Assembly (NCBI GenBank): GCA_003094555.1
Contig: NATW01000116.1
Span: forward strand, 1-64,000
Length of the DNA: 64,000 nt
Reading direction: 5' to 3'
From: a gamma proteobacterium symbiont of Ctena orbiculata
GTDB taxonomy: Bacteria; Pseudomonadota; Gammaproteobacteria; Chromatiales; Chromatiaceae
The translations under genes were made by a program, and so were the position numbers. How positions within the stretch are numbered: position 1 is the first letter of the stretch; the number at the start of each line of letters is the position of its first letter. Under the pieces are notes generated by a model. That model saw nothing but the letters and a program-made list of their open reading frames with translations, had not been told where the DNA came from and searched no databases. Positions 1 to 64,000 of the stretch are shown here, piece after piece.

Positions 1-155
1 GTTTACCGGGCATATCGAATCCAGCGTCTATCGGGGTCGCTATAGTATAGCTTTAGCGGTCTGCGGCCAAACCGTGATCACCGGGAAAGCCGCTAAATGT
101 TTACGGATATATCGTCTCCCAATCCTATACTGGGTGGGCAGCGGATGATAATCCC
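1..155. other. Non-coding stretch downstream of gmk
   Basis: No convincing coding frame is seen here. In many gammaproteobacteria rpoZ follows gmk directly; no rpoZ-like start is visible in these 155 bases, so rpoZ is either outside the window or elsewhere on the chromosome. Confidence 0.4.
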
Positions 156-827
<672 letters not shown>

Positions 828-839
828 CTATGCCGGGGT

Positions 840-1706
840 TTATTCGATATTCTGGATCTGTTCACGCATCTGTTCGATCAGCACCTTCATCTCCACAGCG
901 GCGCGGGTCACATCCACACTGCTGGATTTGGAAGTCAGGGTGTTGGCCTCCCGATTGAGTTCCTGCATCAGGAAATCGAGTCTGCGTCCGATGGGCTCAT
1001 CCGCACCCAGCACCCGCTCCACCTCCTCCAGGTGGGTTTCAAGGCGATCCATCTCTTCATCCACATCGAGGCGTTGCGCCAATATGACCATCTCCTGTTC
1101 CAGGCGGGCCTCGTCCAGCTCCTCCATAACCTCAGTCAGGCGGTCGCTGATCCGGCTTCGAACACCCTCCAGTACCTCCGGCATCAAGTCGCGCACCTGT
1201 TCAACCTGTGCCTTCAGACCAAAACAGCGCTGCTGAACAATCTTTCCAAGCCGCTCCCCTTCACGCAGCCGATTGTCGATCAGGCTGTCGATGGTGGTCT
1301 CCAGCAGCGCCATAGCCTGCTTTTTGACTGGGGTAAAGTCCTGCTCCTTCTCTTCCAGCACACCCGGCCAACGCAGCAGATCGGCGCTGCGAATACTCTG
1401 GTTCAGACCGGTCAAATCACTTACCTGATGTTCCGCATCAACGAGTTGCAGAACCAGGCGCTGGTTGACACTCAATCCGGCCTCGGCGGCACTACCCGGC
1501 TTGAATTTCAAGCTGATATCCAGTTTGCCCCGCCCGAGTCTGGCATTCATACGCTCCCGCACCAATGGCTCCAGCACCCTCAACTCCTCGGGTAAACGCA
1601 AGAACATCTCAAGATAGCGATGGTTTACCGAGCGGATCTCCCAACTCAAGATACCCAGGTCACCCCGGTGCTCCTCCCTTGCGAAGGCTGTCATACTGCT
1701 GATCAT
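840..1706 (-). CDS. yicC: YicC family endoribonuclease-like protein
   Basis: A YicC/YloC family protein of 288 residues, the family's normal size. The N-terminus MISSMTAFAREE and the segment WEIRSVNHRYLE are family hallmarks. The C-terminal half is charged and helical, with the conserved block GRRLDFLMQELNREANTL followed by the terminal K-E-Q-R-E-Q-N segment. E. coli YicC has been linked to RNA turnover and stationary-phase survival; the biochemical role here is inferred from the family. It precedes gmk by about 60 bases on the same strand and is likely co-transcribed with it. Confidence 0.95.
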   Translation of the reverse strand: MISSMTAFAREEHRGDLGILSWEIRSVNHRYLEMFLRLPEELRVLEPLVRERMNARLGRGKLDISLKFKPGSAAEAGLSVNQRLVLQLVDAEHQVSDLTGLNQSIRSADLLRWPGVLEEKEQDFTPVKKQAMALLETTIDSLIDNRLREGERLGKIVQQRCFGLKAQVEQVRDLMPEVLEGVRSRISDRLTEVMEELDEARLEQEMVILAQRLDVDEEMDRLETHLEEVERVLGADEPIGRRLDFLMQELNREANTLTSKSSSVDVTRAAVEMKVLIEQMREQIQNIE

Positions 1707-2054
1707 AATGTTCCGCCTGAGATCTCCGGCCTAATCTGGGGATGGTATGCATTTACCATCCACATGGATGTCATTTTTTAACCATAGGCATGATACCTGA
1801 CATTGAGGCCGCTGGCATTTCCACAGCTTCAGAATTCCTTGCTCAAGCCGCTATGCTTGGGTGTGAATGGCCGCGTCAGAAAGAGAGTGAATCGCAGGTG
1901 CCGCTGTTTTAACCATTTTTTTGATGAAAATCACTTTTTTCGGGACTCAGGGTCGAAATTCTCAATCAATACAAGTGTTTTCTGGAAAATGTCCTTATAA
2001 TCAGTGTGATGCCCATCCTATCTTTGACAGCGAAACTTTTTCAACGGGAACTGC
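1707..2054. promoter_or_regulatory. Divergent intergenic region yicC / protein kinase
   Basis: This 348-base gap separates the divergent yicC and kinase genes and holds no credible gene. A good -10 hexamer TATAAT sits at 1996-2001, about 55 bases before the kinase ATG; no strong -35 is evident at the matching distance. T-rich tracts occur around 1911-1940. The kinase promoter probably lies here. Confidence 0.4.
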
Positions 2055-2981
2055 ATGGATAAGCTCCGAGACAGTCTGCCGGAAGGTACTGAAATCGACT
2101 GCTACGTGGTTATGAAACTGGTCGCGAGCGGAGGCTTCAGCCTGATCTATCTGGCCGAAGATGAGGATACCCAGGACGAGGTCATCATCAAGGAGTTCCT
2201 ACCCAAGAAGTTGGCAAAGCGGGGGGACAACGGCAAGGTGATCCCCCTGGACCAGAAGCAGGCCGATAATTTCAATCGCAGCCTGCGACTCTTCTATCAG
2301 GAAGCCAAGGTCCTGGCCTCCCTGCGCCATCCCAATATCGTCCAGGTGAGAGGCTTCTTTCTAGCCAACAACACCGGCTATCTGGTGATGGACCATGAAC
2401 GGGGTAAAAACCTTGCCAGCTATATCAAGAAACGTAGCGGCAGTCTCAGCACCCGCTTTTTGATGACCGTTTTCCCTCCGATACTCGATGCCCTCAACCA
2501 GATCCACTCACGCCATCTGCTGCATCTGGACATTAAACCAAGCAACATTCACTTGCGCACCGGGGGCAATCCCCTGCTGCTGGATTTTGGCGCCGTGCAT
2601 GAAGTGCAAAATGAAGGCAGTCGTACCGGACGCGTTGTCACCACAGGCTTCTCACCTGTGGAGCAATATTACCAGTCCGGCAATGTGGGTCCCTGGAGCG
2701 ATGTCTACGCCATCGGCGCCAGTATGCGTGCCTGTCTCGACGGCAAAGCACCCCCATCCGCGATTGAACGCCACGCCAAGGAGAAGCTGAAACCGGCAGC
2801 CAGAATATATCGCCGCCGCTACCCGGCAAGCATGCTGGAGGCGATCGACTGGGCGATGGAGATTGAGTACGAGAAACGGCCGCAGAACGCAGGCGAACTG
2901 TTGCAGGCACTGCAGGCCGACAAGCTGGATAGCGAAAGCGCCATATCAGACCTGATTGAGGAGAAAAGGGCGCTATCGTGA
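2055..2981 (+). CDS. Serine/threonine protein kinase
   Basis: A soluble bacterial eukaryote-like (Hanks-type) kinase of 308 residues. The glycine-rich loop SGGFSLIYLAED is near residues 25-35, the ATP-anchoring Lys is in VIIKEF (Lys46), the catalytic loop LLHLDIKPSN is near 156-165, and the Mg-binding LLDFG is near 175-179. The Arg of the usual HRD motif is replaced by Leu, which often means activity does not depend on activation-loop phosphorylation. There is no transmembrane or PASTA segment. The stop overlaps the start of the phosphatase gene by 4 bases, so the two probably act on the same substrates. The substrate is unknown. Confidence 0.92.
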   Translation: MDKLRDSLPEGTEIDCYVVMKLVASGGFSLIYLAEDEDTQDEVIIKEFLPKKLAKRGDNGKVIPLDQKQADNFNRSLRLFYQEAKVLASLRHPNIVQVRGFFLANNTGYLVMDHERGKNLASYIKKRSGSLSTRFLMTVFPPILDALNQIHSRHLLHLDIKPSNIHLRTGGNPLLLDFGAVHEVQNEGSRTGRVVTTGFSPVEQYYQSGNVGPWSDVYAIGASMRACLDGKAPPSAIERHAKEKLKPAARIYRRRYPASMLEAIDWAMEIEYEKRPQNAGELLQALQADKLDSESAISDLIEEKRALS

Positions 2982-3865
2982 AATACGAGACAGCACAATA
3001 CACCCTCATCGGAGACCGTTCCACGAATCAGGATCGCTACCTGATCATGGAGGCGCCCGACGCCATACTACTGGCACTGGCGGATGGCATGGGCGGTCAT
3101 CCGAAAGGAGAGAAGGCGGCACAGATTCTGATGGATAATGCGCGTAAGGCGTTCCTCACCAGTCGCAAGCCCATCTCCAATCCCCGCTTCTTTCTCTCAG
3201 GCCTGATGGAGATGAGTCATCGGGAGATCCTCGAATTCGGCAGCCTGCAGGAGCCACCGATCGAACCCCGCACAACAGGCGTCCTGTGCCTGGTTCAGGA
3301 GGATAACGCCTATTGGGCGCATATCGGTGACAGCCGACTCTATGTCATGCGCAACGGTGTCATCCATATCCGCACCGACGATCACTCCTACGTGGAACAT
3401 CTGCGCCAACAGGGACTTATCTCAGCAGCGCAGGTACACACCCATAAATTTCGAAACTATGTGACCCGTTGTCTGGGGGGCACCAACAATCATCCGGTTG
3501 CGGAACTCAGCGGACCCCATGAACTCAGCGAAGGGGATGTGGTGCTGCTCTGCAGCGACGGTTTTTGGGGACCGCTGGCAGAGCGCCCCATGGTGGACAC
3601 CCTCTACAAGAAACAGGCTTCGTTGGTTAAAAAGGTCGCCAAGCTGGCCAATCAGGCCGCTGCCACAAGCCATCCTGAGAGCGACAATGTCACCGTCGTT
3701 GCTTTAAAATGGCGGGAGACGGAGTCCAAGCTGGCACCCGCTGATTTCAGTATGTCCCTTTCGCGAAAACGACGGGACCTCCTTACCCCACCAGCGGAAC
3801 AGGTCGACGTGACAAAAGCCATCAAAGACCTGCGCAAGTTTGTCGACGATCTCGATATTGAATAG
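2978..3865 (+). CDS. PP2C-family protein phosphatase
   Basis: A metal-dependent (Mn/Mg) serine/threonine phosphatase of 295 residues. The metal-ligand motifs are present in order: DRSTNQDRY near residues 13-21, ADGMGGHPKGE near 35-45, GDSRLYV in the middle, LCSDGFWG near 192-199, and SDNVTVVALKW near the end of the domain. The GTG start overlaps the kinase stop (GTGA), indicating translational coupling. It probably reverses phosphorylation by the upstream kinase. The last 50 residues are a basic then acidic tail outside the catalytic core. The gene ends just before a MITE. Confidence 0.93.
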   Translation: MKYETAQYTLIGDRSTNQDRYLIMEAPDAILLALADGMGGHPKGEKAAQILMDNARKAFLTSRKPISNPRFFLSGLMEMSHREILEFGSLQEPPIEPRTTGVLCLVQEDNAYWAHIGDSRLYVMRNGVIHIRTDDHSYVEHLRQQGLISAAQVHTHKFRNYVTRCLGGTNNHPVAELSGPHELSEGDVVLLCSDGFWGPLAERPMVDTLYKKQASLVKKVAKLANQAAATSHPESDNVTVVALKWRETESKLAPADFSMSLSRKRRDLLTPPAEQVDVTKAIKDLRKFVDDLDIE

Positions 3866-3868
3866 ACC

Positions 3869-4166
3869 CTAGGGCCTGTTAACACTAATCCAATGCACAC
3901 TGTTGTGCCTGAAAAAGCGCCAATCAAGGCGCGAGGAGAGAAGTTTGGTCACTCCAAATGAACGACGAGCAACGCTGAGTGGCGCTTTTTCAGGCGCACC
4001 CCAAGGGCACTTCCTTCGGGGCGCAACCCGAAGGGCTGGGGCTGTTTTTGCGCCCAGCGGCGTTATCATTCGCTCATGTAGTCGGGCTACACCACGCTCA
4101 TTCTGCCTTGCTGGGCGCAAAAACAGTCCCAGCAGAGTGCATTGGATTAGTGTTAACAGGCCCTAG
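3869..4166. mobile_element. MITE-like element with 34-bp terminal inverted repeats
   Basis: The ends are inverted repeats of 34 bases with one mismatch (3869-3902 and 4133-4166), beginning CTAGGGCCTGTTAACACTAA. Inside are two more perfect stems, 3907-3922 with 3980-3995 (16 bp) and 4042-4058 with 4110-4126 (17 bp), and a central palindromic core at 3998-4020. There is no transposase. The ends are flanked by TA/CTAG, which fits a TA- or YTAR-targeting transposase (IS630 or IS5 type; inference). It sits between the phosphatase stop and the stop of the convergent glsB-like gene. A shortened copy lies at 57250-57366. Confidence 0.85.
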
Positions 4167-4171
4167 TGTAG

Positions 4172-4456
4172 CTATTCAGACGTTCCGCCCATATCCTTCT
4201 CTTTATCAGGTTGCTTGATCAACCGATAGGCGAAGAGGATAAGAAATGCACCTGCTGTAGCGGTAAGAATGCTGGCGATACTCAATCCGCTGGCACTACC
4301 CAAGCCGACAAATGAACCGATATAGCCGCCAACCATGGCACCAGCTATCCCCAACAATGTGGTTATGATCAGACCACCGCCATCCTTGCCAGGCATGATC
4401 CACTTTGCCAATGCACCTGCGATCAGTCCCAGCACTATCCAGGAAATAATACCCAT
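4172..4456 (-). CDS. GlsB/YeaQ/YmgE family stress-response membrane protein
   Basis: A small, very hydrophobic inner-membrane protein of 94 residues with three predicted membrane segments rich in Gly and Ala. The start MGIISWIVLGLIAGALAKW and the following PGKDGGG are typical of the transglycosylase-associated (GlsB/YeaQ) family, whose members are often stress induced; the molecular role is not established. The ATG at 4456 follows a strong GGGAGGG ribosome site; the longer frame from 4492 would bury that site. The gene's stop lies 5 bases from the MITE end. Confidence 0.93.
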   Translation of the reverse strand: MGIISWIVLGLIAGALAKWIMPGKDGGGLIITTLLGIAGAMVGGYIGSFVGLGSASGLSIASILTATAGAFLILFAYRLIKQPDKEKDMGGTSE

Positions 4457-4538
4457 AGTTAACCCTCCCTTATAATCTTTAATTCTCGTCACGACCTCTC
4501 AGGCGGATCACCCTTAAGCTGATATAAAAGTTTTTCTG

Positions 4539-5459
4539 CTACAGGGATTTTGCGGAGAAGGTGTCGCACTGCTGCAAATCCCCCCCCTTAAAGCCGGTCT
4601 TGAACCATTTGACACGTTGCGCAGAACTGCCGTGGGTGAAAGAGTCCGGGCTGACATAACCCTGCGACTGTTTCTGCAGACGATCGTCGCCGATTGCGCT
4701 TGCCGCATTCAGCCCCTCATCGATATCCCCCGATTCCAGTAACTGACGTGAATGCTTGGCATGGTAGGCCCAGATCCCCGCGAAGCAGTCAGCCTGCAAC
4801 TCCTGGCGGACAGATAGTTTATTGCCTTCAACCTCGCTCAGGGAACGCTTGGCCTTCTGTACCTTTTGGGAAATTCCCAGCAGGGTCTGCACATGATGTC
4901 CAACCTCATGGGCAATCACATAGGCCTGAGCAAAATCCCCGGGTGCCTTGAAGCGATTTTTCAAGTCGCTGTAAAAAGAGAGATCGATGTAGACCTTGTG
5001 GTCGCCTGGACAGTAGAAAGGGCCCATCGCTGCCTGACCGAAACCGCAAGCGGTCTTGGTGGCGCCACGAAACAGCACCAGGTTCGGCTCCTCATACTGC
5101 CTTCCCATCTGCTTGAACAGCTGATGCCAGGTCTCCTCGGTATCGCCCAGTACAACAGAGACAAAGTCCACCAGTGTCTTCTCTTCGGCGCTCTGCTTGA
5201 CCGGCCCACCCTCATATTCGGAGAGGTTATCCTGCCCCCCTCCTCCGAGCATGGAGCCAAGGTTTCCGCTCATCAAAGCGTAAGCGCCGATCGCCAATAC
5301 CGCGACCACTCCACCCTTGAAACCAAAAAGCTTGAACACAGCGGGCAGTAGATTCAGCAATCCGCCACCGCCACCACCTAAGCCACCCATTCGGGTTGGC
5401 GCCCGCATACTGCGGCGATCTTCGATATTGTCGCTTTTTCGCTGACCTCTCCAACGCAT
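4539..5459 (-). CDS. YpfJ-family neutral zinc metallopeptidase
   Basis: A membrane-anchored zinc peptidase of the YpfJ (KPN_02809) family, 306 residues. A charged N-terminus and a Gly-rich stretch lead to one membrane segment at about residues 49-64. The zinc motif HEVGHH is at 184-189, with the third ligand likely in the ELQADCFAGIWA region. The sequence ends with the family block PDSFTHGSSAQRVKWF. The substrate is unknown. It is divergent from the HerA-like gene and lies 82 bases upstream of the glsB-like gene on the same strand. Confidence 0.93.
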   Translation of the reverse strand: MRWRGQRKSDNIEDRRSMRAPTRMGGLGGGGGGLLNLLPAVFKLFGFKGGVVAVLAIGAYALMSGNLGSMLGGGGQDNLSEYEGGPVKQSAEEKTLVDFVSVVLGDTEETWHQLFKQMGRQYEEPNLVLFRGATKTACGFGQAAMGPFYCPGDHKVYIDLSFYSDLKNRFKAPGDFAQAYVIAHEVGHHVQTLLGISQKVQKAKRSLSEVEGNKLSVRQELQADCFAGIWAYHAKHSRQLLESGDIDEGLNAASAIGDDRLQKQSQGYVSPDSFTHGSSAQRVKWFKTGFKGGDLQQCDTFSAKSL

Positions 5460-5803
5460 TTCAACTCTCCAGTCGTGATCAAGGACGACCTGTTCGACCC
5501 CACCACCTGGCCCCTCTTTCAGGGCTTTGTCTGCTAGGGCGCATCGGCGTGAACAAGTGCAGTTATGCCGCTAACTAAATGCTATTTTCACAAGGGTTGC
5601 TTACAGTATCAACTCACATGACCTGACTGATCTCTTTAAAGTACCCAGGATCATCGATTCGCCAAATCCCATCTGGCATGATAAATAGTGGTCTCCGAGG
5701 GGTGGACTCTCAAGCTATCGTTGGCTGAGTCTAACCGAAAAAGAGATGCAGAACAGTCGAGAATGTTAAATATTTGTCAACTCGCGACCCGGGAAGAATA
5801 AAG
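5460..5803. other. Divergent intergenic region
   Basis: These 344 bases between the divergent metallopeptidase and HerA-like genes have no convincing gene. Promoters for both must lie here, but no clear -35/-10 pair stands out. Confidence 0.35.
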
Positions 5804-7285
5804 ATGTCAGACAACATGATCCTGCTTGGCGGCAATGGTACTCAACAGATCCTGCTCAATGCGGGCATGGCTAACCGACACGGCCTGATTACCGGCGCCA
5901 CCGGCACCGGTAAGACTGTCACGCTACAGGTACTGACCGAGGCCTTCTCTCGCCTGGGGGTGCCGGTATTCACCGCCGATGTAAAGGGAGACCTGTCGGG
6001 TCTCGCAGGCAGTGGCAAGACACATCCTAAAATAACCGAGCGGCTGGACTACATCAAGATCGAAGGCCATGAATTCGAGGCATCCCCAGTGGTTTTCTGG
6101 GACGTCTTTGGTAAGCAGGGGCACCCCGTCCGCACCACTGTATCCGAGATGGGACCGACCCTTTTGGCCAACCTGCTGGAGTTGAATGAGACCCAGGAAG
6201 GTGTGTTACAGATCGCCTTCAGTCTGGCCGACGATGAGGGATTGTTGTTGCTCGATCTGAAGGACCTGAGATCGATGCTGAATTGGGTTGCGGACAATAG
6301 CAAAACCCTGGAGAGGGAATACGGCCGAGTCTCCAAACAGAGCGTAACCGCCATTCTGCGCAGGTTGCTGGTATTGGAAGAGGCGGGCGGCGAGATCTTT
6401 TTCGGTGAGCCGGCGATTCAGATCGAGCATCTCATGCAGACGGATTTTTCCGGTCGCGGCGTGGTCAGCATTCTCGATGCCACCACCCTGTATCATTCTC
6501 CACGTATCTACGCCACCTTCCTGTTGTGGCTTCTCTCCGAGCTGATGGAGGAGTTACCGGAGAGGGGTGACGCGGACCTGCCCGAGTTGGTCTTCTTTTT
6601 CGATGAGGCACACCTGCTTTTCAGCAGCGCACCCAAGGCACTCCTGGAAAAGATCACCCAGGTGGTGCGGTTGATCCGATCCAAGGGAGTAGGTGTATTT
6701 TTTATCACCCAATATCCCAATGACGTGCCGGATGAGGTCATTGGCCAATTGGGCAATCGTATTCAGCACGCCCTGCGGGCCTTTACCCCGCGGGATAAAA
6801 AGGCCGTCAAGGCCGCGGCGGAAACCTTCCGTGAAAACCCGGCCTTCGATACCGTGGAGGTGATCAGCAATCTGGGTGTGGGTGAAGCCTTGATCTCCAC
6901 TCTGGACAAAAAAGGCGTACCCAGCATGGTTGAACGGACCCTGATGGCCCCTCCCCGCTCCCAATTCGGCCCCATCGATCAGGCTGAACGTGACAAGATC
7001 CTCAAGCGCTCACCGTTCAGCAGCACCTACAGTGCCGAAGTCGATAGGGAGTCAGCCTATGAAATGCTGAAGAAACGTGAACAGGAGTTGATAAAGCGTC
7101 GGGAGGAGCAGGCGAAACGGGAGGCCGAAGAGAAAGCACAAAAAAAGGCCAGCCGACGCAGTGGCGGCTCCAGGCGGCAGAGCGTTGGCGAGGCCTTTGC
7201 CAAGTCGGTGGCACGGGCCATCGGCTCAAAGCTGGGAAGACAGATCGTTCGCGGCATCCTCGGATCCATCATCGGCGGCCGTTGA
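5804..7285 (+). CDS. HerA-like ATPase (DUF853 / YjgR family)
   Basis: A 493-residue P-loop ATPase of the HerA-FtsK clade. Walker A GATGTGKT is at residues 31-38 and Walker B LVFFFDEAHLLF near 262-273. An arginine-finger-type region with QYPNDVPDEVIGQLGNR follows. The C-terminus is a Lys/Arg/Glu-rich coiled coil and a Ser/Arg-rich linker. YjgR/DUF853 proteins are common in proteobacteria and their substrate (DNA or protein) is not settled. The ATG at 5804 follows GGAAGA and starts at the conserved segment MSDNMILLGGN; a start at 5774 would add ten unconserved residues. Confidence 0.9.
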   Translation: MSDNMILLGGNGTQQILLNAGMANRHGLITGATGTGKTVTLQVLTEAFSRLGVPVFTADVKGDLSGLAGSGKTHPKITERLDYIKIEGHEFEASPVVFWDVFGKQGHPVRTTVSEMGPTLLANLLELNETQEGVLQIAFSLADDEGLLLLDLKDLRSMLNWVADNSKTLEREYGRVSKQSVTAILRRLLVLEEAGGEIFFGEPAIQIEHLMQTDFSGRGVVSILDATTLYHSPRIYATFLLWLLSELMEELPERGDADLPELVFFFDEAHLLFSSAPKALLEKITQVVRLIRSKGVGVFFITQYPNDVPDEVIGQLGNRIQHALRAFTPRDKKAVKAAAETFRENPAFDTVEVISNLGVGEALISTLDKKGVPSMVERTLMAPPRSQFGPIDQAERDKILKRSPFSSTYSAEVDRESAYEMLKKREQELIKRREEQAKREAEEKAQKKASRRSGGSRRQSVGEAFAKSVARAIGSKLGRQIVRGILGSIIGGR

Positions 7286-7305
7286 AAAATCATCCACAAA
7301 AAACC

Positions 7306-7429
7306 GTAGGGTGGGGCCCTGCCCCACCGAAGTGACCCGGAAAAGATCGATATGGCGGGGCAAGGCCCCACCCTACTCAATGATCAGCTGTAGAACCAAA
7401 GATGCAGGGTACGGCAAGCCGCACCCTAG
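7306..7429. repeat. REP-like palindromic repeat cluster
   Basis: The cluster contains GTAGGGTGGGGC (7306-7317) and its perfect reverse complement at 7365-7376, each also part of a local GGGGC/GCCCC palindrome. A related unit with a CGGCAAGCCG core follows at 7408-7429. The same two unit types recur at 15454-15678, 45388-45612 and 46520-46654. It may help terminate the HerA-like gene transcript. Confidence 0.8.
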
Positions 7430-7576
7430 GCTGGTAGTGGCACACGCCGAATTGTGACAATTTCCCTGAAAAGCTGACAACATCCCCTCTTTCACCCATA
7501 ATGTCGCCCCCGATAATCAGTGCGGTTTGTACAAATCAGGCCGGAGCACGCTAGATCTAATGGAGCCGATTCTCTG

Positions 7577-8293
7577 ATGAGACCATCCTCACGCAAAGCT
7601 GACGAACTGCGACCGATCACCATTACCCGCCAATATACGAAGCATGCCGAGGGCTCGGTGTTGGTCTGTTTCGGTGACACCCAGGTCATCTGCACCGCCA
7701 GCGTGGAAGAACAGATACCACGGTTTCTCAAGGGTAGCGGTCAGGGTTGGATTACCGCGGAATATGGCATGCTGCCCCGTTCCACCACAGACCGCATGGG
7801 AAGAGAGGCGGCCCGGGGAAAGCAGGGCGGCCGCACCCTGGAAATACAACGCCTGATAGGTCGTTCTCTGCGTGCCGCAGTGGACCTCAAACGTTTGGGT
7901 GAGCGAACCATTACCTTTGACTGTGATGTGATCCAGGCCGATGGTGGTACAAGAACCGCCTCCATTACCGGTGCCTGTGTCGCACTGGTGGATGCCATCA
8001 ACCATACCCGAAGACTCGGGCTGCTAAATGACGATCCCCTACTGGGGATGGTCGCCTCTGTTTCTGTGGGTATCTACAACGGTAAACCGGTGCTTGATCT
8101 TGACTATGCCGAAGACTCAAATGCCGAAACCGATATGAATGTAGTGATGAGTGACAGCGGTGGTTTCATCGAGGTCCAAGGCACTGCCGAAGGCGCCGCC
8201 TATAGCCGTGATGAGTTGGACGCCATGCTTGACCTCGCCCAGCAAGGGATAGCACAGATCATCCAAATCCAGAACAACGCACTCAACGATTAA
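7577..8293 (+). CDS. rph: Ribonuclease PH
   Basis: A phosphorolytic 3'-to-5' exoribonuclease that trims tRNA 3' ends, 238 residues and identical in length to E. coli RNase PH. The start [16 protein letters not shown] at 7577 is the conserved N-terminus; the frame stays open upstream to 7520 without conserved residues. Visible family blocks are [18 protein letters not shown], the Arg-rich [15 protein letters not shown] and the phosphate-site DADGGTR-like [14 protein letters not shown]. It is followed after 95 bases by rdgB, a common gammaproteobacterial order. Confidence 0.97.
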
Positions 8294-8388
8294 AGATTGA
8301 TAGCGAGCAGGATAATCGATACTGATATGTAAAAGGATAGTCAGCCGATTAGGGATATCTCGTAAACGATAGGAATAGGTAGACAGGA

Positions 8389-8997
8389 ATGAGTACACAC
8401 CATAAAGGCGAAAAAATCGTGCTTGCCAGTAACAATGCGGGCAAGGTTCGCGAAATCAACCAATTGCTTGTCAGTGAACATATCACCGTCGTAGCCCAAA
8501 AAGAGTTTAGTATTCCAGATGCAATTGAAGATGGGCTGAGCTTTGTTGAGAATGCCATCAAGAAGGCTCGTCATGCAGCAAGCCTGAGCGGATTACCGGC
8601 CATTGCCGACGACTCAGGTATCGAGGTGGATGCATTGAATGGCGCACCCGGCATCTATTCCGCCCGATTCGCAGGCCCAGGCGCGACAGATGAGGCGAAT
8701 CTACAAAAACTGTTGGCTCACCTGAAACAGACACCCGACGATCAGCGCAATGCCAGGTTTCAGTGTCTGCTTGTCTATATGCGACATGCCGAGGATCCGA
8801 CCCCGATCATCTGTCAGGGCACATGGGAGGGTAAGATACTGACCGAACCACGGGGAGAGAATGGCTTCGGTTATGATCCGATTTTTTATGTCCCCACCCA
8901 TGACTGCAGTTCCGCGGAACTTGCACCTGAAATAAAGAACAGCCTGAGTCACCGGGGACAGGCATTGAAGAAACTACTGCAGGCATTGAGCGGTTAA
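8389..8997 (+). CDS. rdgB: XTP/dITP pyrophosphatase (RdgB/HAM1)
   Basis: Hydrolyses non-canonical purine triphosphates (dITP, XTP) to the monophosphates and so keeps deaminated purines out of DNA. At 202 residues it is full length. The N-terminal substrate loop [12 protein letters not shown], the metal site [24 protein letters not shown] and the C-terminal block [10 protein letters not shown]...SHRGQAL are all present. It lies downstream of rph. Confidence 0.97.
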
Positions 8998-9301
8998 CCG
9001 CTACAGCTCCCACACCCAGCCAACTGATTGAAAATTTTTGTGTCTTTTGATTGCTTCAGCTGTTGGGAAGCATCCCAGTACCTTATGCTACAAGCTGGTC
9101 TGTAGCGCCAACCACAGCCACCGGACCACAGTTTCGCATCTAGCGAAACAACGAATTCTGCGGTCACTACAACCCAACAAAGAGGACGTAGTATAGCGCG
9201 CGCCAGTTGCCTAAGCTTGGAGAGTCAGACCGTGTGGCTTCGCGCCATCACCAAGGTGGATCGCTGATCGTAAAAATAAATTCCATAAAGGAGACCTCAA
9301 C
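8998..9301. other. Intergenic region before dodecin
   Basis: About 300 bases between rdgB and the dodecin gene. No coding frame is convincing, and no clear terminator or promoter was identified apart from the ribosome site AAGGAG just before the dodecin ATG. Confidence 0.35.
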
Positions 9302-9505
9302 ATGTCAGTCGCAAAAGTTACTGAAATTATCGCCTCATCCAACAAGAGTTTTGACGATGCCGTCACTAAAGGCATCAAACGCGCCAATAAGACACTGAAG
9401 AATATCAAAAGCGCCTGGGTCAAGGATCAACAGGTAACCGTCAATAATGGCAAGGTCACTGAGTTCCGGGTCACAATGAAGGTAACCTTCGTCCTGAAAG
9501 ACTGA
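9302..9505 (+). CDS. Dodecin family flavin-binding protein
   Basis: A 67-residue dodecin, a small protein that assembles into hollow dodecamers and stores or buffers flavins. The start MSVAKVTEIIASSNKSFDDA and the central KNIKSAWVKDQQVTV contain the family features, including the Trp that stacks on the flavin ring. The ATG is preceded by AAGGAG at a good distance. It probably stands alone, with its own promoter in the 300-base gap upstream. Confidence 0.95.
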   Translation: MSVAKVTEIIASSNKSFDDAVTKGIKRANKTLKNIKSAWVKDQQVTVNNGKVTEFRVTMKVTFVLKD

Positions 9506-9633
9506 CTCACACCTGTGGCTGGAATACCCAGGGATAGAACTATTCCGACCTTCACTGTAACGTACTCGACTCTATATATATAACCGTAACTCCGGAACGA
9601 CAGGTTCAGGAAACAATCAAGAAGGAGAATCCA

Positions 9634-10065
9634 ATGGGGCTGTTTGATTTTGCTGCAAACCTAGGAAAAAAACTGTTCGGCAAGGATGATGATCCTGCTG
9701 AGAAGATTAAACAACAGATCGAAGCGGACAATCCGGGCATCAAGGACCTGGATGTCAGCTTTGAGGATGGCAAGGTTGTATTGTCCGGTAACGCGGATAG
9801 TGCCGACGCACTGGAAAAGACGGTATTGATTGCCGGTAATGTGCAGGGTGTCAGCGAAGTGACCGTCGACGGGGTGACTGCGCCACAACAACAGGCCAAG
9901 GTCGAGTACTATACGATTGAGAGTGGCGACACCCTTTCTGCCATCGCCAAGCGCTTCCTCGGTAATGCATCCGCCTACCCGAAAATCTTCGAGGCAAACC
10001 GGGAGGTCATCAAAGACCCCAACCTGATCTATCCCGGGCAGAAGATCCGCATACCGCTAGACTGA
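9634..10065 (+). CDS. BON-LysM protein (YgaU/Kbp family)
   Basis: A 143-residue protein with an N-terminal amphipathic start (MGLFDFAANLGKKLFG), a BON domain at about residues 30-85 (GKVVLSGNADSADALEKTV) and a LysM domain at about 95-142 (YTIESGDTLSAIAKRFLG ... YPGQKIRIP). It matches the E. coli YgaU/Kbp architecture. Kbp binds potassium in the cytoplasm; whether this homologue does is inference. There is no signal peptide. AAGGAG precedes the ATG. A strong hairpin lies 25 bases after the stop. Confidence 0.93.
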   Translation: MGLFDFAANLGKKLFGKDDDPAEKIKQQIEADNPGIKDLDVSFEDGKVVLSGNADSADALEKTVLIAGNVQGVSEVTVDGVTAPQQQAKVEYYTIESGDTLSAIAKRFLGNASAYPKIFEANREVIKDPNLIYPGQKIRIPLD

Positions 10066-10089
10066 TTTACCCACAAACCCACACCAATT

Positions 10090-10121
10090 GACACAATCCC
10101 CGGGCTGCCGGGGATTGTGTC
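10090..10121. terminator. Strong hairpin after the BON-LysM gene
   Basis: Perfect 14-bp stem (GACACAATCCCCGG) with a GCTG loop. No T tract follows on the plus strand, so it may be a terminator-like or transcript-protecting hairpin between two convergent genes. Confidence 0.6.
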
Positions 10122-10181
10122 GATAGCCTCACACTCCGGCTCTCTGACGCGGTCATTACGAATCCTATGGGTAGATTCGGG

Positions 10182-11561
10182 CTAGCCGTATACAACACCA
10201 GGCAGCCAGGTTGCCAATTCCGGCCAGTAGGCGAGCAGCCCCAGCATAATCAGCTGAATCACAATGAACGGTGCCACTCCCCGGTAGATGGCGCCCGTGG
10301 TCACCTCTGGTGGTGCCACACCGCGCAGGTAGAAGAGTGCAAAACCAAATGGGGGGGTCAGAAAGGAGGTCTGCAGGTTCAAGGCAATCATCACCCCGAG
10401 CCAGACCGGATCCAGTCCCATGGAGAGCAGTATCGGACCGATGATCGGCACCACCACGAAGGTGATCTCGATAAAGTCGAGAATAAAGCCAAGCAGGAAC
10501 ATCACCAGCATCACAACCACCATCGCGCCGATCACACCCCCTGGCAGATCAGTCAGCAGCTCAGTCACCAGATCGTCACCCCCGAAGCCGCGAAACACCA
10601 GGGAAAAGAGGGAGGCACCGATAAAGATCATGAACACCATACTGGTCACCTTGGTGGTGCCGATCATCACCGCTTTCAAGGTGGTCAGGTTGAACTGACG
10701 CTGACTGAGTGCCAGCAATATGGCCCCGATCGCACCCACGGATGCCGCCTCGGTGGGGGTCGCCAAACCGCCGAGTATGGAGCCAAGCACGGCAACGATC
10801 AGCAGCAGTGGCGGCATCAGCACCTTGACCACCCGCAGCAGCAGTTGTTTTTCCAGTTCCCGCTCAGAGCGGGGAATGGCGGGCACCGTATCGGGTTTGA
10901 CGAAGGCGACGATAATCAAATAGACGAGATAGAGCATCACCAGCAATAGGCCGGGCACCATGGCACCAACAAACAGATCGCCCACGGAGACCGTATCCGG
11001 CGAGAAGATCCCCATATCCAATTGCGCCTGTTGATAGGCGGCAGAGAGCACATCACCCAACAGCACCAGGATGATGGAGGGAGGAATAATCTGTCCCAGG
11101 GTTCCTGCCGCGCAGATGACGCCGCTTGAGATTGCCGGATGGTAGTTCCGTTTCAACATGGTGGGCAGCGACAGCAGACCCATGGTGACTACCGTGGCGC
11201 CGACGATGCCGGTACTGGCGGCCAACAGCATACCTACCAGGGTTACCGATATACCCAGCCCGCCCCGTAGCGGACCAAACAGCGCAGCCATGGTATCGAG
11301 CAGATTTTCCGCCACCCGGGAGCGTTCCAGCATCACACCCATGAAGACGAACAGGGGCACCGCAATCAATGTCTCATTGGTCATGATGCCATACAGACGA
11401 TTCGGCAGGGCCTGCAGAAACGCATCGTCGAAATAGCCGTTCACACTGCCGAACCAGGCGAATGCCAATGCCGTGCCGCCGAGAGAGAAGGCAACCGGGT
11501 AACCCAGCAGCAGGACCAGGCAGACAACCAGAAACAGGATCAGCGGCAGATATTCAGCCAT
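10182..11561 (-). CDS. dctM: TRAP transporter large permease (DctM family)
   Basis: The 459-residue membrane subunit of a tripartite ATP-independent periplasmic transporter, which imports organic acids using a sodium gradient. It is hydrophobic throughout, with about 12 membrane segments. It starts MAEYLPLILFLVVCLVLLLGYPVAF, the family's usual entry, and carries GASTGIVGATVV-like and GxxTPTEAAS (GGLATPTEAASVGA) signature loops. Its start overlaps the end of the small permease gene by 8 bases. No DctP binding protein gene is next to it. Confidence 0.94.
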   Translation of the reverse strand: MAEYLPLILFLVVCLVLLLGYPVAFSLGGTALAFAWFGSVNGYFDDAFLQALPNRLYGIMTNETLIAVPLFVFMGVMLERSRVAENLLDTMAALFGPLRGGLGISVTLVGMLLAASTGIVGATVVTMGLLSLPTMLKRNYHPAISSGVICAAGTLGQIIPPSIILVLLGDVLSAAYQQAQLDMGIFSPDTVSVGDLFVGAMVPGLLLVMLYLVYLIIVAFVKPDTVPAIPRSERELEKQLLLRVVKVLMPPLLLIVAVLGSILGGLATPTEAASVGAIGAILLALSQRQFNLTTLKAVMIGTTKVTSMVFMIFIGASLFSLVFRGFGGDDLVTELLTDLPGGVIGAMVVVMLVMFLLGFILDFIEITFVVVPIIGPILLSMGLDPVWLGVMIALNLQTSFLTPPFGFALFYLRGVAPPEVTTGAIYRGVAPFIVIQLIMLGLLAYWPELATWLPGVVYG

Positions 11562-12102
11562 CGCTGCCCGCCTCTACCCTATCGACCTTGCCAAGCAGAC
11601 GCGACACACAACGGATAACCGTGCTCACCCCTTGCAACAGCAGCAGCCCCGCCATCAACAGTATCAGACTCTTGAACAGGTAGACCCCGTCCAGCCCTCC
11701 GGCCTCCCTCGAGCCCTCATGCAGGGACCAGGACTGGGCCACATAGCCCCAACTGACCACGAAGATAAACAGACACACCGGCATCAGCAGCAACAGGCTT
11801 CCCAGGAGATCCACCCAGGCCTTTTTCTGCGTTGAGAAACCCTGGAAAAAGATATCCACCCGAACATGCCCATCATGCTTCAGGGTATAGGCGGCGCCCA
11901 CCAGAAACAGTGCCCCGTGCATGAAAGTGACCGACTCCTGCAGCCAGATCCAGCCCAGATCCAAGGCATAGCGCAATACCACCACGGTGAAGGTGACCAG
12001 CACCATCAACAGACTCAGCCAGGAGATGGCCCGCCCCATCCACTCGTTGATGACCTCAAACAGCGAGGCTATCCGTTCGAGTAGGGGCATCACACCTTTC
12101 AT
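11554..12102 (-). CDS. dctQ: TRAP transporter small permease (DctQ family)
   Basis: A 182-residue membrane protein with four predicted segments, the normal DctQ topology. The motif EWMGRAISWLSLLMVLVTF and the segment WLQESVTFMHGALFLVGAAYTLKHDGHVRVD fit the family. It is translated just before and overlapping dctM, with which it should form the QM membrane unit. The upstream DUF2782 gene is only 16 bases away, so the group may be one transcript. The substrate cannot be told without a binding protein. Confidence 0.92.
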   Translation of the reverse strand: MKGVMPLLERIASLFEVINEWMGRAISWLSLLMVLVTFTVVVLRYALDLGWIWLQESVTFMHGALFLVGAAYTLKHDGHVRVDIFFQGFSTQKKAWVDLLGSLLLLMPVCLFIFVVSWGYVAQSWSLHEGSREAGGLDGVYLFKSLILLMAGLLLLQGVSTVIRCVSRLLGKVDRVEAGSDG

Positions 12103-12118
12103 GAAGCGTTTCGAACCA

Positions 12119-12466
12119 CTACCAACGCATCAATATCCATTGCGGTACTGAAATATTGGTCGGATCGCTGGAGCGGGAATCGAATTCACCATCCCCATCC
12201 CGATCAACCATGTAGTAGGGCGGACCGGCATCGGGCTGGACCTTCACCATATACAGCTGGCCATTGATCCGGTACTCGTAGATGGTCCCCTCCTCGCGTT
12301 TGATGATCGTCACGTCGGGTTCGATCACCTCCCCGTCCACGATCACATCAGGCAGGGGCAGATCCGGTGGTGCAGGCACCCCCTGCTCCTCTGCTGCCGC
12401 CAGGCGAGTGGAATTCAGCACCAGACAGAGCAGTGCTGGAAGGATTATATTATTGTAATTTGACAT
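12119..12466 (-). CDS. DUF2782 secreted protein
   Basis: A 115-residue protein with a signal peptide (about residues 1-24, cleavage near AAAEE). It then has a Pro-rich stretch and the DUF2782 core with repeated short strands: IIKREEGTIYEYRINGQLYMVKVQP, PPYYMVDRDGDGEFD and the terminal PQWILMRW. The DRDGDGEFD loop could bind calcium. Function unknown; the family is widespread in gammaproteobacteria. AGGAGGG precedes the start. Confidence 0.85.
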   Translation of the reverse strand: MSNYNNIILPALLCLVLNSTRLAAAEEQGVPAPPDLPLPDVIVDGEVIEPDVTIIKREEGTIYEYRINGQLYMVKVQPDAGPPYYMVDRDGDGEFDSRSSDPTNISVPQWILMRW

Positions 12467-12536
12467 CTTCTCCCTCCTGGGAGGTGCATACCGGCCGGGC
12501 TGGCTTGTTTTTTAGATAGTTTAACAGCCACCAAGT

Positions 12537-13259
12537 TTACAGTTCGAGCAGAATCTCCTGCTCTGCGGGCGAGGGCTCGAATCGACGGGTTTCATAGTGG
12601 GCGAATATCGCGTCCACCACCTCTTTCGGTTGATTGCAGACCTGCATCAGATCGAGATCCTCGGGGCTGATGGTACCCGCCTCACACAGGGTATCGCGAA
12701 ACCAATCCAGCAATCCCTGCCAGAACACCCCGTCCACCAGGATAATCGGGATTTTGCGGGTCTTGCCCGTCTGTACCAGGGTCAGAATCTCTGCCATCTC
12801 ATCCAGGGTGCCAAAACCACCCGGGAGTACCACATAGGCCGATGCATGCTTCACAAACATCACCTTGCGGGCAAAGAAATGGCGAAAGTTGAGGGCGATA
12901 TCCTGATAGGGATTCCCCGCCTGCTCCATAGGGAGCTGGATATTCAGACCGATACTGGTGGATTTCCCCTCGAAGGCCCCCTTGTTCGCCGCCTCCATGA
13001 TACCGGGGCCGCCGCCACTGACCACAGAGAAACCACTGTCCGACAACAGTCGTGCAATCTCCTCCGCCAGGGCATAGTGATGATGGTCACGGGGGGTGCG
13101 GGCGGAGCCGAAAAAACTCACCGATGGACTGATCTGAGCCAGTTGCTCAAAGCCTTCCACAAACTCAGCCATAATCTGGAATACCCGCCATGATTCACGG
13201 GTCAACTGGCGTTCGTTGCCTCCCCTGGGTGTACGGCGTCGGTCTCTGGTCATTGCCAT
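12537..13259 (-). CDS. LOG family (TIGR00730) Rossmann-fold protein
   Basis: A member of the lonely-guy family, whose characterised members release cytokinin-type bases from nucleoside 5'-monophosphates or act as nucleotide phosphoribohydrolases. The nucleotide loop SGGGPGIMEAANKGA is near residues 81-95 and the signature PGGFGTLDE near 146-154. This is the longer, about 240-residue bacterial form. The start is uncertain: MAMTRD at 13259 is chosen; an in-frame ATG at 13319 would add 20 unconserved residues. It is divergent from rep. Cellular role here not known. Confidence 0.88.
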   Translation of the reverse strand: MAMTRDRRRTPRGGNERQLTRESWRVFQIMAEFVEGFEQLAQISPSVSFFGSARTPRDHHHYALAEEIARLLSDSGFSVVSGGGPGIMEAANKGAFEGKSTSIGLNIQLPMEQAGNPYQDIALNFRHFFARKVMFVKHASAYVVLPGGFGTLDEMAEILTLVQTGKTRKIPIILVDGVFWQGLLDWFRDTLCEAGTISPEDLDLMQVCNQPKEVVDAIFAHYETRRFEPSPAEQEILLEL

Positions 13260-13410
13260 CAGGTGTTCACTCGTTGTGGTTATTCTGGTGCGGCATAAAA
13301 TGCTCATCATAGCAAGCAACCCAGGTTGTTGAAATGAACCCCATCACTGCGTAACCTTCCGCATTCCGATTCGAAACCAGCAAACCTTGATCAGCAGAAG
13401 ACCGTAATTC

Positions 13411-15414
13411 ATGTCCAAGCTCAATCCGCGTCAACAGGAAGCGGTCAACTATATCGACGGCCCATTGCTGGTACTCGCCGGAGCCGGCAGCGGCAAGACA
13501 CGTGTGATTACCGCCAAGATCGCCCACCTGATCAAGCACTGCGACATGCATCCCAGGTCGATCACAGCGGTCACCTTCACCAACAAGGCGGCGCGGGAGA
13601 TGAAACAACGTGTCGCCAGCATGCTCGGCAGTGACAATGATGGAGGCCCGGCCATCTCCACCTTTCACACCTTAGGCCTCAATATTATGCGTCGGGAGGT
13701 GAAGCAACTTGGCTATAAAGCGGGTTTCTCCATCTTTGATCAACAAGACAGCGACACACTCTTGAAAGAGCTTTTGCGCCGAGAGAACCTGGGGGATGAG
13801 TCTGCACTCAACGCAATCCAGTGGACCATCTCGAACTGGAAAAACGACCTGGTCACCCCTGACCGGGCACAGCATGGGGCGGTGGACGACCTGGAGGCCA
13901 GAAAGGCGCATCTCTATGCCGCCTATCAGCGCAATTTACAGGCCTTCAACGCCGTCGATTTTGACGATCTGATCCTGCTGCCAGTGATCCTGTTTCGGCA
14001 ACATCCGGAGATCCTCGAGGTGTGGCAGAACCGCATCCGCTACCTGCTGGTGGATGAGTATCAGGACACCAATCAGGCCCAGTATGAACTGGTCAAACTC
14101 CTGGTGGGGGTACGTGCCGCGTTCACTGTTGTGGGCGACGATGACCAGTCGATCTATGCCTGGCGTGGAGCACGCCCAGAGAATCTGGGGAAACTGCAGT
14201 CCGACTACCCGCAATTGAAATTGATCAAATTGGAGCAGAACTACCGTTCCAGCGGACGTATCCTGCGCTCAGCCAACCATCTGATCAGCAACAATCCCCA
14301 CGTCTTCGACAAACGACTCTGGAGCGATCTCGGTCCCGGTGCGGAACTGCGCGTGCTCGAATGCCGCAACGAAGAGCAGGAGGCGGAGAAGGTGGTCTCG
14401 GAGATCATCCACCTGAAGTTCACGGCAAAGGCGGACAACAGGGATTTCGCCATCCTCTACCGCGGCAACCATCAGGCCAGACTGTTCGAGAAGGCACTAC
14501 GCAGCCATAGCATCCCCTATTTTCTCAGCGGCGGCACCTCTTTCTTCGCCCGTTCGGAAGTCAAGGACGTAATGGCCTATCTGCGACTGCTGGCCAATCC
14601 CGATGACGACAGCGCCTTTCTGCGGATCATCAATACCCCACGCCGGGAGATAGGTCCCAATACCCTTGAAAAACTGGGTGCCTATGCCCGTCAACGTGAG
14701 ATCAATCTGCTTCCCGCCTGTGGGGAGATGGGACTGCAGAGCACACTCAATCCTCGCGCCTATGACCGCTTGCAGCGTTTTACCCAGCTCATTGAGGTAC
14801 GGGCGAGAGTGGCTGAGAAGAGTCCGGTGGATGCGGTCCGTGGCCTGGTACGGGAGATCGATTACGAGGACTGGATCAGAGAGAATGCCAGTAGCGACAG
14901 CGTGGCGGATCGACGCATGGAGAATGTCACCGAGCTGCTGGATTGGATCAAGGCCCTCTACCATGGCGAGCTGCAGGAGAAGAGCCTGGAGGAGATGGTC
15001 AACCACCTGACCCTGATGGACCTGCTGGAACGACAGAATGAAGAGGAGCAGCAGGACCAGGTCCACCTGATGACCCTGCACGCCGCCAAGGGATTGGAGT
15101 TTCCCCACGTGTTCCTGGTCGGCATGGAGGAGGAACTGCTGCCCCACCGCAGCAGCATCGAGGAGGAGAACATCGAGGAGGAGCGACGCCTCGCCTATGT
15201 GGGCATCACCCGCGCCCGACAGAGCCTGACCCTCACCTATGCCGCCAAACGCAAGCGCTTCGGTGAGATGATCCCCTGCGAGCCGAGTCGTTTCCTCCAG
15301 GAGCTACCCGAAGAGGACCTGAACTGGGAGGGCCGCAACAGCCAACTCAGCCCGGAACAGAAACAGCAGCGGGGCACGGCCCACCTGGCCAACCTGAAAT
15401 CCCTGCTCTCTTGA
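13411..15414 (+). CDS. rep: ATP-dependent DNA helicase Rep (UvrD family)
   Basis: A superfamily 1A 3'-to-5' helicase of 667 residues, close to E. coli Rep (673). It begins with MSKLNPRQQEAVNYIDGPLL, the Q motif. Walker A AGAGSGKTRVIT is near residues 21-32, Walker B VDEYQDTN near 213-220, motif III GDDDQSIYAWRGA near 247-259, motif IV LEQNYRSSGRIL, motif V LMTLHAAKGLEFPHVFLVGMEE and motif VI YVGITRARQSL. Rep helps replication forks pass protein roadblocks. It ends with a charged tail. REP-like repeats follow. Confidence 0.96.
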   Translation: MSKLNPRQQEAVNYIDGPLLVLAGAGSGKTRVITAKIAHLIKHCDMHPRSITAVTFTNKAAREMKQRVASMLGSDNDGGPAISTFHTLGLNIMRREVKQLGYKAGFSIFDQQDSDTLLKELLRRENLGDESALNAIQWTISNWKNDLVTPDRAQHGAVDDLEARKAHLYAAYQRNLQAFNAVDFDDLILLPVILFRQHPEILEVWQNRIRYLLVDEYQDTNQAQYELVKLLVGVRAAFTVVGDDDQSIYAWRGARPENLGKLQSDYPQLKLIKLEQNYRSSGRILRSANHLISNNPHVFDKRLWSDLGPGAELRVLECRNEEQEAEKVVSEIIHLKFTAKADNRDFAILYRGNHQARLFEKALRSHSIPYFLSGGTSFFARSEVKDVMAYLRLLANPDDDSAFLRIINTPRREIGPNTLEKLGAYARQREINLLPACGEMGLQSTLNPRAYDRLQRFTQLIEVRARVAEKSPVDAVRGLVREIDYEDWIRENASSDSVADRRMENVTELLDWIKALYHGELQEKSLEEMVNHLTLMDLLERQNEEEQQDQVHLMTLHAAKGLEFPHVFLVGMEEELLPHRSSIEEENIEEERRLAYVGITRARQSLTLTYAAKRKRFGEMIPCEPSRFLQELPEEDLNWEGRNSQLSPEQKQQRGTAHLANLKSLLS

Positions 15415-15765
15415 GCAGACGGTAGATAAACACAAATGGTATTTCAAAGCGTCGGGTGTGGCTTGCCGCACCGTTGACCATCCAGATACACCCGTGCCAA
15501 GCTGGTGCATGGGTTTTGGTGCGGCAAGCCGCACCCTAAGCAGGAACCAGATACCCATACACAGATAGCACGAGTGCAAGAAATAGCCTGATAGCGCCTC
15601 AGACAGGTAGGGTGGGGCCCTGCCCCACCGGTTTTCTTTCTAGTCTTAGGTGATTGGTGGGGCTGGGCCCCACCCTACGCAGGAACAATATGTCGGATCT
15701 TTCCCGCGCTCCTGCGTGGGAACCATACAAATCAACATTTGCGTTAATTTGCGGACAATACATGC
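15415..15765. repeat. REP-like repeat cluster between rep and cytochrome c
   Basis: Two inverted pairs fill this gap. Pair one is 15454-15472 with 15518-15536 (GGTG[C/T]GGC...GCCGCACC type). Pair two is a perfect 14-bp match, 15607-15620 (GTAGGGTGGGGCCC) with 15665-15678. A fragment of a different repeat, ending TTTGCGTTAATTTGCGGA, lies at 15739-15756 and matches arms of the inverted repeat at 49098-49200. No gene is seen. Confidence 0.8.
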
Positions 15766-16248
15766 TTAGTGGGTCAGCAACCAGGTAACGATGGTGCGGA
15801 TATTGTCGTCGGAGACATGGGCATTCGGGGGCATCGGGATCTGGCCCCAGGTGCCCACACCACCGTTCTTCACCTTACCCACCAGCATATCCAGGGCGGC
15901 GGCATCGTCCCTGTATTTGGCGGCAACCTCCTTGTAGGCCGGACCGACCACCTTGGTTTCGATCTGATGGCAGGCCATGCAACCGGACTGGGTGGCCAGG
16001 GCCAGGGGATCACCTGCGGCAGCAGCAGGGGCGGCGGCCTCAGCGGCGGAGGCCTCGCTTGCCGGGGCCTCTGCAGCAGGCGCCTCAGCGGCAGCAGGCG
16101 CGGCGGCAGGCTGGGCCTCGCCCTCAACATTCACCTTGCCGATGGGGGCAATTCTTTCCAGCACATCTGCCCGCTCCTCGGCCAGCAACTGACTGGATAG
16201 ACCGGTCAGGGCGATAAGGGCAGACAGGGTAAGGGCATTGATCTTCAC
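15766..16248 (-). CDS. Periplasmic monoheme class I cytochrome c (c5-like)
   Basis: A 160-residue secreted cytochrome. A signal peptide covers about residues 1-23 (cleavage near LLAEE). A low-complexity Ala/Glu/Pro linker occupies about 47-79. The single heme site CMACH is at 90-94, with the likely axial Met at about 139 (IPMPPN). The domain ends DDNIRTIVTWLL. It would carry electrons in the periplasm. The long Ala-rich linker suggests a flexible tether between the membrane-proximal end and the heme domain. Confidence 0.92.
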   Translation of the reverse strand: MKINALTLSALIALTGLSSQLLAEERADVLERIAPIGKVNVEGEAQPAAAPAAAEAPAAEAPASEASAAEAAAPAAAAGDPLALATQSGCMACHQIETKVVGPAYKEVAAKYRDDAAALDMLVGKVKNGGVGTWGQIPMPPNAHVSDDNIRTIVTWLLTH

Positions 16249-16407
16249 GGGCTTCTTCCTCCGTTGTAACTCTTGAGGCCCAGGTCCTGGGCTGTTCGCA
16301 AAACCCGGCGATTATACCCACAGGCGGCAAAAAGTTCGAACCGACTTCATCGCCTAACCCTATTCTTGTTAATTTTTGGCTATTCGTTACACTACGCTAC
16401 CTACTCC

Positions 16408-16484
16408 GCGCCCGTAGCTCAGCTGGATAGAGTACCGCCCTCCGAAGGCGGGGGTCACAGGTTCAAATCCTGTCGGGCGCGCCA
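16408..16484 (+). tRNA. tRNA-Arg(CCG)
   Basis: A complete 77-base cloverleaf. The acceptor stem is GCGCCCG/CGGGCGC, the D arm contains AGCTCAGCTGGATAGAGT, the anticodon loop is CTCCGAA (anticodon CCG, reading CGG), and the T arm is ACAGG-TTCAAAT-CCTGT. The discriminator G and an encoded CCA end at 16484. Confidence 0.98.
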
Positions 16485-16680
16485 TTCATCTCCGCTGCAG
16501 AAACCGCCATCAACCCGCTCGATTGACGTTTTTTCATATCTGACAGGGTGTTACAGTTACTTTCATTCCTGGCTTGATTAAACAGCATTAAAGCCTGTCC
16601 CATACTCGGCCGATGAACCTATTGTCAGCTATGTAACTGGCTGAACCACTATATCTTGCTGGAACCCATGGGAATCTGAA

Positions 16681-19600
16681 TTGGAAGAGCAACGGAATCG
16701 CAGGCGACATCCGCGACTGGAGATAGACATCCCGGCCACAATCGAATATCAGTCTCATGTCTACCCGGATTGTCGTATGCTCAATTTTTCCCAGGGTGGC
16801 GTCTATCTGCAATGTACGGACGAGAAACTGCGCGCCGTACTGCCTCAAGGTTACATACCGGCCCATGAACGACAGCCAGTTCTGCTCTCAGTCCCCAATG
16901 AATCACTCGAGGTAGGCGCCGAGGTTGTCTTCTTCAACAGTGGAGGCATGGGGCTCTCATTTTGCAACAGTGATGGCGAGAAGCTCTATCAATCTCTGTA
17001 TGCGCAGACAACCATATCTGCTGTTGCGACAAGCAATGAAAATGACCGAAGGGCCTGCAATCCAAGCCAAAGCCGGGAACTGCTAAACCAGCTTAGGGAC
17101 AAGACACAACCTTTTCTAGAAGCCGGCCTTGAGGTCTTTTTCTCTCAGGCACAGCAAGCGCTTCAGCATCTGATCGCAGATACCAGTGATCCTCAGGAGG
17201 AGTCGTCCCTGTTTTATACACTCAACAGCATGGAACAGGACCACGCAACCCTGAGCGAACGCTTTCTTCAACTGGTAGGAAGAAACTTTACATTATTGGC
17301 CGGAAAGCAGCCTGACGAAGATGAATCCGCATCCAACCAACCTGAAGAGTTGGCACTGGTTGAGACCCAAGAGGTCGATACATGGATTCTGATCAACAAA
17401 TTGGCGCGGCGCATAGAGTCCGATAACTCACGCAGCCTGTTTCATGTTGAGAATGCGCTCAGCTACCTGTGTCAGGACAATGTACACAATGAGCTCAATC
17501 CGATTGCACCGATCAGTTTGCTAACGATCCTGAAAAAAATATTGGATGGTTATCAGTTTGATATTCAAATCACCAGGTTACTGTTGAATACGTTTTGCAC
17601 GACCCTGCTGACCGATATCGGTGTGCTCTATGAGGATCTGTTACAGCTATTGCGACAGCAGAAGACTGTCGATCTTGAGCGGGAGATCCAGGAACATTGG
17701 ACCATCGTCAAATCACCTGAACCAGTCAATGTGGGCAGCAGTCCCATTGACAACCTCACCGCTTTAAATAATCTCAATTCGGTTGACGCTAACCAGACGT
17801 CAACACAAAGCATGACAGAAACCGAACGCAAGGATGTGATGTCGAGCCTGGCCTCACTCTCCCGGTTGCAGGCGACAACACTACAACAGCAGGTGCAACA
17901 CCTATTGCAGGAGGAGAGCAGCAAACCGGTCGACCTATCAGACGAGGCCCGTGCTGCCATCGGCGCCGGTGAGGAGCTGATAGCCACATTGAGCAAGGAT
18001 CCTCTGATCACTGAAGAATTACGTTCGTTGCTGATAAGCCTCAAGTTTCTTGTTGTCGAGGCAGTGCTGCAGGACACCAGCCTGTTGGACAATGAGGACC
18101 ACCCGGTAAGACGCCTGCTCGATTCTGTCGAATCCCTGAAACCCTATATCAACACAGGAACCCGTAGCTCTATCCTGCGCGACCGTGAGTCACACCAGTT
18201 GAATGCTATCACTGAAGCCGTTGAGAGTGGTCGTTATGATCATGTGGACGATGTGACTCGGGAGATAGGTGCTCTATACCAGGAACAGCACGAGCGCTTC
18301 GAGTCCAATCGAAAGCTCTCTATCTCACGCTGCCTCAAAGACGAGAAGCTGCGCCAGGCACAGGTAGCAACCTATCAGGCCCTGTCGAAACTGCTGCTCA
18401 ATCAATCTATCCCCCCGGTTGTCGATAAGCTGTTTCGTTTCGGCTGGGTCAACCTGCTGATACAAACAGCTGTACTGGAAAGGGAGGACGGTAAGGGTTG
18501 GCAAAACTATCTGCAGATCGTGGACCTGCTACATCGACTGTTTACCGATCCCGCAGGAAAGCGCCAACTGTCAGACGACCAGAAAAATGCCCTGTTGTCG
18601 ATAGTCCACAACGGCTTCACCGATTATCCGATCTACGCGGAACAGGCGCGACCGTTTGAACTGGAGCTGCGCCAATTGTTAGAGGGCGAGGTCAAGATCG
18701 ACAAACTCTCTCAGCCACTGATAGAGGTGGACGAGACTTATCTGCGCCGCTATTTTCAGGGCATGCGGATCCACCCCAAAACGGTAACCCAGGGTGAGGA
18801 GAGTGAAGAGTGGCAAAAACGGATAAACGAAATTGCTCTCGATACCTGGCTGGTGGAACAGAGAGATGAAGGAAGCCTGCGAATTCTAAGTCTGGCCTGG
18901 AAGAACCCGGTAAACGGCCGTTATCTGCTGGTGGATGGTGATGGCTACAAGGTGCTGGATGTAGAGCTGCCTGAATTGGTAGCACGTTTCGCAGAGCAGC
19001 AGATCTATCCAATGGAAAGGTCGACCCAGCCGATAGTGGAACGCACCATTGAGACCATACTTTCCGACACCTACAACAGCTTCAAACATGAATCCGACAT
19101 CGACTCACTCACAGGCCTGTGTAACCGGCGTGCCTTCGAGAATGAATTGAGCCGGCATATTGATCAGCTGCAGGCGGATCATGAGGCAGGTGTACTGCTG
19201 CTGCTCGATCTGGATAAATTTCAGGTGGTCAACGACCTGTGTGGCTTTGAAGGTGGTGACAAGCTGCTGCAAACGGTGACTGACATCCTCCTCAGTTACC
19301 TGCCGGACCAGGGTTTCCTGGGGCGCATCGGCGATGACGAGTTCTCCCTCCTGTTGCGCGGACACGATCTTGAAAAGGGTTATCAGGCTGCAGAGATGCT
19401 GCGTCTGGCAATCGACGAGTTTGATTTTGCTTGGCAAGGCAGGATGATCCCCGCCACGGCAAGTATTGGCGTGGTTGAGATCGGCCTGGAAGAACAGCGA
19501 CCGGACAAGCTGATGCAAGCAGCCCTGGCTGCCTGTAATTTGTCAAAACAGTGGGGGGGTAACTGTACCCGGGTCTATTCAGAGAGCGATACCACTTTCA

Positions 19601-20403
19601 AGGATCATCAACAGTTGGTGGAGTCCTTGCCCACAATCAAGGAGGCCCTGGCCAAGGGACGCATGGAGCTCTTCGTGCAACCCATCGTACCCTTGCAAGC
19701 ATCGAAGAAGCTATCCCAACACCACGAGATCCTATTGCGTATCCGCAATGAAGCCGGAGAGCTTGAAACGCCCCAGGGATTTATCCGCGCGGCAGAGGTG
19801 TATGATCTGATGCGGGATGTGGACCGTTGGGTGGTGGAGGCCTTCTTCCGACAAGTAGAACCCTATGCCGACAGATTACCGGAGGGGCAGGTTTTTTCCA
19901 TCAATCTCTCGGGCAAGTCGGTAGGGGACGATAGGTTCAAAAAACTGCTCATCGAGCGTATCAAGGCATCCTCGTTGCAGACCAGACATATCGGCTTTGA
20001 GATCACGGAAACCGTGCTGGTGGGGGATATCAGCGACACCGCGGCTGCCATCAACGAGATACGCGACCTCGGCTGCTCCTTTTCCCTGGATGATTTCGGT
20101 TCTGGTTACGCCTCTTTCTCCTATCTGAGAGATTTCCCCGTTGACTTCGTCAAGATCGATGGGGTTTTCGTCCGGGAAATCCTCAACAAACCGGCCGATT
20201 ACGCCATGATCAACTCCATTACCGAAATCGCGCATTTCATGGATAAGCAGGTGATTGCCGAGTTTGTTTCCGACGAAAATACCAGTCTTGTCTTAAAGAA
20301 CATCGGGGTGGACTATGGGCAGGGCTGGCACTTCGGTAAACCGAGGCCGTTACAAGAGGTGTTGCTGGAAATCGCCGATGACAAACAGGAGCAGAGCGTA
20401 TGA
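16681..20403 (+). CDS. PilZ-DUF1631-GGDEF-EAL c-di-GMP signalling protein
   Basis: A 1240-residue cytoplasmic protein. An N-terminal PilZ domain (about 5-110) carries RRRHPRLEI and NFSQGGVYL, the c-di-GMP-binding RxxxR and [D/N]xSxxG motifs. A long helical DUF1631 region (about 135-790) follows. The GGDEF domain (about 805-960) has GDDEF near 883 in place of GGDEF, so cyclase activity is doubtful. The EAL domain (about 990-1235) reads EIL near 1015 but keeps INLSG, FEITET, LDDFGSGYASF, VKIDG and QGWHFGKP, so phosphodiesterase activity is possible. The start is TTG at 16681. It probably links c-di-GMP levels to surface or stress behaviour. Confidence 0.92.
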   Translation: MEEQRNRRRHPRLEIDIPATIEYQSHVYPDCRMLNFSQGGVYLQCTDEKLRAVLPQGYIPAHERQPVLLSVPNESLEVGAEVVFFNSGGMGLSFCNSDGEKLYQSLYAQTTISAVATSNENDRRACNPSQSRELLNQLRDKTQPFLEAGLEVFFSQAQQALQHLIADTSDPQEESSLFYTLNSMEQDHATLSERFLQLVGRNFTLLAGKQPDEDESASNQPEELALVETQEVDTWILINKLARRIESDNSRSLFHVENALSYLCQDNVHNELNPIAPISLLTILKKILDGYQFDIQITRLLLNTFCTTLLTDIGVLYEDLLQLLRQQKTVDLEREIQEHWTIVKSPEPVNVGSSPIDNLTALNNLNSVDANQTSTQSMTETERKDVMSSLASLSRLQATTLQQQVQHLLQEESSKPVDLSDEARAAIGAGEELIATLSKDPLITEELRSLLISLKFLVVEAVLQDTSLLDNEDHPVRRLLDSVESLKPYINTGTRSSILRDRESHQLNAITEAVESGRYDHVDDVTREIGALYQEQHERFESNRKLSISRCLKDEKLRQAQVATYQALSKLLLNQSIPPVVDKLFRFGWVNLLIQTAVLEREDGKGWQNYLQIVDLLHRLFTDPAGKRQLSDDQKNALLSIVHNGFTDYPIYAEQARPFELELRQLLEGEVKIDKLSQPLIEVDETYLRRYFQGMRIHPKTVTQGEESEEWQKRINEIALDTWLVEQRDEGSLRILSLAWKNPVNGRYLLVDGDGYKVLDVELPELVARFAEQQIYPMERSTQPIVERTIETILSDTYNSFKHESDIDSLTGLCNRRAFENELSRHIDQLQADHEAGVLLLLDLDKFQVVNDLCGFEGGDKLLQTVTDILLSYLPDQGFLGRIGDDEFSLLLRGHDLEKGYQAAEMLRLAIDEFDFAWQGRMIPATASIGVVEIGLEEQRPDKLMQAALAACNLSKQWGGNCTRVYSESDTTFKDHQQLVESLPTIKEALAKGRMELFVQPIVPLQASKKLSQHHEILLRIRNEAGELETPQGFIRAAEVYDLMRDVDRWVVEAFFRQVEPYADRLPEGQVFSINLSGKSVGDDRFKKLLIERIKASSLQTRHIGFEITETVLVGDISDTAAAINEIRDLGCSFSLDDFGSGYASFSYLRDFPVDFVKIDGVFVREILNKPADYAMINSITEIAHFMDKQVIAEFVSDENTSLVLKNIGVDYGQGWHFGKPRPLQEVLLEIADDKQEQSV

Positions 20404-20458
20404 CGATGACGTTGCAGATCCTCCCTGGCACCAGTCACGCGCTGGAATAGACAATAAA

Positions 20459-20490
20459 AAAGCCGCCAAGCGTAATCCCCTGGCGGCTTT
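20459..20490. terminator. Bidirectional intrinsic terminator
   Basis: A 10-bp stem AAAGCCGCCA/TGGCGGCTTT with a 12-base loop. Read on the minus strand it ends in TTTTTT, so it is a good terminator for the EF-hand gene and a weaker one for the c-di-GMP gene. Confidence 0.75.
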
Positions 20491-20529
20491 AATATCGTAA
20501 CCGATGCAATCGGCTACTTGGTCACCGGC

Positions 20530-20796
20530 TTATTTAGCTTCAGCAGGCGCCTCTGGGGTTTCACTACCCATGCCTTCAAAGGCACTGAACTCGGCAGCAT
20601 CGACCATACCATTCTCGTCCGCGTCGATGGTGCTCCAATTCTTGCTCAGCTCTGGGCTTGCTGCAGCCTCTTCAGCGCTGATAGAACCGTCTTGATTCAC
20701 ATCGAGTGTAGTGAAAGCGCCGCCAGCAACAAGTGCTGTGCTGAGTGCCAGACCGCTAACCATACCCATCATCATAACCAGAGTTCTCTTTTTCAT
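20530..20796 (-). CDS. Secreted EF-hand calcium-binding protein
   Basis: An 88-residue protein with a signal peptide (about 1-25) and two EF-hand loops, DVNQDGSISAEE at 32-43 and DADENGMVDAAE at 58-69. Both have acidic residues at positions 1, 3 or 5 and a Glu at 12. The C-terminus is Pro/Glu/Ala-rich. It probably binds calcium in the periplasm. GGAGG precedes the start. Function beyond calcium binding is unknown. Confidence 0.88.
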   Translation of the reverse strand: MKKRTLVMMMGMVSGLALSTALVAGGAFTTLDVNQDGSISAEEAAASPELSKNWSTIDADENGMVDAAEFSAFEGMGSETPEAPAEAK

Positions 20797-20988
20797 GATT
20801 TCCTCCTCATATTAGAGATTGTGTTGAACTCGGGACTTACCAGGCATGCAGCGTGCCAATTATTAAGAACACCATAGAATCAAACAGATAGTATCTTCCA
20901 GTGGAATTGATGCAGGGCAAAACCCGCATATGTTGTCGCTGGTAGCAGACACCTGCCCATGCTTTTCCGTAACCGATTGAATAGATTA

Positions 20989-21024
20989 ACTATTGCTTGT
21001 CGCTAGCAGGCGACAAGCAATAGT
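20989..21024. promoter_or_regulatory. Perfect 15-bp hairpin upstream of glrK
   Basis: ACTATTGCTTGTCGC (20989-21003) and its exact reverse complement (21010-21024) are separated by six bases. It lies 80 bases before the ATG taken as the glrK start. It may be an operator or a leader hairpin; there is no T tract, so a plain terminator is unlikely. Confidence 0.6.
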
Positions 21025-21103
21025 GGGTGAAAGTCAAAAAGATGACGGGGATCAATTCGCACTTGAGCAAACGGAATGTACGCAGATATCATCCCAGCCC
21101 ACG

Positions 21104-22570
21104 ATGCAAGCAAAGTTGGGATTCAACCGTTTTTTCTCCTTCTCTTCCCTATTGCTGGGGGGATTCCTGGTGGTTTTAATTCCTCTCCTTGGCGGAATAT
21201 TCAACATCAGCTATCAACTGGATAGTATCGCGGCGAATGGCCGGCGCTCGGTGAAGATCACCGAGGAAGTGACCCTGTTAAGCAGACAGATGGCAGAAGC
21301 CGTACTCTCCCTGCAGCGGGCATCCGGCCAGTACTACGTTCTGGAAGATCCAGCGCTTCTGGGGAGACTCGAAAAATCCCACGCCCGTATCCTGGATACC
21401 ATCACCAGTCTGCGCGGCATGTCCCTGGACAAGATTCAGACAGCCATGCTTGACGATATAACCATCCAGGAATCCACTCTGTTTCAGCAACTGAAAAGCA
21501 CTCCACGAACCAGCGCGGAGGGTTTCGAGTCCTTCAAACCCGCTTTCGATCGGCTGCACGAGAGCGTGTCCGCCATGGCAGACCAGCTGGGGACGCTGAT
21601 TCAACGCCAGCAGGCCAATCTACGCAGGATGACCGAAGGCGCCCAACGAACCATGATCTGGCAGAGTGCGGCATTCGTCATCCTCTCGCTCCTGCTGGCC
21701 GCCCTGCTCTCCTGGCTGCTCAGCCGACCGGTGAGACAACTCAGCAGCAGCATACGCCGACTGGGCGACGACGATCTCGAGACCAGGGTAACGGTGACGG
21801 GCCCGAGGGATATGGTCAGTCTGGGCAATCAATTGGACTGGCTGAGACAACGCCTGATCGAACTGGAGGAGGAAAAGCTGCGCTTCTTTCGCCAGGTATC
21901 CCATGAACTAAAGACCCCCCTGGCTGCCTTATGGGAGGCGGTGGACCTGCTCTCCAACGAGGTAACAGGGGAACTCACCCATCAGCAAAGTGAAATCCTT
22001 GGCATCATGCAGGGCAGTGTTCGCGTGCTCAGACTAAGGATCGAAGAGCTGCTCAACTATCAGCATGCACTGCATCAAAGCAAAGATCTGCAACGGGAGA
22101 CTGTTTCCCTGCAGTCGTTGCTCGATGCGGTTACCCGGCATCTCGACCTCTCGCTGAAGGCGAAACAACTCAACCTTTCCACTGCTGTGGCAGGTGTTAC
22201 TCTGCAGGTCGATAAAACTAAAATGGAGATGGCGATCAATAACCTCATCAGTAACGCAATCCGTTTCAGCCCGCAGGGAGGTATCATCGAAATCCGCACA
22301 GCGATTCTGGAAGATGAAACCCACATCACTATCTGTGACCAAGGTCCTGGTGTACCCTCGGAAGATAGGGCTTATATATTCCAGCCATTCTACCAGGGTG
22401 ATATTCAGACCCCCGGTCGGATCCAGGGAAGCGGACTCGGGCTGGCAATTGCCAGAGCACACATTGAAGCACACGGAGGAAAGCTTACTTTGATGGATGA
22501 AAACTCACACGCCAGTTGTTTTCAGATTACCCTGCCCATCGAGGCAGATGCTACAAATGATGAACGTTAA
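21104..22570 (+). CDS. glrK: Sensor histidine kinase GlrK (QseE)
   Basis: A membrane histidine kinase of 488 residues from this start. TM1 is near residues 10-32 and TM2 near 185-208, followed by HAMP. The phospho-acceptor motif FRQVSHELKTPLAALWEAVDLL has His at about 267. ATP-binding boxes MAINNLISNAIRFS, CDQGPGVP and GSGLGLAIARAHIEAHGG are intact. The periplasmic part is all helical, and the RASGQYYVLEDPALL segment resembles E. coli GlrK. The start is unsure: no ribosome site is clear, and the frame is open to 20993 through a perfect hairpin. It is the first gene of glrK-qseG-glrR. Confidence 0.9.
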   Translation: MQAKLGFNRFFSFSSLLLGGFLVVLIPLLGGIFNISYQLDSIAANGRRSVKITEEVTLLSRQMAEAVLSLQRASGQYYVLEDPALLGRLEKSHARILDTITSLRGMSLDKIQTAMLDDITIQESTLFQQLKSTPRTSAEGFESFKPAFDRLHESVSAMADQLGTLIQRQQANLRRMTEGAQRTMIWQSAAFVILSLLLAALLSWLLSRPVRQLSSSIRRLGDDDLETRVTVTGPRDMVSLGNQLDWLRQRLIELEEEKLRFFRQVSHELKTPLAALWEAVDLLSNEVTGELTHQQSEILGIMQGSVRVLRLRIEELLNYQHALHQSKDLQRETVSLQSLLDAVTRHLDLSLKAKQLNLSTAVAGVTLQVDKTKMEMAINNLISNAIRFSPQGGIIEIRTAILEDETHITICDQGPGVPSEDRAYIFQPFYQGDIQTPGRIQGSGLGLAIARAHIEAHGGKLTLMDENSHASCFQITLPIEADATNDER

Positions 22571-23213
22571 TCAAGCAAGCCTGGTATTGGCACTGGTTTG
22601 GCTCGCAGGTTGCGCCGCAACGGGTCAGGTCGGCACACAACATAGCACCGATCCAATCGATGCAACCAGGCAAAAGGGGACTACCAATCTGACCCACAAC
22701 AGCAATACAACTCGAGCATCCGGTTCAACCAAGAGTGTTGACACCACCGATACCAAAGAGATATCCCGCATCACTGGCGTGGACCAGGCGGAGGTTTTAA
22801 CATTGTCGCAATTACTCGACCGCTTGGACCGTGTAACCACTCTGTCCCCTGGTTCGTCAAAACAACTGATCCAACGGATGGACGCCGAGTTTGATAGACT
22901 GGACCCCGCTGAGAGGTTCGAGTTTGCCTTGCTGTTGACAAAAAAAAGTAACAACAACAGATCGCTGACCCGGGCCATATCGATACTGGACGGACTGGAA
23001 GGGGATGTGAAGGACCAAATCACACTGGAGATATTACAACTGCATCGCCGCTATTTTGCGCTCAAAAAGCAGTACCGTTCGGAACGCAACAAGACCATAG
23101 AACTGAATAAGAAAATCGAACGGTTAAAAGGTCTCGAGCAGGACCTGGACAAGTCGAATAGCCGCATACAGGAGTCCTTGAACCCCTCGCCTGGAGAGAC
23201 TCAGCAACCATGA
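22548..23213 (+). CDS. qseG: QseG-like outer-membrane lipoprotein
   Basis: A 221-residue lipoprotein with lipobox LAGC (Cys22 from this start). A Thr/Ser-rich linker follows, then a helical domain containing RLDPAERFEFALLLTKKS and ending in a coiled coil (KLNKKIERLKGLEQDLDKS type). It lies between glrK and glrR, overlapping glrK by 23 bases and glrR by 4, exactly the position of qseG in enterics. There QseG binds and modulates the kinase from the outer membrane. The assignment rests on position, lipobox and helical content. Confidence 0.8.
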   Translation: MLQMMNVNQASLVLALVWLAGCAATGQVGTQHSTDPIDATRQKGTTNLTHNSNTTRASGSTKSVDTTDTKEISRITGVDQAEVLTLSQLLDRLDRVTTLSPGSSKQLIQRMDAEFDRLDPAERFEFALLLTKKSNNNRSLTRAISILDGLEGDVKDQITLEILQLHRRYFALKKQYRSERNKTIELNKKIERLKGLEQDLDKSNSRIQESLNPSPGETQQP

Positions 23214-24568
23214 ACAGAAACCGTATACTATTGGTTGATGACGATCCCGATCTGCTGAAGCTACTGTCGATACGACTCACATCTGCAGGCTACCATGTTG
23301 AGCTGGCATCCAGTGCGGAGCAGGCCCTGGCCAATATTGCACTTGCCCGCCCACGGGTGGTGATCACCGATCTGCGCATGCCCGGCATGGACGGTATGGC
23401 CTTGTTTCAACATCTACACGTCAAGGACCCGTCCCTGCCCGTGATCCTGCTGACGGCTCACGGTACCATCCCGGATGCGGTGCAGGCGACCCAGAGCGGG
23501 GTGTTCGCTTACCTCACCAAACCCTATGATGCCAAGGCACTGCTGCAGTTGATCGAGCGCGCCGTGGCCCTGCCGCTCCCCGATGAGTCGACACAAGAGG
23601 ATGAGGATGAGTCCTGGAGGAGAGAGATTGTCACCGCCAGCCCGATCATGGAATCGTTGCTGGCCGAGGCGCAGCTGGTGGCAGGCAGCGATTCCAATGT
23701 CCTGATTCAGGGAGAATCGGGCACCGGAAAGGAGCTGTTGGCCCGCGCCATCCACAACGCCGGATCCCGTGTCGACAAGCCCTTCGTGGCAATCAATTGC
23801 GCCGCCATCCCGGAACAGTTGCTCGAATCAGAGCTTTTCGGTCACGCAAAAGGCGCCTTTACAGGCGCGGTCTCGGCACGCGACGGGCTCCTCAAAAGCG
23901 CCAATGGCGGTACCGTATTTCTCGATGAAATCGGCGATATGCCGCTTGCGCTACAGGCCAAGCTACTGCGTGTACTGCAGGAACGGGAGATACGACCGAT
24001 CGGTTCCAGCCAGATGATCCCGGTCGACCTGCGGATCATCTCTGCGACTCATCGCGACCTGGAACAGGCAGTGACCAATGGGGAATTTCGCGAGGATCTC
24101 ATCTATCGGCTGAATGTGGTCGGCCTCTCACTTCCGTCTCTGAGGCAGCGAAAGGAGGATATCCCACTGCTCGCACGCCACTTCCTCGAACAACAGTCAG
24201 GGAAAAAGCGCGCCGAGGCTTTTACCCCGGAGGCGATGGAACTGCTGGTCACCAACGACTGGCCGGGCAATGTGCGTCAACTGGTGAATGTGGTCGAGCA
24301 GTGCTGTGTACTGTGCACCACCAGCCTCATATCACCCGCTCTGGTAGCCAGGGCGCTGCACAACAAGACACCGGGCAGCGACCTCACCTACGCAAATGCG
24401 AAACAACAGTTTGAGCGGGAGTATCTGATACGTCTATTGAAGATAACGGATGGCCGGGTCACGGACGCGGCGCGCTTGGCCGGGCGCAATCGCACCGAGT
24501 TCTACCGACTGCTCTCCAAGCATGTACTGAGCCCATCCATGTTCAAAACCAATGATGCCAGAGATTAG
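23210..24568 (+). CDS. glrR: Sigma-54-dependent response regulator GlrR (QseF)
   Basis: A 452-residue regulator. The receiver domain has Asp54 in ITDLRMPGMDG. The AAA+ domain has Walker A GESGTGKE near 167, the sigma-54 contact loop GAFTGA near 214 and Walker B VFLDEIGDM. The C-terminal Fis-type helix-turn-helix ends AARLAGRNRTEFYRLLSKH. Phosphorylated by GlrK, it should activate sigma-54 promoters; in enterics the target is the GlmY small RNA. No TGGCAC-N5-TTGC site was found in this window, so its targets lie elsewhere. Confidence 0.95.
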   Translation: MNRNRILLVDDDPDLLKLLSIRLTSAGYHVELASSAEQALANIALARPRVVITDLRMPGMDGMALFQHLHVKDPSLPVILLTAHGTIPDAVQATQSGVFAYLTKPYDAKALLQLIERAVALPLPDESTQEDEDESWRREIVTASPIMESLLAEAQLVAGSDSNVLIQGESGTGKELLARAIHNAGSRVDKPFVAINCAAIPEQLLESELFGHAKGAFTGAVSARDGLLKSANGGTVFLDEIGDMPLALQAKLLRVLQEREIRPIGSSQMIPVDLRIISATHRDLEQAVTNGEFREDLIYRLNVVGLSLPSLRQRKEDIPLLARHFLEQQSGKKRAEAFTPEAMELLVTNDWPGNVRQLVNVVEQCCVLCTTSLISPALVARALHNKTPGSDLTYANAKQQFEREYLIRLLKITDGRVTDAARLAGRNRTEFYRLLSKHVLSPSMFKTNDARD

Positions 24569-24582
24569 CCGGATTGGAGGCC

Positions 24583-25551
24583 ATGCTGTTCAACAAGGGT
24601 GTATTTCTGGATGTGGGTTCGGTTGATTCAGGTGACATCACCTGGTCACCACTCAAGGCCATGGCCAAGGAATGGGGATGGCACCAGGTTACCAAGCCAC
24701 AACAGACACTGCAGCGCATTACCGATGCCGACCTGCTGATCAGCAACAAGGTGGTGCTCGATCGTTCTCACTTAGTAGCCTGTAAAAATCTCAAACTGAT
24801 CTGTATCGCAGCGACAGGCAGTAATAATGTAGACCTGGAGGCGGCCGCTGAACTTGGCATCGCGGTGACCAACGTAACCGGCTATGCCACCCCCTCGGTG
24901 GTGCAGCATGTATTCTCTCTGATTCTCTCTCTCATCACTCAGCAGCAGAACTACCAGCGAGCGGTCACACGTGGCGACTGGCAACGGGCAAGCCATTTCT
25001 GCTTCCTGGACTATCCCATCTGGGAGTTATCGGGAAAGATCCTGGGCGTGGTGGGTTACGGTGAACTGGGCAGAGCGGTGGCCGACCTGGGCAAGGCCTT
25101 TGGTATGACGATAGTGGTGGCCCAGCGCCCCGGCGGGACGGCACAACCCGACCGAGTACCGCTGGATGAGCTCCTGCCACAGGTGGATGTGCTCACACTG
25201 CATGCACCATTGGCGGAAAACACCCGCAACCTGATTGGCGCTAGCGAGCTGAGCCTGATGAAACCCAACGCCTTGCTGATCAATACCGCTCGCGGCGGTA
25301 TGGTGGATGAGACGGCGCTGGCGGAAGCACTGATCAAGGGTGAACTGGGAGGAGCCGGTGTGGACGTGCTGTTTACGGAACCACCGCTGAACGGTAGTTC
25401 GCTGCTCAACCCCGAGATTCCCAACCTGATCGTGACACCGCATATCGCATGGGCCAGCCGGGAGGCTAGGCAGCGTCTGATCGACGGCGTGACAGCAAAT
25501 ATAAAAGCCTTTCTAGCCGGCGAGCCTCGCAATAGTGTTATATCGAGATAA
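24583..25551 (+). CDS. D-2-hydroxyacid dehydrogenase (glycerate/hydroxypyruvate reductase type)
   Basis: A 322-residue NAD(P)-dependent dehydrogenase. The Rossmann motif VVGYGELGRAVA is in the middle. The catalytic Arg is in INTARGGMVDE, the Glu in LFTEPPLNG and the His in VTPHIAWAS, so the R-E-H triad is complete. The substrate segment AATGSNNVDLEAAAELGI fits hydroxypyruvate/glyoxylate reductases (HprA). The ATG at 4 codons after an in-frame TTG (24574) is preferred because GGAGG lies just upstream. It is 14 bases after glrR and may be co-transcribed. Confidence 0.92.
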   Translation: MLFNKGVFLDVGSVDSGDITWSPLKAMAKEWGWHQVTKPQQTLQRITDADLLISNKVVLDRSHLVACKNLKLICIAATGSNNVDLEAAAELGIAVTNVTGYATPSVVQHVFSLILSLITQQQNYQRAVTRGDWQRASHFCFLDYPIWELSGKILGVVGYGELGRAVADLGKAFGMTIVVAQRPGGTAQPDRVPLDELLPQVDVLTLHAPLAENTRNLIGASELSLMKPNALLINTARGGMVDETALAEALIKGELGGAGVDVLFTEPPLNGSSLLNPEIPNLIVTPHIAWASREARQRLIDGVTANIKAFLAGEPRNSVISR

Positions 25552-25626
25552 GGAATTTTTCCTATCTACACTCGACACTACAGGATTAAAATGACCTGAC
25601 CTTTTCCTTGTTTCAGGGATAAACGT

Positions 25627-26967
25627 GTGAACCTTAGATTCAGACTCAACCTTATCGTGACCCTGGTACTGTTGATTATTCTAGCCATCAGCGCCATCCA
25701 GGCGGTAAGTAATGCGCGGCAAAATGTGCGCGCTGAATTGGAGTCAGCCATGGTGTTCGCCATGCATATGCTGGCCGCAGAGTTGCGCCATATTCATCAG
25801 TCCGGAGAGTTCGAGCAGCAGCAATCCGCACCATTCAAGCTGGATCAGCTAGCAAACGTCCGCCATCTTCAGATTGCTTTTTACGATCTTGAGAATAATT
25901 TGATAGAAAGTAATGAGGTAACAGTGCAACAAGGAATTGAAACCACGCCGGACTGGTTCAAGGAACTGATGAACACAGCACTCCAGGATATCCCTACAAA
26001 GCGTTTGCCAGTCAACACAAATACAATCAAATTAGGGGAACTTGTTGTCAGCCCGGAACCCAACAGTGAAATTTCTGAAGCATGGCATGAGACAAAAATG
26101 TTACTGGCGATGATTTCACTGGTTTTCCTGGCAGTGAATATCATGGTCTACCTGGCTGTCACACACGCCTTGAGACCTATTTCCCATATCACCAAGGCCC
26201 TGTCTGATATTGAATCAGGACAGCTTGAAACACGCCTCCCCATTTTCAAGCTTCCCGAGATGGCGAGCATCAGTCAAAAGTTCAACACCATGGCGGCAAC
26301 GATGCAGAACAGCATCCGTAACAATCAGCGCCTGACCCAGCGAATGATCCGCCTGCAAGAGACGGAACGAAAGAGCCTTGCACAAGAACTTCACGACGAA
26401 ATCGGCCAGCATTTGACCGCAATACATGTTGACGCCTCAGTGATAAGACAGTCGACTGATCTGACATCAAGCGTCAAAAGCGCCCAGGCCATCGATGAGG
26501 TTGCTTGCCATATGATGGTGATTCTAAGAAGCATGTTAAAGCGTTTGAGGCCTGGCGGTCTTGATGAGTTAAGTTTTGTTGATGCCCTACAGGAGCTTGT
26601 AAATTCCTGGCAACAGAGGCATACAGGAATCGACCTCAAGTATCAGATCCAAAATAAGTTTTGTCCAGACGATGAAGCCATTCAGCTGACCCTGTATCGC
26701 GTGCTGCAGGAGTGCCTGACAAACATCAGTCGGCATGCTAGCGCCACTAAAGTCAGTGTCGCATTAACCGAGAGCAAAACAACCTATTCACTTGAGGTCG
26801 CGGATAACGGAAGGGGCTTTGACCTCTTGCAGCAGCGATCAAGTTTCGGTATTTCAGGGATGCTACAGCGGGTTGAGAGTGTGAATGGTGAAATGGATAT
26901 CTATACCAAGCCTGGCGCAGGCGCGACCATCAAGGTAAGCATTCCAAAACCAGGAGAGGTTCTATGA
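25627..26967 (+). CDS. NarL-type sensor histidine kinase (HisKA_3), copy 1
   Basis: A 446-residue membrane kinase. TM1 is near 8-28, a periplasmic domain of about 125 residues follows, TM2 is near 156-178, then HAMP. The HisKA_3 motif ETERKSLAQELHDEIGQHLTAI holds the acceptor His at about 256. ATP-binding boxes LQECLTNISRHA and VADNGRGFD are present. The periplasmic region resembles the LapD/MoxY-type sensor domain (tentative). The start is GTG. It overlaps its regulator by 4 bases (ATGA). It is paralogous to the kinase at 30198-31532, sharing domain order and flanking gene type. Confidence 0.92.
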   Translation: MNLRFRLNLIVTLVLLIILAISAIQAVSNARQNVRAELESAMVFAMHMLAAELRHIHQSGEFEQQQSAPFKLDQLANVRHLQIAFYDLENNLIESNEVTVQQGIETTPDWFKELMNTALQDIPTKRLPVNTNTIKLGELVVSPEPNSEISEAWHETKMLLAMISLVFLAVNIMVYLAVTHALRPISHITKALSDIESGQLETRLPIFKLPEMASISQKFNTMAATMQNSIRNNQRLTQRMIRLQETERKSLAQELHDEIGQHLTAIHVDASVIRQSTDLTSSVKSAQAIDEVACHMMVILRSMLKRLRPGGLDELSFVDALQELVNSWQQRHTGIDLKYQIQNKFCPDDEAIQLTLYRVLQECLTNISRHASATKVSVALTESKTTYSLEVADNGRGFDLLQQRSSFGISGMLQRVESVNGEMDIYTKPGAGATIKVSIPKPGEVL

Positions 26968-27602
26968 GTCAGTCGATCAAGGTACTGTTGGCGGATGATC
27001 ATGTGGTCGTCAGGTCCGGACTGACCCGACTGCTGGAACAAAACAGCGAGATCAGCGTGATAGGCGAAGCTGATAATGGTGAACAGGCCTATCAACTCTA
27101 TGCTGAATTTTCCCCTGATGTGGTAGTCATGGATCTCTCCATGCCAGGCATGGGTGGGCTCGAGGTATTAAGACAAATCATAGGAGATTGGCCGGATGCC
27201 AAGATCATCATCTATACCATGCATGAAAATACCAGTTATGCCATCCAGTCAATGGCTGCCGGCGCAATGGGATATATCGCAAAATCGGGGCCTACAAGCG
27301 ATCTGATAAATGCAGTCCTACAGGCGAGTGCGGGTAAAAAATATATCAGTGGGGAAATGGCGCAGAAAATAGCCCTGAACAGCCTGACCGGTGATGACGA
27401 TCCCGCGCAAATCCTAACATCGAGAGAGTTCGAGGTATTTCGCCTCCTGGCCGAGGGTAAGACCACAGAGGATATCGCCAGTCATCTCGATATCGGGCTC
27501 AAGACTGTGGCTAACTATCAAACCAATATCAGACAGAAGCTCGACATCAACTCCCCTGTCGAGCTTGTCCGCCTGGCGATCAAACATGGGGTGATTACCT
27601 AA
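26964..27602 (+). CDS. NarL/LuxR-type response regulator, copy 1
   Basis: A 212-residue regulator. The receiver has Asp57 in VVVMDLSMPGMGG and the switch Lys in GYIAKSG. The LuxR helix-turn-helix is ILTSREFEVFRLLAEGKTTEDIASHL...GLKTVANY. Translation is coupled to the kinase. Probable targets are the neighbouring TonB receptor genes (inference from position and a shared inverted repeat). Confidence 0.93.
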   Translation: MSQSIKVLLADDHVVVRSGLTRLLEQNSEISVIGEADNGEQAYQLYAEFSPDVVVMDLSMPGMGGLEVLRQIIGDWPDAKIIIYTMHENTSYAIQSMAAGAMGYIAKSGPTSDLINAVLQASAGKKYISGEMAQKIALNSLTGDDDPAQILTSREFEVFRLLAEGKTTEDIASHLDIGLKTVANYQTNIRQKLDINSPVELVRLAIKHGVIT

Positions 27603-27610
27603 GCCTGACC

Positions 27611-27973
27611 TCAGCGCCTAAACCCTGTCTCCATGGTATAGAGTTCCGGATTCAATGCGCTCAGGGGTTCGCGCAGTTTCTCGATCTCGGCGGCGGGGGC
27701 GTGAATCTCCAGGCGGGTTATTTCAGCGATCTTGAAGGCCTCATCCAACAGCGCCCCCACATTCTCCAGATGGGCAAGGATCCCCTCCGCATCCGCATAG
27801 CCTTCGCGACAGTGGGCCTGCAGACCATTGAAGCTGAAACCGTAGTGCATACATTTGGGTTCTGTCTGGGTCTTCTCCACAAACCGTTCACCAAGACGAC
27901 GGAATTCTTCCAGCTTGCCTTCGTGGATCTTGAAGTAGGGGACCAGGGTACAGCAGGGGTCGTTGAGTGCCAT
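27611..27973 (-). CDS. ABM-like small dimeric alpha/beta-barrel protein
   Basis: A 120-residue protein resembling antibiotic-biosynthesis-monooxygenase/quinol-monooxygenase folds: strand-helix pattern CTLVPYFKIHEGKLEEFRRLGERFVEKTQTEPKCMHYGFSFNG, then REGYADAEGILAHLENVGALLDEA. The role is unknown. It lies between a regulator gene and a TonB receptor and points the same way as the receptor, 55 bases downstream of it, so it may be the last gene of that transcript. Confidence 0.75.
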   Translation of the reverse strand: MALNDPCCTLVPYFKIHEGKLEEFRRLGERFVEKTQTEPKCMHYGFSFNGLQAHCREGYADAEGILAHLENVGALLDEAFKIAEITRLEIHAPAAEIEKLREPLSALNPELYTMETGFRR

Positions 27974-28028
27974 GCATATTCTCCTTCGTTGGTTGTTATC
28001 TATTCGGTGCGGTTAGCCACACTCTATC

Positions 28029-30092
28029 TTAGCCCTCGAAATCGTAACGCAGAGTCAAGCCGGCATAGACATCCCGGTCAGGGGCCGGCTCGAAATAGCG
28101 TCCGCCAAAGGCGTTGATGCGCACATTGCCGTTGTACTGCTTGTCGAACATGTTATTCACACCGATAAAGGGTGAAAGCTCCCAGGGACCGATAAATTTG
28201 CTATAGCCAAGCCGCAGATCGGCCACGGTGTAGGCATCATTGGTTACCGTGTTGGCGTTATTGGCGTAGATCTCATCCACGTAGAGGGCGGTGAACTGGC
28301 CGTAAACACCATTTGGATGAGTATAGGTGAAATCGGCGCTGAGCAGATTTTCCGGGATACCGGGAATGGTCTTGCCACTGAAGTCGTTACCGTTGTCATC
28401 GATGAACTCATCGAACTCGAAGTCGGAATAGGTATAGGCCAGGGTGGCGATCAGGTGCTGCACCGGTTCGATCACCAACTGCACCTCCAAGCCATTGCGC
28501 CTTGATTCACCCGCATTCTCGTAGAACTCTATGTCATCTACCTCGAAGGGTACCAACTCGTCGCTGACATCCATGGTGAACAGGGCCAGATCGTAGCGGG
28601 CCTTGCTCCCCAGCCTGCCCTTCACGCCGACCTCATAGTTGGTGGCGACCTGTGGATCGAGTTCCTGGTTGAAGCCGGCCCCATCCGGATCACGCAGTTC
28701 CACCGCGGTGGGTGACTCGAAGGAGCGGGAGATATTGGCGTAGAGATTGAGTCCCGGCTTGGGGGTGAAGCGCAAGCCCAGGGACGGGCTGAATTTACGA
28801 AAGCTGCGGTCACCGGAGTCATCCCCATTGCTGAGAAAGTTGTCTTCCACATCGAAGTCGAGGCGATCGTAACGGCCACCCAGGGTCAGCTCCATACGCT
28901 CACTGATGCTGTATTCGTTCTGGATATAGAGACCGATACTGTCCACCTCTTCATCCTGGTCCTGGATCTTCGTGCCCAGGCTATCCCCTGCCAACAGATA
29001 TCGCTTGCGTTCATCCTCCTGGCGATCCAGGTCGAGACCCAGGGTGAGGCGGTTGGCGTGACCCGACAGGGGAGCGGTATGGGTGTACTGGGCGCCACCG
29101 CCAACGGCAAAACGATCCAGCAGGATACCGTGACCGGTGGCGCCGATGGGCAGACGGTTGGCCAGATCGCGGGAGACATAATAGTTGCGTACCCGCAGCT
29201 CTCCCCTATCCCCTATCGGCCTATCGTAGACGAAACCGAGCCGGGTCTGCTCCAGCTTCTCGCCGGAATCGAGGCTCAGGTTTCGGGTCCAGGCCTGGGT
29301 CGGGTCCTCATCCACCAGGGCCTCGGTCAGACCGCCTGGATCGTCGGCCTGGGGTGAATCGGTATAGTTGAGTATGGTCGTAAAACGGGCATCGCCATCG
29401 AGATCGACACCGAACTTGCTGTTCAGGGAGCTGAGTTCGGTAGCGCTATGTTCACGGTAGCCGTCATAGCTCAGGTCTGAAAAATTGACCAGATAGTCGA
29501 AGCGATCATTCGTGCCACCGAACTTGAGTTGGTGTTTTTGGAAACCATCCTCACCGAAGGTTGGTCGAAATGAGATAAAGGGTGTTTCGGGTGGCTCTTC
29601 GGACTCGATCAGCAGCGCACCTCCCGAGGCATTGCCATACAGGGAGGAGACAGGCCCGCGGATCACCTGCATGTTGCCGATGGAGCCGATATCGATACTG
29701 TCCACATTGGCCTGGCCGTCCGGCAGGGTCTCAGGGATACCATCCACGATGACCTTGATACCGCGGATACCGAAGGCGGAGCGGGCGCCGAAACCACGGA
29801 TGGAGACCCGTAGATCCTGGGCAAAGTTGTAACGGTTCTGCATGAAGATACCGGGTACCTTGGTCAGGGATTCGTCCAGGCCGAGCTGGGGTTGGGCAAA
29901 CTGGATCTCCTCCTGTTGCACGATACCGACCGCGGCAGGCACGGTATCCAGGGGTTTCTCCACCCGGGTGGCGGTGACAGAGATATCGTCAAGGGGGGTC
30001 ACCCTGCCCGTTTCATCAGCGATGGCAACACTCAACAGGGAGGCAGCGATTATTATGAGCAGTGTTAAGGTTTGACGAACAGTGGACATCAT
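28029..30092 (-). CDS. TonB-dependent outer-membrane receptor, copy 1 (FecA-like group)
   Basis: A 687-residue receptor. Signal peptide about 1-25, TonB-box-like LDDISVTATRV near 35-45, plug domain with IRGFGARSAFGIRGIKVIVDGIPETLPDGQ and VIRGPVSSLYGNASGGA, then a 22-strand barrel ending LTLRYDFEG with a C-terminal aromatic pair region. The plug matches the broad ferric-dicitrate receptor group, but no FecR/FecI anti-sigma gene is present and no N-terminal signalling extension is seen. The ligand is unknown. It is divergent from kinase copy 2. Confidence 0.92.
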   Translation of the reverse strand: MMSTVRQTLTLLIIIAASLLSVAIADETGRVTPLDDISVTATRVEKPLDTVPAAVGIVQQEEIQFAQPQLGLDESLTKVPGIFMQNRYNFAQDLRVSIRGFGARSAFGIRGIKVIVDGIPETLPDGQANVDSIDIGSIGNMQVIRGPVSSLYGNASGGALLIESEEPPETPFISFRPTFGEDGFQKHQLKFGGTNDRFDYLVNFSDLSYDGYREHSATELSSLNSKFGVDLDGDARFTTILNYTDSPQADDPGGLTEALVDEDPTQAWTRNLSLDSGEKLEQTRLGFVYDRPIGDRGELRVRNYYVSRDLANRLPIGATGHGILLDRFAVGGGAQYTHTAPLSGHANRLTLGLDLDRQEDERKRYLLAGDSLGTKIQDQDEEVDSIGLYIQNEYSISERMELTLGGRYDRLDFDVEDNFLSNGDDSGDRSFRKFSPSLGLRFTPKPGLNLYANISRSFESPTAVELRDPDGAGFNQELDPQVATNYEVGVKGRLGSKARYDLALFTMDVSDELVPFEVDDIEFYENAGESRRNGLEVQLVIEPVQHLIATLAYTYSDFEFDEFIDDNGNDFSGKTIPGIPENLLSADFTYTHPNGVYGQFTALYVDEIYANNANTVTNDAYTVADLRLGYSKFIGPWELSPFIGVNNMFDKQYNGNVRINAFGGRYFEPAPDRDVYAGLTLRYDFEG

Positions 30093-30160
30093 GATTCACT
30101 CCAAATGTATGTACGGCTTGCTTGTTGCAATAAATAATCCAGTTATACCTGGGATGCCAT

Positions 30161-30173
30161 GGGATATTTTCCC
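30161..30173. promoter_or_regulatory. Inverted repeat GGGA-N5-TCCC, candidate operator
   Basis: GGGATATTTTCCC lies in the 105-base divergent region between TonB receptor 1 and kinase 2. A near-identical 13-mer is found at 32420-32432 in front of TonB receptor 2. A second GATTTTCCC half-site overlaps 30189-30196. It could be a site for one of the adjacent LuxR-type regulators. Confidence 0.4.
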
Positions 30174-30197
30174 GACATCCATTGGCCGATTTTCCCA

Positions 30198-31532
30198 ATG
30201 ACCCTGACCCATCGCCTGATACTGCTGGTAATCGCCATTGTGATGACGATGCTTGCCAGCGGCGCCTACTACGCCATCGACGTGACCAGGGACAGCATCT
30301 CGGACGAAATAAAATCGAGCGCCCGCCTGACCATGCAACTAATGACCGCCGCCCTGATCAGCGGTAGCGCCGAAAATCAACCGGAGGAACAGCAGATCCT
30401 GATCAGCCATCTGCAGCGCCTGGACGATATCCGCCATCTCAACATTGCCGTAGTGCGCGGTGACGGCACCATCATCTATCCCTTCAGCGAGCGTCAACAA
30501 ACACCCCGGCAGAGTGTCCCAACCTGGTTCGTCGACCTGGTCAAACCGCCACCGGCGGAGTATCGCAAACGCATCGCCAGTCCCCTGATCGGTACCAGCG
30601 AGATCGTCATCCTGGCCGATCCCTCGGACGAGATCCAGGATGCCTGGCGGGAGGCGCGGTCGATCGTTATCTTGATCGTGGTTTTCACCCTCCTCTGCAT
30701 CATCCTGATGGCGATTATCATCCGCCACTCGCTTAAGCCGGTAAACCAGATCAGCGCCGGACTCGGGGTGATTCAGTCGGGGGACTATGCCGCACGCCTG
30801 CCCCGGTTCAACCTGCCCGAACTCAACCGCCTCTCCCAGCAGTTCAACCACATGGCACAGGTGTTGGACGAACAGCAGAGAGAGAACCGTCAGCTGAATA
30901 AGCGCCTGCTCTCGGTGCAGGAGTCGGAGCGTCGGCATTTGTCGCGGGAACTGCATGATGAACTGGGTCAATCGATCAGTGCCATCAAGGCGATGGCGGT
31001 AACCCTGAGACAACAATCCGATGCCAAGCAGGAGGGTGCCAACGCCATCATCGGAGTCTGCAACCAGATGTATGGCGTGGTCCGGGACATGATGAACCGG
31101 TTGCGCCCCGTGGCGCTGGAGGAGCTGGGATTGGTCACCGCCATAGAGCGCCTGGTGGACGGCTGGAACGACCGTCAGGAGGAGTGTTTCTGTGCCCTCA
31201 CCATTCGCGGCAACTACGATGCACTGAATGAGGATACCGCGATCACCCTGTATCGCATTGTACAGGAGGCGCTGACCAATGTGGCCAAGCATGCCGCGGC
31301 GGAGAAGGTCGAGATCCAGATTGAGCAGGCCCCTAACAGTGAGATCACATTGTATATTCGGGACAACGGTCGGGGTTTCGACCAAAACAGCAGGCGCAAG
31401 GGTATGGGCTTGCTGGGCATGCGCGAACGGGTCGAGGCGTTGAATGGGAAAATCTCCCTTGCCAGCGAGCCAGACCGGGGTGTATCAATTGACATCCATA
31501 TACCCCTCGAAGACCAGATGACTGGGAAATAG
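30198..31532 (+). CDS. NarL-type sensor histidine kinase (HisKA_3), copy 2
   Basis: A 444-residue membrane kinase with the same plan as copy 1. TM1 is near 4-24, the periplasmic region runs to about 155, TM2 is near 156-176, then HAMP. LSVQESERRHLSRELHDELGQSISAI carries the acceptor His at about 252. ATP-binding boxes are VQEALTNVAKHA, DNGRGFD and GMGLLGMRERVEALNG. The ATG at 30198 begins MTLTHRLILLVIAI, matching the TM1 start of copy 1; an upstream ATG at 30159 would run through the inverted repeat. No ribosome site is clear. Confidence 0.91.
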   Translation: MTLTHRLILLVIAIVMTMLASGAYYAIDVTRDSISDEIKSSARLTMQLMTAALISGSAENQPEEQQILISHLQRLDDIRHLNIAVVRGDGTIIYPFSERQQTPRQSVPTWFVDLVKPPPAEYRKRIASPLIGTSEIVILADPSDEIQDAWREARSIVILIVVFTLLCIILMAIIIRHSLKPVNQISAGLGVIQSGDYAARLPRFNLPELNRLSQQFNHMAQVLDEQQRENRQLNKRLLSVQESERRHLSRELHDELGQSISAIKAMAVTLRQQSDAKQEGANAIIGVCNQMYGVVRDMMNRLRPVALEELGLVTAIERLVDGWNDRQEECFCALTIRGNYDALNEDTAITLYRIVQEALTNVAKHAAAEKVEIQIEQAPNSEITLYIRDNGRGFDQNSRRKGMGLLGMRERVEALNGKISLASEPDRGVSIDIHIPLEDQMTGK

Positions 31533-31664
31533 TTGATTTTCCTGACTACCTACCATACTCAGCCATGGGAGGGGTGTCATGATCATCATGGAAGCCGATA
31601 TAAAGATGTGCGTTTTTAGTGTCTCCGCTGATGCAATGGCTGAGTAACGCGGGCAATCAGGTTA

Positions 31665-32318
31665 ATGTGTATGAATCCAATCCGGGTACTGTTGGTTGAC
31701 GATCACGCCGTGGTGCGCGCGGGCTACCGCACCCTACTCGATGGCGTGCCTGACATTAAGGTCGTCGCCGAAGCGGAACGAGGGGAAGAGGCCTGTCAGC
31801 GCTTTGCCGAGCTGCTGCCCGATGTGGTGGTAATGGACCTGTCCCTGCCCGGCATCGGCGGCCTGGAAGCAACCCGCCGCATCATCGCCCGGGACAACGA
31901 GGCGGCAATCCTGGTGTTCAGCATGCATGATGACACGGCCTTCGTGGAGAAGGCCCTAGCGGCAGGGGCACGGGGTTACATCACCAAGAACAGCGCCGCC
32001 GAAATCATGGTGGACGCCATCCGCGCGGTGGCCTCGGGCCAGGCCTTCATCGATCATGAACTAGCGCAGAACCTGGCCCTGCGCCGGGCCGGCGGAGGCA
32101 GGGAGATCTTCGATTGCCTGACCACCCGGGAGTTCCAGATCTTCAATCTCCTGGCCCACGGCAGGACCCCGACAGAGACCGCCAGTGAATTGGCCCTGAG
32201 CTATAAGACCGTGGCCAACTACACCACCCAGATCAAGACCAAGCTCAACATAAAGACCACCACCGAACTGGTACACCTTGCGATTCGGCACGGAATCATC
32301 GATCCGGTGAGTGAATAG
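31665..32318 (+). CDS. NarL/LuxR-type response regulator, copy 2
   Basis: A 217-residue regulator paralogous to copy 1. The receiver has Asp58 in VVVMDLSLPGIGG and Lys in GYITKNSA; the helix-turn-helix is CLTTREFQIFNLLAHGRTPTETAS...SYKTVANYTTQIK. A 132-base gap separates it from its kinase, unlike the coupled first pair. It is followed by TonB receptor 2 on the same strand. Confidence 0.93.
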   Translation: MCMNPIRVLLVDDHAVVRAGYRTLLDGVPDIKVVAEAERGEEACQRFAELLPDVVVMDLSLPGIGGLEATRRIIARDNEAAILVFSMHDDTAFVEKALAAGARGYITKNSAAEIMVDAIRAVASGQAFIDHELAQNLALRRAGGGREIFDCLTTREFQIFNLLAHGRTPTETASELALSYKTVANYTTQIKTKLNIKTTTELVHLAIRHGIIDPVSE

Positions 32319-32419
32319 TTTTGATTGGTACACCAACGCTTATTGCCAGTGGGTGCATTTGCTGGCGATACTTATCCGTGTCACACGTGACACTGTTCAA
32401 AATTGTTCTGATTTGGTAC

Positions 32420-32432
32420 GGGAAGATTTCCC
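32420..32432. promoter_or_regulatory. Inverted repeat GGGA-N5-TCCC, second copy
   Basis: GGGAAGATTTCCC lies about 90 bases before TonB receptor 2 and matches the 13-mer at 30161-30173 at 10 of 13 positions, including both GGGA and TTTCCC arms. A further half site, AAAATCCCG, follows directly. A separate GTGTCA/TGACAC inverted repeat lies just upstream, near 32380-32395. Confidence 0.4.
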
Positions 32433-32522
32433 AAAATCCCGAGAAATGCTCCTCTTCAACTCAGGACTCGGAACGCATATAACTTCTCTCAAAGCAGTTG
32501 AAACTAAAGAGAGAAAATAACT

Positions 32523-34835
32523 ATGCCTGCAGTTTTACAACAACAATTAAATCCTATGCGGTTGCTGTTCGCCGCCTCCCTCGTCCTATCTGGCTCCGGG
32601 ACGGGGTGGGCGGATGAGCGCTTACCCGCCATCGACGTGATCAGCACCACACCCTTGCATGGGGTCGAGATCGAACGCAACCAGTTGCCGATGCATACCG
32701 AGACCGCCAGCGACAAGGATATAGAGAAACAGCAGAGCCTCGACCTCTCGGAGTTTCTCAACCAGCGTTTCGGCAGCGTCTTTCTCAACGAGGCGCAGAA
32801 CAATCCCCTGCAACCGGACCTCCTCTATCGTGGTTTTGTCGCCTCGCCGCTGATCGGACTGCCCCAGGGCATGTCGGTCTACATGGATGGGGTACGCATC
32901 AATGAGCCCTTCGGTGATACCGTCAACTGGTCGGTGATACCCGAGTCGGCCATCGCCGGGGTCAACCTGATGGCAGGCTCCAATCCCCTGTTCGGACTCA
33001 ATACTCTGGGCGGCGCCCTCTCGGTGAAGACCAAGAACGGTTTCACCCACCCGGGCGCGGAAGTCGAGCTTTCGGGTGGCTCCTTCGGTCGTTACACGGC
33101 CCAGGCCAGCATCGGCGGCAGTCAGGAAAACCTGGGTTATTTCATCACCGGCAACTACTTCGACGAGGATGGCTGGCGGGACTACTCCCCATCGGAATCG
33201 AAACAGCTCTTCGGCAGCCTGGGCTGGCAGGGCGAAGCCAGCTCCCTCGACCTGACCCTGAGCCTCAGCGACAGCGAGCTGATCGGCAACGGGGCCTTAC
33301 CGGAGGATTTGCTGGAGGAGGATCGGGAGGCGATCTTCACCCGTCCCGACATCACCGAACAGGAGGCGACCCTGCTACGTCTGGGTGGTCAGCATGCCCT
33401 GGGTGACGAGGTGGTCCTGGAGGGTGCCATCTTTTTCCGTAATAGTCAGGTCGACACCCTCAACGGCGATGACTCCGATTTCGAAGAGTGTGAAGAGGCG
33501 GAGAACGAAGGCTTTATCTGCGAAGAAGAGGAAGGTGAAGAGGAGGAAGAGGTTGTCTTCGACCAGGATGGCAATCCCGTGGTGGCGGACGACGATCTGG
33601 AAGGCGGTACTGTTAACCGCTCCGAGAGTGATCAGGATACCTTCGGCCTAAGCCTGCAGACGGCCTTATTGCAGCCCCTCGGCGGTCGCGACAACCAACT
33701 CATCGTCGGCCTCGCGGCGGACCGCAGCGAGGTTGATTTCAACTCCAATACAGAACTCGGTAGCCTCGACGACAGCCGTCGGGCGATCGGAAGTGGTATC
33801 TTCGTGGAGGAGAGCTTCACCGAGGTGGAGACCGAGACCAAGAACCTCTCCTTCTACTTCACCGACACCTGGTCGGTGACCGAACAGCTGGCACTGACCC
33901 TCTCCGGTCGCTGGAACAAGACCGAAATCGAGCTGCGCGATCAGCTGGGCACGGCGCTGAACGGTGACCACAGCTTCACCCGTTTCAATCCGGCCCTGGG
34001 TCTCGCCTACGACCTCAACCAGGGGGTCAACCTCTACGCCGGCTACAGCGAATCGAGTCGCGCCCCCACCGCCATGGAGCTGACCTGCGCCGATCCGGAG
34101 GATCCCTGTCGTCTGCCCAACGCCTTCCTCTCCGATCCGCCCCTGGAGCAGGTGGTGGCAAAGACCTGGGAGGCCGGCCTGAGGGGTTCCATCCCTGGAA
34201 TGAACTGGCATGTGGGTCTGTTCCAGACCACCAATGAGGATGACATCCTCTTCATCAGCGCCGGTGCACTCACCAACGAGGGCTACTTCGACAATGTGGG
34301 CGAGACCCGACGCCAGGGTCTTGAGCTCAGCCTCAATGGCCGCCTGGTGGACAACCGCCTCGACTGGTTCCTCAGTTACACCCGTCTCAAGGCGACATTC
34401 GAGGAGAATCTGAACATCGCCAGTCCCAACAACCCCTTCGCGGTGGATGGCGAACTCGCAGTGGAATCCGGGGATCGTCTGCCGGGACTGCCGGAGAACC
34501 TGCTCAAGGCCGGCGTGACATACCAGATGACCCCCAAGTTCTCCCTCGGTGTCGATCTCCAGTACAGCTCGGACGTCGTGCTGCGGGGCGACGAGGCCAA
34601 TCTGGATGATGAGATCGACGGCTACAGCCTGGTCAATCTGCGGGGTGAGTATCAGGCCAGCGACAACCTCAAGCTGTTCGCCAAGGTGGATAACCTGTTC
34701 GACAGGGAGTACGAGACCTTCGGACTCTACGGCGAGGCCGACGAGGTGCTGGGTGACGATTATGAAAACCCCCGTTTTCTTTCACCCGGCTCGCCGCGGG
34801 CGTTCTGGGCTGGACTCAGCTACAAGTTCTATTAA
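32523..34835 (+). CDS. TonB-dependent outer-membrane receptor, copy 2, with acidic loop
   Basis: A 770-residue receptor. Signal peptide (about 1-29), TonB-box-like LPAIDVISTTP near 36-46, plug with YRGFVASPLIGLPQGMSVYMDGVRINEPFGD and FGLNTLGGALSVKTKNG, barrel with terminal strand FWAGLSYKFY. An unusually acidic insert at about residues 316-362 has about 24 Asp/Glu in 47 residues and two Cys, probably in an extracellular loop. The acidity suggests capture of a metal cation or basic ligand (inference). exbB-exbD-tonB lie 217 bases downstream on the same strand. Confidence 0.92.
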   Translation: MPAVLQQQLNPMRLLFAASLVLSGSGTGWADERLPAIDVISTTPLHGVEIERNQLPMHTETASDKDIEKQQSLDLSEFLNQRFGSVFLNEAQNNPLQPDLLYRGFVASPLIGLPQGMSVYMDGVRINEPFGDTVNWSVIPESAIAGVNLMAGSNPLFGLNTLGGALSVKTKNGFTHPGAEVELSGGSFGRYTAQASIGGSQENLGYFITGNYFDEDGWRDYSPSESKQLFGSLGWQGEASSLDLTLSLSDSELIGNGALPEDLLEEDREAIFTRPDITEQEATLLRLGGQHALGDEVVLEGAIFFRNSQVDTLNGDDSDFEECEEAENEGFICEEEEGEEEEEVVFDQDGNPVVADDDLEGGTVNRSESDQDTFGLSLQTALLQPLGGRDNQLIVGLAADRSEVDFNSNTELGSLDDSRRAIGSGIFVEESFTEVETETKNLSFYFTDTWSVTEQLALTLSGRWNKTEIELRDQLGTALNGDHSFTRFNPALGLAYDLNQGVNLYAGYSESSRAPTAMELTCADPEDPCRLPNAFLSDPPLEQVVAKTWEAGLRGSIPGMNWHVGLFQTTNEDDILFISAGALTNEGYFDNVGETRRQGLELSLNGRLVDNRLDWFLSYTRLKATFEENLNIASPNNPFAVDGELAVESGDRLPGLPENLLKAGVTYQMTPKFSLGVDLQYSSDVVLRGDEANLDDEIDGYSLVNLRGEYQASDNLKLFAKVDNLFDREYETFGLYGEADEVLGDDYENPRFLSPGSPRAFWAGLSYKFY

Positions 34836-35015
34836 TGTGACGACCGACGTATAGACCATGCCAATAATGTGTGTCCAAAGATGGAGAGTGTCTATACCGC
34901 AAGGTTTCGGATGGGGTTCATAAACCTACCCCGAGATTAGCAAGGGAAAGGAGTATCGATCAGGAAGAATAAAGGTTTATATCCTCGGTATGGGCCGGCA
35001 GATCGATTTGGGTGA

Positions 35016-35033
35016 GTAGACCTTAGGGTCTAC
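35016..35033. promoter_or_regulatory. Small hairpin before exbB
   Basis: GTAGACC/GGTCTAC arms with a TTAG loop, 20 bases before the exbB ATG. The rest of the 217-base gap 34836-35052 has no gene. It could reduce read-through from the receptor gene or affect exbB translation. Confidence 0.35.
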
Positions 35034-35052
35034 AATCAGGCATCATCCAAAT

Positions 35053-35523
35053 ATGATCCCGGCCCTTGTTTTTTCCGGGATGTCAGTCGGAGGCTATGTG
35101 GAGTTTATAAAACAGTATCTCGATATCTTTGTCTTTGGCCTACTCGGCATGATGAGCTTTGTCATGGTCTGGTTCGTGATTGAACGCTATATCTTCTTCG
35201 CCCGGATAGCGCTCTCGGATTACGAGCATGCCGATACCCTGAATATCACACTCACCGCACACTTGACCACCATCGCCTCGATCGGTGCCAACGCACCCTA
35301 CATAGGCCTACTCGGTACCGTGATGGGGATCCTGATCACCTTCTACGATCTGGGTCAGGGAGGCGATATCGAACCGGCGACAATCATGCTCGGCCTAGCC
35401 CTGGCACTGAAGGCCACTGCCATGGGCCTGGTCGTGGCGATCCCGGCGATCCTCTTCTACAACGCCCTTCTGCGCAAGGTGGATGTGCTGACCGAACGCT
35501 GGAAGCGGATGCAGGGATTATGA
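35053..35523 (+). CDS. exbB: ExbB-type proton channel subunit (MotA/TolQ/ExbB)
   Basis: A 156-residue inner-membrane protein with three membrane segments: DIFVFGLLGMMSFVMVWFVIERYIF, then the family core SIGANAPYIGLLGTVMGILITFYDL, and ALKATAMGLVVAIPAILFYNALL. With ExbD and TonB it converts proton-motive force into outer-membrane transport. It is the short ExbB2 type. The start may be an in-frame ATG at 35080 (MSVGGYVEFIKQYLD). It overlaps exbD by 4 bases. Confidence 0.92.
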   Translation: MIPALVFSGMSVGGYVEFIKQYLDIFVFGLLGMMSFVMVWFVIERYIFFARIALSDYEHADTLNITLTAHLTTIASIGANAPYIGLLGTVMGILITFYDLGQGGDIEPATIMLGLALALKATAMGLVVAIPAILFYNALLRKVDVLTERWKRMQGL

Positions 35524-35894
35524 AACGCATCGACACCGTCAACGTCATCCCCTTCATCGACATCATGCTGGTGTTGCTGGCGATCGTGTTGACCACCGCG
35601 ACCTTCATCTACCAGGGCAGGATAAACCTCGATCTGGCCGAGGCGGAGCATGCTGAATCCCTCAGCGATATCGAGGGTGTGGAGATCGCCATCGACGCCC
35701 AGGAGCAGCTCTTTTTCAACCAGACTGCGGTGGATAAGGATGCCCTTGGGGAACATCTCAGTCTCCTCATTGAGCGGACCCCGGTAGTCCTCTATGTGGA
35801 CAAGACGGTACGATTCGAGCGCTTCGTGACGGTCATCGATCTGCTCAAGGCGAACAAACTGGAGACCCTCTCTATCGTTGCACGCGGCAATTAA
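35520..35894 (+). CDS. exbD: ExbD-type biopolymer transport protein
   Basis: A 124-residue protein with one N-terminal membrane segment carrying the functional Asp in NVIPFIDIMLVLLAIVLTTATF and a periplasmic domain ending LLKANKLETLSIVARGN. Its start overlaps exbB (ATGA) and its stop (TAATG) overlaps tonB by one base, so the three are one translationally coupled unit. Confidence 0.94.
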   Translation: MKRIDTVNVIPFIDIMLVLLAIVLTTATFIYQGRINLDLAEAEHAESLSDIEGVEIAIDAQEQLFFNQTAVDKDALGEHLSLLIERTPVVLYVDKTVRFERFVTVIDLLKANKLETLSIVARGN

Positions 35895-36577
35895 TGAGTA
35901 CCCATACGCCGGCATTTCTGATCTCCGCCCTGATCCATCTGGGGCTGCTGGCGCTGGTGTTGACCGGTGTCGCCCAGCTGCCAAGCGACACCCCACAGGA
36001 CACCCGCCTGGCGGTGAGTCTGGAAATGTTTCAACCCCCACCTCCCCCGCCACCCGAGCCCGAGCCGGAACCTGTTGTGGAGGTGGAACCAGAGCCCGAG
36101 GTGGTCGAGCCACCACCACCGAAGCCAAAACCCAAACCGAAACCCAAACCAAAACCGAAACCTAAGCCCAAGCCACAACCGAAACCCCAGCCAAAGCCTG
36201 AACCGCCACCAGTGGTGAAGCCTGTTGAACCGGTGAAACAGCCCCCTCCACCAGTAACGCCAGCTGTGGATGTCGGCTTGATCCGGCGTCTTGAAGCGGA
36301 ATACAAGGCCATGCTGCGCAAGGCGATCGAGCGCAACAAGGGCTATCCACGCCGGGCCGTGCGCCTGCGCCAGGAGGGTGAGGTATTGGTGGGCTTTGTC
36401 ATGCGTCGGGACGGGGTCGTAGAGGCCTTACGGGTGGTCCAGAGCTCAGGTAGCAAATTGCTCGACAAGGCAGCCCGCAGCGCAGTGCAAAAGATCAGCG
36501 GCAGGCTCCCGTTTCCCGATGCGCTGGAACGCCAGGAGTGGGAGTTCACCATACCCATCAATTATACACTGCGTTGA
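35894..36577 (+). CDS. tonB: TonB energy-transducing protein
   Basis: A 227-residue TonB. The N-terminal membrane anchor FLISALIHLGLLALVLTGVAQL includes the conserved Ser-His face. A Pro-rich spacer with Pro-Glu then about ten Pro-Lys repeats (residues about 47-115) spans the periplasm. The C-terminal domain runs YPRRAVRLRQEGEVLVGFVMRRDG to the end. It should serve the two receptors in this locus. The Pro-Lys part is a coding low-complexity repeat. Confidence 0.95.
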   Translation: MSTHTPAFLISALIHLGLLALVLTGVAQLPSDTPQDTRLAVSLEMFQPPPPPPPEPEPEPVVEVEPEPEVVEPPPPKPKPKPKPKPKPKPKPKPQPKPQPKPEPPPVVKPVEPVKQPPPPVTPAVDVGLIRRLEAEYKAMLRKAIERNKGYPRRAVRLRQEGEVLVGFVMRRDGVVEALRVVQSSGSKLLDKAARSAVQKISGRLPFPDALERQEWEFTIPINYTLR

Positions 36578-36728
36578 GCTGAAACGGTTAAGTGCCGAGA
36601 GGTACAAAGCGGATCATTCCCAATTCATACCGCTTTGCCACTCCCAACCCGTTTACTGCGTCAATGTTGTACACTCTGTCAGAAGTAACCAGGAAATAAA
36701 CCATAAGATATAGGATTGCGAGAGAAGT

Positions 36729-38051
36729 ATGGGCAACAGAATTATGCTAGTGGATAGCTCTAGCGCCGCCCGTGAGGTATTAACCCGGCGCTTACAGATT
36801 GCCATGCCTGGGATTATTATCACCAGCTGCTCCAGCGCCACCGAGGCCCTGCAACATATGCAGCAGGAACGCTATTCGTTAATCACCACCGCACTACTCC
36901 TGCCGGACATGGACGGTTTGGACTTCTGCCGCAACATTCGCTCCAGCAAGCGCCACCGCTACGCCCCGGTCATCGTTGTCTCCTCTGATGCCGACCAGCG
37001 CCTGCTCCACGAAGGCTTCAATGCCGGAGTTACCGACTACTTTGACAAGGCGCTCGGTTTCAAGGCTTTCGGCCAGTTCATCAAATCGTTTTTGGAGCAC
37101 AATCCAGACCTCTATGGCCGCATCCTCTATATCGAGGACAGTAAGACTGTCTCCAAGGTAACCCGGCATATGATGGAACAGCATGGCATGGAGGTTGTTC
37201 ACGTCACCTCCGTGGAAACCGCTCAATCACTGCTCGAAAAGGCCCATGTCGAGCATGAAAAAGGCTTTGATCTGGTGATCACCGACTTTCATCTGAAGGG
37301 TGAGATGACCGGTGGCGATCTACTCTACTTTTTACGCGTACGCCTACGCTACTCGCAGCAGCAGCTACCGGTACTGGTCACGACCGGCAATGAGGAAGCA
37401 AACACCCAGGTGGAGGTATTTAGCGCCGGCGCCAACGACTTTGTCATCAAGCCCCTGGTGGAGGAGGTTGTGATGGCTCGGATTCGTGCATTGCTGCTGG
37501 TCAAATACCAGTATGACGCCCTGCTTCAGCAAACGGCGAACATGGAGAGAATTGCCACTACCGACACGCTTACAGGCACCCGTAACCGACTCTATTTACT
37601 CGAAGAGGGCCAGCGTTTTCTCACCAGCGCCCCAAACGGTTGGGTATTGATCATCGACCTGGATCACTTCAAACACATCAACGACACCAAGGGTCACTTG
37701 ATGGGAGATCAGGTCCTGATCGCAATGGGCAAACTCCTGAACCTCCGCTTCAGCGATAGCTTGTCTGCCCGCTTTGGTGGTGAGGAATTTGTCGTCGTCG
37801 CTCATGGTGACGAAACGCCAGTGCGAGCCGAGGATCTGCGTATCGCAGTGGAGGAGCTCGATCCTGTCGGGATCGAGGTCACCATAAGCATCGGCCTTGC
37901 CTGTATGGATGACCACCCTGGAGACGATCTCAACACCCTGCTCGGCCATGCCGACAAGGCTCTCTACGCAGCCAAGGACGCAGGCCGCAATCAGGCCTAT
38001 GTAAACAAGGGTGATATCATTAAACCGGTGGCGTTAGAGATTAGATTCTAA
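36729..38051 (+). CDS. Double-receiver diguanylate cyclase
   Basis: A 440-residue protein with two receiver domains and a GGDEF domain (PleD-like order). Receiver 1 (about 4-120) reads LITTALLLPDMDG, with Ala where the phospho-acceptor Asp should be, and LVDSSS in place of the acidic pair. Receiver 2 (about 135-255) keeps Asp in LVITDFHLKG and Lys in FVIKPL. The cyclase domain has TDTLTGTRNR, DLDHFKHINDTKGH and the active-site FGGEEF. It should make c-di-GMP under control of receiver 2; receiver 1 is probably a dimerisation or docking module. Confidence 0.92.
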   Translation: MGNRIMLVDSSSAAREVLTRRLQIAMPGIIITSCSSATEALQHMQQERYSLITTALLLPDMDGLDFCRNIRSSKRHRYAPVIVVSSDADQRLLHEGFNAGVTDYFDKALGFKAFGQFIKSFLEHNPDLYGRILYIEDSKTVSKVTRHMMEQHGMEVVHVTSVETAQSLLEKAHVEHEKGFDLVITDFHLKGEMTGGDLLYFLRVRLRYSQQQLPVLVTTGNEEANTQVEVFSAGANDFVIKPLVEEVVMARIRALLLVKYQYDALLQQTANMERIATTDTLTGTRNRLYLLEEGQRFLTSAPNGWVLIIDLDHFKHINDTKGHLMGDQVLIAMGKLLNLRFSDSLSARFGGEEFVVVAHGDETPVRAEDLRIAVEELDPVGIEVTISIGLACMDDHPGDDLNTLLGHADKALYAAKDAGRNQAYVNKGDIIKPVALEIRF

Positions 38052-38136
38052 ATACTCCCATAAACCGATCGATTGATAACGCCTAAATTGAGCGACACGA
38101 ATTGATCATGCAGATCGTCTTTATATACTACAAATC

Positions 38137-39330
38137 ATGACCCAACGCCTGATCATGCATATCGACCTGGATGCCTTTTTTGCATCCATTGAGCAGCGAG
38201 ACCATCCTGAGTATCAAGGGCGCCCGCTGGTGGTGGGTGCACAACCGGGCAAGCGTGGCGTGGTTGCCACCTGTTCCTACGAGGCACGACGCTATGGCGT
38301 ACGCTCGGCGATGCCGATCGGTGAGGCTACCCGACGCTTACCGCCGGAGACAGTCTACCTGCGTCCAAGCATGGACCGCTATGCGGAGGTCTCGCAACAG
38401 ATCATGACAACCCTGGAGAGTATCTCCCCGGTGGTGGAGAAGGTCTCTGTGGATGAGGCTTTTCTGGATATCTCGGGCATGCAGCGTCTGATCGGCTCCC
38501 CAGATGTCATAGGACGCCAGGCCAAAGCCCTTATCCTGGAGAGTGTGGGATTGACAGCGTCGGTGGGGATCGGCCCCAACCGCCTGATCGCCAAACTCGC
38601 CTCCGAGTACCAAAAACCCGACGGCCTGACCATCGTACTGGCGGACCAGGTGCAAGCATTTCTCGATCCCCAACCCCTGACAGTGTTACGCGGATTGGGC
38701 ACAAAGAGTGCACCGATCCTGCAACGTCTCGGCCTGCACAGCGTGGCTGACGTTCGTCGACTCTCCCTGTTGGATTTACGCCGCCACCTGGGGGACCTGG
38801 CCGGTACGAAAATCCATGCCCAGGCCCGTGGCATTGCCTCTGACACGATTCAACGTTTTACCGAGCGCAAATCAATCTCCAAGGAGACCACCTTCAACCA
38901 GGACATAACCGATCCGGAGATAGTGCGCGACACCCTCCACTGGGCGGCCCAGGAGGTGGGCTATATCGCCCGCCAGGAGGGACGCAAGGGAGGTGTGGTG
39001 ACGCTAAAGATCCGCTTTCGCGGCTTCGAGACACATACCAGAAGCCGAACCCTTACCACACCAACATCGGTGGACCTGGAGATCTTCCAACAGGCCTGGG
39101 CACTCTACCAGGCCGGTCTGTGGCGAGGACGGCCAGTGCGACTGGTAGGCTTGGGTATCAGTGGTTGGGATGAGGATAGCTCCAGTGTGGCGGAGCAAGG
39201 AGAACTGTTTGACGAAATCACATCAGAACCCGAGCCCAAACAGGATCATCTCTACCAAACTTTGGATGCAGTGAGCAAAAAATTTGGCAAGCGATCGTTG
39301 CATCTTGGGATACGGCGTCGAAAACTGTAA
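38137..39330 (+). CDS. dinB: DNA polymerase IV
   Basis: A Y-family lesion-bypass polymerase of 397 residues. The catalytic motifs are MHIDLDAFFASIEQRD near the start and KVSVDEAFLDISG near 100-112; the thumb has GIGPNRLIAKLASEYQKP, and the little-finger domain follows. The C-terminal tail QLFDE-like GELFDE and KRSLHLGIRRR is longer than in E. coli and carries a candidate clamp-binding element (QGELF). No LexA box was found directly upstream. Confidence 0.95.
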   Translation: MTQRLIMHIDLDAFFASIEQRDHPEYQGRPLVVGAQPGKRGVVATCSYEARRYGVRSAMPIGEATRRLPPETVYLRPSMDRYAEVSQQIMTTLESISPVVEKVSVDEAFLDISGMQRLIGSPDVIGRQAKALILESVGLTASVGIGPNRLIAKLASEYQKPDGLTIVLADQVQAFLDPQPLTVLRGLGTKSAPILQRLGLHSVADVRRLSLLDLRRHLGDLAGTKIHAQARGIASDTIQRFTERKSISKETTFNQDITDPEIVRDTLHWAAQEVGYIARQEGRKGGVVTLKIRFRGFETHTRSRTLTTPTSVDLEIFQQAWALYQAGLWRGRPVRLVGLGISGWDEDSSSVAEQGELFDEITSEPEPKQDHLYQTLDAVSKKFGKRSLHLGIRRRKL

Positions 39331-39523
39331 TCCAGTTCATATTTCTAGGTCATGGGCTGCAATATTTTGCTGTTTCTGTTATCGTCGCGCCCTCTTGGCG
39401 AATGACTCCAACTTTATAACGACCTAGACTAGACACATACCCCTTGGGAGGCCTTGACGAGGGCAGACAATAGCCTGAAGTCGAATCCCGTATTGATGCT
39501 ATCTTGATATGGAGATCTCTATA

Positions 39524-40003
39524 ATGAAACCCTTTCTGTTTTGGCGCGATGATTGGCTGCTCGGTTTACAAAATCTGGACGAGCAGCATCTGGAACTGGC
39601 CGACGCCCTGAATGACCTACATCTGGTAATTACCCATGACATAGAAGAGGGTCAATGCAGACACATAGACCAAGTCAGCTGCCAACTCTCTGACCTGGCG
39701 GAACTGGCACGACGTCACTTTCAGGGTGAGGAGGCGTTGATGCAGGCGCACGACTATCCTGGGCTGGCCGAACACCATCGTGAACATCGTTTGCTGATGG
39801 CTGAGCTACAGGCATATATTCGAGAAATCGAAGCAGGCAGTAGGCCTTTCTCCCTCGCAACCCTCACTGCACTCAAACACTGGCAGATCAATCATGTGAT
39901 CTACAGTGATAAAATGTTTGCTGACTTTCTAAGGTGCCAGTCTCGCTCAAAGAACGATGACAAGTATGAGACTATCGCCAGAGTTCAGACTCAGACTGGT
40001 TAG
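39524..40003 (+). CDS. Bacteriohemerythrin-domain protein
   Basis: A 159-residue hemerythrin-like protein that probably binds oxygen at a di-iron site. The ligand pattern is present: His in LDEQHLEL, His and Glu in RRHFQGEEALM, His cluster in LAEHHREHRLL, and His/Asp in KHWQINHVIYSDKMFADFL. The ATG at 39524 follows GGAGATC; a start at 39509 would cover it. It may serve oxygen storage or sensing, in keeping with the microaerophilic signalling genes nearby. Confidence 0.92.
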   Translation: MKPFLFWRDDWLLGLQNLDEQHLELADALNDLHLVITHDIEEGQCRHIDQVSCQLSDLAELARRHFQGEEALMQAHDYPGLAEHHREHRLLMAELQAYIREIEAGSRPFSLATLTALKHWQINHVIYSDKMFADFLRCQSRSKNDDKYETIARVQTQTG

Positions 40004-40095
40004 CGCCGTCAAGGACTGTTGACCACCACCGAACCAAAACCAATTGATAGTGGCTAGCCATAACTCTCTAATACTCAACCATTTCCGCAATGCCC

Positions 40096-40146
40096 GACCC
40101 TAAACACTGACTGATTCGCCATAGGGCAAATCAGTCAGCCAGGGTC
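40096..40146. terminator. Terminator-like hairpin between convergent genes
   Basis: A 14-bp stem CTGACTGATT[C/T]GCC (one mismatch) with an ATAG loop, enclosed by an outer GACCCT/AGGGTC pair. It sits between the hemerythrin gene and the convergent secreted-protein gene. Confidence 0.6.
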
Positions 40147-40155
40147 AGTTGAATA

Positions 40156-40632
40156 TCAAATAGAGTTATTGTCGCAATTAGTGGTGTAGATAGCGATAAC
40201 TCTGTCTTTGGTCACGCGCAGATTTTCCACCGCCAGCGACAGATTCTCCGGGATTCTTGTCTCTGTCCGCTGGGTGGGATAGGGATTATTGTTCTCACCG
40301 ATCAAATAGACGGTATCGCTCAACACCGCTTGCAGTGACCAGAAGGTTCCCTTCGAACCTATACCCTTGGCATTCATATCGTGAATCGCCTGCTCGATAT
40401 TATCCAGACGATACACCCGGCCATCCTCTTCGTTATACAGGATATGCTGATTACCCTTGGCATCGACACCCACGATCTTATTCACGATAACCAGTGTATC
40501 ATCCAAACCAGATGAGGCCAGGGTCATACCATCGGCGGGCATGACACTCTCGTCAGCTGTTGCCTGTAGAGACAGAAGCAACATCGTTAGCACTGTTAAA
40601 GAAGATGTTAAAAACTGTATGATAATCTTCAT
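40156..40632 (-). CDS. Secreted protein of unknown function
   Basis: A 158-residue protein with a clear signal peptide (about 1-27, cleavage near ATADES). The mature part has alternating short strands (TLVIVNKIVGVDAKGNQHILYN, GRVYRLDNIEQAIHDMNAKG) and a late Cys in TTNCDNNS. I do not recognise the family. It is preceded on its strand by GGAGG and an AT-rich promoter region and followed by a terminator-like hairpin, so it is probably a single-gene unit. Confidence 0.65.
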   Translation of the reverse strand: MKIIIQFLTSSLTVLTMLLLSLQATADESVMPADGMTLASSGLDDTLVIVNKIVGVDAKGNQHILYNEEDGRVYRLDNIEQAIHDMNAKGIGSKGTFWSLQAVLSDTVYLIGENNNPYPTQRTETRIPENLSLAVENLRVTKDRVIAIYTTNCDNNSI

Positions 40633-41047
40633 TTCAAACCTCCAGAATTATAAAAACTCATATTGACTTGTAACATTTCAAGTCATTAGTAATCTAAAAT
40701 GGGCTGTGAATATTGCCCGAATAAAAAAATTCGTAATCAGCAGCGATTTTCAACATAAACACTGTGTAACCGTCTTATCCAGTGCCAGAGTCACTATCCG
40801 GATAACGATTCTGAGTACACAGTCGCTACTGTTGTCAGATTGTTCTCATCTTTATGAGTTACAAACTAGTCGCCCATTCTTAAACCAGACTTAAAAGTAG
40901 TATTCAATAATCTAAAGTGTGATCAAATAGTTAAGATTTAATTAAGCATTAAGCATCCACTCAGCATCTGCTGAACGTGCCTTTTGCCAGGACTTGACTT
41001 ATAGTGCGGTGAATTTTAAATAAGAATCTTAATAAAGAGGGTGTGAA
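40633..41047. other. AT-rich divergent intergenic region
   Basis: About 415 AT-rich bases between the divergent secreted protein and PEGA lipoprotein genes. A TTGACT box at about 40992 with TAAATA at 17-bp spacing is a weak promoter candidate for the lipoprotein gene. No gene is seen. Confidence 0.35.
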
Positions 41048-41695
41048 ATGGGGAAACATCTAATCCCGGATATCAAGGGTGTAATCTGTATCACTGCCTG
41101 TCTACCCTTGCTCTCCGCTTGCAGCGGTATTGGCGGGGTATCGGGTGACATGCCTCTAAAAGTGACAACTGAACCCAGTGGCGCCAGAATCTACATCATG
41201 GGAAAAGCGATCGGTGAAACGCCAACCACAATTTCCCAACAGCAGCTCTACCCCACGGGTTACGATGCCGGCAACCAACAGATGTACGGGACCCTGTTGA
41301 TCAAAAAGGCAGGGTGTCAGGATCTCAAAAAACGTATCCACTATCAGGACTTCAACACAGGCTTGTCAGTAAAACTCAACTGTAGTGGAACCCCGAACAT
41401 TTCAGCCAAACAGCCTATGCCCCCCGCTGCAGCAACCACTCACCCGACGACATCACAACAAGAGAGTGCAACAGCGGTTAAGAGTTCCGATTCACCGCAA
41501 AATCATGAACCCCCGGCTGATTTCAGCCCTACTCAACAAGATTTACCAGAGACTGAAAAGGCCGATGCCAACAAGGTGCCGATTGAGAATTCGATTAAGC
41601 AGCGTCTGATTCGTATCGATAACCTCAGACAAGAGGGCCTGATCACAGAAGAGGAGTATGGACAAGCCCGTAAAAGGATTCTCGATGCATTGTAA
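41048..41695 (+). CDS. PEGA-domain lipoprotein with C-terminal SHOCT motif
   Basis: A 215-residue lipoprotein. The lipobox LLSAC gives Cys near residue 25. A PEGA-like domain follows (PLKVTTEPSGARIYIMGKAIGETPTTI), then a Pro/Thr/Ser/Gln linker and a C-terminal SHOCT-type helix pair (RIDNLRQEGLITEEEYGQARKRIL). PEGA domains bind surface polymers or proteins; SHOCT helices mediate oligomerisation. The exact role is unknown. GAGGGTG precedes the start. Confidence 0.78.
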   Translation: MGKHLIPDIKGVICITACLPLLSACSGIGGVSGDMPLKVTTEPSGARIYIMGKAIGETPTTISQQQLYPTGYDAGNQQMYGTLLIKKAGCQDLKKRIHYQDFNTGLSVKLNCSGTPNISAKQPMPPAAATTHPTTSQQESATAVKSSDSPQNHEPPADFSPTQQDLPETEKADANKVPIENSIKQRLIRIDNLRQEGLITEEEYGQARKRILDAL

Positions 41696-41708
41696 GCGGA
41701 TAAAAAAA

Positions 41709-41730
41709 GCCGCTGCCTGATGGCAGCGGC
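41709..41730. terminator. Bidirectional intrinsic terminator
   Basis: A perfect 9-bp stem GCCGCTGCC/GGCAGCGGC with a TGAT loop. On the minus strand it is followed by seven T, an ideal terminator for the diheme cytochrome gene; on the plus strand a T tract follows about 10 bases later. Confidence 0.85.
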
Positions 41731-41758
41731 CCCCACCCTATTTTTATTGTTTTACCTT

Positions 41759-42421
41759 TTAGTAATTTGGTAGCAGACGCAGATAACTGATCACCCCTAT
41801 GATCTCATCTTGGGTAAGCATTTCCTTCCAACCGGGCATCAATGATTTCCCTGGCGTTCCAAAAGTTACAATCTCGATCAGATGAGAGTTTGGATGCTTG
41901 TTCAATTCAGCGCCGTTGGTATGGTCCATCGCTTTCAAGTCCAACACCTCTGCCAGGGGACCGTCACCCTTTCCTGATCGACCATGACAGGCAGCGCAGT
42001 TATCTTCATAAACCCGCTTACCCACCCGCGGGTCACCTAACAGGGGGTGCTTCGACTTTTGTAAGAAACGTATGAAGGAGACAATGGATTCGATTTGATT
42101 GCCCGGCATGGCCAATCCCCACTGGGGCATGGCGCTGGTCCCCGAACCGTGTTTCACAGTGCCCTGGATCATACCAAACAGCTGTCTGTCCGATATGTCT
42201 GAAACACTACCATCACCATCGGTCAAGTCTGCAGGGGAGACATCGAGTTTTTTAGCCAGTGGTCCTGATCCCTTGCCATCTGCACCATGGCAGAGAAAGC
42301 AAGACTGATTGAACAGGGCATAACCCTCGTAGGTATTGCCTGCGTAAGCGGAGATTGATATCAATCCGCATGCCATCACCCACGCCGCGAATCTGGTCAT
42401 TCTAGTAACAATTCTGTTCAT
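41759..42421 (-). CDS. Diheme periplasmic cytochrome c
   Basis: A 220-residue secreted protein with two cytochrome c domains. A signal peptide (about 1-27) is followed by heme sites CFLCH (near 41-45) and CAACH (near 142-146). Each domain has a candidate axial Met (SAMPQWG and SLMPGWK). The two-domain pattern resembles cytochrome c4/c553-type carriers. It is 92 bases downstream of the Cyc2-like gene on the same strand and is the obvious periplasmic partner for it. Confidence 0.92.
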   Translation of the reverse strand: MNRIVTRMTRFAAWVMACGLISISAYAGNTYEGYALFNQSCFLCHGADGKGSGPLAKKLDVSPADLTDGDGSVSDISDRQLFGMIQGTVKHGSGTSAMPQWGLAMPGNQIESIVSFIRFLQKSKHPLLGDPRVGKRVYEDNCAACHGRSGKGDGPLAEVLDLKAMDHTNGAELNKHPNSHLIEIVTFGTPGKSLMPGWKEMLTQDEIIGVISYLRLLPNY

Positions 42422-42513
42422 GAGTTACTCCTCACTTGTGTCGGGTACTGCAATCTTGCAACCGGGAAGACTGAATAAGTCAGTTGTTTATTCAACATGG
42501 CACAAGTTCTCCT

Positions 42514-43755
42514 TTAGTAACCGGCAAAGAGCTGAAACAGCCATTTACTGTCGCGCTCATCGCCTCGCGCGTCCACCCCATCCCCACTCTCTTTCACATA
42601 ATAGACTTCGAAACGGATATTCTGTGAAAATAGATAGTTCGCACCGATCGTCGTTGCGTTGAACTTCGAATCATCATCGGATCCGTCATCCAGGGTGCGA
42701 TAGGCAGCAAAGATATTCGCCTTGTTGGGCAACACACCCAACTGGGCAAGAATCCCGAATGCCTCACCGTCATCGGTATTGGTGCACTCTCGCAGAAAGT
42801 GGTCTTCATCAGAGGAACAGCTGCCGTAGCTGGCGTAGATACCCAGGGGCAGGCTGCCAACACTCCCCTGCATCTGACCGTCAACGACCCAACCGTCGGT
42901 TGCTATCAGCCTCTCACCACCTGCACCATCCGCGACTTCAGCATCACCCGACCAGAGCTGAAAGCCAAAACCGGTATCCCAGGCGCCGATAAACGGCGTG
43001 TAGGCAGCGCGTAGATAGTGGGCCAGACCGGAAGGCTTGACCTCGAGATTATGCTCTTCCCAACCCGGCACCCAGGGGGTGTAGTTGATAAAGAAATTAT
43101 GACTCGAGGCGACAAGTGCGATACCGGTTGCCTCACCACTGCCCAATCCCAACGCCTGGGCGGCACTGAAACCCCTGCGTTCCTCAATTGGCCGCTGGGA
43201 GCGCTGAGCGCCTGTATTCATCAACTCAAATCCATATGCCGCTCCCAGTCCATCGGTGGAGAAGGGTATGGCGCTGAATTGGGTATTTCCCGCTTTACCC
43301 AGATTGAAATGGACCTTGGTTGAGAGAAAGGAGTTGGCATCGGTCAATCCCAGTTCCATGAGAAAGCCGGCATCCTTTGCCAGCTTGCCACCCACCAGCA
43401 GGGCCGCTTCGTCTGGCCACTCAATGACACCGTAATCGCTACCGGCGTTGGTGTTGCCATTGCTTTTCACATAGCGCAGCTTGGTTATCACCGATGCGTT
43501 CAACATCAGCGGCAGGGAAATATCATCACCCTCGATCATGCCTTGACCACCGGTCAGTGTATAGCCGCCGGAGCGGAACGATCTGCCAAACGAGTTGAGT
43601 GCCGGAAAGTGTTGGAAATGGCAAGCGCTACAGGGCATGCCTGTTTGGCGGGCAAATGCAGGTACAGCGTCGGCCTGCTGCGGTAGCACCAACCCCCCTA
43701 TTATTATCAATATCCCCATTGCATAGCTATGCAACATCGTGAGTCTGTTAATCAT
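42514..43755 (-). CDS. Cyc2-like fused outer-membrane cytochrome-porin
   Basis: A 413-residue protein. After a signal peptide (about 1-30) comes VPAFARQTGMPCSACHFQHF followed by PALNSFGRSFRSGGYTL, a single-heme segment matching the Cyc2-family pattern FARQTG-xx-CxxCH-xxxx-P-x-L-xx-FGR. The rest is an Ala/Gly-rich, strand-forming region without other heme sites, ending in an aromatic residue (LFAGY), as in a porin barrel. Cyc2 proteins oxidise extracellular Fe(II). The substrate here is not proven; related cytochrome-porins occur in non-iron-oxidisers. GGAGAAG precedes the ATG. Confidence 0.82.
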   Translation of the reverse strand: MINRLTMLHSYAMGILIIIGGLVLPQQADAVPAFARQTGMPCSACHFQHFPALNSFGRSFRSGGYTLTGGQGMIEGDDISLPLMLNASVITKLRYVKSNGNTNAGSDYGVIEWPDEAALLVGGKLAKDAGFLMELGLTDANSFLSTKVHFNLGKAGNTQFSAIPFSTDGLGAAYGFELMNTGAQRSQRPIEERRGFSAAQALGLGSGEATGIALVASSHNFFINYTPWVPGWEEHNLEVKPSGLAHYLRAAYTPFIGAWDTGFGFQLWSGDAEVADGAGGERLIATDGWVVDGQMQGSVGSLPLGIYASYGSCSSDEDHFLRECTNTDDGEAFGILAQLGVLPNKANIFAAYRTLDDGSDDDSKFNATTIGANYLFSQNIRFEVYYVKESGDGVDARGDERDSKWLFQLFAGY

Positions 43756-44567
43756 TCGCTTCTCCAGAGAGTGAAGGCTTGTTTAACTCAGTCGTTTGTT
43801 ACTGCTTTGCGGTCATTTCGAGCTCGGCATCAAAGTCTGCCATCGATCGCCATATAACCTGTCAACGACCCCATATCGCCGGATGCTGTACAAAGCACAC
43901 CCACACGCAATATCCCGTTCGGGTTGAGATGGAAGTGGAGGATTAGATAAATGACATAACCGGAAAGTAGTCGTCCTGCTTGACCGGGAGGCTTGCAGAT
44001 AGAAGCTCAAACCAACCCTTTACCCTCTTGGCAGACATAGTTATTGCAGTATTCGAAGCGTGTTCAGACTCGCTAACAAATCGGCCTGCCTTGACACATT
44101 GAATATAAGCCCAGTTACATATTGACTGACAAATTCAATCAGTGTCCTACAGGCACCCCTTTAAATCCGATTCATTCGCAGAAGCGTTTGTACACACCCC
44201 GGCCACCCCATCCATCATCCCTTTAAATTGTGGTTAATTTACCCACTCGAGAACGACTCTCAGTTGAGCGCGCTCTCTTTTATTAATTTATGCAATATTA
44301 ATTATTGTGATTACGCTCACATTTACATTACCCCTAAGATATCAAGTTTATTATGGGTAGATACCCTACTTTTCCATATCAGCAATTACCCACATTTGAA
44401 TGATAGTTAACTGGGGTGATCACCCAGGAGAGAGGCTCAGTCCATACAATTTCACACTCTGAACTGGACTGAAACAAGCGCATCAGAGACCATTGCTTCT
44501 AGAGACCGTAAGGGATTCACACACATGACCAGTACACTCAACGTAATAGCCTGATATTACAAGAAAA
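43756..44567. promoter_or_regulatory. 812-base regulatory gap upstream of the Cyc2-like gene
   Basis: No believable gene is present. The region becomes AT-rich after 44100. A 12-bp perfect palindrome GGGTGATCACCC lies at 44414-44425. A TTGACA box occurs near 44090. The long gap suggests complex control of the divergent Cyc2-like and DUF6116 units, but no known operator was identified. Confidence 0.4.
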
Positions 44568-44804
44568 ATGACTCAGATACCCATTATCGCAGCGCTCCTG
44601 AAATACGCCGATCGGTTAAAATTCCGTGAGCTGTTTCTGCTCACAGCCTCGCTGTTTGCCCTCGACCTGCTGATACCCGATCTGATTCCTTTCGTTGACG
44701 AACTGCTGTTGGGGCTATTGACACTGTTGTTCGGTTCCTGGCGAAAGACCAAGCCGGAAGAGCCAACACCGATTGAACATACGGAACAGGACCCGCAACG
44801 ATGA
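44568..44804 (+). CDS. DUF6116 family small membrane protein
   Basis: A 78-residue protein with one or two hydrophobic segments: FRELFLLTASLFALDLLIPDLIPFVDELLLGLLTLLFGSW, with LDLLIPDLIPFVDELLLG matching the DUF6116 core. The C-terminus is charged. Function unknown. The stop overlaps the next gene's start (ATGA). Confidence 0.8.
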   Translation: MTQIPIIAALLKYADRLKFRELFLLTASLFALDLLIPDLIPFVDELLLGLLTLLFGSWRKTKPEEPTPIEHTEQDPQR

Positions 44805-45328
44805 ATGCAGTAAGAAACAGAGGAAACCATTCGCGTAACAGGCTTGCTACATTTAGCCTGCTATTGCTTCTGCTCCAGACCCTTTTCGGTTGCGCATCCC
44901 TGCAACCCCAGGAGGATAGGATCAGAGTCACCATTGCCGATCTGAGACCGCTGGAATCGACCCTCATGGAGCAACGATATCTGGTCAAGATCCGCTTGCA
45001 GAATCGCTCCAGGGAAGCCCTGAATATCGACGGCATGAGTTTCGACTTGGATCTGAACGGCAAGCGGTTCGCCTCGGGTGTCAGTAACCAGACAGCAACC
45101 ATTGACGGTTTCAGTGAATCGATGCTGGAAGTGAAGTTAAGCAGTACCGTATTCGGCCTGATAAAACAGTTCGGCGCACTGCAGGACCGCCAGAGCGGGA
45201 CCTTTGATTATCAGATCAGCGGCAGCCTGAGTTCACCGGAGAGCATGCTGGCCCTGCCCTTCAACGAAAAGGGTGAGATCAATCTGTTGCCGGGCGCGGC
45301 ATCCCCGAATAAAGCCAAAGCGGATTAA
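44801..45328 (+). CDS. LEA14/WHy-type lipoprotein
   Basis: A 175-residue lipoprotein with lipobox LFGC (Cys near 31) after a basic, Leu-rich signal. The rest is a LEA type 2 (WHy) beta-sandwich: IRVTIADLRPLESTLMEQRYLVKIRLQNRSREALNIDGMSFDLDLNGK. Such proteins are linked to desiccation or stress tolerance and some are outer-membrane lipoproteins; the role here is unknown. It is translationally coupled to the DUF6116 gene. Confidence 0.88.
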   Translation: MNAVRNRGNHSRNRLATFSLLLLLLQTLFGCASLQPQEDRIRVTIADLRPLESTLMEQRYLVKIRLQNRSREALNIDGMSFDLDLNGKRFASGVSNQTATIDGFSESMLEVKLSSTVFGLIKQFGALQDRQSGTFDYQISGSLSSPESMLALPFNEKGEINLLPGAASPNKAKAD

Positions 45329-45346
45329 CCGGAAATAATCGCGAAT

Positions 45347-45612
45347 GCTTTTCTTAGTCCGCAAATGAACGCAAATCAATTTCGCACAAGGTGCGGCAAG
45401 CAGCACCCTATGTACTAACTGGCAGAACGGATGTGGCTGGTGTACCTCTTTCGCAGCAGCGGTAGGGATGCCGCGAAAGCCCCGTCAGCATACCCCAAGG
45501 GCACTTCCTTCGGGCGTACGGACGTACTGTTGGGGCAGCGGAGAAAGAGGTACACCAGCCACCGTAACTGTTTAACAGCAGCTTTTGGTGGGGCAGGCCC
45601 CACCCTACGTAT
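45347..45612. repeat. Repeat cluster with a 130-bp palindromic element
   Basis: A REP-like unit (45388-45413) and another (45589-45612) flank an element at 45433-45562 that has perfect 20-bp inverted ends (GTGGCTGGTGTACCTCTTTC). Its core at 45492-45514 is identical to the core of the MITE at 3998-4020. A fragment of the CCGCAAATGAACGC repeat lies at 45361-45374. No gene is present between 45329 and 45701. Confidence 0.8.
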
Positions 45613-45701
45613 AACATAATTGATTTGATCAGATTCGGCAGCTGAATTGCTGCGAGTCAATCCGACCAGTAGATTGCCCGTTATACTTCCCTTAGGGAGA
45701 T

Positions 45702-46490
45702 ATGGAATCACTGCAATTTCTGTATCTACCTATCCGGCAACAAGGAGTGGTAGCAGTCTTGTCCACATCGATTCGTGCAGAGCAACAGAGCCCAACCCTG
45801 GAAGGCCGGTCTCTCACCAAGACCTACCATACCGGAGCGGTGGACGTGCATGCCCTGCGCGGGGTGGATATATCACTCTACGAGGGCGAGTTGGTTGTGT
45901 TGCTGGGTCCTTCCGGCAGCGGCAAATCGACCCTGCTCAACATTCTCGGCGGTCTCGATACCCCCAGCAGCGGCCGGGTGCGCTTCCGCGACAGCGAGAT
46001 CACCGACGGTGACGAGTCGGTGCTGACCCGCTACCGGCGCTTCCATGTGGGTTTCGTGTTCCAGTTCTACAACCTGATCCCCAGCCTTACGGCGCGAGAG
46101 AACGTCGCCCTGGTGACCGAGATCGCAGGCGATCCCATGCAACCGGCGGAGGCCCTGGACCTGGTCGGTCTGGGTGAGCGGCTCGACCACTTCCCGGCCC
46201 AGCTCTCCGGCGGCGAGCAGCAGCGGGTGGCCATCGCCCGGGCCATCGCCAAACGCCCCGACATCCTGCTCTGCGACGAACCCACCGGCGCGCTGGACAG
46301 CGAGACGGGCATCCTGGTGCTGGAGGCGATCGAACGGGTCAACCTGGAACTGGGAACCACCACAGCGGTGATCACCCACAACACGGTGATCGGCAGGATG
46401 GCGGATCGGGTGATCCATTTTGGGGATGGGCATGTGGTCAGTACCGAGCTTAATCCTGAGCGTCAATCGGCCAGCGGGTTGAGCTGGTGA
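45702..46490 (+). CDS. ABC transporter ATP-binding protein (MacB/LolD type)
   Basis: A 262-residue ATPase. Walker [11 protein letters not shown]-loop region [18 protein letters not shown], signature [32 protein letters not shown] and His-switch VITHN are all intact. The pattern is that of the MacB/LolD/FtsE clade. It pairs with the FtsX-type permease about 220 bases downstream and the HlyD-type adaptor after that. The N-terminal 20-25 residues are not conserved; a start further in is possible. Confidence 0.93.
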
Positions 46491-46519
46491 GCAGGCGGGG
46501 GCTTAAGAACAAGGTAATC

Positions 46520-46654
46520 GGTGCGGCAAGCCGCATCCTTCGCCGGATTATGGTGTCGTCATGCCGGTACCCATCCTGTGCTGCTCCTGATAGGGCACCT
46601 GTATCCAGGCGTAGTTTTGATTCTGGTATTTGGTGGGGCTGGGCCCTACCTTAC
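46520..46654. repeat. REP-like units between ABC genes
   Basis: One unit of each type: GGTGCGGCAAGCCGCATCC at 46520-46538 and a degenerate GGTGGGGC...GGGCCCTACC unit at 46632-46654. They interrupt what is otherwise a tight ABC operon. Confidence 0.7.
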
Positions 46655-46707
46655 GCTTCGGAATCCGGGTTGGCGGTGAAGCGTGCCGCAGCCGACGGGG
46701 GAATGCT

Positions 46708-49071
46708 ATGCGCGCGCTGAATAAAAAGCTGCTGCGCAATCTTTGGAAGCTGCGCGGGCAGGTGCTGGCCATCGGCATCGTCATCGCCTCCGGGGTGGCG
46801 GTGCTGGTGATGTCCCTCTCCGCCCTGCAGGCGTTGACCGAGACCACCGAGGCCTATTACGAGCGGCAGCGTTTCGGCGAGGTCTTCGCCAGCGTCAAGC
46901 GGGCGCCGCAGCGGCTGATCGAGCAGATCCGCACCATCCCCGGGGTGCGCTCGGTGGACCACCGCATCAAGTACCTGGCCACCCTCTCCATCGAGGGTTT
47001 CGAGGAGCCGGTGATCGGCCAGCTGGTCTCCATCCCCGAAGGCAGACAGCCGCGACTCAACCAGCTGGTGCTACGTGAAGGCCGCCTGGTCAGTCCCGGC
47101 CATCCCGACGAGGTGGTGCTGAGCGAGCCCTTTGCCGAAGCCCACGGCATGCAGCCGGGGGATAGCTTCGAGGCGCTGATGAACAGTAACCTGCGCACCC
47201 TCACCGTGGTCGGCGTCGCCCTCTCGCCGGAGTATGTCTATACCATCGGCCCCGGCGCCCTGATGCCCGACGATCTCCGCTTCGGTGTCATGTGGATCGG
47301 TCGCGAGGCGCTGGAGGCGGCCTATGATCTCGACGGCGCCTTCAACGACCTCAGCCTGGGCCTGCTCCACGGCACCAATCCGCAGGATGTGATCGAACGC
47401 CTCGACAAACTGCTGGAGCGCTATGGCGGCACCGGCGCCATCCCCCGGGCCGACCAGATCTCCAACTGGTTCCTGATGAACGAGATCGAGATGCAGAAGA
47501 CCATGTCGACCATTCTGCCCAGCATCTTCCTGGCGGTGGCCGCCTTTCTCAACAACATGGTGCTGGGGCGGCTGATCGCCACCGACCGCAGCGAGATCGG
47601 CCTCATGAAGGCCTTCGGCTACAGCAACACCCAGGTGGGCTGGCACTACGCCAAGCTGGTGATGGCCATGGCCGGGGTCGGCATCCTCCTGGGCTGGGCC
47701 GCCGGGGCCTGGCTCGGCAGGGTCAACACTGAAATCTACGCCGAGTTCTACCGCTTTCCGCTGCTGATCTTCCGACCCGACCCCGGGGTCTTCGCCATCG
47801 GTGCCCTGGTCAGCCTGATCGCCGCCCTGGCCGGCAGCCTGGGGGCGGTGCGCCTGGCCGCCAATCTGCCCCCCGCCGAAGCCATGATGCCGCCGGCGCC
47901 ACCCCTCTATCGTAAGACCCGCATCTCCGGCAGCCGCTTCATCATGTGGCTGGACCAGCCGACCCGCATCATCCTGCGCCAGATCGTGCGCGGGCCTTTC
48001 AAGGCGCTGTTCACCAGTCTCGGCATCGCCTGTTCGGTGGCAGTGATGATCATGGCCCTGCAGTGGCTCGACTCCATCGACAAGATCGTCGACGTCTTCT
48101 TCCACGACGCCCAACGCCAGGACATGATGGTGGGGCTGGTGGAGACTCAGTCCGATACCACCCTGCGGGAGTTCAGCCGCATGCCCGGTGTGCTGGCCGT
48201 CGAGCCCATGCGCGCCACCAGCGTCGAGTTCCATGCCGGCACGGCCAGCCACCGGGGGGCCATCGAGGGCGTCCCGGACAACCCGCAACTGCAGCGGGTC
48301 TACGATGCGAGTGGCCGTGTGGTGCAGGTGCCGCCGGACGGCCTGCTGCTCTCCACCGCGCTGGCGGATAAACTGCATCTGGGCATCGGTGACAGGGTCC
48401 ATGTCGAGGTGCTGCAGGGACGACGGCCCAAGCGCAACATACCGGTGGTGGATCTCTACGAGACCTACATCGGCATGACCGCCTACATGAACATCGAGGC
48501 TTTCAATCGGCTGATGGGTGAGAGGGGAAGCCTGGAGTATGTCACCCTGCTGGTGGACGAGAACCAGCTCCCGGCCCTCTACAAAGAGCTCAAGGCCCTG
48601 CCCAAGGTGGCTGCGGTGACCTTGAAAGAAGCCGCGGTGCATGAGTTCAACGAGACCATGGCGGAGACCATCCTGATCTACATCTCCTTCTTCGGCGCCT
48701 TCGCCTGCGCCCTGGGTTTCGGCGTGGTCTACAACAGCACCCGCATCGCGCTCTCCGAAAGGGGCCGGGAGCTGGCCACCCTGCGCGTGCTCGGATTCCA
48801 TCGCGGCGAGATCTCCTACATCCTGCTCGGCGAGGCTGGGCTGCTGATCCTGGTCGGTCTGCCCCTGGGCGTGCTGGCCGGCGCCGGGCTGGGCTGGTTC
48901 ATGACAAGCGCCATGGACTCGGAGCTCTACCGCATCCCCCTGGTGATCAAGGCCTCCAGCAATGCCATCGCGGTGCTGGTGACTCTGGCCGCCACCCTGC
49001 TCTCGGCAGCGGTGGTGCGCAACCGACTCGACCACCTGGACCTGATCGCCGTACTGAAAACCCGTGAGTGA
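46708..49071 (+). CDS. FtsX/MacB-type ABC transporter permease
   Basis: A 787-residue permease with two FtsX domains, each with a large periplasmic loop. Membrane segments lie near residues 18-40, 270-295, 320-345, 370-395, 440-460, and three near 660-770. The sequence starts MRALNKKLLRNLWKLRGQVLAIGIVIASG, the family N-terminus, after a GGGGGAATG ribosome region; longer frames from 46630 cover repeat DNA. It is of the mechanotransmission type that works with periplasmic adaptors to export lipids, peptides or drugs across the outer membrane. Base composition is GC-richer than its neighbours. Confidence 0.93.
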   Translation: MRALNKKLLRNLWKLRGQVLAIGIVIASGVAVLVMSLSALQALTETTEAYYERQRFGEVFASVKRAPQRLIEQIRTIPGVRSVDHRIKYLATLSIEGFEEPVIGQLVSIPEGRQPRLNQLVLREGRLVSPGHPDEVVLSEPFAEAHGMQPGDSFEALMNSNLRTLTVVGVALSPEYVYTIGPGALMPDDLRFGVMWIGREALEAAYDLDGAFNDLSLGLLHGTNPQDVIERLDKLLERYGGTGAIPRADQISNWFLMNEIEMQKTMSTILPSIFLAVAAFLNNMVLGRLIATDRSEIGLMKAFGYSNTQVGWHYAKLVMAMAGVGILLGWAAGAWLGRVNTEIYAEFYRFPLLIFRPDPGVFAIGALVSLIAALAGSLGAVRLAANLPPAEAMMPPAPPLYRKTRISGSRFIMWLDQPTRIILRQIVRGPFKALFTSLGIACSVAVMIMALQWLDSIDKIVDVFFHDAQRQDMMVGLVETQSDTTLREFSRMPGVLAVEPMRATSVEFHAGTASHRGAIEGVPDNPQLQRVYDASGRVVQVPPDGLLLSTALADKLHLGIGDRVHVEVLQGRRPKRNIPVVDLYETYIGMTAYMNIEAFNRLMGERGSLEYVTLLVDENQLPALYKELKALPKVAAVTLKEAAVHEFNETMAETILIYISFFGAFACALGFGVVYNSTRIALSERGRELATLRVLGFHRGEISYILLGEAGLLILVGLPLGVLAGAGLGWFMTSAMDSELYRIPLVIKASSNAIAVLVTLAATLLSAAVVRNRLDHLDLIAVLKTRE

Positions 49072-49097
49072 GTAATGCACTTAGATTAAGAGAAAAA

Positions 49098-49200
49098 TCC
49101 GCAAATGAACGCGGATAAACGCCAATGAAGGAAAAGACTATGACCTACATCCTAAGCTTTTGTCTTAGCTATTTGCGTTCATCTGCGTTCATTTGCGGAA
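49098..49200. repeat. Imperfect inverted repeat of the CCGCAAATGAACGC family
   Basis: Left arm TCCGCAAATGAACGCGGATA and right arm ending GCGTTCATTTGCGGAA form an imperfect stem of about 30 bp with extra direct copies of the decamer inside each arm. Single copies occur at 15739-15756 and 45361-45374. It separates the permease from the adaptor gene. Confidence 0.75.
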
Positions 49201-49259
49201 TGCATGCTTTAACCGAGCTGCATTCCCGTGAGTAACCAATTAGGCATAGGATTATTGTC

Positions 49260-50477
49260 ATGAGTGCCAACGCCAAACGTATTCTGGTCTGGAGCCTGCT
49301 GGGGCTGATCCTGGCGGCCATCCTGGTCTGGGCCTTCATCCCGAAACCCATCCCGGTCGATCTGCTGACCCTGGAGCCAGGGAAGATGACAGTCACCGTG
49401 GATGAAGAGGGGGAGACCCGGGTGCGCGATGTCTTTGTACTTTCGGCCCCCATCAGCGGCCGCGCCTTGCGTATCGACGCCGAGGTGGGTGACGAGGTCA
49501 TGGCCGAGCAGACCAAGATCGCCGAGATCGAACCCACCGACGCCACCCTGCTCGATCCCCGTAGCGAGGCTCAAGCCCGGGCCGACATTCGCGCCGCCGA
49601 AGCCAACCTGGTGCTGGCGGAGGCCTCGGTCAAAGAGGCCCGAGTGGAACTCAACTTTGCCAACAGCGAACTCAAGCGCGCGCGCAAACTACGCGCAGAC
49701 GCGGTCATGTCAGAGAGGGGACTGGAAGATGCGGAACGTACTTTCCGTACACGCCAGGCAGCACTGGAAACCGTAATCGCCACTCGCCAGGCGCGTCAGG
49801 CCGAGCTGGAACGGGCACGGGCCCAGCTCATCTCACCCACCGAAGCGCGGGTGAGAGGCGATGAGTGCCCCTGCGTACCGATACGGTCGCCGGTTGATGG
49901 ACGCATCCTGAAAATTCTGCACAAGAGCGAGGGGGTGGTCTCAGCCGGTGAACCCCTGGTGGAGATCGGTGATCCGGGCGACCTGGAGATCGTCGCCGAC
50001 CTGCTCTCATCCGATGCGGTCAAGGTGGAACAGGGACAGCAGGTCATCATCGACAACTGGGGCGGCGCCAAGTCCCTTGCCGGAGTGGTTCGAAGAGTCG
50101 AACCCTTCGGATTCACCAAGGTCTCGGCCCTGGGCATCGAAGAACAACGGGTGAATGTAATCATCGACTTCACCTCCCCCAAGACCGAGTGGTCGCGCAT
50201 CGCCCATGGCTACCAGGTCGATGTGAGGATTGTCCTCTGGCAGGGTAATGATGTACTGAAACTCCCCCTAACCGCCCTGTTCAGAGAGGGTGACCGGTGG
50301 GCTGTCTTTGTGGAACAGGGGGGCAAGGCCAGTATGCGTAAAGTCAACCTCGGCAGACGCACCGGTCTTGAGGCAGAGATCCTCTCCGGTCTCGCTGCGG
50401 GTGAATCCGTGGTTGTGCATCCCGGTGACAAGATTACCGAGGGGGTCGGCATCGAGGCCAGGGAGAACGCTCGATAG
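49260..50477 (+). CDS. HlyD/MacA-type periplasmic adaptor protein
   Basis: A 405-residue membrane-fusion protein. One N-terminal anchor (ILVWSLLGLILAAILVWAF) leads to a biotinyl-lipoyl half (APISGRALRIDAEVGDEV), a coiled-coil hairpin with Ala/Glu/Arg-rich heptads (about 95-190), the second half (IRSPVDGRILKILHKSEGVV) and a beta-barrel domain ending AAGESVVVHPGDKI. With the ABC ATPase and permease it forms a three-part export system. The outer-membrane channel gene is not in the window. The cargo is unknown. Confidence 0.93.
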   Translation: MSANAKRILVWSLLGLILAAILVWAFIPKPIPVDLLTLEPGKMTVTVDEEGETRVRDVFVLSAPISGRALRIDAEVGDEVMAEQTKIAEIEPTDATLLDPRSEAQARADIRAAEANLVLAEASVKEARVELNFANSELKRARKLRADAVMSERGLEDAERTFRTRQAALETVIATRQARQAELERARAQLISPTEARVRGDECPCVPIRSPVDGRILKILHKSEGVVSAGEPLVEIGDPGDLEIVADLLSSDAVKVEQGQQVIIDNWGGAKSLAGVVRRVEPFGFTKVSALGIEEQRVNVIIDFTSPKTEWSRIAHGYQVDVRIVLWQGNDVLKLPLTALFREGDRWAVFVEQGGKASMRKVNLGRRTGLEAEILSGLAAGESVVVHPGDKITEGVGIEARENAR

Positions 50478-50611
50478 GCGCAGTTCCGATATGCCAAGCA
50501 GCATATCCCATCAATGGCCTTGAGGGTGGAATCATTACAACCGTCTGCGTTTTATGCTATTAACCATATTGGTTTTCGGGAAGAGAGGCACCTGATTATT
50601 TCTGAAAGCAG

Positions 50612-51808
50612 TTAAAAACCGGAAGACTCATCCAGCGCCATCACCCACTCCATGGCCTGCCCGCCAACGCCGACGCAGCGCGCCCTGCCATTGGACTTGG
50701 CGGTATACATGCGATGGTCGGCCAGTTCGACCTGGGATTTCCAGTCTTTAAGCCGGTCCTGTTGGACCTCGGCAATACCGATACTGGCGGTGACAGGGGC
50801 GCCGTCGGGCCGATCACCAAGCCCGGCCAACATGATCCGGGTGATGACGTCATTCGCCTCCGTGTGATCCGCGGTCGGGAGTATGACAATAAACTCCTCG
50901 CCACCCCAGCGAATAACGCTGTCCCCCTTTCTCACCGTATTGCGTATCTGCTGTGAAGCGACGCGTAATACGGTATCACCCGTATCATGGCCGTAGGTAT
51001 CGTTGATCGCCTTGAAGTTATCCAGATCGAAATAGAGGATGGACAGGGGCTTTTCACTCATCGTGGCGAGTCGAAACTGCAGCTCCAGTATCTCGATGCC
51101 GGCGCGTCGAGACAGCATGCCGGTCAATACATCGTAGCTGGCGTGACTTACCTGAGACAACATGTAGCGCAGTTGGGTCATTGACGCAAACAGGGCGACA
51201 CCCAACAGCAGTATCAACAGCCATAGCGTAGAGACAGCCTCGGGTATCTCGGCTGAGGTCTCGGGGTAAACAGAATAGCCCACCACGATGAAGATAGGTA
51301 AGGCGTAGACAAGGAATTCTATTATAGCCAATGGAAACAGAGTCAATCCGGCAACCATGACAAAGGGTAACAGGGCATATATTTCGGCGAGTATCATTGC
51401 CGTGTCGTTGAGTTGATGATCTGCAATAAAGTGGTCCGATAAGAGATAGAACAGTGGCGTCACCGCCAACAGGGCGGCTAGCAGTATGCGGGCCCGCATG
51501 AGATCAGGCTCTTTCCTGGAACGCCAGGCAATGAGGGCAAAACAAACAGCCGCAAGCATACGAATCAACAGCAACTCTCGCCACAACTCAGTAGGTAGAA
51601 AGAGAAGATCAATTACCGACCAGGCCGGCACCAAGACAGCGAATATTACACTGAAGAAAAATACCCGACTCTGCATGATCGCGGCGCGATGACACGAGAT
51701 GGGTATGCCATGCTGCTTGGTTGTAAACAGCTCGTACAGCTGATCCGTGGTGTGAATTCCTAACGATTCGATCAGTGATATATACATTGCTTTAATATAT
51801 TTCATCCC
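50612..51808 (-). CDS. Membrane diguanylate cyclase
   Basis: A 398-residue protein with about six membrane segments (residues about 50-215) and a C-terminal GGDEF domain. The cyclase motifs are YDVLTGMLSRR, YFDLDNFKAINDTYGHDTGD and IRWGGEEFIVIL, with an RKGD inhibitory-site motif five residues before GGEEF. It should make c-di-GMP with product inhibition. ATG at 51808 (MKYIKAMYISLIES) is preferred; the longer frame from 51856 adds 16 residues. Confidence 0.92.
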   Translation of the reverse strand, partial: GMKYIKAMYISLIESLGIHTTDQLYELFTTKQHGIPISCHRAAIMQSRVFFFSVIFAVLVPAWSVIDLLFLPTELWRELLLIRMLAAVCFALIAWRSRKEPDLMRARILLAALLAVTPLFYLLSDHFIADHQLNDTAMILAEIYALLPFVMVAGLTLFPLAIIEFLVYALPIFIVVGYSVYPETSAEIPEAVSTLWLLILLLGVALFASMTQLRYMLSQVSHASYDVLTGMLSRRAGIEILELQFRLATMSEKPLSILYFDLDNFKAINDTYGHDTGDTVLRVASQQIRNTVRKGDSVIRWGGEEFIVILPTADHTEANDVITRIMLAGLGDRPDGAPVTASIGIAEVQQDRLKDWKSQVELADHRMYTAKSNGRARCVGVGGQAMEWVMALDESSGF

Positions 51809-51856
51809 TACCGCATCCCACATGAACGTGGACGCTACTATAGCGGTCAGATACAC

Positions 51857-52146
51857 AAATCATTAACCATCAATCAGTTAAATAGTGACCCAGATCAAAT
51901 GCCACCCGTTTCACCATCCCTCTAACGACACCTCAGCCCGCCAATGCAACTATTCCACGGCGCAGCATGCCTGCCAGCCATCGCATCGATCCCAGTCCAT
52001 TTATTTGTCTACTGCAGCAGGACTGACTATGGTTAAAGGGTTAAAGCCCGCTTTTCTTGGCTAGCACAGGTGCTCAACCACTCAACATCGAGTACAGCTT
52101 TAAACTGTGTGACATTCGGAATTCATGCCGTATCAGGGAGAGAGGA
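51857..52146. other. Intergenic region before the acyltransferase
   Basis: About 290 bases in the divergent gap. It holds no credible gene. The run GGGAGAGAGGA at about 52136-52146 is a very strong ribosome site for the ATG at 52147. Confidence 0.4.
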
Positions 52147-52920
52147 ATGGATAGAGGCTTGGTTAGGAACTTTTCGACCTACTTTAATCCCCTTTATGCT
52201 GCAACCCGACACCAAAGACGATTCAGCTATACCATTCGCTATCAGGTCTATGCGGAAGAGTTGGGCTGGGAGCCACTGAATGAGAAACGTCTTGAACGGG
52301 ATGAGTGTGACGACTACGCCCATCACTGTCTGTTGGAACACAAAAGGACCGGGGATATCGCTGGTTGCGTGCGCCTGGTCATACCACCGGCCGGGAATAA
52401 CCACGCCCGCCTACCCTTTCAACTCCACGACATAGATCTCATCAGCACTGAAAATCTAAGCCGCTTCACCCAGGGCAGCGTGGGTGAGATATCTCGCTTG
52501 GCGGTACCGAGCTGCTTTCGCCGACGCGCCCATGAGGCCGGCAAACCCTTTATTCTCGATACCCATAATCCCACTCTCTTTACCGAGGAGGAGCGACGCA
52601 ATTTTCCCAATATCTCCATCGGCCTCTATCTCTCGGCCATCGCCATGGTGGATATATGTAACCTGGATCTGGTCCTGGTGGTGATGGAACCCAGGTTACA
52701 GCGCCATCTAAAACGTTACGGTTTGCAGTTCCAGCAGATCAGCACTCCGTTTGAGCTGAGAGGTGAACGAGCCCTGTATGAATTGCCAGGCAGTGAATTG
52801 ACACAGCATATGAATCCGCAGATCCGCACGCTCTACGATTTCATTCACGACGAACTGGAAAACCAACCCTGGCAGCGACCAATGCGGTCCGGCGACAGGC
52901 AGCGCAATGAACCGATTTGA
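52147..52920 (+). CDS. GNAT acyltransferase (LuxI-like; PEP-CTERM/exosortase-associated type)
   Basis: A 257-residue protein resembling the TIGR03694 acyltransferase family, itself related to autoinducer synthases. The conserved start motif FSYTIRYQVYAEELGWE is followed by ERDECDDYAHHCLL, the core strand GDIAGCVRLVIP and EISRLAVPSCFRRR. It probably transfers an acyl group to an amino compound; the substrate is unknown. No exosortase, PEP-CTERM protein or LuxR-solo gene is nearby. Start at 52147 is set by the strong ribosome site. It overlaps the ThiF gene by 14 bases. Confidence 0.82.
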   Translation: MDRGLVRNFSTYFNPLYAATRHQRRFSYTIRYQVYAEELGWEPLNEKRLERDECDDYAHHCLLEHKRTGDIAGCVRLVIPPAGNNHARLPFQLHDIDLISTENLSRFTQGSVGEISRLAVPSCFRRRAHEAGKPFILDTHNPTLFTEEERRNFPNISIGLYLSAIAMVDICNLDLVLVVMEPRLQRHLKRYGLQFQQISTPFELRGERALYELPGSELTQHMNPQIRTLYDFIHDELENQPWQRPMRSGDRQRNEPI

Positions 52921-53785
52921 CTACCAGACCGCTTTTTCGCGCACCGTTGGCTGGGTAACGGAGGCAGAGCTGCAACGACTGCGTAACTCCCGCGTCGCCA
53001 TCGCCGGCTTGGGTGGGGTCGGAGGCAGCCATTTATTGACCCTGACCCGGCTTGGCGTGGGTGGCTTCAACCTGGCAGACTTTGATAGTTTCGCGCTGGA
53101 AAACTTCAATCGCCAGGCCGGGGCAAACCTCAATACAATCGACAGTCCGAAACTCAACGTGCTGCAGGAGATGGCCCTGTCGATCAATCCGGAACTTGAT
53201 ATCAGGCAATTCCCCGCGGGAGTGTATCCGGCCCAAGCGGAGGCGTTCCTGATGGATTGCGACCTCTATCTGGATGGGCTTGATTTCTTCGCTATCGAGG
53301 CAAGACGAGCGATCTTTGCCGCCTGCGACAAATTGAACATCGCTGCGGTAACCGCCGCCCCCCTGGGAATGGGCTCGGCGCTGTTGAATTTCTTACCCGG
53401 CGGGATGACCTTCGAGGATTATTTTCAGCTGGAGGGAATCGGCGAGTATCGGCAATACCTGCGATTTTTGGTCGGCCTGGCACCGGCGGCGCTTCACGCC
53501 AGCTACCTTGTACTACCCGAGCGTATCGACCTGGTGGCCAAGCGGGGACCTTCGACTCCGATGGGATGCGAATTGTGCGCGGGATTTGCCGCCTCTCAAG
53601 TATTGAAAATCCTGCTTGGCCGGGGAAAGGTCATCGCCGCCCCCTGGGGGCTGCAGTTCGACGCCTACCGTAACCGCCTGCGTCGTACCTGGCGCCCCGG
53701 AGGCAATCGTCATCCCCTGCAACGCCTGGCTATCTGGCTTGGGGAGCGTAAGCTCTCGCTGCCCCATGGCAATCATTATCACTGA
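52907..53785 (+). CDS. ThiF/MoeB/HesA-type adenylyltransferase (E1-like)
   Basis: A 292-residue E1-like enzyme that should activate a carboxylate as an acyl-adenylate. The nucleotide loop GLGGVGGSH is at 34-42, and the adenylation residues are in DFDSFALENFNRQ (58-70) and SPKLNVLQ. A single CxxC (CELC, 221-224) remains, where MoeB and ThiF carry two, so the zinc site is incomplete or shared. No ubiquitin-like protein, sulfurtransferase or thi/moe gene is nearby. Overlap with the acyltransferase suggests a joint pathway on a small molecule. Confidence 0.88.
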   Translation: MNRFDYQTAFSRTVGWVTEAELQRLRNSRVAIAGLGGVGGSHLLTLTRLGVGGFNLADFDSFALENFNRQAGANLNTIDSPKLNVLQEMALSINPELDIRQFPAGVYPAQAEAFLMDCDLYLDGLDFFAIEARRAIFAACDKLNIAAVTAAPLGMGSALLNFLPGGMTFEDYFQLEGIGEYRQYLRFLVGLAPAALHASYLVLPERIDLVAKRGPSTPMGCELCAGFAASQVLKILLGRGKVIAAPWGLQFDAYRNRLRRTWRPGGNRHPLQRLAIWLGERKLSLPHGNHYH

Positions 53786-54303
53786 CCGAGTGTATGAATG
53801 AACTCCGCATAGGTCGTATTCTTGCTTTTCAACAGATCCATCAACCACTGCATCGATACATCCGGGGCATCCCGTGCACCCGCATGCCGCTCAATACTCA
53901 TCATTTCCTGATAGATTGGTGAAATAGCCTCAACGCCTTGCTTGCTGGGTTTGCGACGTACCGAAAAATAGCCGATAGGATTCATCTTGCTGTCATAATC
54001 AATGGTGACGTTCGCATAGACCCAATAGTAATCACCATTTTTCGCCATGTTCTTGACATAGGCGAAACACTCCTGACCCGACTCGATCACGCTCCACAGA
54101 AGACGAAAAACCCCTCTCGGCATGTCGGGGTGACGAATTATATTGTGTTGCACCCCAAGCAGTTCAAATTCGCTATAACCGGCAATCTGCATAAAGATCC
54201 GGTTGGCGTAGGTGATGCGACCTTTCAAATCGGTCTTCGAGACGATGAAATCGCTCTCCTGCATGATGATTTCACGATCAGTCGGATTGATGGTTCGCTT
54301 CAT
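53779..54303 (-). CDS. PAS-domain protein, split Aer type, copy 2
   Basis: A 174-residue protein made of one PAS domain near 14-120 ([48 protein letters not shown]) and a helical tail. The [12 protein letters not shown] block is the hallmark of the Aer-type flavin-binding PAS. Unlike Aer it has no membrane or signalling part. The ATG at 54303 follows TAGGG. It follows the MCP gene with a 4-base overlap of frames; it is a paralogue of the PAS gene at 55741-56262. Confidence 0.88.
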   Translation of the reverse strand: MKRTINPTDREIIMQESDFIVSKTDLKGRITYANRIFMQIAGYSEFELLGVQHNIIRHPDMPRGVFRLLWSVIESGQECFAYVKNMAKNGDYYWVYANVTIDYDSKMNPIGYFSVRRKPSKQGVEAISPIYQEMMSIERHAGARDAPDVSMQWLMDLLKSKNTTYAEFIHTLGQ

Positions 54304-54314
54304 GGCCCTACCTA

Positions 54315-55766
54315 TCAACTATGTTTTTCAAAAATCATGGCATCGATGCGATCCATCACCTTGTCGCTTGCGTGCTCCATCTCCCTATAGGTTTCGATGA
54401 TCTCTTTTTGCAGTTGTTGGTCCTGCTGCCAATCCTGTTTGAGATGCTCGAGTGCGACATGCCCAAAGCTGTGCACTGCTTCATGGGGCGACTCAAGCTC
54501 CCTGAATGCATTCAGGTGGCCGAAGTTTTCATTGCCTATACCTTCATAGTACCACTTACCTAGTCGGCAACCATGATGATTCACCAACACCGCCTGGGCA
54601 TCAGGATTATCGGCCCCGGCATAAAATGATTTATAGGCCTTCTGCTTGTAGATCATGTGATCCACCTTGATCAGGGATGCATAGCAGATGTCATGGGCGT
54701 AGTTGACCGAGGTATAGGTCTTGCGTGCCCGATCCGCGAAGAGATTGAAACTGGTATTCATCTCCTCCACAGCCTGTTGCACATGATTTGCCATATCCAG
54801 CATTTTCTCGGAGTTGGCCTGCATCACTGTGGTTTCACTCTGAAAGGTAGTCACCACCTCGCTAATTTCATCTGTCGCCTTCTTGGTGCTCTCCGCCAGC
54901 TTTTTCACCTCGTCTGCGACCACCGCGAAACCCCGGCCATGTTCGCCGGCACGCGCCGCCTCGATAGAGGCATTCAGCGCAAGCAGATTTGTCTTGTCGG
55001 CGATCTCGCCGATCATACGCAGGATGCCGGTAATCTCATCACTCATGCGATTGAGTTTTGCCATGGTCTCATGGCTCTGCTCTATCAGCCCCAAGGTTCT
55101 GGTCTGGGATTCGACAACCTGGGATACCGCCTCTTGATTCTCCTGGGCCTTCTGCATATTGTCTGTAGCGATTCCTGAAACCTTCTGCATCTCGTCGGTG
55201 ATGCTAGTCAGGTCATTCTGGCTCAGCAACAGGTTGCTCATAGTCTGGCCAGTATTCAGTTGCTGTAACTCCGCAGCCATCTCATTCTGCTTGATATAGG
55301 CTGCGTTGCTCGACATTGCATCAAGAGACTCATTGATCCGTGCCAATGTCTTCTCCAATTCGCCATGCAGGCCCACCGGCAAGGTGCGGCGGTAATAATG
55401 ACCTTGAGAAACCAATTCAAAACTGGTTTTGACCTCTCTGAAAAATGTCTCCAGCTGATCCAGGGACTCGTTCAGGTTCCATGCGATGTGCCCGGCCTCC
55501 CCCATCCAAGGGACCTTGGTTATACGCGAACTGAACTCTCCGCTGAGTATCTCCGTGAGCACCCGGTCGATCTCCCGCATGACATAGAACGGCGCCTTCA
55601 TCCGATGTCCAATTACCAGGGCCATAGCGATGGAGAGCAGGGGAAATATCCAGATCCAGTGTTGATAACCATCCAACAGTAGGACCGAAAATAGGGTTAA
55701 TAGATTTAGGGTTACGAATACCGCAACATAGACCTTTAGCCTAGTGGCTAAGTATAAACGATTCAT
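54315..55766 (-). CDS. Methyl-accepting chemotaxis protein with CZB domain
   Basis: A 483-residue MCP. Two close membrane segments (about 12-52) lack a periplasmic sensor. HAMP-like and helical regions follow, then the signalling tip [39 protein letters not shown], and a C-terminal CZB zinc-binding domain ([40 protein letters not shown]). Sensing is probably through the two PAS proteins on either side (Aer split in pieces) and through CZB zinc. Start ATG 55766 follows AAGGAT; 55790 is an alternative that overlaps more. Confidence 0.93.
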
Positions 55767-56262
55767 AACTATCAAATCCTTGTTCATCAATTACTTGATT
55801 CAACAACGCGGATGATGCATCGAGGGCGCCCCTCGTACCGGCCTGTTGCTCGGCTTGAAGCAGCTGCCTGTAGAGCTGTGCGAAGTAATCTACCGCTTGC
55901 TGATTCGGTTTTCTACGCACGGAGAAATATCCCACAATTTCATCATGCCTATTGAAATCGGGTGTTACATTTGCAAATACCCAGTAGTGATCACCATTTT
56001 TACATATGTTTTTCACATAGGCGAAACACTCATCACCTTTGGCGATGACATCCCAAAGCTTCTTGAAGATACCGCGAGGCATATCCGGATGGCGAATGAT
56101 ATTATGCTGCTTGCCTAGCAGGTCCGCCTCAACGAATCCGCTAATGCGCATGAATTCCCGGTTAACATAGATTATCCTCCCATTGATATCGGTTTTTGAA
56201 ACGATAAATTCTTTGTTATTCAAAAATACTTCCCTGCCTGTGGGCACGATGTTTCCTTTCAT
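55741..56262 (-). CDS. PAS-domain protein, split Aer type, copy 1
   Basis: A 173-residue protein, one PAS domain ([47 protein letters not shown]) plus a helical tail ending YESFILSH. It is the first gene of the PAS-MCP-PAS unit and overlaps the MCP frame by 26 bases. GGAAGGG precedes the ATG. It is paralogous to copy 2 with the same [11 protein letters not shown] and GYFSVRRKP blocks. It probably binds a flavin and signals redox state to the MCP. Confidence 0.9.
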
Positions 56263-56321
56263 TTCCCTTCCTTTTGAGTGTCAACTTTTCCTCTATACTC
56301 CAATCGGCCCTGTAGTATTTT

Positions 56322-56348
56322 ATAGCGCCTGGCAAACGCGTAACTTTA
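56322..56348 (-). promoter_or_regulatory. Candidate sigma-28 (FliA) promoter of the PAS-MCP-PAS unit
   Basis: On the minus strand TAAA, 15 bases, then GGCGCTAT, against the consensus TAAA-N15-GCCGATAA (9 of 12 positions). It lies 60 bases before the PAS start. A parallel site precedes the soluble MCP gene. Confidence 0.35.
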
Positions 56349-56484
56349 ACCCCGAATGGGCTAAAATGTGAGCGGTATTTCTCCCCCTAAAGAGGTAAAA
56401 TTCATCACATCTCTTTGCAGCGGAACAGCCAGCAGATTGGCTAAAATAGACGCACTCAGCATAAATACTGGAGGTTGTAAGACC

Positions 56485-57198
56485 ATGCCGGGCCCACGAA
56501 ACCTGTTTTTCTCTCTCCTCGCCTGCCTCAACCTGGCTGCATCGACATTCCCCCTGGCTGCAGAGGAGCAAAGTCTCCACTACGACCGCATTCAACTCCA
56601 CAGCAGCGCTACGGCGGAAGTGGAGAACGACACCCTGATCGCGGTTCTCTATGCGCAGAAGGAGGGAAGTGATCCCGGAGTATTGACAGATAGCGTCAAC
56701 CAACTGATCGCCCAGGCCATCAGCGAAGCAAAGGGCAGAGAAGGAATCAAGGTACAGACCCTGGGTTATCAGACCTCGCCGATCTATCAACAGCAGAGAT
56801 TTACTGGCTGGCGCGTACGTCAATCGATCCGCCTGCAGAGTATGCACAGCGATAAACTGAGTATTTTACTCAACAAGCTGCAGTCAACCCTGGCCCTGGA
56901 GTCCATCAGCTATGCAATCTCACCGGCACAGCGGGAAAAAGTGGAGGAGTCACTGACCCTGCAGGCGATCGATGCGTTCCGCCGACGCGCTGACTTGGTG
57001 ACAAAGCAGTTCGGTCGCAGTCAGTACCGTCTGGTGGATATGACGATTCAGAGTTCGGACAGACCCATTCAACCAGTTCGTATGCGCGCCAGCATGATGG
57101 CCAGGGAGGGGGCCTCAACTGCGCCCACCCTCGCCGCCGGCAGCCAGACTCTGCGTATCGGAGTCACGGGAACAATCGAGCTCCAGATAGAGCAGTAA
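56485..57198 (+). CDS. SIMPL domain (DUF541) periplasmic protein
   Basis: A 237-residue protein with a signal peptide (about 1-26, cleavage near LAAEE) and one SIMPL domain: IQLHSSATAEVENDTLIAVLYAQKEG, TLGYQTSPIYQQQRFTGWRVRQSIRLQS, and the late conserved part QAIDAFRRRADLVTKQFG. SIMPL proteins are periplasmic or surface oligomers of unclear function, often tied to stress. GGAGG at 56470 fixes the ATG at 56485; a frame from 56368 is longer and unconserved. Confidence 0.9.
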   Translation: MPGPRNLFFSLLACLNLAASTFPLAAEEQSLHYDRIQLHSSATAEVENDTLIAVLYAQKEGSDPGVLTDSVNQLIAQAISEAKGREGIKVQTLGYQTSPIYQQQRFTGWRVRQSIRLQSMHSDKLSILLNKLQSTLALESISYAISPAQREKVEESLTLQAIDAFRRRADLVTKQFGRSQYRLVDMTIQSSDRPIQPVRMRASMMAREGASTAPTLAAGSQTLRIGVTGTIELQIEQ

Positions 57199-57249
57199 CC
57201 ACCTAGGTTCAATACAAAGCATGGCGAAATCATCTAAAAATCAATTCCC

Positions 57250-57366
57250 CTAGGGCCTGTTAACACCAATCCAATGCACTCTGTTGTGCCTGAAAAAACC
57301 CCAATCAAGGCGCACCCCAAGGGCACTTCCTTCGGGGCGCAACCCGAAGGGCTGGGGCTGTTTTTT
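57250..57366. mobile_element. Truncated, internally deleted copy of the MITE
   Basis: Starts with the same CTAGGGCCTGTTAACAC end as the element at 3869. It joins AAGGCGC directly to the ACCCCAAGGGCAC core, so the 65-base segment between two GGCGC repeats is missing. The right half, including the second terminal repeat, is absent. It lies between the SIMPL and MCP genes. Confidence 0.8.
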
Positions 57367-57400
57367 GTCACATTTATACAACTCCATGACTTTTGAGTAC

Positions 57401-57427
57401 TCAATTTTTAAATGTAATGGTCGCTAA
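57401..57427 (+). promoter_or_regulatory. Candidate sigma-28 (FliA) promoter of the soluble MCP gene
   Basis: TCAA, 15 bases, then GTCGCTAA: 9 of 12 positions match TAAA-N15-GCCGATAA. It is 58 bases before the ATG, the same spacing as the candidate at 56322-56348. Confidence 0.35.
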
Positions 57428-57485
57428 TGGAGTATTGAAGTAAGCAAAACCCCAGATAATCAATCCTGTCCAATCGAGAATCCAG

Positions 57486-58613
57486 ATGTTTGGTATATCC
57501 AGTAAGAAACAACTATCCCAGTTACAAAAACAACTGGCGGAAAAAACCAATGAGATCGAATCGCAAGCTGCACAAATCGCCACACTCAAGGAACAGAATG
57601 AGGAATTGCATCAACGGATTGAAGAGGAGACGAATGGGTTCAAAATGCAGCAACAGGTGCTGGGGAACTTCTCCTCACTGAGTAACTCCTTCAATGAGCT
57701 TCAACACTCATTGTTGCAAACTGCGACGAATATAAAAGATGAAAAGGTCAATGCGATCCGCGGTTCTGAGATATCGACCCAGGCAATAGCCAGTGTCGAG
57801 GTAATGAACAGCGAAATCGAAAACGTAACCCAAATCTCCCAACAGAGTGCCGAGAGCGTCGACAAACTCGGTACCATTGCGGGAAATATCAGTAATTTCG
57901 TCAGTATCATTCAAGGCATATCGGAGCAGACCAACCTGCTGGCGTTGAATGCGGCAATCGAGGCGGCCCGGGCAGGTGAGATGGGACGGGGATTTGCTGT
58001 AGTTGCGGATGAAGTTCGCAGTCTGGCTGGGCGTACCCGAGAAGCCACCACGGAGATTGCCGCCCTGGTCGACACCATTACCCAGGAGACCAAGCAATCA
58101 ATGGACACCATGGCCTCTGTGATGGATGTGACACACAACTTCCAGAATCAAGTATCTCAATCCATTGAAACATTCAAACAGCAGTTCGATCTCTCTAAAT
58201 CCATGGAAGCCGCCATCTCTTCTACCTCACTGCGCTCCTTTGTTGAACTGGCAAAATTCGACCACCTGGTTTTCAAGTTCGAGATCTATAAGGCCTTCCT
58301 TGGTCTTACAGAGCTTCCTTCGAATTCACTCTCAGACCACAGAAACTGTCGCCTGGGCCAATGGTATTACCAGGGTGAAGGGGTCTCATGCTTCTCCAAT
58401 CTTCCTGGTTATCAGGATATCGAAGCCCCCCATCAACAGGTTCATAAATATGGTAAACAGGCTCTGATCGATCTTGAATCAGGAGATATGCAAGCCGGTA
58501 TTAATAATATCGCACTGATGGAAGAGACCAGCATGCAGGTGATTTCAAACCTGGAGAACCTCGCCCATGCCGCAGAATCTGATGCAGGCATTCTTTGCTC
58601 AGATGATCTATAG
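57486..58613 (+). CDS. Soluble MCP with C-terminal CZB domain
   Basis: A 375-residue cytoplasmic chemoreceptor with no membrane segment. An N-terminal coiled coil (about 8-55) leads to the signalling tip [41 protein letters not shown] and a CZB domain ([48 protein letters not shown]). CZB domains bind zinc through His/Cys and respond to zinc or hypochlorous acid in characterised members. It is encoded alone. Confidence 0.93.
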
Positions 58614-58640
58614 CACATTCCGCGAAGGCAAAGGTACGTG

Positions 58641-59093
58641 CTAAGAGAATGCACTCGACTCGAATTTTGATGGCTCAACTTTCGAGAGGGCTTCGGCCCT
58701 CTCGATCATTTTCTCCTTGATCGCATAGATACCCACATGCCGGTTAGGACTGAGATGCTCCTCGAGTTTCAGGCGTCTGAATAGTGAATCCACATCCATC
58801 GAACAGATCTCGTTCAGGGTGCGATATGAAAGCAGGTCTATCAAAAGAGCAAGCACTCCTTTGATGATCGCAGTATCGCAATCACCTTTAAAATAGATCA
58901 GCGAGGAATCGCCTTTCTCCCGATGTGCGGATACATGTACGGTGCTCATGCAGGGTTTGACCCAGTTCTCTTCCACCTTCAACGCATCCGGCATGGGTAG
59001 CAGAGACTCTCCCAACTCAATGAGATATTGATAACGTGCGTCCCAATCGTCAAAAAAATCAAAATTCTCCACAATTTCGTCAATATCAATCAT
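58641..59093 (-). CDS. sufE: SufE cysteine desulfuration protein
   Basis: A 150-residue SufE. The acceptor Cys is Cys48 in ENWVKPCMSTVHV, and the N-terminal IDEIVENFDFFDDWDARYQYLIELG and the late HLSPNRHVGIYAIKEKM are family blocks. It accepts sulfur from the cysteine desulfurase SufS and passes it to SufB. No sufS gene is found in the cluster. Start at 59093 (MIDIDEIVE) is conserved; the 59105 alternative adds four residues. Confidence 0.94.
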   Translation of the reverse strand: MIDIDEIVENFDFFDDWDARYQYLIELGESLLPMPDALKVEENWVKPCMSTVHVSAHREKGDSSLIYFKGDCDTAIIKGVLALLIDLLSYRTLNEICSMDVDSLFRRLKLEEHLSPNRHVGIYAIKEKMIERAEALSKVEPSKFESSAFS

Positions 59094-59121
59094 CCAGCTC
59101 TCCAAACATTAAGCCAGTTGT

Positions 59122-59448
59122 TCACACACTGAACGACTCACCACAACCACACTGATCCTTTATATTCGGATTGATAAACTCGAACCCTTCGTTGAGCATA
59201 TTCGCCTTGACATAATCCACTGTCATCCCGTCGAGCATCGGCAGGCTCTCAACATCGACAACTATCTTCACACCCTGGGATTCGAACAATCGATCCTCAT
59301 CTTCCACCTGTTCCGCATAGTCGACTACATAAGCAAAACCGGTGCAGCCACTCTTCCTGGTACCCAGACGTAAACCAATTGCCCCGTCTCGATGTGACAA
59401 CATCGATTTGACATGCCCAGCGGCACTCTCTGTCAGTTGAATTGCCAT
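59122..59448 (-). CDS. HesB/IscA/SufA-type A-type Fe-S carrier
   Basis: A 108-residue A-type carrier. The three cluster-binding Cys are in KSGCTGFAYVVDYA and CGCGESF at the C-terminus. It holds or delivers Fe-S clusters after SufBCD assembly. Which of IscA, SufA or ErpA it is cannot be told. It lies 28 bases upstream of sufE. ATG at 59448 (MAIQLTESA) is preferred over 59454. Confidence 0.93.
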   Translation of the reverse strand: MAIQLTESAAGHVKSMLSHRDGAIGLRLGTRKSGCTGFAYVVDYAEQVEDEDRLFESQGVKIVVDVESLPMLDGMTVDYVKANMLNEGFEFINPNIKDQCGCGESFSV

Positions 59449-59538
59449 ACACACCTCTCTAACAAGCTAATCCTAGGAGCTCAAACAGCTTGGGATCTAC
59501 TATGAACCAGCCATTTCATAACTGAGCTCTTACAATAT

Positions 59539-59613
59539 TGAGTTTTGAGTTATAAGTTTTGAGTGGACGTGTCATAAATAACTCAAAACTAAAAACTCAT
59601 AACTAAAAACTTT
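59539..59613. repeat. AT-rich imperfect inverted repeat with ACTCAAAACT decamers
   Basis: In the 234-base gap 59449-59682 between sufT and the A-type carrier. Left arm TTGAGTTTTGAGTTATAAGT.. and right arm ACTCAAAACTAAAAACTCAT.. form a long imperfect stem with internal tandem copies. No gene or sufS remnant is seen. It may attenuate transcription within the suf cluster. Confidence 0.65.
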
Positions 59614-59682
59614 TCAGCGCCTGCATGATATAAACAACCACCTTCCGAGAACTGGCCCAGCCGCCTTGTCTGTAATATTTCT

Positions 59683-60009
59683 TTAAAGCAGTCCGAGCTG
59701 AAACTTGGCTTCTTCACTCAGCCGCTCCTGGCTCCAGGGAGGCTGCCACACCACCCTGACGGTGGCATCCGTGACCCCTGGTACCGCATCGATCACCCTG
59801 CCAACCTCGTGTGGCAAGGTGCCTGCGACCGGGCAGGCAGGAGCAGTCAGTGTCATGTCCACCTCTACCCTGCCCTGAGCATCCACTTCCAGGCGATAGA
59901 TCAAACCCAAGTCATAGATGTTAACCGGTATCTCCGGATCATAAATAGTACTCAAGGCCTCGATCAACGCTTCACGAGTGGGTAGTGTTCCACTGTTTGG
60001 TTCACTCAC
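59683..60009 (-). CDS. sufT: SufT/MIP18-type (DUF59) Fe-S assembly protein
   Basis: A 108-residue DUF59 protein: STIYDPEIPVNIYDLGLIYRLEV and TAPACPVAGTLPHEVGRVI with the family Cys. SufT-type proteins aid Fe-S maturation or delivery. It is 53 bases downstream of sufD on the same strand, in the usual sufBCD(S)T order but without sufS. Confidence 0.92.
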   Translation of the reverse strand: MSEPNSGTLPTREALIEALSTIYDPEIPVNIYDLGLIYRLEVDAQGRVEVDMTLTAPACPVAGTLPHEVGRVIDAVPGVTDATVRVVWQPPWSQERLSEEAKFQLGLL

Positions 60010-60062
60010 TTGCCAACACCTTCATTCACTTATTCGGCCGGTTGAGTTCTGCCGTCTGAAAC

Positions 60063-61364
60063 TCAAAACCGCATCCTGCGTGCAATATCATTGCCGACCT
60101 GTTCACGTAGGGATTCTGTCTCAAACTTGTCGATGATTTCGCTGGCAAAACCGAGACACAACAGGCGCCGTGCATGAAGCTCATCTATTCCCCGGGAGCG
60201 TAGATAGAACAGCGCTTGTTCATCCAACTGCCCGACAGTCGTACCGTGACTGCACTGTACATCATCGGCCAGGATGACCAATTGCGGTTTGGTATCGACC
60301 TCGGCCCTGTTGGAAAGCATCAGATTGGCATTATGCAGCTCCGCCTGACTCTTCTGTGCATCGGCCCTCACCCGGATCAAACCATCAAACACCGCCCTTC
60401 CGGCTCCATACAGAATACCTTTGAAATTCTCACGGCTGTTGCAACGGGGCACCTCATGATCAATATCCAGGTGGCAATCGGTCATCTGACCATCACCCGC
60501 CAAGTAGAGACCGTCAACCTCACACACCGCCCCCTCACCTGAGAAACTGCTATGCAGATGGGTGCGTGACCATACCCCGCCCAAGGCGGCGCTCACACCC
60601 GCATAGTGGGCACCACTCCTCAAACCAACATGCAGATCACACAGATGGTAGGCATGACTGCTCTCCTGTTGTACCCGTTGGTGGTTCAGGGTTGCCCCCT
60701 GAGCCAGGTTGATCTCGAAAACGATATTGTTGAAGTAGTCATTCTCATCGCCTGCATTCAGATAGCGTTCTATGAGGCTGAATGACGCATCCGCCTCCAC
60801 CTCGATCAGATGACGTATCTGGCTTGCATGCCCGGTTCTCTCTGCGGTTGTTATGTGCAACAACTCAATGGGTTGTTCAATCACAACACCCGGTGATAGT
60901 TGGATCACGGCACCATCCTGATAGGTCGCCATGTTGATGGCGGCAAAGGCGTGCTCCCCCATACCGGAGAGGTTACCCACCGATCTGAGCACCGACTGAT
61001 CAGCAGTGGCCATCGCGGTACGCAGGCTTTGGATCTTAAAACCAGGCTGTTCGCCGCCTGAGGACAGTCCCGGGTGGTAGATACCGTCTACAAACACCAG
61101 GCGTGCCGCCATCGGCTCTTCAAGCATCTCATTGATGGCGACATCGGCAGGCGAAGTTTGCGCATGGGGTGTTGATATATACCCCTTTTGCAACAATCCC
61201 TCCACACTCGTATAGCGCCAGGCCTCTTGGCGGGTATTGGGAAAACCCAGTTTGACCATCCGTTCCAGCGCAGCCTGACGCTGCTCGATGAGCCAATCCC
61301 CTTGCTGTTGGGGCAGGCCATCGATGCTAAGCTGTAGCGTATCTCGGCAGCTGTGCAGATTCAT
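60063..61364 (-). CDS. sufD: SufD Fe-S scaffold subunit
   Basis: A 433-residue SufD. The beta-helix core contains VEADASFSLIERYLNAGDENDYFNNIVFEINLAQGATLNHQRVQ and the functional His in CSHGTTVGQLDEQALFYLRSRGI. With SufB and SufC it forms the SufBC2D scaffold on which Fe-S clusters are built. Its start overlaps the sufC stop (ATGA). Confidence 0.95.
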   Translation of the reverse strand: MNLHSCRDTLQLSIDGLPQQQGDWLIEQRQAALERMVKLGFPNTRQEAWRYTSVEGLLQKGYISTPHAQTSPADVAINEMLEEPMAARLVFVDGIYHPGLSSGGEQPGFKIQSLRTAMATADQSVLRSVGNLSGMGEHAFAAINMATYQDGAVIQLSPGVVIEQPIELLHITTAERTGHASQIRHLIEVEADASFSLIERYLNAGDENDYFNNIVFEINLAQGATLNHQRVQQESSHAYHLCDLHVGLRSGAHYAGVSAALGGVWSRTHLHSSFSGEGAVCEVDGLYLAGDGQMTDCHLDIDHEVPRCNSRENFKGILYGAGRAVFDGLIRVRADAQKSQAELHNANLMLSNRAEVDTKPQLVILADDVQCSHGTTVGQLDEQALFYLRSRGIDELHARRLLCLGFASEIIDKFETESLREQVGNDIARRMRF

Positions 61365-62113
61365 GCCGCCTCCTCATCCAGCAGCCAGCCATAACCCTTC
61401 TCTTCCAACTCCAAGGCCAACTCCTTGCCACCGGAACGAATGATACGGCCAGCGGCCAGGACATGGACAAAGTCGGGTTGAATATAGTCCAGCAGCCGCT
61501 GATAGTGGGTCACCACCAGTAACGCCCGTTCTTTGGAACGCAACATGTTCACGCCATCCGCAACTGTTCGCAACGCATCGATATCGAGTCCCGAATCGGT
61601 CTCATCCATAATCGCCAGTCGAGGCTCAAGCATGACCATCTGCAAAATCTCGTTACGCTTTTTTTCACCCCCCGAGAACCCGGCATTCACAGAGCGTTTC
61701 AGCAGTTTCTCATCCAGCTTAACCTGTTTGGCTCTGGCTCGTACCAGTTTCATGAAGTTGACCGCGTTGATCTCCTCCTCGCCATTCGCCTTGCGTATGG
61801 CATTCATCGATTCCCGCAAAAAGGTCATATTGTTCACACCGGGCAACTCCACCGGATATTGCATTGCCAGGAACAGGCCTCTATGGGACCGCTCTTCGAC
61901 CTTAAGATCCAGCAGATTCTCACCCATGTAACTCACTTCGCCGTCGGTTACACGATAGCCATCCCGTCCAGCAAGGATATGAGCCAGGGTGCTTTTACCT
62001 GATCCGTTGGGCCCCATGATGGCATGCACCTCACCCGCATTGATGTGTAGATCGATCCCTTTCAGGATCGTCTTATCTTCCACACTGGCGTGGAAATTCT
62101 TTATCGTTAACAT
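61361..62113 (-). CDS. sufC: SufC ATPase of the Fe-S scaffold
   Basis: A 250-residue ABC-type ATPase. Walker A GPNGSGKST near 35-43, signature FSGGEKKRNEI, Walker B LAIMDETDSGLD and switch VVTHYQRLL are intact. It drives conformational change in SufB-SufD. No membrane partner exists, as expected. It is 35 bases downstream of sufB. Confidence 0.96.
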   Translation of the reverse strand: MLTIKNFHASVEDKTILKGIDLHINAGEVHAIMGPNGSGKSTLAHILAGRDGYRVTDGEVSYMGENLLDLKVEERSHRGLFLAMQYPVELPGVNNMTFLRESMNAIRKANGEEEINAVNFMKLVRARAKQVKLDEKLLKRSVNAGFSGGEKKRNEILQMVMLEPRLAIMDETDSGLDIDALRTVADGVNMLRSKERALLVVTHYQRLLDYIQPDFVHVLAAGRIIRSGGKELALELEEKGYGWLLDEEAA

Positions 62114-62148
62114 CGAAACCTCACCTGTTAATTACCATCCTGAATGCC

Positions 62149-63594
62149 TCAACCCACTGCGCCTTCCAGGCTCACCGCAAGCAGTTTCTGCGCCTCGACA
62201 GCAAACTCCATCGGCAGTTCATTGAAGACCTCTTTACAGAAACCATTGATGATCATCGACACCGCATCCTCATCCGTGAGCCCCCGTTGCCGGCAGTAGA
62301 AGAGCTGATCCTCACTTACCTTTGACGTGGTTGCCTCATGCTCCACCTGGGCGGTAGGGTTCTTCACCTCGATATAGGGAAAGGTATGGGCGCTACAACG
62401 GTCACCGATCAGCAGGGAATCACATTGGGTGTGATTGCGTGCGTTCTCCGCCTTGGCCGCGATTCTCACCAGGCCCCGGTAGGCATTGCTGCCCTGCATC
62501 GCCGAGATACCCTTGGACACGATCATGCTGCGGCTGTTGTTGCCGATGTGAATCATCTTGGTACCGGTATCCGCCTGCTGCCGACCCTTGGTCACAGCCA
62601 CTGAATAGAACTCACCCACACTGTCATCCCCACGCAGGATACAGCTGGGATACTTCCAGGTGACTGCAGACCCTGTTTCGACCTGGGTCCAGGAGATATG
62701 CGCACGGTCACCACGGCAATCACCCCGCTTGGTCACGAAGTTATAGATTCCACCACGCCCCTCACTGTCACCCGGGTACCAGTTTTGCACCGTCGAATAC
62801 TTGATTTTCGCATCCGCCATCGCCACCAATTCCACCACAGCGGCATGCAGTTGATTTTCATCCCGCATCGGTGCGGTACAACCTTCCAGGTAGCTTACCT
62901 GGCTTGCCTCTTCGGCGATGATGAGGGTACGTTCGAACTGTCCTGTCTGCGCCTCGTTGATACGGAAATAGGTAGACAACTCCATCGGGCAACAGACACC
63001 CTTGGGTATGTAGACAAAGGTACCGTCACTGAATACCGCACTGTTCAGAGCGGCAAAGAAGTTGTCTTTGTAGGGAACCACCGTACCCATGTACCGCTGT
63101 ACGAGTTCCGGATATTCGCGAATCGCCTCCGACATGGAACAGAAGATTACACCCGCTTCAGCCAAGGTCTCGCGAAATGTGGTCACCACCGAAACGCTGT
63201 CAAAGACCGCATCCACCGCCACCCCGGCTAGCGCCTTCTGCTCGTCAAGAGGTATCCCCAGCTTTTCGTAGGTGGCCAAAAGGTCCTGATCCACCTCGTC
63301 GAGACTCGCCAGTTGAGGCTTTTTCTTCGGTGAGGAGTAGTAGGAGATGGCCTGAAAGTCGATCGCGGGATGACGAATCGCCGCCCAGTCCGGCTGCTGC
63401 ATGCCCAACCAGTGGTGATAGGCTTGGAGTCGCTTTTCAAGCATCCAATCGGGCTCGTCTTTGCGTGCCGAAATGGTACGAATGACAGTTTCATCCAAGC
63501 CGGGTGGCAGGGTATCCGATTCGATCTCAGTGACGAATCCCTCGGTATAACCCGACTGTATAAGACCTTCTACGTTGCTATCGGCTAGGCCCAT
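62149..63594 (-). CDS. sufB: SufB Fe-S scaffold subunit
   Basis: A 481-residue SufB with [49 protein letters not shown], including the Cys in EGCTAP, and [17 protein letters not shown]. The late [26 protein letters not shown] is shared with SufD. First gene of the suf operon; upstream lies a 300-base regulatory region with an IscR-type site. Confidence 0.96.
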
Positions 63595-63717
63595 TTCACA
63601 TCTCCACTAAGATAGACCGTCATGGCTGATCGAGCACAGGAGGTTTGGGATAAATATTGCGGGAATAGGTTCATTTTCACTACCCTTGGCCAGCATTGGC
63701 CGACTACGGAAACTGCA

Positions 63718-63742
63718 ATAACACAGTAATATAGTCAGGTAT
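63718..63742 (-). promoter_or_regulatory. IscR type 1-like binding site upstream of sufB
   Basis: On the minus strand ATACCTGACTATATTACTGTGTTAT matches about 21 of 25 positions of the type 1 IscR pattern. It overlaps a possible promoter, TTGCAA (63747-63752 region), 17 bases, TATTAC. The spacing suggests repression by cluster-loaded IscR. The rest of 63595-63903 holds no gene. Confidence 0.55.
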
Positions 63743-63903
63743 TGTAATTTGCAAGGGTTATACCCAAGAGAAATTCAAGGTAATCACTGCCGCCAAATTG
63801 AGCAGTTAAAAAGAAAATCATGAAAAACAAGTACTAAAGGAAAAAAACACTCATCTATCTGGGTCTCATACCCCAGTTGCGCGATGGTTTCCCGGTGACC
63901 TGA

Positions 63904-64000
63904 TCAGGCGTCGAGTATGGTTTTGACACCCTCTGAAACCAGTCTTTCGTAGAGGAATTTCTGTTTGCCGTCGAGATCGACACCCATCCCGCTGAGCATG
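63904..64000 (-). CDS. C-terminal end of an unidentified protein (partial)
   Basis: Only the last 31 codons are in the window: they include MGVDLDGKQKFLYERLVSEG and end VKTILDA before the TGA at 63904-63906. It runs off the window's right edge. The tail is too short to name a family. It lies upstream of sufB on the same strand, beyond the IscR-type site. Confidence 0.55.
   Translation of the reverse strand, partial: MLSGMGVDLDGKQKFLYERLVSEGVKTILDA

Follow-up and report, generated by a model that had tools for sequence, protein, structure and literature searches.

The symbionts of lucinid clams and of seep tubeworms have long been described as sulfur oxidisers, and the locus described here raises the question of whether some of them also draw electrons from dissolved iron. 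Cyc2 is the outer-membrane protein by which known iron-oxidising bacteria do so. In the window, the stretch of 64,000 nucleotides of DNA that was analysed, a preliminary description had pointed to a gene for a Cyc2-like cytochrome-porin and an adjacent gene for a two-heme cytochrome. Both genes are present on the minus strand, at 42514-43755 and 41759-42421. The first has the following features:

42514-43755, minus strand: cyc2, encoding a fused monoheme cytochrome-porin of Cluster-1 type, 413 aa (ORF, motifs, relatives, trees, model and fold matches)
43642-43668, minus strand: AXPXFAR[Q/K][T/Y] signature, here AVPAFARQT, residues 30-38 (sequence; definition in PMC8406198)
43618-43632, minus strand: heme-binding CSACH, residues 42-46, with PXL (PAL) 4 residues on (sequence, alignment)
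42520-43500, minus strand: predicted 16-strand outer-membrane β-barrel, residues 86-412, with a C-terminal aromatic residue (AlphaFold2 model, OprO/OprP matches)
43782-43814, minus strand: conserved leader 5' of cyc2 (GACCGCAAAGCAGTAACAAACGACTGAGTTAAA), a possible regulatory element (alignment of relatives)

Keffer et al. 2021 defined Cyc2 by the motif AXPXFAR[Q/K][T/Y] ahead of a single CXXCH, with PXL 4 residues past the CXXCH, a minimum length of 365 residues and an OprP-like barrel of 16 strands (PMC8406198). The N-terminus of the protein is a hydrophobic stretch followed by AVPAFARQTGMPCSACHFQHFPALNSFGRSF; by inspection, this segment, which ends in ADA before VPAFARQ, is a putative signal region, and the last residue of the protein is an aromatic Y. 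AVPAFARQT, GMP and CSACH come in order, and the whole layout, AVPAFARQTG-MP-CSACH-FQHF-PAL-NSFGR, contains the FARQTG-xx-CxxCH...FGR pattern on which the preliminary description had relied. CSACH is the only CXXCH in the 413 aa, is invariant across the aligned homologues (n=72) and is followed 4 residues later by PAL (CSACH-FQHF-PAL); the length exceeds the published minimum. Every testable published sequence criterion is found in this protein, which is a Cyc2. Searches of Pfam, NCBIfam and PDB sequences left it unrecognised apart from a weak Porin_4 match, so the identification is built on the published criteria together with phylogeny and fold.

The gene is present in one copy in the genome (4.07 Mb, 99.96% complete) and is under strong purifying selection: dN/dS is 0.03-0.06 against 5 relatives, and the constraint is clear even with some dS values saturated and the ratios approximate. 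The leader directly upstream of cyc2 is also strongly kept in most close relatives, and a second conserved block lies near ATGGGGTCGTTGAC, farther upstream than the 43782-43814 leader. A distal heme ligand was sought among the 72 homologues: neither a Met nor a second His is conserved in them, and the only likely heme ligands that are invariant are Lys92 and Lys147, both in the barrel. The distal ligand would therefore not be an obvious conserved Met or His.

The AlphaFold2 model of Cyc2, made with 72 homologues, displays 16 long strands (mean pLDDT 83, pTM 0.81). Its top matches among solved folds, for which Foldseek was also run, are OprO (4rjw, Z 23.3) and OprP (2o4v, Z 23.2), aligned over ~300 residues at an rmsd of 3.4 Å. 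These are the templates that Keffer et al. give for Cyc2 of Mariprofundus PV-1 (PMC8406198), and the model thus predicts an OprP/OprO-like 16-strand porin. The cytochrome plug is modelled with low confidence (pLDDT <50 for residues 24-41). The barrel-like region without further hemes that had been proposed to follow the cytochrome corresponds to residues 86-412 of the model, beyond the single CXXCH.

We placed the protein in a 72-row maximum-likelihood tree and in a 52-row tree without long branches, both built on our own taxon sample; the two are concordant. In the 72-row tree, Cyc2 sits in a mainly gammaproteobacterial clade of 25 rows (support 100/97), whose sister contains Chlorobium ferrooxidans DSM 13031, Thiobacillus, Methylotenera, and Delta- and Nitrospirota sequences. 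Cyc2 sequences of a family coded f40, which we infer to be Zetaproteobacteria-like partly from class and cyc2 abundance, fall on the same side of the tree. Anchored on Chlorobium ferrooxidans and these Zetaproteobacteria-like sequences, the protein groups with Cluster 1 in these trees, and its cytochrome segment has hardly changed from that of Cluster-1 Cyc2. Cluster-3-like porins (CHTVFPEL) are separated from it at 100/100, and joining it to them as a generic or divergent porin was rejected (p-AU 0.0002). The protein therefore lies inside the Cyc2 clades and, with its predicted OprO/OprP-like barrel, bears out the Cyc2 identity first proposed for it.

A scan of named genomes found the nearest cyc2 loci in Candidatus Thiodiazotropha and other symbionts of lucinid clams, at up to 92% identity, and the genome is for this reason probably Candidatus Thiodiazotropha-like. 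Next come the symbionts of the tubeworms Lamellibrachia and Escarpia (67-69%). More distant, at 51-53%, are Thiocystis violacea and Thiorhodococcus mannitoliphagus, of which DSM 207 and DSM 18266 respectively are cultured carriers. Within the family, a full-length cyc2 relative occurs in 12 of 146 genomes, and one genome of the same genus is without it. In one family relative (L175 5268-5800, G034) cyc2 is decayed, with the cytochrome domain and then, in another frame, remnants of the C-terminal strands, which looks like the product of an internal deletion. In a Thiodiazotropha MAG (L080 705-1943) the frame is broken though the alignment spans the entire gene, by assembly error or decay. The 25-row clade also includes a homologue from Hydrogenovibrio SC-1 (L156 4932-6176). 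This isolate grows autotrophically on iron and also on thiosulfate, and its genome paper is silent on a Cyc2 homologue (PMC5794960); strains related to it have been reported without cyc2.

The features of the second gene are as follows:

41759-42421, minus strand: diheme periplasmic cytochrome c, 220 aa, with two Cytochrome_CBB3-type domains (Pfam, synteny)
42287-42301 and 41984-41998, minus strand: its heme motifs, residues 41-45 and 142-146 (two CXXCH)
41702-41730, minus strand: predicted intrinsic terminator of the cyc2-diheme unit, with a 9-bp GC stem, 4-nt loop and U7 (hairpin folding)

The Pfam Cytochrome_CBB3 domains are matched at E 5e-23, and each CXXCH is trailed by an invariant Met-Pro (M98P99 and M195P196) in 9 of 9 aligned relatives, which fits a pair of His/Met class I cytochrome domains. 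No c4 structure appeared among the sequence matches that could point to c4-type kinship; the best were CcoP and c6 domains. The gene has one copy in the genome, plus one weak second match, and its dN/dS is 0.06-0.14 against 5 relatives, with some dS values saturated.

It follows cyc2 after 92 bases on the same strand, with a hairpin past its end (-26.8 kcal/mol, z -4.7) that agrees with the terminator noted in the preliminary description; a consensus terminator scanner made no call at 41702-41730. Evidence for co-transcription of the pair comes from the small gap, from their position on one strand and from the terminator 3' of the diheme gene. Of 27 gammaproteobacterial loci examined (L077-L079, L081-L103 and L108), 25 have a diheme homologue directly 3' of cyc2 and on its strand; they include those of tubeworm symbionts and of Thiocystis and Thiorhodococcus, which are purple sulfur bacteria. 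This recurrence and the low dN/dS of cyc2 argue that the pairing is not due to chance. Searches of the Delta/Nitrospirota and Chlorobium cyc2 loci returned no diheme homologue, save a weaker match 909 bases upstream in one locus (L130), and in Methylotenera a single strand carries cyc2, a diheme cytochrome and a PEGA lipoprotein in sequence.

The cyc2 locus reaches past position 41759 to a third gene:

41048-41695, plus strand: outer-membrane-type lipoprotein, converging on the cyc2-diheme pair (Pfam, tblastn, HMM, model)

This lipoprotein is composed of a lipobox (LLSAC), a PEGA-like domain, a disordered linker of ~65 residues and a C-terminal SHOCT hairpin; a fold search with its model returned no significant match. 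Its dN/dS, 0.26-0.31 in 2 comparisons and approximate, is higher than those of cyc2 and the diheme gene. A gene for a PEGA-domain lipoprotein stands beside cyc2 in 20 of the gammaproteobacterial loci examined. By tblastn, PEGA-SHOCT proteins were matched at cyc2 in symbionts of lucinids and tubeworms, in Thiocystis and Thiorhodococcus, and in one further gammaproteobacterial MAG; in Thiobacillus and a Burkholderiales MAG the match is the next gene 3' of cyc2, on the same strand. Since linkers and PEGA domains are low in information, a lipoprotein HMM was first run in a single pass over 4,429 ORFs. All matches at E <0.05 lie beside cyc2, and they extend to PEGA-domain lipoproteins in Delta and Nitrospirota loci. 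Iteration raised these to 24 Delta/Nitrospirota loci, with the lipoprotein gene downstream on the same strand in 22, and additionally retrieved Methylotenera. The architectures differ, with PEGA first and then SHOCT in the gamma type, and a Lipoprotein_16-like part and then PEGA in the Delta/Nitrospirota type, so PEGA is their sole common domain.

In the Zetaproteobacteria-like genomes an unrelated lipoprotein family, in 1-3 copies, lies 3' of cyc2. Its members start with a PKLFWDxDEGTG-like sequence (L170 3373-5549, L171 4307-5736, L173 3836-4606), and we do not claim a BamC-like nature for them, as Pfam matches were below threshold and the PDB held no relative. The lipoprotein next to cyc2 thus has a different architecture in each of three lineages: PEGA-SHOCT in Gamma/Beta, Lipoprotein_16-like with a C-terminal PEGA in Delta/Nitrospirota, and the unrelated one in the Zetaproteobacteria-like genomes. 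From this pattern we tentatively suggest that Cyc2 might act in complex with a dedicated outer-membrane lipoprotein, an idea that we hold as possible and somewhat doubtful. If true, it would point to a requirement common to these lineages and so far undescribed, either for assembling or holding a barrel plugged with a heme or for escorting iron at the mouth of that barrel.

Within the family, the PEGA gene is present in each of the 12 genomes that carry a full-length cyc2, and 7 of the other 134 have a match to it, in every case weaker than the matches of the genus; as the family genomes are related, this is an association and not proof. Nor is the PEGA-SHOCT family exclusive to Cyc2, because members are found without cyc2. 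One of these (L165 5103-7633, G144) is encoded upstream of a porin gene of Porin_O_P type, from which a single small ORF separates it, hinting that PEGA-SHOCT lipoproteins may be tied more widely to OprP-like barrels. Beyond the lipoprotein gene, a 158-aa secreted protein (40156-40632) with no Pfam match is kept only in Thiodiazotropha-type loci.

The protein resembles Cluster-1 Cyc2 of Mariprofundus PV-1, Gallionellaceae and Chlorobium ferrooxidans in motif, single heme, PXL, length, OprP-like barrel and clade. It differs in belonging to a gammaproteobacterial sub-clade and in its genomic neighbours, and is ~39-41% identical to the Chlorobium ferrooxidans protein. The rus operon of Acidithiobacillus ferrooxidans has the order cyc2-cyc1-cox-rus, and so also places a diheme c-type cytochrome gene after cyc2. 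However, the partner here matches CcoP/c6-type domains, and in these sequence searches no clear kinship of the two partners was seen. The Cyc2 here is of the neutrophilic Cluster 1, and cox and rus genes are not adjacent to its gene: the genes around the pair encode the PEGA lipoprotein, an uncharacterised ORF, a hemerythrin-domain protein and a LEA_2 protein. The MtoAB, PioAB and MtrCAB conduits likewise use an outer-membrane barrel and a cytochrome to carry electrons across the outer membrane. In contrast to them, the Cyc2 here is fused, with one heme and 16 strands instead of 26, and so does not fit a conduit of MtrAB/MtoAB/PioAB type, which has a separate multiheme cytochrome and a large MtrB-type barrel.

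We consider it likely that the locus provides a Cluster-1-type Cyc2 and an electron-transfer partner for the uptake of electrons from Fe(II), a reading in which we infer the donor, the direction of flow, the redox role of the diheme cytochrome and the role of the lipoprotein. Cyc2 would be secreted, receive one covalent heme in the periplasm and become a 16-strand porin of the outer membrane, plugged on its periplasmic side by the N-terminal cytochrome. From outside, Fe2+ in solution or some other small reductant would enter the pore and pass an electron to the heme, and the ferric product would remain outside the cell. The co-transcribed two-domain diheme cytochrome would accept the electron and pass it on in the direction of the bc1 complex or a terminal oxidase, while the neighbouring lipoprotein would probably help to assemble, anchor or position the barrel. 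Where sediment contains iron, a sulfur-oxidising symbiont could use this route to supplement its supply of electrons, and the free-living stage is the most plausible time for it.

Uptake of Fe(II) electrons is favoured by the Cyc2 criteria, the Cluster-1 grouping, the Hydrogenovibrio SC-1 homologue, the synteny in 25 of 27 loci, the dN/dS values and the activity of Mariprofundus PV-1 Cyc2, which is assigned to the same cluster and oxidises Fe(II) in vitro (PMC8406198). Counting against it, cyc2 transcripts in Thiodiazotropha-rich mangrove sediments are very low (4.94 TPM, Gammaproteobacteria; PMC12400630). Another electron donor is also possible, given that sulfur oxidation is what the majority of close relatives are known for.

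A protein that is a true Cyc2 by descent could have been repurposed in these gammaproteobacteria for another soluble donor, such as reduced sulfur species or reduced organic shuttles, with the same pore and heme. The named members of the clade mostly oxidise sulfur (symbionts of lucinids and tubeworms, Thiocystis, Thiorhodococcus), and the diheme and PEGA-SHOCT neighbours set the clade apart from Delta/Nitrospirota loci. However, the cytochrome segment is hardly altered relative to Cluster-1 Cyc2 and the iron-grown Hydrogenovibrio SC-1 carries a clade member, which makes repurposing rather unlikely. It is unlikely, too, that the locus serves iron handling and not energy, oxidising Fe(II) at the surface against Fenton damage or to mobilise the iron of iron sulfides and disposing of the electrons. 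This would suit the patchy distribution of cyc2 (12 of 146 family genomes, with one of the same genus lacking it) and the decayed copy in one relative, but a dedicated diheme electron carrier is retained next to cyc2, and Cyc2 is not among known iron-homeostasis genes.

Redox proteins are reversible, and the hosts inhabit oxic-anoxic interfaces, so the porin-cytochrome could conceivably pass periplasmic electrons outward to extracellular acceptors when oxygen is limited. We regard this as very improbable: a single heme in a narrow pore is unlikely to contact solid acceptors, and characterised Cyc2 proteins take up Fe(II) electrons at positive potentials (208 mV for PV-1; PMC8406198). That the protein is instead a divergent porin like those of Cluster 3, with an iron function not assured, can practically be dismissed: porins of that kind have the FARQTG-CXXCH start too and are frequent in Gammaproteobacteria, but most Cluster-3-like sequences have PXL 3 residues after CXXCH where this protein has 4, and the 100/100 split and the p-AU given above stand against joining them.

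The preliminary description had regarded the uptake of electrons from an external donor such as Fe(II) as not normally expected of a lineage with this gene content. This does not hold for the gene: orthologs in the same lineage of lucinid symbionts, named Ca. Thiodiazotropha, are already reported and used in dating by Tamre & Fournier 2025 (PMC12442345), and the cyc2 described here adds to the known family. In the passages covered, that study treats the Cyc2 protein only, with no partner, lipoprotein or tubeworm/Chromatiaceae synteny found in it, and states that iron oxidation has not been demonstrated in lucinid symbionts. Neither the pairing of cyc2 with the diheme gene in tubeworm symbionts and in purple sulfur bacteria nor the recurrent lipoprotein neighbour of cyc2, including PEGA with cyc2, was found in the literature searched, which excluded most subscription journals.

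If the locus works as we propose, symbionts of lucinid clams and seep tubeworms and some purple sulfur bacteria could also use electrons from dissolved iron during at least part of their life. Iron and sulfur use would be joined in one organism, which would bear on the dating of iron oxidation with Cyc2 genes (PMC12442345). With the diheme and lipoprotein neighbours there are concrete candidates for the steps that surround and follow Cyc2, steps that the Cyc2 literature describes as largely unknown (PMC8406198). The f40 genomes, finally, contain recurrent open frames of ~85-125 aa that encode a cytochrome segment like that of Cyc2 but are too short to hold a barrel as well (for example G221:C21:22140 and G189:C1:19319), and these are possible stand-alone mini-cytochromes.
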